Assembly (NCBI GenBank): GCA_903858935.1
Contig: CAIOKO010000186.1
Coordinates: 1 to 32,383 of the forward strand
Source: an uncultured Schlesneria sp.
Lineage (GTDB): Bacteria > Planctomycetota > Planctomycetia > Planctomycetales > Planctomycetaceae
Direction: 5' to 3'
DNA: 32,383 bases
A program made the translations under genes and the position numbers. The stretch's first letter is position 1; every line of letters begins with the position of its first letter. Positions 1 to 32,383 of this stretch are shown here, piece after piece. The notes under the pieces were generated by a model that ran no database searches, was not told the origin of the DNA, and was given only the letters and a program-made list of their open reading frames with translations.

Positions 1-74
1 AGCTGCTGGTTCAGCACCATACCCACTGCTTCTCGCTTGAATTCCGATGTGTGCTTGCGACGTTCTTTCGACAT
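1..74 (-). CDS. IS3-family transposase OrfA, N-terminal fragment (cut by window edge)
   Basis: The minus strand from the ATG at 74 encodes a protein starting MSKERRKHTSEFKREAV, followed by GMVLNQQ. This is the typical basic N-terminus of the IS3 OrfA helix-turn-helix protein (HTH_Tnp_1 type). OrfA binds the IS ends and is normally fused to the DDE transposase OrfB by -1 frameshifting. Only about 24 codons are inside the window, so intactness cannot be judged. Upstream, GAGGAG lies about 12 bases before the ATG and would serve as the ribosome binding site. The family assignment rests on the N-terminal motif alone. Confidence 0.75.
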   Translation of the reverse strand, partial: MSKERRKHTSEFKREAVGMVLNQQ

Positions 75-122
75 GCTCTGGACTCCTCGGGGTTAAGTTT
101 ACTCGCTTTTCCCCGCGCCCAC
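1..122 (-). mobile_element. Partial IS3-family insertion sequence (end carrying the orfA start)
   Basis: The minus strand begins an IS3-type OrfA reading frame at 74, and the roughly 48 bases upstream of it look like the terminal, non-coding part of the element. The outer boundary is placed near 122, where the minus strand starts TGTGGGCGCGGGG. IS3-family ends usually begin with TG, but the other end lies outside the window, so the inverted repeat and target duplication cannot be confirmed. The rest of the element is cut off by the window edge. Confidence 0.6.
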
Positions 123-243
123 ATTTCATGGGCAAGTCCACGGGCTTCTGTTTATTGTCAATTTTTCTTTTGGAATGTCATTAATCACTCTATCAGTTCT
201 CAGATCATCCCAATGTGATTCTGAAGACCCGATTACACAAATT

Positions 244-681
244 TCAGTTGCGACGTTTAAGGTCGCTGACCACAACACCAATTCCGATATTGTCACACGC
301 CTTGCGTAGTCGCGATTCGGTGATGCTGCCTTCATTCGTGCATCGCACAAAGAATCGGTACGCCGCATCAGTCACGGCACGCCGCGCCTGCTTCATTTCC
401 ACATCAGAAACACGGATTGGCGGGTCAGGGGGTTTCGGTTTTGAAAATTCGTCTCTGCTGTCATAGGCCAAGGTCTCATGCTCACTGACGTAACGACTTC
501 GCGCCGATTTCATCTGCTCAAATCGTTGGCCATACCGATCGATTACCTCAACAGCATGGCGAGCCTCAATCAGCCAGAAATCAAGATTTGCTGCCTGAAC
601 TGCGAGTTGATATCGGCTGAGCATCATAAACCGCGAAAGCTGACTGGCGATCAGGTTCGCGACTTCTGACGAGTAAGACAT
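244..681 (-). CDS. Hypothetical protein, planctomycete-style small family
   Basis: This encodes 145 residues with an ATG start at 681. It has no signal peptide and no membrane segment. The N-terminal half (about residues 1-75) is predicted helical, with the stretch NLDFWLIEARHAVEVIDRYG; a short proline-rich linker (KPKPPDPPIR, about residue 81) follows, and then a second helical half containing DAAYRFFVRCTNEG. From memory this two-part layout resembles a small protein family found repeatedly in planctomycete genomes, with no known function. No catalytic motif is visible. It stands alone between the IS end and a repeat-bearing gap. Being next to an IS could mean it is accessory. That it is a real gene is likely; its function is unknown. 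Confidence 0.6.
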   Translation of the reverse strand: MSYSSEVANLIASQLSRFMMLSRYQLAVQAANLDFWLIEARHAVEVIDRYGQRFEQMKSARSRYVSEHETLAYDSRDEFSKPKPPDPPIRVSDVEMKQARRAVTDAAYRFFVRCTNEGSITESRLRKACDNIGIGVVVSDLKRRN

Positions 682-702
682 CGTTAGAAAGCTCTTTCAT
701 GA

Positions 703-832
703 GAATTCTGCCACTGATACACACAGAACCACACAGATAAAGAGGAATAAAATCGAAAGAAACACCTTGGCCTGTCTATTCAATTTCTTGTATTTATCAG
801 TGCGAATCTGTGTTCATCTGTGGCAAAAATTC
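703..832. repeat. Imperfect inverted repeat of the 'ATCTGTGTTCATCTGTGG' intergenic type
   Basis: The arm at 703-741 (GAATTCTGCCACTGATACAC onward) is an imperfect inverted copy of the arm at 793-832 (TTTATCAGTGCGAATCTGTG onward, then TTCATCTGTGGC). About 50 bp of AT-rich sequence separates them. The right arm resembles a repeat I recall from intergenic regions of many bacterial genomes, so this is probably a dispersed repeat rather than a gene-specific structure. The rest of the gap 682-1038 holds no convincing gene. Confidence 0.45.
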
Positions 833-964
833 TTTGCTTTCGCACGGCCCGCCGTTGTCTCTGGCTATTTCAACAGACGGCCCTTCAGGCTGGAAGATTG
901 AGCGAAAAAGTCGTCGTCAACGGTTTGTTTGAATGGACTCACCCACTGTTATCCCACAATTTCA

Positions 965-1020
965 AAATCCGGGAATCGCACTTCTTGATGCCTCGTAACA
1001 AAATGAACCAACCCGGATTT
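965..1020 (-). other. Inverted repeat just downstream of the esterase/gluconolactonase gene
   Basis: AAATCCGGG (965-973) is perfectly inverted as CCCGGATTT (1012-1020), with a 38-base spacer. The repeat lies 19 bases past the stop of the minus-strand gene ending at 1039. It could be a 3' processing or termination structure, but there is no run of T after it on the minus strand, so it is not a classical intrinsic terminator. Confidence 0.3.
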
Positions 1021-1038
1021 ATCGCCAGAGACTCTCGC

Positions 1039-2760
1039 TTATAACCGAGGATTCCCTGGCTTATTTGGGACATCCCAGCCGTTGGCGCCCTTTACCTTCA
1101 CTTTGCGGGAGTAAACCCGATCTCCGCAAGTGCAGTACAGAACATCGAAATTCTCGCCACCGAATGTCAGGTTCGAAACTTTTCCATTGGGGGTCGGGAT
1201 GATGCAGTTGACTCGACCTGGCTGATCGCAGACCTGCAGGCCGAGTCGCGTCGCGACCCACACTCGGCCATCCCGATCGCAGCGGACGCCGTCGGCTCCA
1301 CTGTCTTCCGCCGTGTCGGGGACATGCAGATGAAAGTACTTTTGTTTGTGAGCCAGCGATCCGTCGGCCTGAATCTGGTAGCTGTAAACCCAATGAGTGC
1401 GACTGTCGGCGACGTACAGCAACGACTGGTCGGGCGACATGCAGATGCCGTTCGAGAATCTCAAACCCGTATCGACAACCGTCTTTTCGCCCTTGGAATT
1501 GATGTAATAGACCTTGCTGGGGTCCGTTCCATTCCAGCCGGGGTTCGTCACATAAATCCCGCCGTTATGGGCCACGACAAGATCGTTTCCTCGAAAACCG
1601 TCTGCGATCACTGAGGAGTTGCCTCCAGCGTCCCATGCAAGGACCTGGCTTGTTGTACCCGCGTTCGCGTACAGGCGTCCGTCGGGCCCAAAGGCCTGAC
1701 CGTCCCCCTTCTTCGAATCACTTAGAAACTCTTTAACGGTCCCCTCCGATGTCACCTGAAACGTTTTGCCCGCTCCGACATCGTTGAAAAAGACCTGACC
1801 CTTGGCGTTCGCCACTGGTCCTTCGGTGAACTGATAACCTTCGCCAACCAGCTTCCAGTCTTCGCCGGGAATCAAAATCTCCTGAATCTGTGGCGAACCT
1901 TTTCCAGCCTTGATCCCGGCGGGCCAGTCCTTCCATAACCATCGCATCGCGTCAGGAAACAGCTTCGTTGCGTGTTCGCCGTTATGGCCCCCTTCGCCCC
2001 ACTCGTGAGTCACTTCGTAACCGGCGAAGACCAGCGATCGTTCCATCGCCTGATTGGCCATCCACCAGTCGCCACCGTAAATGTTCAGGTCGTTGCTGCC
2101 GTCTTCCAGAAAGATCCGAAGCGGTTTCGGTTCGTATTTGCGAATCAGCGTCGAATAGTTCTGTCCGCCCCGCAGTCCCACATAGGTTCCAATCGCGCTG
2201 AAGACGCGACGAAAAGCATCGGGCCGTTCCCAGGCTGCTGTGAATGCACAAATCGCTCCACTGCTCGCTCCGCCAATGGCTCGATCGTTGCCATCCTTGG
2301 AAAGCTTGATCGCTCGGCCATCGGCGGTAGTTCTGGTCTCGACGTTCGGCAATAACTCGTCCAGCACGAACCGAGCGTATCCGTCACCCAGGCCATCATA
2401 TTCAAAGCTGCGATTGAAGCGTGGCAATGCCTGATCTGATGTCGGTTTGACAATTCCTGGTGTGACAAACACCCCGATCGTGATGGGCATTTCACCCTTG
2501 CTGATCAACGTGTCGAAAACTTCCGGTGCTTTGTATTGAACACCATCCTGATTGACGTAAACGCACGCGGGTTTGGCGGGGTCATATTGTTTCGGAACGT
2601 AGATTGAAACTTCACGGGTTGTCCCGGGAAAGATCTTTGATTGATCGAACGTGTACTTGATGATTTCGCCTTTTGGTGTCTCTTGTGCAGACGCCGATGA
2701 CGAAACCAACAGAGCACCAATAAAAAAACAAACTGCAAGACGGTCAAAAATGAGCTGCAT
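1039..2760 (-). CDS. Exported esterase fused to SMP-30/gluconolactonase-like domain
   Basis: This encodes 573 residues. The ATG at 2760 is chosen because it directly precedes a good signal peptide (MQLIFDRLAVCFFIGALL, cleavage after ASA near residue 25); the frame stays open 26 codons further upstream but that part is not signal-like. Domain 1 (about 30-300) is an alpha/beta-hydrolase of the enterochelin esterase/esterase D type: nucleophile elbow GASSG with Ser166, and a GGHNGEH segment giving a likely catalytic His. Domain 2 (about 315-570) is an SMP-30/gluconolactonase-type propeller, with FTEGP, SNGICMSPD and DGVRCDRDG carrying the usual Glu, Asn and Asp metal ligands. The two domains would hydrolyse an ester and a lactone respectively, outside the cytoplasm; substrates are unknown. 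It lies 88 bp downstream of the M16 protease on the same strand and may share its transcript. Confidence 0.85.
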   Translation of the reverse strand: MQLIFDRLAVCFFIGALLVSSSASAQETPKGEIIKYTFDQSKIFPGTTREVSIYVPKQYDPAKPACVYVNQDGVQYKAPEVFDTLISKGEMPITIGVFVTPGIVKPTSDQALPRFNRSFEYDGLGDGYARFVLDELLPNVETRTTADGRAIKLSKDGNDRAIGGASSGAICAFTAAWERPDAFRRVFSAIGTYVGLRGGQNYSTLIRKYEPKPLRIFLEDGSNDLNIYGGDWWMANQAMERSLVFAGYEVTHEWGEGGHNGEHATKLFPDAMRWLWKDWPAGIKAGKGSPQIQEILIPGEDWKLVGEGYQFTEGPVANAKGQVFFNDVGAGKTFQVTSEGTVKEFLSDSKKGDGQAFGPDGRLYANAGTTSQVLAWDAGGNSSVIADGFRGNDLVVAHNGGIYVTNPGWNGTDPSKVYYINSKGEKTVVDTGLRFSNGICMSPDQSLLYVADSRTHWVYSYQIQADGSLAHKQKYFHLHVPDTAEDSGADGVRCDRDGRVWVATRLGLQVCDQPGRVNCIIPTPNGKVSNLTFGGENFDVLYCTCGDRVYSRKVKVKGANGWDVPNKPGNPRL

Positions 2761-2848
2761 TTTTCTGTCCGTTTGTGAGTGAAGGGGATGGGATAAATTG
2801 CAAAGGTGGTAGGCCTCGAAGCTCGACCCACCCTGCATTTCACGGCGA

Positions 2849-4072
2849 TCAGTTCTTGAGTGGGCCGACGCCGATGGTGGTCATCTGGCCGAGTGGGAAT
2901 TGGTCGAGCAACGAACGAATGTCGTTCAGTGTAATGTTCTGAACGATCGCTACATCGTCGGCGATGCTGCGGTATTCACGTCGGAACAGCCAGTTGTTGC
3001 CGAGTCCCCCCAGTCGTCCCATCGGTCGCTCGCCCCGTAATACCAGACGCGAGCAAACTTTGTTCTTGGCCTGTTCAAGCTCATCCGCTGTGACGCCTCG
3101 CTTGTTCACGTCGGCGTAGATCTTGGCGATTCGCTTGAGGTTGGATTTCGTCTCTTCGGGCGGCCCGTTAAGGAAGGTCAGATACGCACCGGTCTCTTCG
3201 TATTCGTAGTAACCCATCTCAGCCGACTCAACCAGGCCGGGATCGAGTAGGTCCCAATAGAGTCGGCTATTACAGTCGTCACCAACGATGACTGACATCA
3301 GTTCGGCAGCGAACCGTAGCGGGTCGCTGCCCGATGGTGCGGGAGAAAGCTGAATGATCTGCTCCTGTTGGCATTCGTCTTTCGCAATGTATTTCGTGGA
3401 TGGCTTGGGCGTTGCGCGCATCACCTTGCGATCCGATTTTCCCTTTGGCCAATTCGCGCAATGACGATTTGCCAGTTCCAGGACTGTTGGCCAGTCGGTC
3501 TGTCCCGTGACTGCAAGTACGATATTTCCCGCGAGATAATGTTGGCGGTGATACTCACGCATCTGTTCGGATGAAAGTCCACCGACGCTCTCGGTCGTAC
3601 CCAGGACCGATTGGCCAAGCGGGTGTCCGTGGAAGTGAGCCTGCATTGCGTTGTCGTAGGCGACGGACGAGGGCTGGTCGGCGTACATGCCGATCTCTTC
3701 CAGAATCACTTTCTTCTCGACATCGAAATCGTCCTGACGCAATGTGGGAAACAGAATGCTCGACTGGATTTCAAACGTCTGCGGCAAGTATTCAGGCAGT
3801 GTGGCAGCGTAGTAAACCGTACTCTCTTCACCGGTGGCGGCGTTGTTGTCGGCACCCACTTCATCGAAGATCCGGTTTACGTCTTCGGCCGTGAAACGTT
3901 CGGTTCCCTTGAAGGCCATGTGTTCGAGAAAGTGGCTGACGCCCGAAACTTCTGGGGTTTCATCGCGAGCACCCGCCTTCACATAAAAGCCGAACGCAAC
4001 GCTATGCACGTCAGAATTCGTTTCGGCAACAACTTCGAGTCCGTTTTCCAGCGTCGTATGATGAAAGGACAT
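2849..4072 (-). CDS. M16-family zinc metallopeptidase (insulinase/processing-peptidase type)
   Basis: This encodes 407 residues from the ATG at 4072. The inverted zinc motif HFLEH is at residues 47-51 (two His ligands and catalytic Glu50). The third ligand is in VILEEIG near residue 126, the spacing expected for M16. The segment after the motif (MAFKGTERF) is the classic M16B sequence. The N-terminal half is the active domain and the C-terminal half the inactive partner domain, ending with the conserved region RGERPMGRLGGLGNNW. There is no signal peptide, so it is probably cytoplasmic. The 407-residue length matches single-gene bacterial M16B proteases such as YmxG/PepR. An R/Y-containing substrate-binding region is plausible but not resolved. 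It sits between the DUF4380-like gene (151 bp upstream) and the esterase fusion (88 bp downstream), all on one strand. Confidence 0.93.
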   Translation of the reverse strand: MSFHHTTLENGLEVVAETNSDVHSVAFGFYVKAGARDETPEVSGVSHFLEHMAFKGTERFTAEDVNRIFDEVGADNNAATGEESTVYYAATLPEYLPQTFEIQSSILFPTLRQDDFDVEKKVILEEIGMYADQPSSVAYDNAMQAHFHGHPLGQSVLGTTESVGGLSSEQMREYHRQHYLAGNIVLAVTGQTDWPTVLELANRHCANWPKGKSDRKVMRATPKPSTKYIAKDECQQEQIIQLSPAPSGSDPLRFAAELMSVIVGDDCNSRLYWDLLDPGLVESAEMGYYEYEETGAYLTFLNGPPEETKSNLKRIAKIYADVNKRGVTADELEQAKNKVCSRLVLRGERPMGRLGGLGNNWLFRREYRSIADDVAIVQNITLNDIRSLLDQFPLGQMTTIGVGPLKN

Positions 4073-4223
4073 GCAATCTTTCTGATGGACAACTTTGTAA
4101 ACCAGACGGAGTCACTCGTCGGTATTTGTAACGTTAAAGGTTTACCCAAGTTTTCGAACCGTTTCCAGAGGCTCACGAGGTTGTGACAAGATTCGGTTCG
4201 AAGATTGCCGAAACAATATCGCG

Positions 4224-5276
4224 TTACTGCCTGGCGGTTTGAGTCTTGACCAACGTGTCGAGCGACTTCAAATCAATCTGTTCCCCTTCCCTTGGGAATT
4301 GAAACGGCAATAGCCACCACTCCTCTGTAAACGACGCCGATTCACCCGGCTGCAATCGTTCTCGTGGACCGATCGGTTCGAGTTCAATACGTGGTCCCGT
4401 TGGATACCAGACCGAGATCGTCAATCCCGCAGCTTCGTTATAGACACGGTCCGGAAATGTCGGAAACCGTTTCACGAACAGCGTATTGTTGGGCATCAGA
4501 TACCCCAACCATCCGGCGGTTGCGTCAAATCCCAATTTTGGTTTGCGAGGTGGGGCCAGGATTTCCAGAAAGCCGTCCCGTTCGCGAATCTTCTCGTCCG
4601 TGTTTCGGACGTTAATGGTCGCACTCTCTTCATACATCGCATATTTGGAGGGGAAACGACTTGGTCGGTCGCCGAGTGGAATAACGCAGATTCCGCCACC
4701 GGGCGAGAAGGATCGACCCCAGTGACACACCTCGCGGACTTCTTTGCCGATGTTATGGATCGTTTGCTTACAGGCTAGATGGATCGTCGATTTCGCTTCG
4801 GACGTGTCACCTTCAACCAACTGGAAATCACGGACAAGCCGAATCCCCGCCCGATCGTCTTTCTGACTTGTTAATCTGGCAGAAGACTCCCCAGTGATCT
4901 CGTGAGACCATTCGCCCGACCACAACTCGGGGTGTGGAATGACGGTGAGTTCAGGGCCATAGTCAAATCGGCCTGCTGTCGCTTTGACGGGATTTCCGGG
5001 CTGCCATTGCTTTTCGGCGTCTTCCATAAACATCGAGTCCTTTCCGTCGACCGAGAACTCGAGAACACGTCCGCCAACCTGAGGGCAAAGTACGACTCGG
5101 GCATTTTTCCGCTTTAATTCGATGGCCCGCGAATAGCCATGGTATTGGATCACACCTGCATTTGATGGTGCTGGCTGAACCCCTAGAGCTTTTTGAGGAT
5201 CTGCGGCACTCACCAGAGACGTCAATGAACCGAGTATGAATCCCAGGGCAGCGGTCAAATGCGGCGTTCCAGCCAT
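4224..5276 (-). CDS. Exported DUF4380-like protein
   Basis: This encodes 350 residues from the ATG at 5276. An N-terminal signal peptide (LTAALGFILGSLTSLVSAAD, cleavage near residue 24) points to export. The body is predicted mostly beta, with PQVGGRVLEFSVDGKDSMF near residue 65 and a C-terminal EEWWLLPF. This resembles DUF4380 and galactose-mutarotase-like folds, in which a beta-sandwich presents a carbohydrate-binding face. No enzyme activity can be assigned. The adjacent divergent gene is an exported amidohydrolase; the 155-bp space between them must hold both promoters. It is probably the first gene of the leftward group running through the M16 protease and the esterase fusion. The export and fold calls are reasonably sure; the role is not known. 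Confidence 0.75.
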   Translation of the reverse strand: MAGTPHLTAALGFILGSLTSLVSAADPQKALGVQPAPSNAGVIQYHGYSRAIELKRKNARVVLCPQVGGRVLEFSVDGKDSMFMEDAEKQWQPGNPVKATAGRFDYGPELTVIPHPELWSGEWSHEITGESSARLTSQKDDRAGIRLVRDFQLVEGDTSEAKSTIHLACKQTIHNIGKEVREVCHWGRSFSPGGGICVIPLGDRPSRFPSKYAMYEESATINVRNTDEKIRERDGFLEILAPPRKPKLGFDATAGWLGYLMPNNTLFVKRFPTFPDRVYNEAAGLTISVWYPTGPRIELEPIGPRERLQPGESASFTEEWWLLPFQFPREGEQIDLKSLDTLVKTQTARQ

Positions 5277-5431
5277 CAGCGGGTTCCGTTAACGAGGTCA
5301 ATGTTTCGACGCGAGAGAGATCACTTAACATACGAAATCAGTAGATGGGGTGCACGTAACTGACTACGATTTATTAACTCCAATGGCCAGCTCGTGGCGG
5401 CATAAACTGCTCTCAATCTGAAGGATCTCCG

Positions 5432-7120
5432 ATGAAACGTTTCATGGTGCTGACTTTGTTTTTGCTTTTTCCAATCGTGGCGAATTGTGCCGACACCGCC
5501 GATGTCATCTATCACGGCGGCGATATTGTCACGGTTGACGATAAGAATCCGACTGCTGAAGCACTGGCCGTTTTAAAAGGAAAGATCGTCGCGGTCGGGA
5601 CGAAGGCTGATGTGCTGAAACTCAAGGGAGAAGCCACCAAGCTGGTTGACCTGGGCGGAAAAACACTGGTTCCCGGGTTCCTTGATGGACACAGTCATTT
5701 CATTAACTGCCTGCAGGTCGCTAATCAGGCGAACTGCTTCGCTCCCCCCGCAGGTCCAGGCAAGTCGATTGCCGACATCATCGCTTCCTTGAAAGCGACC
5801 GAGTCCAAGTTCAAGATCCCTAACGGCGAATTCATTGTCGGTTATGGATATGACGGCAGTGCCATTACTGACGGGCGCGAGATGACTGCGGCGGATCTGG
5901 ACGCTGCGTTTCCAGATAATCCTGTTTTTGTCCAGCACGTGTCGCTGCACGGAGCGGTCTGTAATTCGGCTGCGCTTAAGAAATTCAAGATTTCGAAAGA
6001 GACGCCAACTCCGCCGGGAGGGGTCATTGTTCGTAAACCGAATTCGATGGAACCGGAAGGTCTGTTGATGGAAGCGGCCTGGATGTCGGTCTTTATGAAT
6101 CTGCCAAAGCCATCGGAAGCGGAGCTACTGACCCGATTCCAGGAAGGCCAGGCGATTTATGCCGCAGCCGGCATCACGACTGCACAGGAAGGGGCCACAA
6201 TGCGGGGAGACGTCGCTCTTTTGCAAAAGGCTGCGGCGCAGGGATTACTGACTATTGATGTTGCTGCCTACCCATTCGTGACCGAAGCCGAAACCGTTTT
6301 CAAAACGACTCCTCCAGCGAAGTTTGGAGAATACTCAAACCATCTGAAACTTGCCGGGATCAAGATCACACTCGACGGATCGCCTCAGGGACGAACCGCC
6401 TACTTTACGACCCCCTACCTGACAGGTGGGCCGGGGGGTGAAAAGAACTGGCGTGGCGAACCCCTGTTTCCGAAAGCTCAAGCGGAAGAGTTCATCAAGT
6501 TTGTCTACGACAACAATTTGCAGCTGATCATTCACTGTAACGGTGACGCGGCAATCGACATGTTTCTGGAATGCCACGAAAAGGTAGCCAAAGACCGGTT
6601 CGCTGATCGACGAACAACGGTCATCCATTCGCAGTTCGTGCGAAGGGATCAGCTCGAAAAATACGTCGATTACAAAATCATGGCCTCGTTCTTCACCGAA
6701 CACTGTTTTTACTTTGGTGAGACTCATCTAAAGAATCGAGGGAAAGAACAAACGTTCTTTCTCAGTCCGATGAAGACCGCTCTTGAAATGGGGATTCATT
6801 GTGCCAATCACACGGACTTCAATGTCTCGCCGATCGACCAGTTGTTTGTGATGTGGTCGGCCGTCAATCGCATCTCACGTAAGGGAGAAGTCATTGGACC
6901 CGACCAGAGAATTACGCCAATACAGGCGCTAAAAGCTCTGACGATCGATTCGGCACATATGTATCAGGAAGAAAAAACCAAAGGCTCGCTCGAAGTCGGC
7001 AAACGGGCTGACCTGGTGATTCTTGACAAGAATCCACTTAAGGTCGATCCGATGTCGATCAAGGACATCAAAGTAGTCGAGACGATTAAGGACGGGAAAA
7101 CGATCTACGTAGCGAAGTGA
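5432..7120 (+). CDS. Exported amidohydrolase, YtcJ-type (Amidohydro_3)
   Basis: This encodes 562 residues. The ATG at 5432 follows an AAGGAT ribosome binding site (5421-5426) and starts a signal peptide (MKRFMVLTLFLLFPIVANC). The small N-terminal beta domain (about 22-80) leads into the metal-dependent barrel at PGFLDGHSHF, where His87 and His89 are the HxH metal pair. Later ligands are in IHCNGDAAID, VIHSQF and NHTDFNVSP, the last giving the conserved Asp. The C-terminal TKGSLEVGKRADLVILDKNPL closes the composite domain. YtcJ-type enzymes hydrolyse amide or ring-amide bonds; the substrate is unknown here. A paralogue follows 152 bp downstream in the same orientation, with a large inverted repeat in between. 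Confidence 0.9.
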   Translation: MKRFMVLTLFLLFPIVANCADTADVIYHGGDIVTVDDKNPTAEALAVLKGKIVAVGTKADVLKLKGEATKLVDLGGKTLVPGFLDGHSHFINCLQVANQANCFAPPAGPGKSIADIIASLKATESKFKIPNGEFIVGYGYDGSAITDGREMTAADLDAAFPDNPVFVQHVSLHGAVCNSAALKKFKISKETPTPPGGVIVRKPNSMEPEGLLMEAAWMSVFMNLPKPSEAELLTRFQEGQAIYAAAGITTAQEGATMRGDVALLQKAAAQGLLTIDVAAYPFVTEAETVFKTTPPAKFGEYSNHLKLAGIKITLDGSPQGRTAYFTTPYLTGGPGGEKNWRGEPLFPKAQAEEFIKFVYDNNLQLIIHCNGDAAIDMFLECHEKVAKDRFADRRTTVIHSQFVRRDQLEKYVDYKIMASFFTEHCFYFGETHLKNRGKEQTFFLSPMKTALEMGIHCANHTDFNVSPIDQLFVMWSAVNRISRKGEVIGPDQRITPIQALKALTIDSAHMYQEEKTKGSLEVGKRADLVILDKNPLKVDPMSIKDIKVVETIKDGKTIYVAK

Positions 7121-7128
7121 TCGAAGAG

Positions 7129-7225
7129 GGGTTCGGGTGTTCAAATTTCAAAATTGGCCCCGTGGATAATCTTGTCGAGGAAAATCGCTCGACCAGCCAA
7201 TTTTGAAATTTGAACGCCCGAACCC
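7129..7225. repeat. 97-bp palindromic element with 29-bp near-perfect inverted arms (MITE- or attenuator-like)
   Basis: The arm at 7129-7157 (GGGTTCGGGTGTTCAAATTT onward, ending AAAATTGG) is inverted at 7197-7225 with a single mismatch, which would be a G-U wobble in RNA. The 39-base centre contains a second hairpin, GTCGAG / CTCGAC. The element starts 9 bases after the stop of the first amidohydrolase and ends 47 bases before the start of the second. There is no T run, so it is not a standard terminator. It could be a small non-autonomous mobile repeat or a structure that controls expression of the second gene. Confidence 0.8.
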
Positions 7226-7272
7226 AGAACCTACGGCCAACAAATTCACAATTCGCGCAAGGTTCAACAACC

Positions 7273-9282
7273 ATGAAGTCCCTCCTCTTCCTTTGCGTGA
7301 TCGAATCGATGACGATGGTCGCCCTGGCTCAGCCTGGCTCTCTGCAAGATCTCGTCAGGAGACTACCGTCGTCGGATGGGGTCAAGATTTATCAGGCCAA
7401 AGAGATCATTACGCTTGACCCTGCAAAGCCGAAGGCGGACGCGGTTGCGGTGATTGGTGACCGGATTTATGGGGTTGGGACTCTGCAAGAACTTCTGAAG
7501 CAAGTCAACGACGACGCGTTAAGTCGACCTCAAATTGTTGAGACCTTTGCCGACCGCGTTATTGTCCCTGGGTTCATTTCCCAGCATGATCATCCATTAC
7601 TGGCGGCGCTGACGATGACGTCAGAGATCATTGCGATCGAAGATTGGGTATTACCGTCAGGAACAGTCCTCGCTGCGAAGGATCGCGATGAATATCTCGC
7701 ACGGCTTGCGGAGGCAGACCGCAAGCGACCTGACCCGAATGAACTGCTGCTGACATGGGGTTTCCATCATTATTTTCATGGAAAACTGACAATGTCCGAC
7801 CTGAATAAAATCTCTTCCACTCGTCCTATTATCGTCTGGCATCGTTCCGCTCACGAGGTGATTCTCAACACGGCAGCAAGCAAGAAGTTTGGAGTTACCA
7901 GGGAATGGTATGACACGCTGAACGCGTCTCAGAAACAGCAGTCAAACTTCGACGATGGCCACTACTGGGAGCAGGGAGTCTTTGGTGTACTCCCACTTCT
8001 CGGCAAAGCGATTGCATCGCCGAGACGCCTGCAGGATGGTCTGCGATTTGTAGAAGAATATCTGCATGCTAACGGTGTCACTCTTGGCTGTGAACCGGGT
8101 GGAGTTCTCTCGAAACCGATGCAGGACGCGCAGAACGCGCAGTTCGCCGACGCGGCAACGCCGTTCCGTTATTACTTTATCGCCGACGGGAAATCTCTGA
8201 CCGCGATGTACCCCGATGACCGAGTTATTAAAGAAACTCGAAAACTGAGCGACTGGGGATGGGGGAACACTGCCATTCTTCCCAGACAAGTGAAGCTGTT
8301 TGCTGACGGGGCAATTTTCTCACAGGCCATGCAGATGCGTGATGGGTATCTGGACGGCCATCAAGGGGAGTGGATGATGGATCTGGGCTTCTTCCAGCGA
8401 AGCTTCCGGGTCTACTGGGATGCGGACTATCAGATTCATGTCCATGTCAATGGCGATGCTGGACTCGACATGGTGCTGAACACGCTCGAAGAGAACATGC
8501 GACGCAAGCCACGCGTGAATCATCGAACGGTCATTGTCCACTTCGCGGTTTCAACGCCCCAGCAAGTCGAAAAAATTAAAGAGCTGAAAGCAATTGTCAG
8601 TGGTAATCCGTATTACACGACGGTTCTTGCAGATAATTACAGCAAGCAGGGACTGGGACCCGACCGAGCCGATTCGATGGTCAGACTTGGTGATGTCGAA
8701 CGAGCGGGAATCTCGTACTCGCTCCACTCCGATATGCCGATGGCACCCGCTCAACCGCTATTCCTGATGCACTGTGCCGTTAACCGGACGACGATTTCAG
8801 GGCGCGTGGCGGGACTCAATCAAAGGATCAGTCGCGAAGGAGCACTGCGCGCAGTGACGATCAATGCGGCCTACTCACTTCAAATGGAGAATGATGTTGG
8901 AAGTATCGTTCGCGGAAAACTCGCTAATTTCACGATCCTGAGCGAAAGCCCGGTGACCTGTGACGCCGCCAGAATCAAAGACATCAACATCCTGGGGACC
9001 ATCCACGAAGGACGAGTTTTCCCGGTTTCGAAACCAGAACAAGACCATTCACAGCGTGAACTGACACGTCGGGACAAACAACTGGCAGAAATCAAACGAT
9101 TGAATTTGCTCTACGAAGAGCGATTATCCCGAATGGATTCGCCAGCAAATGGTCCCGTATCGATTTTCGATTTTGTTCACCGAAACGAATCTGCGATCTG
9201 TGCTCCAGGATGTACGTGCGGCAGCGGGCTGTTAAAAGCACTGGCGGCTGGTTTCTCGATCGAGTCAACATCAAACGATTAA
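7273..9282 (+). CDS. Exported amidohydrolase, YtcJ-type, with Cys-containing C-terminal tail
   Basis: This encodes 669 residues. The ATG at 7273 is preferred to an in-frame start at 7210, because 7210 lies inside the palindromic element and 7273 begins a signal-like segment (MKSLLFLCVIESMTMVALAQ). Barrel entry is VPGFISQHDHP with metal ligands His105 and His107. Further ligands appear in HVHVNGDAGLD, VIVHFAVSTP and LHSDMPMAPAQP. It is a clear paralogue of the gene upstream but about 110 residues longer. The extra sequence is mostly a charged, probably coiled C-terminal region ending in AICAPGCTCGSGLLKALAAG, with three clustered cysteines. Substrate unknown. Tandem duplication followed by divergence is the likely origin. 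Confidence 0.88.
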   Translation: MKSLLFLCVIESMTMVALAQPGSLQDLVRRLPSSDGVKIYQAKEIITLDPAKPKADAVAVIGDRIYGVGTLQELLKQVNDDALSRPQIVETFADRVIVPGFISQHDHPLLAALTMTSEIIAIEDWVLPSGTVLAAKDRDEYLARLAEADRKRPDPNELLLTWGFHHYFHGKLTMSDLNKISSTRPIIVWHRSAHEVILNTAASKKFGVTREWYDTLNASQKQQSNFDDGHYWEQGVFGVLPLLGKAIASPRRLQDGLRFVEEYLHANGVTLGCEPGGVLSKPMQDAQNAQFADAATPFRYYFIADGKSLTAMYPDDRVIKETRKLSDWGWGNTAILPRQVKLFADGAIFSQAMQMRDGYLDGHQGEWMMDLGFFQRSFRVYWDADYQIHVHVNGDAGLDMVLNTLEENMRRKPRVNHRTVIVHFAVSTPQQVEKIKELKAIVSGNPYYTTVLADNYSKQGLGPDRADSMVRLGDVERAGISYSLHSDMPMAPAQPLFLMHCAVNRTTISGRVAGLNQRISREGALRAVTINAAYSLQMENDVGSIVRGKLANFTILSESPVTCDAARIKDINILGTIHEGRVFPVSKPEQDHSQRELTRRDKQLAEIKRLNLLYEERLSRMDSPANGPVSIFDFVHRNESAICAPGCTCGSGLLKALAAGFSIESTSND

Positions 9283-9503
9283 TGTCAGTCGAGCAGCTTC
9301 ACTGGAACCAATTTGGCTCGTGTGATGACTTCGCACTCCAGCAAGAATAAGTCAAATCGCGAATCGTTTTTTCGATTTCGGTGGTGGCGTCTGGGTAGTA
9401 GAAACAAACATGGTCTGGAAATCCTGGTTCCGGCGAGCCAGAATATTAGCCACGTCCTTTCTTTTGTTCGACAGCGATTCCGTCAATCGACAAAGGGGTT
9501 CTC

Positions 9504-11612
9504 ATGTCCAAGTTCAAATCGGAGCAAATTCGTAATATTGTTCTTGTTGGCCATGGAGCCGTCGGGAAGACGACTCTGGCAGATCAGATGCTCTTCAAGG
9601 CGGGCATCGGCTCGCGAGCTGGCTCGGTTGATGAGGGGACCAGTCAACTCGATACCGATGATGAGGCTCGTCAGCACCACTTTTCGATCTCGTCAGCAAT
9701 GGTCCATTTCGAGCACCACGGGCTACGCATGAATGTCATCGACACGCCGGGCTATCCTGATTTTGTGGGACAAGTCATCAGCGCCATCTGTGCCGCGGAA
9801 ACCGCGATCATCACGATTAGCGCCGCAGCGGGGATCGAAGCGAATACTCGTCGTACATTTGAGCTGGCGGGGAAAGCTCATCTCGCTCGATTCATCGCGA
9901 TTAATAAACTCGATCACGAGAGCGTCAATTTCGCAGAGCTGATCGAATCAATTCAGGAATCGTTCGGTCCCCAGTGCGTTCCAATTAACGTCCCTTGCGG
10001 CGCGGGAGCCAAGTTCCATGCAGTGAAAAGTACTCTGGCGTTGCATGTGGAACAGAATGGATCTGTCGTCGATCCGGCAGCTTATGGCTCAACAGTGATG
10101 GACATCATTGCCGAGACTGACGATGAATTGATGGAACGGTATCTGGATGGAAAAGAACTGACTGCTGATGAAGTGCTTGGCGGGGTTAATAAGGCGATCG
10201 GATCAGGAGCGTTGATTCCGATTGTCTGTCTTTGTGCAAAGTCCGGCATCGGTGTTAAAGAGCTGATGGATGCCTTGGCCGATTTTGCGCTCGCGCCAGG
10301 TGAACTTGTCCGGCATGCGACAGGAGAATCGGGTCAAGACATTGAAGTGAGCTCGACCGAAGACGCTCCATTTGTCGGACAGGTCTTCAAGACCAGGATC
10401 GATCCGTTTGTCTCGAAGATGAGTTTCATTCGAGTCCTTTCCGGTAAAATGACGAAGGATTCGACGGTTCGCGACATGCGGACGGGGCGAGGTATCAAGA
10501 TCCATCAGTTACTGGACGTCCAGGGTGGTCAGGTCGAAGCGGTGGATGAGGCCCATGCGGGTGACCTGGTTGTTGTCGCGAAGATCGACGAATTTCAGGT
10601 AGGCGACACGCTGGTTAATGGTGACCGGAGCGTCACGATGCCGTTGCTGGAGTTTCCCCGGCCGATGATTGGACTGGCGGTTGAGCCGAAAAGCCGTTCG
10701 GACCAGCAGAAGATTTCCGGCGCGTTACACAAAATCGAACAAGAAGACCCGACGTTCCGCATTACTCGCGATCCTCAGACACACGAAATGGTCATGCGCG
10801 GGATGAGCGATCTGCATCTGAAGATCGTTCAGGAGCGACTTCACAAGCGCGACAAAGTTGACGTGGTGACGCACGCGCCGAAGGTGCCCTATCGCGAAAC
10901 GATCGCTGGTCGCGCCGAAGGTTCATACCGTCATAAAAAGCAATCAGGCGGTTCGGGGCAGTTTGCTGAGGTCCACTTGCGCGTTTATGCGCTACCCCAG
11001 GAACTCGATCCGAAGACGTATTTCACTCGCGATCGATTCGAAAGCCTGCGGGATCACATATATGATCCTGAGTTGAATTTTGCGTTTCTGGATTGCGTGA
11101 CGGGAGGTTCTGTTCCGAATCAATTCATTCCGGCGGTGGAAAAGGGGATTCGTGACCGGATGGAACGAGGAGTCCTCGCGGGTTACCAGGTGCAGGATCT
11201 CGCGGTGGCGCTCTTTTTTGGCAAAGATCATCCGGTCGACAGTAATGAAGCAGCATTTCGTACGGCAGGCAGCAACTGTTTTCGCGATGTTTTCAAGCAA
11301 GCTAAGCCGTCACTGCTTGAACCGGTAATGCATCTGGAAATCACCGTTCCAGGCGAGAAACTGGGCGACATCACCAGTGACCTGAACACGCGTCGCGGTC
11401 GCATGGAGGGGATGGATTCATTGCCCGGTGGGATGCAAGTCGTTCATGCCAGGGCCCCGTTGGCCGAACTGATGACTTACGCGCGGTCGCTGTCGAGCAT
11501 GACGGGTGGTCAGGGGTCGTATTCGATGGAGTTCAGCCATTACGAACAGGTTCCCTCGAACGAACAGCATAAGATTATTGAGAACGCGCTGATTCAAGCA
11601 GATGAGGAGTGA
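9504..11612 (+). CDS. Divergent elongation factor G-like GTPase
   Basis: This encodes 702 residues, full EF-G length. The ATG at 9504 has AAAGGGG six bases upstream. The G domain shows GHGAVGKTT (G1, residues 16-24), DTPGYPDF (G3, from Asp80) and INKLDH (G4). Domains II to V follow in the normal order, with FPRPMIGLAVEPKSRSD opening domain III and a KKQSGGSGQFAEV segment in domain IV. The canonical switch I sequence ERGITI is replaced by RQHHFSIS (residues 56-63), so the effector Thr is not in its usual context. This places it with the EF-G-like/FusA2 proteins rather than the main translocase. It acts in the cytoplasm, probably on ribosomes. Monocistronic: 221 bp upstream gap and a terminator downstream. 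Confidence 0.9.
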   Translation: MSKFKSEQIRNIVLVGHGAVGKTTLADQMLFKAGIGSRAGSVDEGTSQLDTDDEARQHHFSISSAMVHFEHHGLRMNVIDTPGYPDFVGQVISAICAAETAIITISAAAGIEANTRRTFELAGKAHLARFIAINKLDHESVNFAELIESIQESFGPQCVPINVPCGAGAKFHAVKSTLALHVEQNGSVVDPAAYGSTVMDIIAETDDELMERYLDGKELTADEVLGGVNKAIGSGALIPIVCLCAKSGIGVKELMDALADFALAPGELVRHATGESGQDIEVSSTEDAPFVGQVFKTRIDPFVSKMSFIRVLSGKMTKDSTVRDMRTGRGIKIHQLLDVQGGQVEAVDEAHAGDLVVVAKIDEFQVGDTLVNGDRSVTMPLLEFPRPMIGLAVEPKSRSDQQKISGALHKIEQEDPTFRITRDPQTHEMVMRGMSDLHLKIVQERLHKRDKVDVVTHAPKVPYRETIAGRAEGSYRHKKQSGGSGQFAEVHLRVYALPQELDPKTYFTRDRFESLRDHIYDPELNFAFLDCVTGGSVPNQFIPAVEKGIRDRMERGVLAGYQVQDLAVALFFGKDHPVDSNEAAFRTAGSNCFRDVFKQAKPSLLEPVMHLEITVPGEKLGDITSDLNTRRGRMEGMDSLPGGMQVVHARAPLAELMTYARSLSSMTGGQGSYSMEFSHYEQVPSNEQHKIIENALIQADEE

Positions 11613-11957
11613 AGGTCGGCGTCGAGAATGTTTGTGACAAATACCCGAGGTGACCTTCCTGGTCAAACCCGCAGGCAGCGGCGCAGTCTGATCGGCGTTC
11701 AGCCGATTTTTTCGGATGTCGTTGGGCGACCGATCGCAATTGCCTCACTACAAATGACGCCTCGGTTTGCCTGTGACGCTCCGTTCACGCCCGCATCTTT
11801 TCGAGGCGAGTTTAAAGGAACATACGCCACATATGATTGTTTCCAACCACAAGTAGCACCATTACTCGGACGCCCGTCTGAAGAACGAACCGACAACGAA
11901 TTTGAAAACGTCTATGTTTTCGGATTCGATTCGTCGGTAAACGAGTTTCATAACTCA
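11613..11957. other. 345-bp gap with one terminator and no convincing gene
   Basis: Apart from the hairpin at 11691-11712, nothing coding is supported. A plus-strand frame across 11628-12119 has no recognisable domain and runs antisense through the small minus-strand gene at 11958-12164, so it is treated as a shadow. Confidence 0.5.
11691..11712 (+). terminator. Intrinsic terminator of the EF-G-like gene
   Basis: The stem ATCGGC / GCCGAT encloses the loop GTTCA and is followed directly by a run of six T (11707-11712). It lies 78 bases after the EF-G-like stop codon. The stem is short but GC-rich, and the T run is continuous. Confidence 0.75.
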
Positions 11958-12164
11958 TTAGCCAACCGCCGCAGCCGCCCCAGCCTTCTGATCGAGCATG
12001 GCAACAAGATGGCGAATCTCGGTCAGTTCATCGGCCCGTTCTACCTCGGCTTTATCAGGAGTTTCGCGGATTTCGAGCATGCGACTGCTACGGACATATC
12101 GCAAACCACGCAGCAGTAATTCGCGTTGGCGCTCCGTCAGTTCCAGATGCATTAAGTCACTCAT
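11958..12164 (-). CDS. Small hypothetical protein, planctomycete-style, LTERQRELLLRGL motif
   Basis: This encodes 68 residues from the ATG at 12164, which is preceded by AGGA about 11 bases upstream; an in-frame TTG at 12182 is less likely. The sequence MSDLMHLELTERQRELLLRG begins a helical, charged protein with RYVRSSRMLEIRETP in the middle and a low-complexity end (AGAAAAVG). No signal peptide, metal site or nucleic-acid-binding motif can be named. The conserved-looking N-terminus resembles small proteins I recall from other planctomycetes. It is monocistronic and points away from the MarR operon. Function unknown. Confidence 0.65.
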   Translation of the reverse strand: MSDLMHLELTERQRELLLRGLRYVRSSRMLEIRETPDKAEVERADELTEIRHLVAMLDQKAGAAAAVG

Positions 12165-12302
12165 AGGGTTCTTGTCCTGCAAACGATGAGGCCGATGGCT
12201 TTTCGTCCAATGCGAAAACGAGTTTCCGGCGTTAAAGAATGCTACTCGCGCCGTATTCGGATCTCAAGTTAATTATGTGCCAAGTCATATCTCGTCCCCA
12301 AT

Positions 12303-12333
12303 ATCGGCAGATTGACCGGCAAAAATTGCCGAT
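12303..12333. other. Overlapping alternative hairpins upstream of the marR operon
   Basis: ATCGGCA (12303-12309) can pair with TGCCGAT (12327-12333). CGGCAA (12317-12322) can instead pair with TTGCCG (12326-12331) across a three-base loop. The two structures exclude each other, as in an attenuator, but no leader peptide or T run accompanies them. Confidence 0.25.
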
Positions 12334-12490
12334 TCTCGAATCGCCGTTGTTTTGGTTACGACCGACCAGATTTGCGTGCATTCATGGTGCCTGGTCGACT
12401 CTAACAACCAAGCGGGCTTTAAGTCTTAGCTGAATTCTTCGGGTCATTCCGAAAATTCCTTCAGATGCGAACGAATTCGGGACGAATCAT

Positions 12491-12507
12491 TGAGTTACCG
12501 CAACTCA
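12491..12507. promoter_or_regulatory. Candidate MarR-type operator upstream of the MarR-TolC-HlyD genes
   Basis: TGAGTT-N5-AACTCA is a perfect 17-bp palindrome, 114 bases before the marR start codon. MarR-family regulators typically bind palindromes of this length in their own promoter region. It is the clearest palindrome in the 457-bp gap 12165-12621, which otherwise holds no gene. Assignment to the adjacent regulator is inference. Confidence 0.35.
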
Positions 12508-12621
12508 GTACGTGGAAACTGGGGCCCTTGATTGCGCCAGCCTGAGGCCACCTGGATTGGTTCCACTGAGATGCCCATTCAATGAAATCGACCGCATGAT
12601 TGTGACTTTGAGGAGTACTTG

Positions 12622-13281
12622 ATGGACCTGGCCGACCCTGCGCGGAACGAGAACTTCCTGACGAATTCGACCACCTTGCTGGATACACTTTTGCGGGTAT
12701 CGCAGATCGTGCGCGTGCGCTTCAACGAATGGTTGGCAGAGTTTGATCTGAATGATGGTCGTTATACGGTCCTGCAGACTCTGGCAACGGCCGGCAACAA
12801 TGGATTCTCGCAAGCAGAACTGGCTGAACGACTTGGGCAATCGGAATCGAATGTCAGTACTTTAATCGAGCGAATGCAGCGAGATGGATTGGTTGATCGA
12901 TCGCGTAGCGAAGCCGATCGGCGAAAGCGAGTTCTACTGATCAGTTCACGTGGCCGCTTGGCCTTGGATGACGTCGATGAACGGCGCTCGCAGTGGACCG
13001 CTCGATTATTCAAAGAGATGACCGTTGTCGATTCGACTCAGTTAGTATCACTGTTAAACCAGCTTGGCCAGGTTTTGAAGTCGGCATCCTTGAGCCATAA
13101 CAAGTTTGAAACAAGAACGAACGCACACGGGTTCGTCGAAGGTCAAGCTTCAACCACCGTGATGTTTCACAGCGAAGATCCGATCGACAATCCCGGTTCG
13201 CCTCAATTTGCACTGCAGCAAATGCTTCTCGCTCTCAGCGTTCATGCAAGCACGGAATCTGCGGAAAAGGAAGTGGCATGA
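12622..13281 (+). CDS. MarR-family transcriptional regulator with extended C-terminus
   Basis: This encodes 219 residues. The ATG at 12622 is chosen over the adjacent TTG because AGGAG (12611-12615) sits six bases before it. The winged helix-turn-helix covers about residues 45-115: YTVLQTLATAG, then the recognition region FSQAELAERLGQSESNVSTL and the wing DGLVDRSRSEADRRKR, whose DRR-containing wing is typical of MarR. The last 60 or so residues extend beyond a usual 140-160 residue MarR protein and contain no recognised domain. It overlaps the TolC-like gene by four bases (ATGA), so the two are translationally coupled. A likely role is to control this export operon in response to a small molecule, with autoregulation through the palindrome at 12491. 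Confidence 0.9.
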   Translation: MDLADPARNENFLTNSTTLLDTLLRVSQIVRVRFNEWLAEFDLNDGRYTVLQTLATAGNNGFSQAELAERLGQSESNVSTLIERMQRDGLVDRSRSEADRRKRVLLISSRGRLALDDVDERRSQWTARLFKEMTVVDSTQLVSLLNQLGQVLKSASLSHNKFETRTNAHGFVEGQASTTVMFHSEDPIDNPGSPQFALQQMLLALSVHASTESAEKEVA

Positions 13282-16200
13282 GAAACGACTCCACTCCGAC
13301 TGGACGATGTTGGCTGGTTTTTGCCGTATGTACAGGGATGCTGTGCAGCGGTTGTTCGCGCAGTTTCTGGCGGAGCCAGGCTGATTTCGATGGGTATAAT
13401 TTGCTCAGTCAGAAGCAATTTCACCCGCTTTGGGTATTACCCCGCACGTCTGTCGAGCCCGACCCGCGAAGTCGTTTCTATGATCCAGATGACCGTGATA
13501 AGCCGCCGCTTCCACCGGATGACCCGTCCGCAGCCCGTTATATGCAATGGGTCAACGGAATGCGCGGTTATAAGAGCTGGCACACGTTTGGCCAGAATAT
13601 GACCGTCGAAAATCCCCAGTGGCTGGAGCAGTTTGGGCTCGCCCCCGATACGTTTCACGATAGTTACATGTTGTCGGATGGTTTGACCTACGGGACCGAT
13701 CTGGCAGCACTGCCGACCGGGGACACGACCAGAATGGTCCCGACCATTGATAACCTGACACTGGCACAGACGATTGAACTTGCCAGCATTCACAGTCGCG
13801 ATTACCAGACGCAAATTGAAAGCCTGTTTGAGTCGGCGTTACAACTGTCACTGGACCAGTTCCAGTTCCAGGCCCGATTTCTGTTCGGCAGGGCACCCGT
13901 AGCGCCGTCGGCATCCCTGCCGGGGACAACGGTCCCGACGGGAATTTTGAATACTTCGGCAGTTCCAGGAACGAACAACGGATACGCCTTTAATACGGCG
14001 GCAGGGGTGAGTCAGGTCTTGCCGACCGGCGGACAATGGATTGTCGGGATCGCCAACAACACCTTATGGCTGTTTTCGGGCGGATCGCACCAAACAGCGT
14101 CGCAATCGTTATTGTCTTATTCACTGGTCCAGCCGTTACTGTCTGGTGCGGGAAGGAAGTTTTTCCTGGAAAACCTGACATTCAGCGAGCGTAAAGTCCT
14201 ATACGATGTTCGAACGCTGGCTCGTTATCGCAAGCTGTTTTTTGCCGATACCGTCGTCAATGCCGGTGGGGGGTCTGTCAGTTCACCACAGGCGATTTCG
14301 GCATCGACAGGGGCATCGGTCTCAAACCCGGCGGTCATCAGTACCAATGCGGGTGTTAATATCGCGGCAGGAAGCACGTCCGGATCGACTGCGGCCAACG
14401 CATTGACATCGGCGGGATATTACGGACTGTTATTCCAGTTACAGCAGGTTCTCAATCAGCACGAAAACGTGGAATTATTTCGCGTTCAAGCCGACCGTTT
14501 GCAGGAGCTGGTGGCCCAGACGCCCTTTCGACGACTACCGGAAGGGGCATTTCCGGACGGCATTAAATTTCCTGAAGGACTTAGAAACAAGATCGACTAT
14601 TCACCGCAAGGTCGCCGCCTGCGCTGGAAGGATGCGGAGCCGATGTCGGAACGTGAACGTGAGCAACTGCTCGCGCTCAACGACGACACCGATTATCAGA
14701 ATGCCATTGTCGAATTGTTCGAACAATTGAAGGTTGGAGTCACGACACTGGATTTCCTGCAGGTCGCAACCAATTTGACAAATGCCGAATTGGCGGAACG
14801 AAGATTGAGGTTGGCTTTCGATGATGAAATCGACCAATTCAAGTTCTTTCTTGGTCTTCCGATCGATATGCAAATCACAATCGACCGGACGATGCTCAAG
14901 CCGTTCGAATTGACAGACCCCAAACTGATCGCGGCGGAAAAGGGGATCGTCAATATGGTTAAGGCGATTTCTCGTCCAGACGATGCGGCTCCGAAATTGG
15001 AAGAGCTGAGATTTCTCGTTGATCGATTCGCTCAGACGGTCGACCGATTACGCACGGAAGGGATCGAAGTCCTTAAAGACGACTTCCGTCGCGTCGAGGC
15101 AAATATGCCAAACCGGTTGTCGATGTTGTTATGGGACGAGTCAAAAGAAGTGGTGGAATCAACGTTTCAACGTGATCGCCTCATTTTTGCTAATGTTCAA
15201 TCCAGTTTTGACGAGGTTGCTCGCCAGGTCGATGAATGGGCAGAGTTATTGAAAAAACCTGAATTGACACCAAACGAGCGAAGCGCAATTCTGGGTGCAA
15301 TTAAGGACAATCGGGAAGAACTGTTACTGGTCGTGCAAAACCTGCGAGTGCTACAAACGGGCCTTCGATCGGAACTGATTACGCTGCAGAAGTTTGACAT
15401 GACGCTGGAAGAAGCGGTCGAACAAGCGCTGGAACATCGCCTGGACCTGATGAATGCCAAAGCAAAGGTCATGGATTCACGGCGTAATGTGGAAGTCGCC
15501 GCGAATCGCCTGGAAGCAATTTTGAACGTCGTTGGCCAGGGGAGTTTGAATACAATTCCAGGGGGAAGCCACCCGCTCGACTTCAACAAAGCGAGCAGCT
15601 CGTTTCAAGTTGGTCTGCAGATGACCGCACCACTTGATCAGGTTCAGGTCCGAAATGCCTATCGAGCGGCGATCGTGAGCTATCAGCAACAGCGTCGCGC
15701 ATACATGCTTCTCGAAGATCAGGTGAAATACGATATTCGGACAAGTTGGCGGCAATTAAGGTTGAATCAGCAGAACTTTGAGCTTACACGGAAATTTCTG
15801 CGCCAAGCAGCGCTTCAGTTTGATATTAACGTGGCGAACAATCTTAATCCGAAACAACAAATCGCCGGTCAAGCGGGGACGACAAACCTTGGTCAGACGG
15901 GACTTAATCTGATCCAGGCTTTGGGTTCGCTGTTGACGGCCCAAAACAATTTGATCCAATATTGGGTCTCGTACGAGCGAAATAGGATTAACATTTACCG
16001 CGATATGGATATCATGCAGATTGACGAACGGGGCCTCTGGATCGACCCGCTATACCAGAACCTCGGCGGCAACGATTCGTCGTCCTACCAGAACGGACCT
16101 GCCCATGACATCCCACCAGAACCCGCAGAAGCAAAATCTCGCTCCAAACGGAGCGTTCACCCCGGAATCGTCCGCATCGGAGCATTCGCGCCAGCTGGCG

Positions 16201-16433
16201 AAACCAACTCGAAAATGGAATCGCGGGCTGCTGCTCGCGGGACTGGCAGTAGTGGCCGTACTCGGTTGGCCCCAGATGAGATTCGCCTGGTCTCAGATCG
16301 CCGCGTCGATGACGCGGACGCCAGATCAGACGGAGGGCTTAGTGATCGAGACAGCGAAGAAGGGGCCGTTCCAGATTACGGTCGTCGAGAAGGGAACTCT
16401 CGACAGTATGAAGAACGCCGTTCTGACAAGTAA
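13278..16433 (+). CDS. TolC-like outer-membrane efflux protein, unusually long, probable lipoprotein
   Basis: This encodes 1051 residues, about twice the usual TolC length. The N-terminus CWLVFAVCTGMLCSGCSRS is a signal peptide with a probable lipidated Cys, although the residue at -3 is unusual. Low-complexity Ser/Thr/Ala-rich stretches lie around residues 210-235 and 340-375. The efflux repeat is clearest from about residue 708 (TLEEAVEQALEHRLDLMNAK) to 925, with LQMTAPLDQVQVRNAYRAA and long helices rich in Gln and Arg. The recognisable protein ends near IDERGLWIDPLYQNL. The last 109 codons (after 16105) overlap the HlyD-like gene in another frame and form an Arg/Ser/Asp/Gly-rich tail, so the native stop may have been lost. 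It would provide the outer-membrane channel for the HlyD/ABC exporter. Confidence 0.88.
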   Translation: MRNDSTPTGRCWLVFAVCTGMLCSGCSRSFWRSQADFDGYNLLSQKQFHPLWVLPRTSVEPDPRSRFYDPDDRDKPPLPPDDPSAARYMQWVNGMRGYKSWHTFGQNMTVENPQWLEQFGLAPDTFHDSYMLSDGLTYGTDLAALPTGDTTRMVPTIDNLTLAQTIELASIHSRDYQTQIESLFESALQLSLDQFQFQARFLFGRAPVAPSASLPGTTVPTGILNTSAVPGTNNGYAFNTAAGVSQVLPTGGQWIVGIANNTLWLFSGGSHQTASQSLLSYSLVQPLLSGAGRKFFLENLTFSERKVLYDVRTLARYRKLFFADTVVNAGGGSVSSPQAISASTGASVSNPAVISTNAGVNIAAGSTSGSTAANALTSAGYYGLLFQLQQVLNQHENVELFRVQADRLQELVAQTPFRRLPEGAFPDGIKFPEGLRNKIDYSPQGRRLRWKDAEPMSEREREQLLALNDDTDYQNAIVELFEQLKVGVTTLDFLQVATNLTNAELAERRLRLAFDDEIDQFKFFLGLPIDMQITIDRTMLKPFELTDPKLIAAEKGIVNMVKAISRPDDAAPKLEELRFLVDRFAQTVDRLRTEGIEVLKDDFRRVEANMPNRLSMLLWDESKEVVESTFQRDRLIFANVQSSFDEVARQVDEWAELLKKPELTPNERSAILGAIKDNREELLLVVQNLRVLQTGLRSELITLQKFDMTLEEAVEQALEHRLDLMNAKAKVMDSRRNVEVAANRLEAILNVVGQGSLNTIPGGSHPLDFNKASSSFQVGLQMTAPLDQVQVRNAYRAAIVSYQQQRRAYMLLEDQVKYDIRTSWRQLRLNQQNFELTRKFLRQAALQFDINVANNLNPKQQIAGQAGTTNLGQTGLNLIQALGSLLTAQNNLIQYWVSYERNRINIYRDMDIMQIDERGLWIDPLYQNLGGNDSSSYQNGPAHDIPPEPAEAKSRSKRSVHPGIVRIGAFAPAGETNSKMESRAAARGTGSSGRTRLAPDEIRLVSDRRVDDADARSDGGLSDRDSEEGAVPDYGRREGNSRQYEERRSDK

Positions 16434-18168
16434 GGTCGAAGGGCAGACAACGATTATCATGATCGTTCCGGAAGGGACGAACGTGAATGAGGGAGACCTC
16501 GTTTGCGAACTCGATTCCTCGATGCTCAGTGACAAGGAAACCGCACAGGAAATTCTTGTTGAAAAAGCGAAAGCAGCTTTCGAACAGGGTAAGGAAGACC
16601 TGTTAATCCAGGAGGCCCAGAACGAGAGTGATCTCGAAGCTGCCAAGTTGAAATTAAGGTTGGCCGAGATTGACCTGAAGAAGTTTACGGACGGAGACCT
16701 CGTTCAGCAGAAAAACGATCTCGACAGTCGGATCACGTTAGCGGAAGAAAATCTGTCGCGGTCTCAGGAGAGCTACGAATACGTTCAGCGACTCGCCAAA
16801 AAGGGCTATCGGACGCAGAACGACCTGGAATCGGAACGGATCGCAGTCGAGACCGCCAAGATCAACGTGAAGCTGGTCGTCGGTGAAAAACGCGTGCTCG
16901 TTGATTACTCCGAAGGTCGAAATCTCGCTGAACTCGAAGCAAACGTCAAAGAGTATGGTCGTGAAATCCAGCGGACTGAAAGCAAGACTCGAGCAGCACT
17001 CGCTCAGAAAAAGGCGGAGCTTAGAGCACGCGAATTGACTTTTGAGGTCGAGTCGAAAAAGTACGAACGTCTGATTGCTCAAATCAAAGCCTGTAAGATC
17101 TACGCATCGCAAGACGGTCAAGTCGTTTACGCCAATGTTCGTGACGGCCGTTCGACAGAAAACGTCATGATCGACGTTGGCGTTGGCGTCCGTGAACGTC
17201 AGGCGATTATCAATTTGCCGGACCTCGATCAGATGAAGGTGAATGCAAGAATTCACGAATCTCGCATCAGTATGGTTCGCCCAAAAATGCCCGTCATCGT
17301 CAAGATCGACGCCTACCCTGAAGAAGTATTTCATGGCGAAGTCGATATGGTCGCTTCAGTTCCGAGTTCGACGGGGGGCTTCGGCAGTACGACGAAGGAA
17401 TACGAGGCGGTCATCCGAATCACGGACGAAACCGAAAAAGTAAATAAACTGCGCCCAGGTCTAACAGCGACTACGGAAATTCTCGTCGAACGTCGTGACG
17501 ATGTCTTACAGATTCCCGTGCAGGCCAACATCACATTCGGGGCAAAGCAGTTCGTCTTCGTGGTGACTGGTAAAAAGGTTGATTTACGACCGATCAAGGT
17601 AGGAAAGACAAACTCCAACTTCATTGAGATTCTCGATGGACTCGTGGAAGGGGATGGGGTCGTGATGAACCCACATTCGCACTTCAAGAAGGAAATCAGT
17701 GAACTGGAAGCCGATCAGGCGAAAGAACAATCAAAGGAAGCGGCGAAGGCTCCTGAAATTATTGCTCCTCCCAAGCCCGTTGAGGGTGGCAGTCCGGCTT
17801 CACCAACGAAAAAGCCTGGTGAAGGGGCATTGGCTGCAGGACCTGCCGGTAGCAGGCCAGAACGTTCGCCAGCAGCGGGACCCGGTGGTGGGGAAGGTCG
17901 TCCACAGGGAGGCCCACCTGAAGGTGGAGGTCGACCACCTGGCGGTGGCTTTGATCCCATGGCTAGATTCAATGAAATGGATAAAGATCAGGATGGCAAG
18001 GTGTCTAAGGACGAAGCGACAGGTCGGATGGCCGACAGCTTTGACAACTTTGATACAGATTCAGACGGCAGCGTGACCAAAGACGAGTACCTTGGGGCGA
18101 TCGCCAAGTTTCGGGGTGGTGGGGGTGGCGGCGGACGGCCGCGTCCTTCTGAAGCAGGCGGAAACTGA
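16105..18168 (+). CDS. HlyD/MacA-like periplasmic adaptor with C-terminal EF-hand pair
   Basis: This encodes 687 residues from the ATG at 16105. An upstream TTG in frame (16021) is less convincing. A single membrane anchor (GLLLAGLAVVAVLGW, about residues 50-64) is followed by the lipoyl-type half motif TSKVEGQTTIIMIVPEGTNV and a long coiled-coil hairpin (about 150-330). Then come the second lipoyl half (CKIYASQDGQVVYANVRDG) and beta-barrel and membrane-proximal regions to about 540. A Pro/Gly-rich linker leads to two canonical EF-hand loops, DKDQDGKVSKDE (626-637) and DTDSDGSVTKDE (650-661), and a Gly-rich end. The adaptor links the inner-membrane ABC unit to the TolC-like channel. The calcium-binding tail is unusual for this family. 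Its first 329 bases overlap the end of the TolC-like frame. Confidence 0.9.
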   Translation: MTSHQNPQKQNLAPNGAFTPESSASEHSRQLAKPTRKWNRGLLLAGLAVVAVLGWPQMRFAWSQIAASMTRTPDQTEGLVIETAKKGPFQITVVEKGTLDSMKNAVLTSKVEGQTTIIMIVPEGTNVNEGDLVCELDSSMLSDKETAQEILVEKAKAAFEQGKEDLLIQEAQNESDLEAAKLKLRLAEIDLKKFTDGDLVQQKNDLDSRITLAEENLSRSQESYEYVQRLAKKGYRTQNDLESERIAVETAKINVKLVVGEKRVLVDYSEGRNLAELEANVKEYGREIQRTESKTRAALAQKKAELRARELTFEVESKKYERLIAQIKACKIYASQDGQVVYANVRDGRSTENVMIDVGVGVRERQAIINLPDLDQMKVNARIHESRISMVRPKMPVIVKIDAYPEEVFHGEVDMVASVPSSTGGFGSTTKEYEAVIRITDETEKVNKLRPGLTATTEILVERRDDVLQIPVQANITFGAKQFVFVVTGKKVDLRPIKVGKTNSNFIEILDGLVEGDGVVMNPHSHFKKEISELEADQAKEQSKEAAKAPEIIAPPKPVEGGSPASPTKKPGEGALAAGPAGSRPERSPAAGPGGGEGRPQGGPPEGGGRPPGGGFDPMARFNEMDKDQDGKVSKDEATGRMADSFDNFDTDSDGSVTKDEYLGAIAKFRGGGGGGGRPRPSEAGGN

Positions 18169-18320
18169 CCGTTCTGAATTGCCTTCATCGCTTTGTAGAC
18201 GTTGAAATGATGCCTCGAAGGATTTCGTTACGAGCATCGAGCCACCCCACCCGCTCCATGCGGCGGTGGTTATTGGGCTTGTGCTCCAAGATCATCAATA
18301 GTTGAAAGTCTGACCTTGGA

Positions 18321-18383
18321 CGTGAGTCGTTAGCTCACGGCACTAGGGCCAAGGCCCGTTTTCCACCCCCGCAAGGGGGGTGG
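18321..18383. repeat. Cluster of three consecutive hairpins between hlyD-like and ABC ATPase genes
   Basis: Three stem-loops follow each other closely: CGTGAG / CTCACG (18321-18339), GGGCC AA GGCCC (18346-18357), and CCACCCCC / GGGGGTGG around a GCAA loop (18363-18383). There is no T run directly after the last one. The first hairpin, around TTAGCTCACG, resembles an intergenic repeat I recall from planctomycete genomes. The block may be a dispersed repeat that also slows or ends transcription between the adaptor and the ATPase. Confidence 0.55.
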
Positions 18384-18435
18384 GGTTTGTCCTCTGATTT
18401 TAGAGTACTTTCCCCTTTGAATCGGCATTTACCTT

Positions 18436-19149
18436 ATGAAGTTAGCCGCGCAACTTGTTGATCTGACCAAGACCTACTTTCTCGGTGAGAACGTGGTTCG
18501 AGCGCTTCGCGGCGTCTCTGCCGAGTTTCCCGAAGGGGATTTTGTTGCCATTATGGGTTCGTCAGGTAGCGGCAAAAGTACCATGCTGAACCTGCTCGGG
18601 GCACTCGACCGACCCACAAGCGGAAAGTACATCCTTTCGAATTACGACGTCAGTACCCTGAACGATGATCAGTTATCCGAGATTCGTAATCGATTAATCG
18701 GCTTTATTTTTCAGTCGTATAACCTGATTGCGCAATATACGGTGCTGGAAAATATTCAGGTTCCGTTCCACTATCGATCCGATCGACGTGTGATCGGTCC
18801 TGCGGAAATGAACCGTACAATTGACCTTGCCTCCAAAGTGGGGCTTGGTGAACGACTCGATCATCGTCCATTCCAGCTTTCTGGTGGTCAACAGCAACGC
18901 GTGGCAATCGCCCGGGCGCTCGTCAATGATCCTGAAATCATTCTTGCCGACGAACCGACGGGTAACCTCGATTCGACGACCGAGAAAGAGATCATGGAGC
19001 TTCTAACCGGCCTGAACAAGGAAGGTCGGACGATCATTATGGTCACGCATGAAAACTCGGTAGCACGACGTGCAAAGCGTCAGATCGTCATGAAAGACGG
19101 CTTGATTGCCAGCGAAGGCTTCTTCTCTGATGATAAAGATTTGAAATAA
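18436..19149 (+). CDS. ABC transporter ATP-binding protein, MacB/LolD type
   Basis: This encodes 237 residues, the normal length for a LolD/MacB-class ATPase. Walker A is GSSGSGKST (41-49), the Q-loop is in FIFQSYNL, the signature is LSGGQQQR, Walker B is IILADEPTGNLDS and the switch His is in MVTHEN. The Y/A-loop aromatic residue is Tyr14 in KTYFLG. These proteins power FtsX-like permeases in lipoprotein release or macrolide/peptide export. With the TolC-like and HlyD-like genes upstream it would form a tripartite exporter, but no permease gene follows: pgsA begins on the opposite strand 8 bases later. The 267-bp hairpin-bearing gap upstream suggests it may be expressed separately from hlyD. 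Confidence 0.93.
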   Translation: MKLAAQLVDLTKTYFLGENVVRALRGVSAEFPEGDFVAIMGSSGSGKSTMLNLLGALDRPTSGKYILSNYDVSTLNDDQLSEIRNRLIGFIFQSYNLIAQYTVLENIQVPFHYRSDRRVIGPAEMNRTIDLASKVGLGERLDHRPFQLSGGQQQRVAIARALVNDPEIILADEPTGNLDSTTEKEIMELLTGLNKEGRTIIMVTHENSVARRAKRQIVMKDGLIASEGFFSDDKDLK

Positions 19150-19157
19150 TGACTTCG

Positions 19158-19730
19158 TCAACCTGTCTTACGAAGTAATTCGAGTGCGCGAAGAACGTAA
19201 TCGTATCCGCTCCAGACAGTTACGGCGACCATACTCCACAGCAGGATATCGCGAATCTGAAGAAATCCGATACCGGCAACTGATAACCCGGAAAAAGCCG
19301 GGTCAAGAGATAGCAGGCTGGCGGTTGCCGCAGCGCATTGCAGAAACATTTTCAGTTTGCCTGATGCCGAGGCAGAGAAATCGGCCCCTTGCTGTTCAAG
19401 AAATCCTCGCAAACTGGTCACCAACATTTCACGACCCAGCACGATCACGACCATCCACGGGATGACACCGGATGCGGAATGAGGCAATAAAAACAGGAAC
19501 GTTCCACTCGTTATGAACTTGTCAACGAACGGATCAAGGATTCGACCGAGTTGAGTGATCAGGTTGTACTTTCGGGCGATGTAACCATCCAGAACATCAG
19601 TTGCCACTGCAAACACAAACAATCCGGCAGCCCAAAGCCAGGCAACACCCGATTCGATCAGTGCAAACAGCACAAACGACAAAAGCAGTCGCGATAGTGT
19701 GATTGCATTAGGGAGATTCAGATTGCGCAT
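19158..19730 (-). CDS. pgsA: CDP-diacylglycerol-glycerol-3-phosphate 3-phosphatidyltransferase
   Basis: This encodes 190 residues from the ATG at 19730. The CDP-alcohol phosphotransferase signature is complete: Asp45, Asp48-Gly49, Ala52-Arg53, Gly62, Asp66 and Asp70 (in DVLDGYIAR and GRILDPFVDK). Several hydrophobic helices follow, as expected for this inner-membrane enzyme. It makes phosphatidylglycerol phosphate from CDP-diacylglycerol and glycerol 3-phosphate, the committed step to phosphatidylglycerol. The N-terminus NLPNAITLSRLLL is the typical PgsA opening. It converges tail to tail on the ABC ATPase with 8 bp between the stops. Related enzymes such as phosphatidylserine synthase are possible but less likely from the N-terminal motif and length. 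Confidence 0.9.
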   Translation of the reverse strand: MRNLNLPNAITLSRLLLSFVLFALIESGVAWLWAAGLFVFAVATDVLDGYIARKYNLITQLGRILDPFVDKFITSGTFLFLLPHSASGVIPWMVVIVLGREMLVTSLRGFLEQQGADFSASASGKLKMFLQCAAATASLLSLDPAFSGLSVAGIGFLQIRDILLWSMVAVTVWSGYDYVLRALELLRKTG

Positions 19731-19964
19731 ACGGAATGCCCAACTTTGCTGGGTGGTGAAAAGGCTTAAATCGCCGAGGTTAGATCAGAGCCACGGTTGC
19801 AAAGCGAGGCGGCAGACATTGTAATGAGTAGACAATTATTGGCCACTGGGGGCCAAATCGCCGCAATGGTCAGCGGCGCAGTCAAGATGTCGTAAGGCAA
19901 AACCATCCTCGTCCGCCCGGAATGAATCTCAGGCAGACGTTGGAAATTATGGTGGAAGATCTCA

Positions 19965-20240
19965 ATGCGTAAGATTCCGGTGATTTGCTCTCTGTTAGTG
20001 GCTTTCGGTCTGTCGGCCATGTTCGTGGGCTGTGATGCTCCAAAACCCGTAACCAAGACTCCTGGCAAGTCCTCCGGAGCTGGTTCGACGACAGGTGGTG
20101 GTGCTGAAGTTCCTGCTGCACCGAAAAAAGGTGCTGATGAAACACCGGCAAAGGCCGCTGAAGAGGCACCGGCAAAAGCAGGCGAAGAAGCCCCAAAGGC
20201 TGACGCGACTAATTCTGGTGACGCAGCCCCGAAGAATTGA
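19965..20240 (+). CDS. Small Ala/Pro/Lys-rich lipoprotein
   Basis: This encodes 91 residues. The ATG at 19965 follows GGTGGAAG. The N-terminus MRKIPVICSLLVAFGLSAMF ends in the lipobox FVGC, so Cys23 is the likely lipidated residue. The mature part is low complexity and disordered, with repeated APAKA(A/G)EEAP units (about 61-76) and many Lys and Glu residues. No catalytic domain is present. Proteins of this kind are often membrane-anchored spacers or of unknown use. A strong terminator 51 bases after the stop closes the transcript, so it is a single-gene unit. The opposite strand carries csrA immediately beyond the terminator. Confidence 0.75.
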   Translation: MRKIPVICSLLVAFGLSAMFVGCDAPKPVTKTPGKSSGAGSTTGGGAEVPAAPKKGADETPAKAAEEAPAKAGEEAPKADATNSGDAAPKN

Positions 20241-20290
20241 TGATTGGTTTAATGAGTTGATTCACTTCGTGAATCTGAAGATCAAAAGTG

Positions 20291-20326
20291 AAACAAGCCG
20301 AACTTTTCAGTTCGGCTTGTTTTTTT
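20291..20326. terminator. Strong intrinsic terminator between lipoprotein gene and csrA
   Basis: AAACAAGCCGAAC (20291-20303) pairs perfectly with GTTCGGCTTGTTT (20310-20322) around TTTTCA, followed by a T run to 20326. It ends the plus-strand lipoprotein gene. It begins two bases past the csrA stop on the minus strand and may act there too, although the minus-strand T tract (TTTCACTTTT) is weaker. Confidence 0.9.
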
Positions 20327-20327
20327 A

Positions 20328-20522
20328 TTATTTCGTCGCTTCTTCCGATTTTCGCTGATTTTCGCGTTGAATCGCCTCATAGACTTCCTGGCGATGAACG
20401 GGAATGTCTGTTGGGGCTTCGATACCCAACCGGACTTTATCTCCACGAATATCGACGACGGTAATCTTAATATTATCGCCGATGAAAATGCTTTCATCGC
20501 GCTGACGTGAAAGAACGAGCAT
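20328..20522 (-). CDS. csrA: Carbon storage regulator CsrA (RsmA), RNA-binding protein
   Basis: This encodes 64 residues, the standard CsrA size. It opens [15 protein letters not shown], the invariant first beta strand, and contains the RNA-contacting Arg44 in [15 protein letters not shown] is the conserved middle. AAGGAGA lies 10 bases before the ATG. CsrA dimers bind GGA motifs near ribosome binding sites and alter translation or stability of mRNAs; planctomycetes and other phyla also use it in motility and metabolic control. It stands alone. Residues 52-64 form a charged tail ([12 protein letters not shown]) of no known role. Confidence 0.97.
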
Positions 20523-20844
20523 TTGCGTGTCTCCTTATCGGGCGTTCGTCGCGTCGTTCTCACGCTACGAACGAATCTCCAAGTTGTGGTCTCTCCGGTT
20601 CCTGACGCTTCGCAATCTCAGTTGTCGCTGCTTCACGAGTGAACTCGCCGCCAGTTCGAGCTTAATTTGATTCGATGCTTGATGACTGCCAAACAATGAC
20701 TTGCGACGACATTCCTCATCGTCATCTCAGCTCATTAAAGAAGAACTGCAGATCGCAAAAATTGCTGGTTCTAAGAATTGTTTCGCTGAGTTCGCATCGG
20801 GTATCGAATAGTCCGTGAACTGTGCGAGTTCCGCTGTTGCCTGC

Positions 20845-20867
20845 TATAACGATCGCAACAATCGTTA
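20845..20867 (+). promoter_or_regulatory. Candidate promoter -10 and overlapping palindrome upstream of the ThuA-like gene
   Basis: TATAAC (20845-20850) is a plausible -10 box. TAACGAT (20847-20853) is perfectly inverted as ATCGTTA (20861-20867) with a 7-base spacer, so a repressor bound there would cover the start of transcription 34 bases before the gene. No good -35 box is visible. The rest of the gap 20523-20900 shows only the csrA ribosome binding site and no gene. Confidence 0.35.
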
Positions 20868-20900
20868 CTGAATTACAACCACGAAGGAATTAGTTAAACC

Positions 20901-21821
20901 ATGATCAGCACTGAACAACGCGGATTCTTTGGAACGGTATTGGCCGTAATTGTGGGGATTGTCAGTCTCATGGCTTCTGGCACTTGCACACAAGCCGCCG
21001 AAGCAGTCCGGATTTTGATTATCGATGGGCAGAATAATCACGACTGGCGTAAGACGACCCCAGTCCTCAAATCGTGTCTGGACGCGACAGGTCGTTTCAA
21101 GGTCGATGTCGTCACGACGCCCGGTAATGGCAAGCCCGCCGAAGACTGGAACGCTTTTCGTCCGAAATTCACCGACTACGACGCCGTTATGAGTAATTAC
21201 AATGGTCAGTCGTGGCCCGAGCCTGTGCAGAAATCGCTGGAAGAATTCGTCTCGGGGGGAGGCGGACTGGTGATTGTCCACGCCGCAAATAACGCCTTCC
21301 CAGAATGGGCTGAATATAACAAGATGATTGGACTCGGATGGCGAGGCGCAGATTACGGTGCTCGTGTTACAACCGATAACGACGGAAAACTCGTTCTGAA
21401 AGAGAAGAATCAGGGGCCAGGAGCGGGCCATGGATCGCAGCACGACTTTGCGGTCATCGTCAGGGATCGGCAGAATCCAGTCATGGCGGGGATTCCTGCT
21501 GAATGGATGCACGTCAAGGACGAGCTTTATCACGGACAGCGAGGCCCCGCAGCGAACATGAATATCCTCGCCACAGCCTTCTCTGCGAAATCCACAGGAG
21601 GAACCGACGAACATGAACCAATGGTCTGGTGGATCCCCTACGGAAAGGGAAAAGTCTTAACCACCGTGTTCGGACACGGCGATTACTCAATGAAATGCGT
21701 CGGCTTTCAGACGATTCTTGCTCGCGGAACCGAGTGGGTTGCGACCGACAAGGTCACGCTACCGGTCCCAGCAATGTTCCCAACGGCGACGGCCAAGTTA
21801 TCAATCGACGATGTGAAGTAA
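20901..21821 (+). CDS. Exported ThuA-like protein (trehalose-utilisation family)
   Basis: This encodes 306 residues. The ATG at 20901 has AAGGAA upstream. A signal peptide (GTVLAVIVGIVSLMASGTC, cleavage after QAA near residue 33) precedes a class I glutamine amidotransferase-like ThuA fold. Family landmarks are ILIIDGQNNHDWRKT, DAVMSNYNGQSWP, the Gly-rich turn FVSGGGGLVIVHAANNAFPEW, HDFAVIV and the C-terminal HEPMVWWIPYGKGKV then FGHGDYS. ThuA-like proteins are common in planctomycetes and are linked to carbohydrate use, but the reaction is not established. A perfect 13-bp hairpin lies 9 bases after the stop. It is a single-gene unit. Confidence 0.88.
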   Translation: MISTEQRGFFGTVLAVIVGIVSLMASGTCTQAAEAVRILIIDGQNNHDWRKTTPVLKSCLDATGRFKVDVVTTPGNGKPAEDWNAFRPKFTDYDAVMSNYNGQSWPEPVQKSLEEFVSGGGGLVIVHAANNAFPEWAEYNKMIGLGWRGADYGARVTTDNDGKLVLKEKNQGPGAGHGSQHDFAVIVRDRQNPVMAGIPAEWMHVKDELYHGQRGPAANMNILATAFSAKSTGGTDEHEPMVWWIPYGKGKVLTTVFGHGDYSMKCVGFQTILARGTEWVATDKVTLPVPAMFPTATAKLSIDDVK

Positions 21822-21829
21822 TCTTCGTG

Positions 21830-21861
21830 CCACTGCTTGACCGCTATGGGTCAAGCAGTGC
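21830..21861. terminator. Probable terminator between convergent ThuA-like gene and aspS
   Basis: GCACTGCTTGACC (21830-21842) is perfectly inverted as GGTCAAGCAGTGC (21849-21861) with a six-base loop. The sequence after it on the plus strand is TCTTTGTG, only moderately T-rich. Its position between convergent genes fits termination in either direction. Confidence 0.6.
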
Positions 21862-21942
21862 TCTTTGTGATATCGCGATCACGCAGGAAGTCATCGCTTC
21901 TCCAAAGCTGTGCCACGAAACGTGACTATCGAATCCGCCGAA

Positions 21943-23709
21943 CTATTTCTTCGGCGCATCAACCTTGATGTGCAAGTCTCGCAATTGGCGAAGATCCACT
22001 TCAGCAGGTGCTCCTGTCAACATATCGCTCGCTTTTTGCGTTTTGGGGAACGCAATCACGTCGCGGATGTTGTCGGACGCCAGGAACAGCATCACCCAGC
22101 GATCCAGGCCCAACGCGACACCTGCGTGAGGAGGTGCGCCATATCGAAGTGCTTCGAGCAGGAAGCCGAATCTGGCTTCCGCTTCTTCGTTCGAAATTCC
22201 GAGCAGGTTGAAGATCTTCTGCTGGACGGTTGAGTCATGGATACGGACACTACCGCTCGCTGCTTCGTAGCCGTTGCAGACCAGGTCATACGATTGTGCC
22301 CGAACCTGCCCCGGATCGGTATCTAACAGCGGAATGTCTTCATCGACCGGTTGACAGAACGGATGGTGTTCAGCGTCCCAGCGTTTTTCTTCGTCGTTCC
22401 ACTGGAACATGGGAAAGTCGAGAACCCAGGCGATTTTCAGTTCTTGTGGATCGTACAAGTTCAATTCGCGACCCAGTCGAAGCCGCAAGGCATTTAACGC
22501 GGCGGAGCTGACCTTGAACGAATCGGCGACGCAGAAGAGCAGATCGCCAGGCTCGGCTTGCAGCTTGGCAATGATCGCCTTCTGGTGGTCGGCGCTGAAG
22601 AATTTCGCTATGGGGGAATCGAGTTCTCCGTCTTTTACTCGGAAGAATGCCAAACCCTTGGCACCGTATTGCTTCACGAATTCTGTCAATTCATCGATTT
22701 GCTTTCGGCTATACTTTTCGGCCGCGTTGGGAACCCGTATCCCTCGAACGCGTCCGCCTGCGGCGATTGTCGATTTAAACACGCCGAAATCACACGCGCT
22801 GGCGATCTCAGCCAGGTCGGTCAATTCCAGGTCAAATCGTAAATCTGGCTTGTCGCTGCCGAATCGTTCCATGACTTCGCGGTGAGTCAGTCGAGGGAGC
22901 GGCAGTTTCAGTTCCGTTCCACGCAGTTTTTTGACGAGCCGCGCCATCAAGCCGTCGATCGTTTGAAGAATGTCCTCTTGCTGTACGAAGGCCATTTCGA
23001 CGTCGATTTGAGTGAACTCGGGCTGCCGGTCAGCTCGCAAATCTTCGTCGCGAAAGCATTTCGCCAGCTGAAAATAACGATCAAATCCGGCGACCATCAG
23101 AATCTGTTTGTAAATCTGCGGCGATTGCGGAAGGGCGTAAAAGCAACCTTCATGAACGCGGCTCGGCACCAGATAGTCACGCGCCCCCTCGGGCGTGCTT
23201 CGTCCCAGCATCGGCGTTTCGATCTCCAGGAACTGGTTTTCGTCGAAGTAATCACGAGTCGCTTTTGACAGCTGATGGCGAAGAATCAATGCCTGTTGCA
23301 CGGCCGGTCGTCGCAGGTCAACGAACCGGTATTTCAAACGTAATTCCTCATTGGGAAGATCGGCTTGGGTCGGGAAGAACGGCGGAGTCTTGCTCTTGTT
23401 GAGCACTTCCATCTGTCGACCTTTGACGTCAATTTCACCCGTCGCCAGCTTGGGATTCGTCATATCGGCGGGACGAGCAACCACTTCACCAGTGACTCGA
23501 ATCACGTCCTCATTTCGAAGCGACCGAGCGACGGCGTGCATTTCGGCGTAAGAAGGGCTGAATACGACTTGTGTAATCCCATAACGGTCCCGCAAGTCAA
23601 TGAAAACGAGTCCACCGAAGTCACGATACGTGTCGACCCAGCCACACAAAGTGACTGATTGTCCAACTTGAGCCGTCCGCAATTCACCGCAGGTATGAGT
23701 CCGAAGCAC
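21943..23709 (-). CDS. aspS: Aspartyl-tRNA synthetase
   Basis: This encodes 588 residues, the usual bacterial AspRS length. I choose the GTG at 23709, because AAGGA (23719-23723) lies nine bases upstream and the protein then begins LRTHTCGEL directly, as AspRS normally does; a TTG six codons further out overlaps that ribosome binding site. The N-terminal OB-fold anticodon domain contains [15 protein letters not shown]. Class II catalytic motifs follow: motif 2 in [18 protein letters not shown] and motif 3 in GLDRW, with the bacterial GAD insertion between about 290 and 420. It charges tRNA-Asp with aspartate in the cytosol. The type (discriminating versus AspRS/Asn) cannot be decided by eye. 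It lies 176 bp downstream of the propeller/phosphoesterase gene on the same strand. Confidence 0.97.
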
Positions 23710-23885
23710 GAAAATCGATCCTTGCAAAGTCTATGAGAGCTGCCGTGGCGTTTTTAGTTTGAGCCCGTATGGACAGTACGCGGATGTCAAACCCACGCAA
23801 CACGCTAAATGACGTGAAACGCTGATTATAGGTTCACACTGATCCTTGGGGAAGCAGCCCGCCTCGAACCGGGAACCGGGGTTGT

Positions 23886-26633
23886 TCAATCTTCCTCATG
23901 CTCCTCTTCGTCCTGATCTTCGACTATGGAAACGGCCCATTCAGGGTAGGGGATTTCGCTCCCTTTTTGCGACCGCCATAAAATTCGGTTCAGGATGTCT
24001 TCCGGGGCCTTGTCAACTTCGCGGAAATTGAGGCTTGCCGAACGAATCGCATCGTCGCGCAGAATTGGATCACGGATTGCGTTTGGATCAGGATTCATCT
24101 GATTTAGAGGGATTTTATTTGGCACCGATTCAAATGGTGTAAAGTTGGGAGTGTCCGTCATGCAGTCGAACATCGGCGTTGCACTAGCATCGAACTGATT
24201 CATCGGGGGCAAACCAAGAATCTGTTCGACCGTGCGAAGGATGCTCGTCGTGTTGTACTGCGTGCTGACAACATGGCTTCGTTTTACGTAAGGGCTTATG
24301 CAATATGCTGTTGTGCGGTAGCCGCTAACGTGATCCCAGCCGTCTTGGGGGTCGTCTTCAATCCCAAAAATAGCCATCTCTTTCCAGAACGGTGATTGGC
24401 TGAGCCCCTGTATGATTCTGCCAAACGCAAGATCATTATCTGCCATCTGCGAAGCCGGGGTTGGTGAACCGGGACTTGTGCCGCTGGTATGGTCGTTTGG
24501 AAGACAGATAATGGTGAGACTGGGAAACTTTCCGTCCGCTTCAAATTGATTGAGTTCTTTCAGAATAAAGTCAGCTCGAAACTGGTCCGGCACGGCCATT
24601 GACCAGCCAACGTAGTCCGTCGGCGAAAACGGCCTGATCGATTCGATCGTGGGGCTGCTCTCGAAGATCACTTCCTTCGAGTCGTCTTTCCAGGTGCGGT
24701 AACAGGCTAGAAAGTTTGGTTTTCCCTTTTTCTGTGGATCTCTCCAACGAACTACGGGTGCCATGAACTCGCCGTAATTTCGAATCGTGACGTTGTGAGC
24801 GATCGCATTGTCCCACAAAAAGCCGGCGGGTGAATAAGCGATCGCGTCAGACTCGTCGTTTACTTCCATACCGTCTGGATAACTACGGGGAAATCCAGCG
24901 AAGCTCTTTTCGAGGTAATCTGTTGCGAACGCCGTCGTACTCCATTGATGTCCGTCGGCACTCAATATGCCTGAGCAATAGGTGTTGTCGAGCAAGACGA
25001 ATTCCCGCACCATTTTATGTTGATTGGGAGTCACCTCGTCACCGAAGATGCACAGTTCCGGGCGACCGTTACCTTGTGGCAGTGCACCGAATACCTGGTC
25101 ATACGTGCGATTTTCTTTGATGATGTAGACGACATGCTTAATCAAGCTCGGCTCGCCGATCCGTTGAGGAATCGCTCGTGCAGGTTGGCCAGTGCGTGCT
25201 GGCAGTGCTGCTTGAGCGATTGCGCCCCGTCGCATGTTCTTTGCCGCTCGTTCCGAAAGCAGTGAAAGTTGCTCGTCGTTGGGAACAGGCATCAACGATA
25301 CCGAACCGTGGTAGTGATGTGAGTTATAACCCTCCGCTCCGTTCGGTTTCTTTTTCGGTGCCTGAGGTAACCCTTTGATGTTGGCGCAGTAGAGGGCATT
25401 TCGACGTGGATCAAACACCACGGCGCCAGGGAACCAGCCTACCGGGATCAACCCGTTGAGCTTCGAATCGCCCTTTTCTTTGGGGTCGAAATTGAAAACA
25501 GCAATTGAGTTCTGCGTTCCGTTGGCGACATACAGACTCTTTCCCGACGGATGAAAGGCGATCGCATTGGGAGAAGCACCGAACAAATCTGACGGCTTGG
25601 CTTTCGCCCAGATCGTTTCAACAACTCTCTCAGCAGCAACGTCGATGACGCTTAAGTGATCACTGCCCGCGTTTGTGCAAACGACGTACTTCGCATCGGG
25701 AGAAGCGGCCAGCCCACAGGCATGTAATCCGACGATCAATTCGACAGTCTTTGATTCGCCTTCGAGATCCACAATGCTGACCGACCCTTCGCTGGCGATA
25801 TGTCGAATCGGGTCGACGCGGACTTCTGTACCACGACCAGCCGGCCCGCGAACACTTTGTTCGTCTGGCCGTCGCCCCGCCCAATTGCTCACGTACGCTT
25901 TGTTGCCAACGCGGACAACATCGTAGGGAGCCGCACCAACATCAAAACTTCTCAGCGCCGTGCCTGTCGCCGTATCAAGTTCAAAGAGTCGATTCGATAG
26001 ATTTCCACAAACGTAAAGCCTCGAGCCATCAGAATTTACTGCCAACCCGCTAGGGATTTCTTCCGGTCGACGGGGTGCTTTGGCCTGCGGCAGCAAAAAC
26101 ACATGCGATGCGTGAACCAGTCCGTCCTCTTTGACCTCAAAGACCTTGATCGTTCCGTTAACGTTGCTGAGATAGATCCACTTCCCATCCGGCGAAAAGA
26201 TCAATCCTGTAAAGCTGACCTGACCACGGCGATCGGGGGCCCGACGGTCCAAAGGATTTAGTATCGCGACACCCGAAGCTGGCTTGACCTGTGAATCGTC
26301 AGGAAAGAGGACTCTCTGCCGGATTTCGCTCGTCACTGGATCGACCACGATCAATTCGCTCGTTTTTCCCGAAGCGACAAGCAATCGACCGTCCGGCGAC
26401 AACGCCAAAGCCTGCGGCCGAAGTCCAGGAAGTTCAACTTGCTTGCCGTATGGCGTGAGCAATTGGTTCACGGGAGTGACAATGACGTCTTCGCGCGACC
26501 GGCCAACGGGGTCTATTGAGCGTTCGATAACCGGTTCGTCCTGGCCAAATCCGAACGAACCAATAGTGACAGCAACGACCACTAGCAGTGCAGCGTTTTG
26601 ATGAATTGCCATTTTCAAACCAAGCCTCAACAT
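23886..26633 (-). CDS. Exported YncE-like beta-propeller fused to phosphoesterase (PF04185-type) domain
   Basis: This encodes 915 residues from the ATG at 26633; starts at 26690 and 26612 are also possible. A signal peptide (about MLRLGLKMAIHQNAALLVVV to GFGQ) targets it outside the cytoplasm. A propeller (about 50-460) has YVTN/YncE-type repeats such as SPDGRLLVASGKTSELIVVD and FHPSGKSLYVANGTQNS. The catalytic part begins at IKENRTYDQVFG (about 503), the entry motif of the acid phosphatase/phospholipase C-like alkaline phosphatase superfamily, and continues with DGHQWS, PNDHTSG and IEDDPQDGWDHV, which carry metal-binding Asp and His. The C-terminus is very acidic (EDQDEEEHEED). The gene starts 60 bases after phnX on the same strand, so it may belong to the phosphonate operon and release phosphate from esters outside the cell. 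Confidence 0.88.
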   Translation of the reverse strand: MLRLGLKMAIHQNAALLVVVAVTIGSFGFGQDEPVIERSIDPVGRSREDVIVTPVNQLLTPYGKQVELPGLRPQALALSPDGRLLVASGKTSELIVVDPVTSEIRQRVLFPDDSQVKPASGVAILNPLDRRAPDRRGQVSFTGLIFSPDGKWIYLSNVNGTIKVFEVKEDGLVHASHVFLLPQAKAPRRPEEIPSGLAVNSDGSRLYVCGNLSNRLFELDTATGTALRSFDVGAAPYDVVRVGNKAYVSNWAGRRPDEQSVRGPAGRGTEVRVDPIRHIASEGSVSIVDLEGESKTVELIVGLHACGLAASPDAKYVVCTNAGSDHLSVIDVAAERVVETIWAKAKPSDLFGASPNAIAFHPSGKSLYVANGTQNSIAVFNFDPKEKGDSKLNGLIPVGWFPGAVVFDPRRNALYCANIKGLPQAPKKKPNGAEGYNSHHYHGSVSLMPVPNDEQLSLLSERAAKNMRRGAIAQAALPARTGQPARAIPQRIGEPSLIKHVVYIIKENRTYDQVFGALPQGNGRPELCIFGDEVTPNQHKMVREFVLLDNTYCSGILSADGHQWSTTAFATDYLEKSFAGFPRSYPDGMEVNDESDAIAYSPAGFLWDNAIAHNVTIRNYGEFMAPVVRWRDPQKKGKPNFLACYRTWKDDSKEVIFESSPTIESIRPFSPTDYVGWSMAVPDQFRADFILKELNQFEADGKFPSLTIICLPNDHTSGTSPGSPTPASQMADNDLAFGRIIQGLSQSPFWKEMAIFGIEDDPQDGWDHVSGYRTTAYCISPYVKRSHVVSTQYNTTSILRTVEQILGLPPMNQFDASATPMFDCMTDTPNFTPFESVPNKIPLNQMNPDPNAIRDPILRDDAIRSASLNFREVDKAPEDILNRILWRSQKGSEIPYPEWAVSIVEDQDEEEHEED

Positions 26634-26693
26634 GCGAGTGGGGAAATCGAATTTTGTGGGTATGGAATTATGAAATTCGAGAGTCGACATGTA

Positions 26694-27473
26694 TCAGTGT
26701 AATAAGTCTGGTAAATCGGCCACTGATGGAATGGTGAAGTGTGCGCCGATCGCATGAAAATCGCTTTCGATCATAGCAAGTCGGGATTGAAGATCCGTCG
26801 GTGACAACTGTGATACCTCGGATTCTGAAAGTCCAAGCGAGTTACCGGTTTTGGTAACACCAATCGTAATTGCACCTGCGTTGAGTCCCGCCTCGATCCC
26901 GATTGGTGTGTCATCCACGACAAGAATTCGGTCCATCGGATAGATTCCGAGTTGCTGAGCGGCCAGGAAGTTCATCCAGGGAGCCGGTCGGCCCGATGGG
27001 ACGTCGTCCGCACAAATCACGACGTCTGGAGCATATCCCGCTCTTGCGGCAATCGGTACGACAATGTCCATCAGTTCGCGAGCGTAACCGGTTGACGAGC
27101 CGATTTTTAATCCCTGGCAACGTAGTCTCTCGATTGCATCTGGAACGCCTGGAATCACGTCGGTACCAGTGACCAGGGCTTCTTTTTGCAGCGGGAGGAA
27201 GTCGTAGTACAATTGGTCGATATCAATATCGGAAGGCAAGCGTCCATAACGTTCGGACCAGAGGGCGGCGACTCGCGGAAGCGTTGCGATTGCCACGATG
27301 TGATCCCGTTTTGTTCGTCCCATCGGGCCGCGTGCTTCGGCGACCGTGATTTCGACGCCGTTCTTTCGAAAGACCTCGATGAATACATTTGTTGGTGCAC
27401 GACTTCCGTAATCGACAGTGGTTCCAGCCCAATCGAAAATAATTGCTTCGATCGGGTGTTTCAGTTCGATCAT
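26694..27473 (-). CDS. phnX: Phosphonoacetaldehyde hydrolase (phosphonatase)
   Basis: This encodes 259 residues. The ATG at 27473 overlaps the stop of the upstream oxidoreductase (ATGA) and begins right before the conserved N-terminus; the frame is open 54 codons further, but that part is antisense-like and overlaps the neighbour. [11 protein letters not shown] carries the nucleophile Asp14 with Ala at +2, the haloacid dehalogenase arrangement typical of Phn[12 protein letters not shown] places the Schiff-base Lys55 and Met51 as in the Bacillus enzyme. [24 protein letters not shown] and [12 protein letters not shown] are the remaining motifs. It splits phosphonoacetaldehyde into acetaldehyde and phosphate in the cytoplasm. 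It is the third gene of the leftward phosphonate operon. Confidence 0.96.
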
Positions 27474-28600
27474 GACCAGTGCTCCCAATCTTGTTCGGCG
27501 AGTCCGAAAGACATCGTCATACCTGAACCCCCCGTACATGTTCGCACAAACACATTTGACAGAGGTTCGGCGGCGAAAACCGGTTCGGATGGATGTTTGG
27601 CGTAGATCCCATGCCAATGCTCCTGGATCGTCCAATCAGGCAGTTGAATAATCGACCTCAGCTCACGAAGGATTAATTCATCGATCGTTTGTTTGTCGAA
27701 TGGTTCGATCTGGTCGTCGTATTCATGCGAGTCGCCAAGAATCACACAACCCTCGTCATTCTGCGAGGCCATCACGTGAATTCCAAATTGATCGAGTTCG
27801 GGAGATTCGGCGGCGACTCGCTGCTTCAGAACGGAAAGGCTCGGACAGACCTCGAAATTACGATAGTGACGAATTGTTAACCCGCTGGCCAGATGAGGCC
27901 CGATCCGCCAACCGTTCGGTTGCGGCACCGTCTTCATCATTTGCAGCTTACATCTTTTCAATCCCACGTTGGCAAATAGATCTGGAAATAAAGTTTCAAA
28001 ATCCGCTCCACCACAAACGATGACTCGATCAAAGTTCCAACGACGACCATCGGCACTTTGGGCCAGGTTTCCATCGGTTCCAATAATGGTTGTCTTGAAT
28101 TCGAATCGCACGTCGAACATCGACGACAGCCAGCGAGGGAGCGCGCGAATCGCCGATGGGGGATTCACGCAAAGTTCGGTCGGGCTGAATAGTCCGCCAA
28201 GCAATCTCGCCGGATTTGCAGCACTTGTTTTTTCGAGAACCTGAGAGGGTTCAAGCAATGTACAATCAACGCCGATCTCTGATGCGACTGCATGAAACTC
28301 TTGTAACACGTCCCATTCATCGGGACGGTGAGCCAGATGGATGGATCCACAGGAAGACGCCCAGATATTCGCCTGGCCTGCCAGTTTCAACCAGCGATCG
28401 CGGCTGAGAAGAGCGGTCTGATGGGCTGAACCGGAAGGTTGACCGATTGGCCAGACCATGCCGAAATTTCGGATCGACGCACCGCTGGCAATCGGTGACC
28501 GTTCGAATACCGTCACCCGGTGCCCTCGTTCGGCCGCTGACCAGGCGTGTGCCAAACCTACGATACCTCCCCCGACAACTCCGACATTCAAACGAGGCAC
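27470..28600 (-). CDS. FAD-dependent oxidoreductase of the phosphonate-associated family (TIGR03364/HpnW type)
   Basis: This encodes 376 residues with a GTG start at 28600, supported by AAGGGG eight bases upstream. The Rossmann FAD motif is [12 protein letters not shown] (residues 9-20), with the ribose-binding Glu33 in [13 protein letters not shown] near residue 45 is characteristic of this DAO-superfamily subgroup, and the C-terminus [14 protein letters not shown] is the second FAD contact. DAO-type flavoproteins oxidise amines or amino acids to imines with release of hydrogen peroxide. Enzymes of this subgroup travel with phosphonate genes, and I recall reports that related ones oxidise 2-aminoethylphosphonate-type amines to phosphonoacetaldehyde. 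That product would feed PhnX, translated with a four-base overlap. It overlaps the HD gene by 13 bases. Confidence 0.88.
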
Positions 28601-29187
28601 TCAAAATCCCCTTCGAAATCTGATTTGGCAACACGGTCAAGGTGCGTGGCAAAATGTTCAATCGGCGGGGTCACCAATTGTGGCTGTTTCGCGAAATCAT
28701 CCCAACGGCGAAGTGCGACCGCCGCTTCGCAGAATGGATGTGATCGAAATAATCTGACTTCGTCGTCAGACATTACTCCCCCTTGCAATCGTAAACTGAC
28801 GATGGATGCCGGACTGAGTTGTGCGATGTAATCCTTTTCTGTGGCACATAGGAATCGCTTCGCATCGACGTGTAACCTGACAGGCTCGACAACTTCCGGC
28901 CCGAATCGACGCTCGAGCCACTGGGCAGCGAGCGTTTCATGTCGATCATCGATTCCTCGTTCGGGTGCGTCATCATCGAGTTGGTGAAGCAAGTGGCCGA
29001 CGTCATGTAACAACGCTGCAGCGATTAACGAGGAACTGACACCTGCAGTTTCCGCAAAAAATGCAGCCTGTAACGCGTGTTCTTGCTGCGACACAGCTTC
29101 GCGACCATATTGAGAACCGCCACGTTTTTGAAAAAGTTGAATAACCTTGATCGTTATCGCGCAGTGATTGCCGTCCGTCTCAAGCAT
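28588..29187 (-). CDS. phnZ: PhnZ-like HD-domain diiron oxygenase (phosphonate-associated)
   Basis: This encodes 199 residues from the ATG at 29187, with AAGGAT upstream. It matches the PhnZ pattern closely. His37, His61-Asp62, His83, His106 and Asp163 fall where the PhnZ metal ligands lie (offset two to three residues from my recollection of PhnZ numbering). The active-site gating pair Tyr27 and Glu30 (YGRE) and Lys110 in [10 protein letters not shown] are also kept. PhnZ uses a mixed-valence di-iron site to cleave (R)-1-hydroxy-2-aminoethylphosphonate into glycine and phosphate. Its usual partner PhnY, which makes that substrate, is not in the window. It is the first gene of the leftward phosphonate operon. 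Exact substrate is inferred, not shown. Confidence 0.88.
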
Positions 29188-29233
29188 TTCTTGAAATCCT
29201 TATCGGTCCTTCATCATTCGACAACGTCGATCC

Positions 29234-29242
29234 AGTATAGAC
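29234..29242. promoter_or_regulatory. Candidate HutC/PhnF-type operator over the phnZ-side -10 box
   Basis: GTATAGAC (29235-29242) fits the GT(A/C)TA(G/T)AC core I recall for HutC-subfamily GntR regulators, to which PhnF belongs. On the minus strand it overlaps TATACT (29239-29234), a near-consensus -10 box for the phnZ-like operon, so a bound repressor would block it. It lies in the 120-bp space between the two divergent phosphonate operons. No GntR gene is in the window, and the -35 region is weak. Confidence 0.4.
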
Positions 29243-29307
29243 GAGATTGTAGTACACTGCAGATCACAAAATGTGCGGTCATCGAGTCATTTTTTCGCGA
29301 GTTTTTA

Positions 29308-30606
29308 ATGAAATTATTCAGTGAATCTGGCATTGAATCTCGACACCGTGATGTCAACGACCGCCATCATGTCAATGATTTTGCGTTTGCATTCTGGACG
29401 GTTACGGCAGCTTTTGGCTGCTACTTTTGCATGTATTTCTTCCGCAAACCTTTCACCGCAGCTCGTTTCCACGATGCCGACGTTTGGGGGTTAAGCTTCA
29501 AGGTCGTGCTCGTGATGGCTCAGGTCGCAGGCTATATGCTATCAAAAATCATCGGCATCAAAATTATTGCGGAAATGCCTGCTCATCGGCGAGCAATGAC
29601 GATGTTGTGGCTGATTATCGCGGCTGAAGGGGCTTTGGTTCTATTCGGTCTGGTTCCAAGACCGTGGAATGCGGTCTGCCTTTTTCTGAATGGATTACCG
29701 TTGGGAATGGTCTACGGATTGGTGCAAGGCTTTTTGGAAGGGAGACGGTTAACGGAATTGCTGACAGCGGGGCTTTGTTCGAGTTTTATTGTGGCTGATG
29801 GCATGACGAAATCGGTGGGAACCTGGTTACTTGTCCAAGGAGTTACCGAAGATTGGATGCCCTCCGTCGCTGGTTTGATCTTTCTGATTCCCTTTGGCGT
29901 CTGCGTGGCGATTCTGGCAGGGACTCCGGCGCCAAACGAATTTGACGTTGTCGCCCGCAGTAAACGAGACACGATGAACCGATCCGAGCGGCTGGCGTTC
30001 GTCAGACGTTACGGAATAGGATTAATGCCAATCGTGCTGATGTACCTTCTGGTCACGATTGTGAGAAGTATTCGCGCCGATTTCGCCCCGGAAATCTGGA
30101 AAGAACTGGGAAACGCGACTGCGTCTTCGATTTTCACCCGTTCTGAAACGATCATTGCGTTTTGTGTGCTGTTCATGAACGGCGCGGCCGTGCTGATAAT
30201 CAATAACCGCCGGGCATTCCTTTCATCGCTGGCAACGTGCGGATTGGGGTTTGTGCTGATGATGGCGGCATTGCTGACACGTAACTCCTCGGCCGACGGC
30301 GGTTTCACTTTCATGGTATTGATCGGTCTCGGACTTTATCTCCCTTACGTTGCCGTACATACGACTTTATTGGAACGGCTGTTGGCGATGACCGGCGAAC
30401 GAGGGAACGTAGGCTTCCTGATGTATGTCGCAGATTCGGTGGGATATCTGGGATACGTTGCGGTGATGTTATTGCGTAATTTCCATCCCTCGGCATCGGG
30501 TGTCCTAGGACTGTTGACGTGGCTCAGCTGGCTGACAATTGTAGTTTCCATCGCTTGTCTTGCGACGAGTTGGATCTATTTCTCGATTGCCAAGAAAACG
30601 TCATGA
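29308..30606 (+). CDS. DUF5690/MFS-like membrane transporter, candidate phosphonate carrier
   Basis: This encodes 432 residues from the ATG at 29308. The frame is open further upstream, but that part is antisense to the phnZ-like gene. About ten to twelve hydrophobic helices span the protein. Landmarks are FAFWTVTAAFGCYFCMYFFRKPF at the N-terminus, NGLPLGMVYGLVQGFLEGRR in the middle and MYVADSVGYLGYVAVMLLRN near the end. Together they identify DUF5690, a family related to the major facilitator superfamily. Its substrate is unknown. It is divergent from the phosphonate catabolic operon and overlaps the downstream dehydrogenase by four bases, and no PhnCDE system is present, so uptake of an organophosphonate is the natural inference. 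The ribosome binding site is weak. Confidence 0.87.
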   Translation: MKLFSESGIESRHRDVNDRHHVNDFAFAFWTVTAAFGCYFCMYFFRKPFTAARFHDADVWGLSFKVVLVMAQVAGYMLSKIIGIKIIAEMPAHRRAMTMLWLIIAAEGALVLFGLVPRPWNAVCLFLNGLPLGMVYGLVQGFLEGRRLTELLTAGLCSSFIVADGMTKSVGTWLLVQGVTEDWMPSVAGLIFLIPFGVCVAILAGTPAPNEFDVVARSKRDTMNRSERLAFVRRYGIGLMPIVLMYLLVTIVRSIRADFAPEIWKELGNATASSIFTRSETIIAFCVLFMNGAAVLIINNRRAFLSSLATCGLGFVLMMAALLTRNSSADGGFTFMVLIGLGLYLPYVAVHTTLLERLLAMTGERGNVGFLMYVADSVGYLGYVAVMLLRNFHPSASGVLGLLTWLSWLTIVVSIACLATSWIYFSIAKKTS

Positions 30607-31802
30607 CGCCGAATACTTCATCTGCAGACGCCAGCAAGCCTCCCGCGAACGAAGTTCCTGTGCTTAACCCGTCACGCGACGCGAATCGACTTGCGTTAAC
30701 GGCGCACGCGGCGGTTTTTGCGGGGTCGGCGGGCGAGATAACATTGCGTCAGTTATCGATTCCCGAGCTTGGCGAATCCGAGGTCCTTGTTCGTGTATCT
30801 GGCTGTACGATTTGCGGAAGCGATTTACATAGCTTTCATGGACATCGAACTGTACCGGTACCGACAATTCTAGGTCATGAGATCGTGGGAACGATCGTCG
30901 AAATTGGCGGTACGTCGGAAAGGTTTGATCTGGATGGGCGGGAATTACGGCGTGGTGACCGAGTGACCTGGGCCATTATGGCGAACTGTGGCGTCTGCGA
31001 TTTATGTCAACGTGGCTTGCCTCAGAAATGCTTGAATGGAGTCAAATATGGACATGAACCATTTCGTCCCGGTCGCGAATTAACAGGAGGATTAGCCGAG
31101 TATTGTCTTCTTGTCCCAGGGACATCAATCGTGAGATTGCCCGACGAACTTCCTTTAGCTGTTGCCTGTCCGGCCAGCTGTGCAACCGCCACGATCGTGG
31201 CGGCGTTGGAAGCAGCCGGCGACCTCAGGGGACGAACCGTGTGTTTGAGTGGTGCTGGTATGTTGGGGCTTACCGCCTGTGCCATGGCTCGCGTTCTAGG
31301 TGCTTCAAAAGTCGTTTCCGTAGACCCCGTTTCTGCGCGAAGAAAACTCGCCATGGAATTTGGTGCGACTCGGACATGTGCCCCAGACGAACTCGCCGCT
31401 GTGGCAATCGAAGAAGTTCACGCGCTTGGCTTCGACGTAGTAGTCGAGCTTTCAGGCAGCCCGACCGCGTTTCAAGTTACCTGGCCCTTGATTCGTACTG
31501 GGGGGACACTCGTATTAGTGGGTTCAGTGTTCCCTGGCCCTTCGATGCCAATTGCCCTGGAACAGGTTGTGCGTCGACATCTCACAATTCGAGGGATTCA
31601 TAACTACGCACCCCGCCACTTGCTGGAAGCGGTGAATTTTCTGTCATACGCACATACTCAGTACCCGTTCGCCCGACTTGTTTCAGAATGGATTCCGCTG
31701 ACTTCAATCGCTGATGCATTCCGTCGAAGCAGTCAATCCGACGCAATCCGGATTGGAGTTTATTCAACGGACGTTCCCCATCATGGCACGGACAATCCCT
31801 GA
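30603..31802 (+). CDS. Zinc-dependent alcohol dehydrogenase, phosphonate-associated type (TIGR03366/HpnZ)
   Basis: This encodes 399 residues. The ATG at 30603 overlaps the transporter stop (ATGA). The catalytic zinc site is Cys71 in CTICGSDLH with His92-Glu93 in GHEIVG; the structural zinc is held by Cys129, Cys132, Cys135 and Cys143 (CGVCDLCQRGLPQKC). The NAD-binding motif is GAGMLGL. The segment HSFHGHRTVPVPTILGHEI and the KYGHEPFRPGRELTGGLAEY region match a medium-chain dehydrogenase subgroup that travels with phosphonate genes. It interconverts an alcohol and an aldehyde with NAD(P). Possible substrates here are 2-hydroxyethylphosphonate, giving phosphonoacetaldehyde for PhnX, or acetaldehyde released by PhnX. 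Which of these is not decided by the sequence. Confidence 0.9.
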   Translation: MTPNTSSADASKPPANEVPVLNPSRDANRLALTAHAAVFAGSAGEITLRQLSIPELGESEVLVRVSGCTICGSDLHSFHGHRTVPVPTILGHEIVGTIVEIGGTSERFDLDGRELRRGDRVTWAIMANCGVCDLCQRGLPQKCLNGVKYGHEPFRPGRELTGGLAEYCLLVPGTSIVRLPDELPLAVACPASCATATIVAALEAAGDLRGRTVCLSGAGMLGLTACAMARVLGASKVVSVDPVSARRKLAMEFGATRTCAPDELAAVAIEEVHALGFDVVVELSGSPTAFQVTWPLIRTGGTLVLVGSVFPGPSMPIALEQVVRRHLTIRGIHNYAPRHLLEAVNFLSYAHTQYPFARLVSEWIPLTSIADAFRRSSQSDAIRIGVYSTDVPHHGTDNP

Positions 31803-31810
31803 TGGTTCAA

Positions 31811-31972
31811 TTAAAACTTTCGCCATAGTGCTGAGAATATTCTTCTTCGCTTACCGTGAAGATTTTGCATCAGAAGGGTGCGGTTCCCGCTGAGAGGCGA
31901 GGCATCGATTTCGCGGCTTTGCGGAAGCCTTGCCTTCAATTGTTGTGGGTCATGTTCATACCCGTATCCCAT
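31811..31972 (-). CDS. Possible 53-residue ORF or gene remnant
   Basis: An ATG at 31972 opens a frame starting MGYGYEHDPQQLKARLPQSR and ending RIFSALWRKF, rich in Arg, Leu and Ser. It converges on the dehydrogenase, 8 bases from its stop. No domain is recognised and there is no clear ribosome binding site. It could be a real small gene, a decayed fragment, or chance. It is listed because it is the only plausible frame in this gap. Confidence 0.2.
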   Translation of the reverse strand: MGYGYEHDPQQLKARLPQSREIDASPLSGNRTLLMQNLHGKRRRIFSALWRKF

Positions 31973-32107
31973 AGCAGTAAACGACTGATTGGTAGCTTCC
32001 CGTCCCGTTTGAACCAAAAGGAAAGGCAGATTTCGCCGGTTTTCGAATCAAATGTGGTCGAAAAATCAAAAAAATGGTGATCAACGTGTAAAGGCACACA
32101 ATTCCAA

Positions 32108-32135
32108 TTGACCGACTTGAGTGAGTGGCTATACT
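32108..32135 (+). promoter_or_regulatory. Candidate sigma-70-type promoter for the exported protein at 32277
   Basis: TTGACC (32108-32113) and TATACT (32130-32135) are separated by 16 bases, close to consensus on both sides. Transcription would start near 32142, leaving a leader of about 135 bases before the ATG at 32277. The rest of the gap 31803-32276 has no strong structure apart from the doubtful small frame at 31811-31972. Confidence 0.5.
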
Positions 32136-32276
32136 CCGCCCCGTCCTGTCCGACGCACATCTGACTTACACATCTGCAAAACAATTTCCCCAATGTCATG
32201 TCTGTTCCCGAGCGGCGACGCCTGCATTCGGAACAGTGTCTTTCGACTCGTCGCTAATGAATTCAAGGAGGAACGC

Positions 32277-32383
32277 ATGTTCGGTATTCGCTTTGTTAAG
32301 GGCATGGCGGTCAGCCTTGCCACATTCGGAATGATGGTACCCCAGACCCGTTTGCTGGCAGATACGCAGCAGCCCAAAGCCCC
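32277..32383 (+). CDS. Exported hypothetical protein, N-terminal fragment (cut by window edge)
   Basis: The ATG at 32277 has the perfect ribosome binding site AAGGAGG (32265-32271). The visible 35 codons begin MFGIRFVKGMAVSLATFGMM and continue VPQTRLLADTQQP. This is a positively charged start, a hydrophobic core and a likely signal-peptidase site near LLA|D. The protein is therefore probably exported. Nothing of the mature domain is in the window. Similar N-termini occur in planctomycete exported proteins, but that does not give a function. Confidence 0.75.
   Translation, partial: MFGIRFVKGMAVSLATFGMMVPQTRLLADTQQPKA

Follow-up and report, generated by a model that had tools for sequence, protein, structure and literature searches.

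A predicted C2-phosphonate uptake and breakdown cassette centred on the PbfD2-PhnX pathway in an uncultured Schlesneria

In a 32,383-nucleotide stretch of DNA from an uncultured Schlesneria sp. (hereafter the window), a pair of divergent operons with five genes in all (26694-31802) appears to form a cassette for the uptake and breakdown of C2-phosphonates, built around the published PbfD2-PhnX pathway; for the PbfD-PhnX core we hold this reading to be highly probable. Two further members, HpnZ and DUF5690, are without published function and seem to be novel components of phosphonate use. Because the transaminase-free route is already known, the window adds one member to it, and the accompanying survey reveals a sharp mutual exclusion between high-scoring PbfD and PhnW among planctomycetes that have PhnX.

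Genomes and loci analysed

We surveyed 294 planctomycete genomes, with counts that ignore shared ancestry. For PhnX, PhnW and HpnZ, presence in a genome meant a score above the curated cut-off, and for HD and DUF5690 a match within the E-value limit of the search; the gene content of loci was assigned with phmmer score thresholds that we set ourselves. The PbfD locus set comprises the best 80 of 575 confirmed loci, and a set of 133 loci, in which the window is included and one or more genomes are counted twice, holds 99 PbfD loci (98 distinct). The PbfD alignment (A1) was built from 12 of the 19 TIGR03364 survey sequences. The DUF5690 fold alignment (A3) comprises the window sequence and 24 of 38 DUF5690 loci, after dropping 8 loci by a TM1-motif pattern, 1 whose frame was incomplete or contained an X, and 5 by choice. 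Motif conservation in the 30-sequence DUF5690 set is circular, since the picking pattern contained the TM1 motif; the residue and motif counts given below come from all 61 members, with no motif-based selection.

Results

All five genes matched family models (Table 1), in agreement with the first-pass annotation of this DNA, which had described five phosphonate-associated genes in two operons facing away from a 120-bp region, with overlaps of 4 or 13 bases inside the operons. We found overlaps of 13 bases between the HD and FAD genes, 4 between the FAD gene and phnX, and 4 between the DUF5690 and HpnZ genes. The start of phnX is an ATG at 27473, inside the overlap with the end of the FAD gene; the 313-aa PhnX frame originally listed is over-extended. 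A comparison of gene neighbourhoods, which the same annotation had proposed, recovered all five genes together in 22 of the 80 named-genome PbfD loci (the best 80 among 575 confirmed), so that the grouping is not a matter of chance. In an alignment with eight loci, good conservation of the 120-bp region was, by eye, confined to the three closest Schlesneria loci, and no Pho box was recognisable in it.

Table 1. Features of the phosphonate locus in the window.
Feature	Position	Strand	Evidence
PhnX, phosphonoacetaldehyde hydrolase, 259 aa	26694..27473	-	TIGR01422 equivalog, 326.6 bits vs cut-off 220
PbfD-type FAD-dependent aminophosphonate oxidase (predicted), 376 aa, GTG start	27470..28600	-	TIGR03364, 437.3 bits vs 285.1; DAO domain
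PhnZ/TmpB-like HD-domain di-iron oxygenase (predicted), 199 aa	28588..29187	-	TIGR03276 (Phn-HD), 220.3 bits vs cut-off 214.6
Divergent promoter region, 120 bp	29188..29307	.	between HD and DUF5690 start codons
DUF5690 membrane protein, probable phosphonate permease, 432 aa	29308..30606	+	PF18943, 442 bits
HpnZ-type zinc alcohol dehydrogenase, 399 aa	30603..31802	+	TIGR03366, 411 bits vs cut-off 328.1

The window flavoprotein is a member of TIGR03364 (PbfD) over the curated cut-off. It is 91% identical to an uncultured Schlesneria homologue, 39.4-60.4% identical to the twelve other survey sequences compared, and 27.6-30.8% identical to five homologues from one genus (g3) that sit with phnW. 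As in the PbfD2 subgroup, its gene clusters with phnX and without phnW, in the window as in the genome. The locus had initially been read as lacking PhnW, PhnY, C-P lyase and PhnCDE, and we extended the search for these to the whole genome (280 contigs, 99.96% complete). No PhnW passed the cut-off, the best match reaching 130 bits against 400.8, and the PhnJ model, used for C-P lyase, gave no match. The absence of PhnCDE was upheld for PhnD (best 12 bits, cut-off 112), and that of PhnY for PhnY1, on whose model the best of six PhyH proteins scored 96 bits against a cut-off of 500, the AEP-specific PhnY* lying outside the models scanned. PhnA was likewise missing genome-wide (best 24 bits, cut-off 408). 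The 130-bit PhnW match, a transaminase (L009), was rejected as a hidden PhnW, for it scores higher on the aspartate-glyoxylate (223 bits), pyridoxamine-pyruvate (199 bits) and broader PhnW-AepZ (174 of 361 bits) models; it passes no model cut-off and, judged from its sequence alone, may have a PhnW-like side activity.

Across the 294 planctomycete genomes, all 10 that have PhnX without a PhnW over cut-off encode a TIGR03364 protein of at least 397 bits, which none of the 11 genomes with both PhnX and PhnW does, although 5 of these 11 have a divergent one. PhnW was found in 0 of the 80 PbfD loci (best 80 of 575), a set in which absences are weak evidence because many loci end at contig ends; none of the partner genes searched for was found in 7 of these 80. 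The complementarity is not absolute, since one genome (G281) has a high-scoring TIGR03364 protein together with PhnW. This genome is also among the 4 of 19 TIGR03364 genomes without PhnX over cut-off (the others being G095, G148 and G172). The family membership of the window flavoprotein, the lack of PhnW in its genome and the survey together lend good support to the prediction that it takes the place of PhnW through oxidative deamination. In this the first-pass annotation was right in kind; as a new route its proposal does not stand, because the transaminase-free route has been shown biochemically for PbfD2 of the planctomycete Mariniblastus fucicola. According to the accessible text of that study (Zangelmi et al. 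2023, PMC10590968), this enzyme converts N-methyl-AEP and AEP to phosphonoacetaldehyde, with N-methyl-AEP as its best substrate (kcat/KM of 13500 for M1AEP and 3400 for AEP), and "PbfD2 and PhnX" are named as a PhnW-less pathway. The suggestion that the substrate might be N-alkylated is supported by that preference; the 1-hydroxy form is, in our view, better assigned to the HD oxygenase.

The HD protein keeps all ten active-site positions that were checked, the di-iron site included, their choice and numbering following PhnZ. It remains below the equivalog cut-off of 300 bits on both the TmpB (NF049941, 174.3 bits) and PhnZ1 (NF052439, 157.7 bits) models, and phmmer gave 117 bits for TmpB (6npa) and 97 bits for PhnZ (4mlm). 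PhnX is absent from 8 of the 23 genomes with an HD protein. HD was present in 64 of the 133 loci and PbfA of at least 500 bits in two, neither with HD; the weak PbfA matches in two HD loci (L114, 56 bits; L089, 51 bits) were taken to be other class III transaminases. The presence of PhnZ homologues in AEP clusters, never alongside pbfA, was published in 2021 (PMC8154272). The HD protein most likely constitutes a second, oxidative C-P-cleaving branch, with (R)-1-hydroxy-AEP (R-HAEP) slightly more likely than not to be its substrate.

Because the cut-offs place the HD protein in neither PhnZ1 nor TmpB and its score is slightly closer to TmpB, its substrate may instead be an N-methylated hydroxy-AEP. 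Action on N-methylated 1-hydroxy-AEP, as TmpB acts on the trimethyl form, would match a flavoprotein that prefers N-methyl-AEP and would fit scores nearer to TmpB than to PhnZ or PhnZ1, but we consider it unlikely given the distance of the 174 bits from the TmpB cut-off and given that PhnZ, in the accessible text of PMC10574752, shows some tolerance but requires (R)-hydroxyphosphonates. A hydroxylase partner for the HD protein was also sought and rejected, an adjacent PhyH gene being found solely in L139 and L140. Within the PbfD set (best 80 of 575), 41 loci carry HD, of which 0 have an adjacent PhyH gene and one (L096) has PhyH 4 kb away; a remote PhyH could be missed in these counts, because the search for PhyH relied solely on similarity to the six PhyH proteins of the window genome. 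These counts argue against the HD protein being the end of a full PhnY-PhnZ route whose hydroxylase is one of those six proteins, encoded elsewhere, with AEP degraded twice over. Two of the six do score 86-96 bits on the PhnY1 model, yet none comes near the cut-off, and in the operon of a relative (L139) PhnY1 and PhnZ1 are adjacent and both over cut-off, which makes this route very improbable beside an HD branch acting on R-HAEP.

For the HpnZ protein, the next best model was threonine 3-dehydrogenase (155 bits, cut-off 380). Every one of the 14 planctomycete genomes in which HpnZ passes the cut-off has PhnX, and the two with sub-cut-off matches (G105 and G017) lack it, a distribution that, for a zinc alcohol dehydrogenase, would suit a detoxifying enzyme downstream of PhnX that reduces or oxidises the acetaldehyde PhnX makes. 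This explanation is doubtful, however, since HpnZ over cut-off lies with PhnA and phosphonoacetaldehyde dehydrogenase, and without PhnX, in L099 (352 bits) and L128 (374 bits), where the route yields acetate; a lower-scoring relative sits with PhnA as well (L108, 290.6 bits; L105, L115 and L134 by phmmer only), and 28 of 60 PhnX loci have no HpnZ within the sequence covered. Its occurrence in these two PhnY/PhnA clusters, a route without acetaldehyde, suggests that HpnZ probably acts before phosphonoacetaldehyde. We tentatively propose 2-hydroxyethylphosphonate (HEP) as a possible substrate, at somewhat less than even chances; no catabolic dehydrogenase for this compound was found in the accessible text of the literature searched. 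A role as phosphonate racemase was rejected, as PbfF belongs to PF02826 and the protein of the window to the zinc alcohol dehydrogenases.

Of 24 planctomycete places with DUF5690, 16 have phosphonate genes beside it, and in the other 8 none of those searched for was found nearby. All 4 plasmid matches have it directly before phnX (3) or pbfD-phnX (1), and in L139 it shares one operon with PhnY1-PhnZ1. In Bacteroidota, phnX or phnW adjoined it in 3 of 3 cases. Its AlphaFold model (pLDDT 86.6) has an MFS fold, with those of the organophosphate antiporter SLC37A4 as the nearest solved folds: SLC37A4/G6PT accounted for 8 of the 10 best Foldseek rows (TM 0.58-0.71), NorA, MCT1 and GLUT3 were close, and GlpT was absent among the 50 fold matches listed. 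The DUF5690 profile had no match to PDB sequences up to E 10. R46, R253 and R256 are invariant in 61 of 61 members and K47 is kept in 59, and 58 of the 61 members carry the TM1 arginine motif, which none of 1204 other ORFs of at least 300 aa has. DUF5690 is probably a phosphonate permease, a role not found for it in the literature searched. That it transports some other compound, for instance a product or phosphate, and does not import the substrate seems quite unlikely: in two genomes without a linked phosphonate gene (L159 and L160) its neighbour is a CDP-alcohol phosphatidyltransferase, with a nucleotidyltransferase also close by in one of them, an arrangement that could point to export or to the recycling of lipids, but elsewhere it is linked at different places to PhnX, PhnW, PbfD, PhnA, PhnY1-PhnZ1 and HpnZ, and it alternates with AepP, the two sharing 0 of 133 loci.

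Proposed function

In the proposed cassette, DUF5690 would import the phosphonate, and the PbfD oxidase, using oxygen, would convert N-methyl-AEP and AEP to phosphonoacetaldehyde, methylamine or ammonia, and hydrogen peroxide, as shown for the M. fucicola enzyme. PhnX would then split phosphonoacetaldehyde into acetaldehyde and phosphate, the reaction established for its family. The HD oxygenase would cleave (R)-1-hydroxy-AEP from outside to glycine and phosphate, as is established for PhnZ, and would fill the job done elsewhere by PbfA. HpnZ most likely feeds another compound to the phosphonoacetaldehyde pool, our best guess being the conversion of 2-hydroxyethylphosphonate to phosphonoacetaldehyde. 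The first-pass annotation had not assigned the HD oxygenase, DUF5690 or HpnZ an individual function within the route. A bolder and rather unlikely reading takes DUF5690 to be a so far unrecognised phosphonate permease family in Planctomycetota, Alphaproteobacteria and Bacteroidota, remotely related to the organophosphate antiporters, and HpnZ to be the missing catabolic 2-hydroxyethylphosphonate dehydrogenase; if true, the cassette would be a three-entry C2-phosphonate machine accepting AEP/N-methyl-AEP, R-hydroxy-AEP and 2-hydroxyethylphosphonate.

Comparison with known systems

The HpnZ protein of the window is a member, over cut-off and in a phosphonate neighbourhood, of TIGR03366 (HpnZ_proposed), itself a hypothetical equivalog with no activity given and named in no paper of the literature searched. 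With PhnY-PhnZ and TmpA-TmpB the window shares an HD-domain di-iron oxygenase that keeps the checked active-site positions, but its operon has no hydroxylase partner and its HD protein falls below the TmpB and PhnZ1 model cut-offs. DUF5690 has the gene-cluster slot and the MFS-type fold in common with AepP, the GlpT-like AEP permease of Pseudomonas putida BIRD-1 (PMC8316502), and its TM1 Y-x3-Y-x2-R spacing is that of GlpT, SLC37A4 and eight AepP homologues; it differs in having its own Pfam family, in matching the AepP profile only weakly (hhalign probability 10%, E 0.003), and in the residue after the motif arginine, K in DUF5690 and S in the eight AepP homologues. The words DUF5690, TmpB and MFS are absent from the main text of PMC10590968, as accessible. 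The M. fucicola PbfD2-PhnX system described there and the window have in common a planctomycete host, phnX with a TIGR03364/PbfD flavoprotein, the absence of phnW from both cluster and genome, and, by analogy for the window, the formation of phosphonoacetaldehyde via oxidative deamination.

Locus organisation

The contig (G000:C186) belongs to a planctomycete genome of 7.93 Mb in 280 contigs, and the closest named relatives of its flavoprotein come from uncultured Schlesneria (91, 91 and 88% identity). The first-pass annotation had described five phosphonate genes in two divergent operons, which was borne out by their strands, by neighbouring genes sharing 13, 4 and 4 bases and by divergent starts 120 bp apart; four of the proteins exceed the curated cut-offs of TIGR03276, TIGR03364, TIGR01422 and TIGR03366, and the fifth is a DUF5690 protein (PF18943).

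Starting 3 bases past the end of PhnX, on the same strand, we noted a 934-aa ORF whose real start possibly lies further inside. A close homologue follows PhnX in loci L059 and L061, and in L060 it lies about 2.4 kb away from that position; the one further case seen among the 80 PbfD loci (best 80 of 575) is in L114, at the cluster's far side. The product may be a secreted enzyme freeing phosphonate head groups; alternatively, the ORF may have nothing to do with the cassette next to it.

Features of the window (first three rows) and of loci used for comparison
Position	Strand	Genes	Source
26694-31802 (within)	minus	HD oxygenase, FAD oxidoreductase, PhnX	window
26694-31802 (within)	plus	DUF5690, HpnZ-type dehydrogenase	window
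23886-26690	minus	beta-propeller + PF04185 phosphoesterase ORF	window
L049:8856-10612		TIGR03364 gene, immediately followed by HD oxygenase gene	G172
L139:6681-9456		DUF5690, PhnY1, PhnZ1	a relative
L156:6094-16038		DUF5690, unassigned 564-aa gene, PbfA, PhnW, two other ORFs, phosphonoacetaldehyde dehydrogenase, PhnA	planctomycete
L159:4846-7219		DUF5690 divergent from CDP-alcohol phosphatidyltransferase	family f56
L160:4377-7491		DUF5690 divergent from CDP-alcohol phosphatidyltransferase	family f56
L176		DUF5690-phnX-phnW	Bacteroides finegoldii, record listed as plasmid
L177		DUF5690-phnX-phnW	Parabacteroides distasonis, record listed as plasmid
L179		DUF5690-phnX-phnW	Phocaeicola massiliensis, record listed as plasmid

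PbfD and PhnW in the host and across planctomycetes

PhnW, PhnY, C-P lyase and PhnCDE had been reported as lacking from the locus. Searching the whole genome, we found no PhnW over the cut-off (best match 130 of 400.8 bits) and six PhyH proteins, none close to the PhnY1 cut-off; PhnJ, PhnD and PhnA were likewise not found over their cut-offs, the search for C-P lyase and PhnCDE covering PhnJ and PhnD. The 130-bit protein was rejected as PhnW since it scored higher on the models for BhcA (223 bits), pyridoxamine-pyruvate transaminase (199) and PhnW-AepZ (174), all below cut-off.

That a flavoprotein of the TIGR03364 family (PbfD) replaces PhnW is strengthened by our survey of 294 planctomycete genomes, 21 of which encode PhnX over the cut-off. 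All ten PhnX genomes without PhnW over the cut-off, which have no PhnW match at E 1e-60 either, carry a TIGR03364 protein of at least 397 bits, versus none of the 11 with both PhnX and PhnW (Fisher p 3e-6, kinship ignored). Five of these 11, all from genus g3, have a divergent TIGR03364 version (292.6-321.2 bits) that is clustered with phnW. The exceptions are four of 19 genomes with TIGR03364 and without PhnX (G095, G148, G172, G281), and G281 again for its high-scoring TIGR03364 protein alongside PhnW. Among the PbfD loci of named genomes (best 80 of 575), none contained PhnW. In G172, which pairs TIGR03364 with an HD oxygenase (L049), neither PhnX nor PhnW exceeded its cut-off.

HD oxygenase

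The HD protein matched TmpB and PhnZ among solved structures and fell below the cut-offs of both the TmpB and PhnZ1 models. Ten of ten checked site positions, which we take to be those of PhnZ, are kept. HD occurs in 41 of the best 80 of 575 PbfD loci, 40 of them with PhnX (in the other, L132, the sequence ends inside the FAD gene) and none with PhnA; 15 of the 23 surveyed planctomycete genomes with HD encode PhnX. A PhyH gene adjoins HD in L139 and L140 only, the L139 pair being PhnY1-PhnZ1 with both cut-offs passed. PbfA, the R-HAEP lyase, reaches at least 500 bits in two of 133 loci (L097 and L156, the latter passing the model with 703 bits over 525), neither with HD, which is present in 64. 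The relevant passages of Zangelmi et al. 2021 (PMC8154272) place phnZ in 15 phnWX clusters and in 24 of the phnWAY type, none of which contained pbfA, and read this pattern as a sign that R-HAEP needs separate disposal. Taking over that reading, we lean slightly towards HD as a second C-P-cleaving branch, in which imported R-HAEP would be cleaved beside the PbfD-PhnX branch.

HpnZ-type dehydrogenase

Each of the 14 planctomycete genomes whose HpnZ passes the cut-off also encodes PhnX, and two further genomes with a match below it both lack PhnX; in G152, G158, G186 and G283 the DUF5690-HpnZ pair stands apart from the other cassette genes. HpnZ might act on acetaldehyde. L099 and L128, however, combine HpnZ over the cut-off with PhnA and phosphonoacetaldehyde dehydrogenase, without PhnX, and since the PhnY/PhnA route yields no acetaldehyde this role does not fit such loci. 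A lower-scoring relative accompanies PhnA in L105, L108, L115 and L134, and of the 42 HpnZ loci another four (L119, L127, L129, L132) showed no PhnX and no PhnA. An HpnZ step upstream of phosphonoacetaldehyde fits PhnX and PhnA loci alike. Its simplest substrate, tentatively, could be 2-hydroxyethylphosphonate, which is described as abundant in the part of PMC9381506 consulted and which, in the corresponding parts of PMC10590968 and PMC12366243, the Pbf flavoenzymes and PbfF respectively failed to oxidise.

DUF5690 as a candidate permease

The word DUF5690 was not found in the literature searched. We located 24 DUF5690 places in 23 of the 294 genomes (two G092 rows counted as one split gene), 16 of them near HD, PbfD, PhnX, PhnW, PhnA, HpnZ or, in L139 alone, PhnY1; in G057, one of the 16, PhnW is 3.3 kb away with PbfA in between. 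The other eight have no such neighbour (G064, G071, G107, G133, G148 on a 4-kb contig, G163, the second copy of G186, and G196). The L139 genes form one operon with 4-base overlaps, thus pairing the known methylphosphonate pathway with the same candidate permease; in L147 DUF5690 follows PhnA with a 4-base overlap, and L156 is a phnWYA-pbfA cluster carrying it. Outside planctomycetes, DUF5690 is immediately followed by phosphonate genes in all four plasmid matches: these are PbfD-PhnX in Novosphingobium and PhnX-PhnW in the other three (Phocaeicola by phmmer only). The setting in L159 and L160, with a nucleotidyltransferase also close by in L160, is reminiscent of polar-lipid or phosphonolipid synthesis, which may point to a second DUF5690 role.

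The AlphaFold model (pLDDT 86.6, pTM 0.86) has an MFS fold, and the organophosphate antiporter SLC37A4/G6PT supplied eight of its best ten matches to solved structures, many entries being one protein (best E 3e-7, TM 0.58-0.71); NorA, MCT1 and GLUT3 nearly equalled it in fold score, and GlpT was not among the 50 fold matches listed. Of 61 members, 58 carry the TM1 pattern Y-x3-Y-x2-R-K-x-F/Y, which none of the 1,204 other ORFs with 300 aa or more shows, and R46, R253 and R256 are invariant (61/61); three of the four plasmid proteins carry the strict motif, the Novosphingobium protein being the one without. In alignments, GlpT and SLC37A4 share the TM1 spacing of DUF5690. AepP, a GlpT-like protein given as a proven AEP permease of Pseudomonas in the relevant part of PMC8316502, has homologues in three of the 80 loci (best 80 of 575) and in five g3 clusters; no locus of 133 holds both it and DUF5690, and G238 (g3) has both in separate places. 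A weak profile comparison (probability 10%) sets R253 on the AepP arginine aligned with the TM7 arginine of GlpT. DUF5690 is probably a phosphonate permease, a judgement that counts against it the weak AepP comparison and the lack of any PDB sequence match to its profile.

Comparison with known phosphonate pathways

The locus as observed is confirmed, and its accessory genes are where it is new, to a moderate degree. The transaminase-free route proposed in the first-pass annotation is right in kind yet already published: the passages of Zangelmi et al. 2023 (PMC10590968) on the planctomycete Mariniblastus fucicola, whose genome apparently lacks phnW, report that expressed PbfD2 converts N-methyl-AEP and AEP to phosphonoacetaldehyde with oxygen as acceptor, and name a third pathway, 'PbfD2 and PhnX', to which the cassette adds another case.
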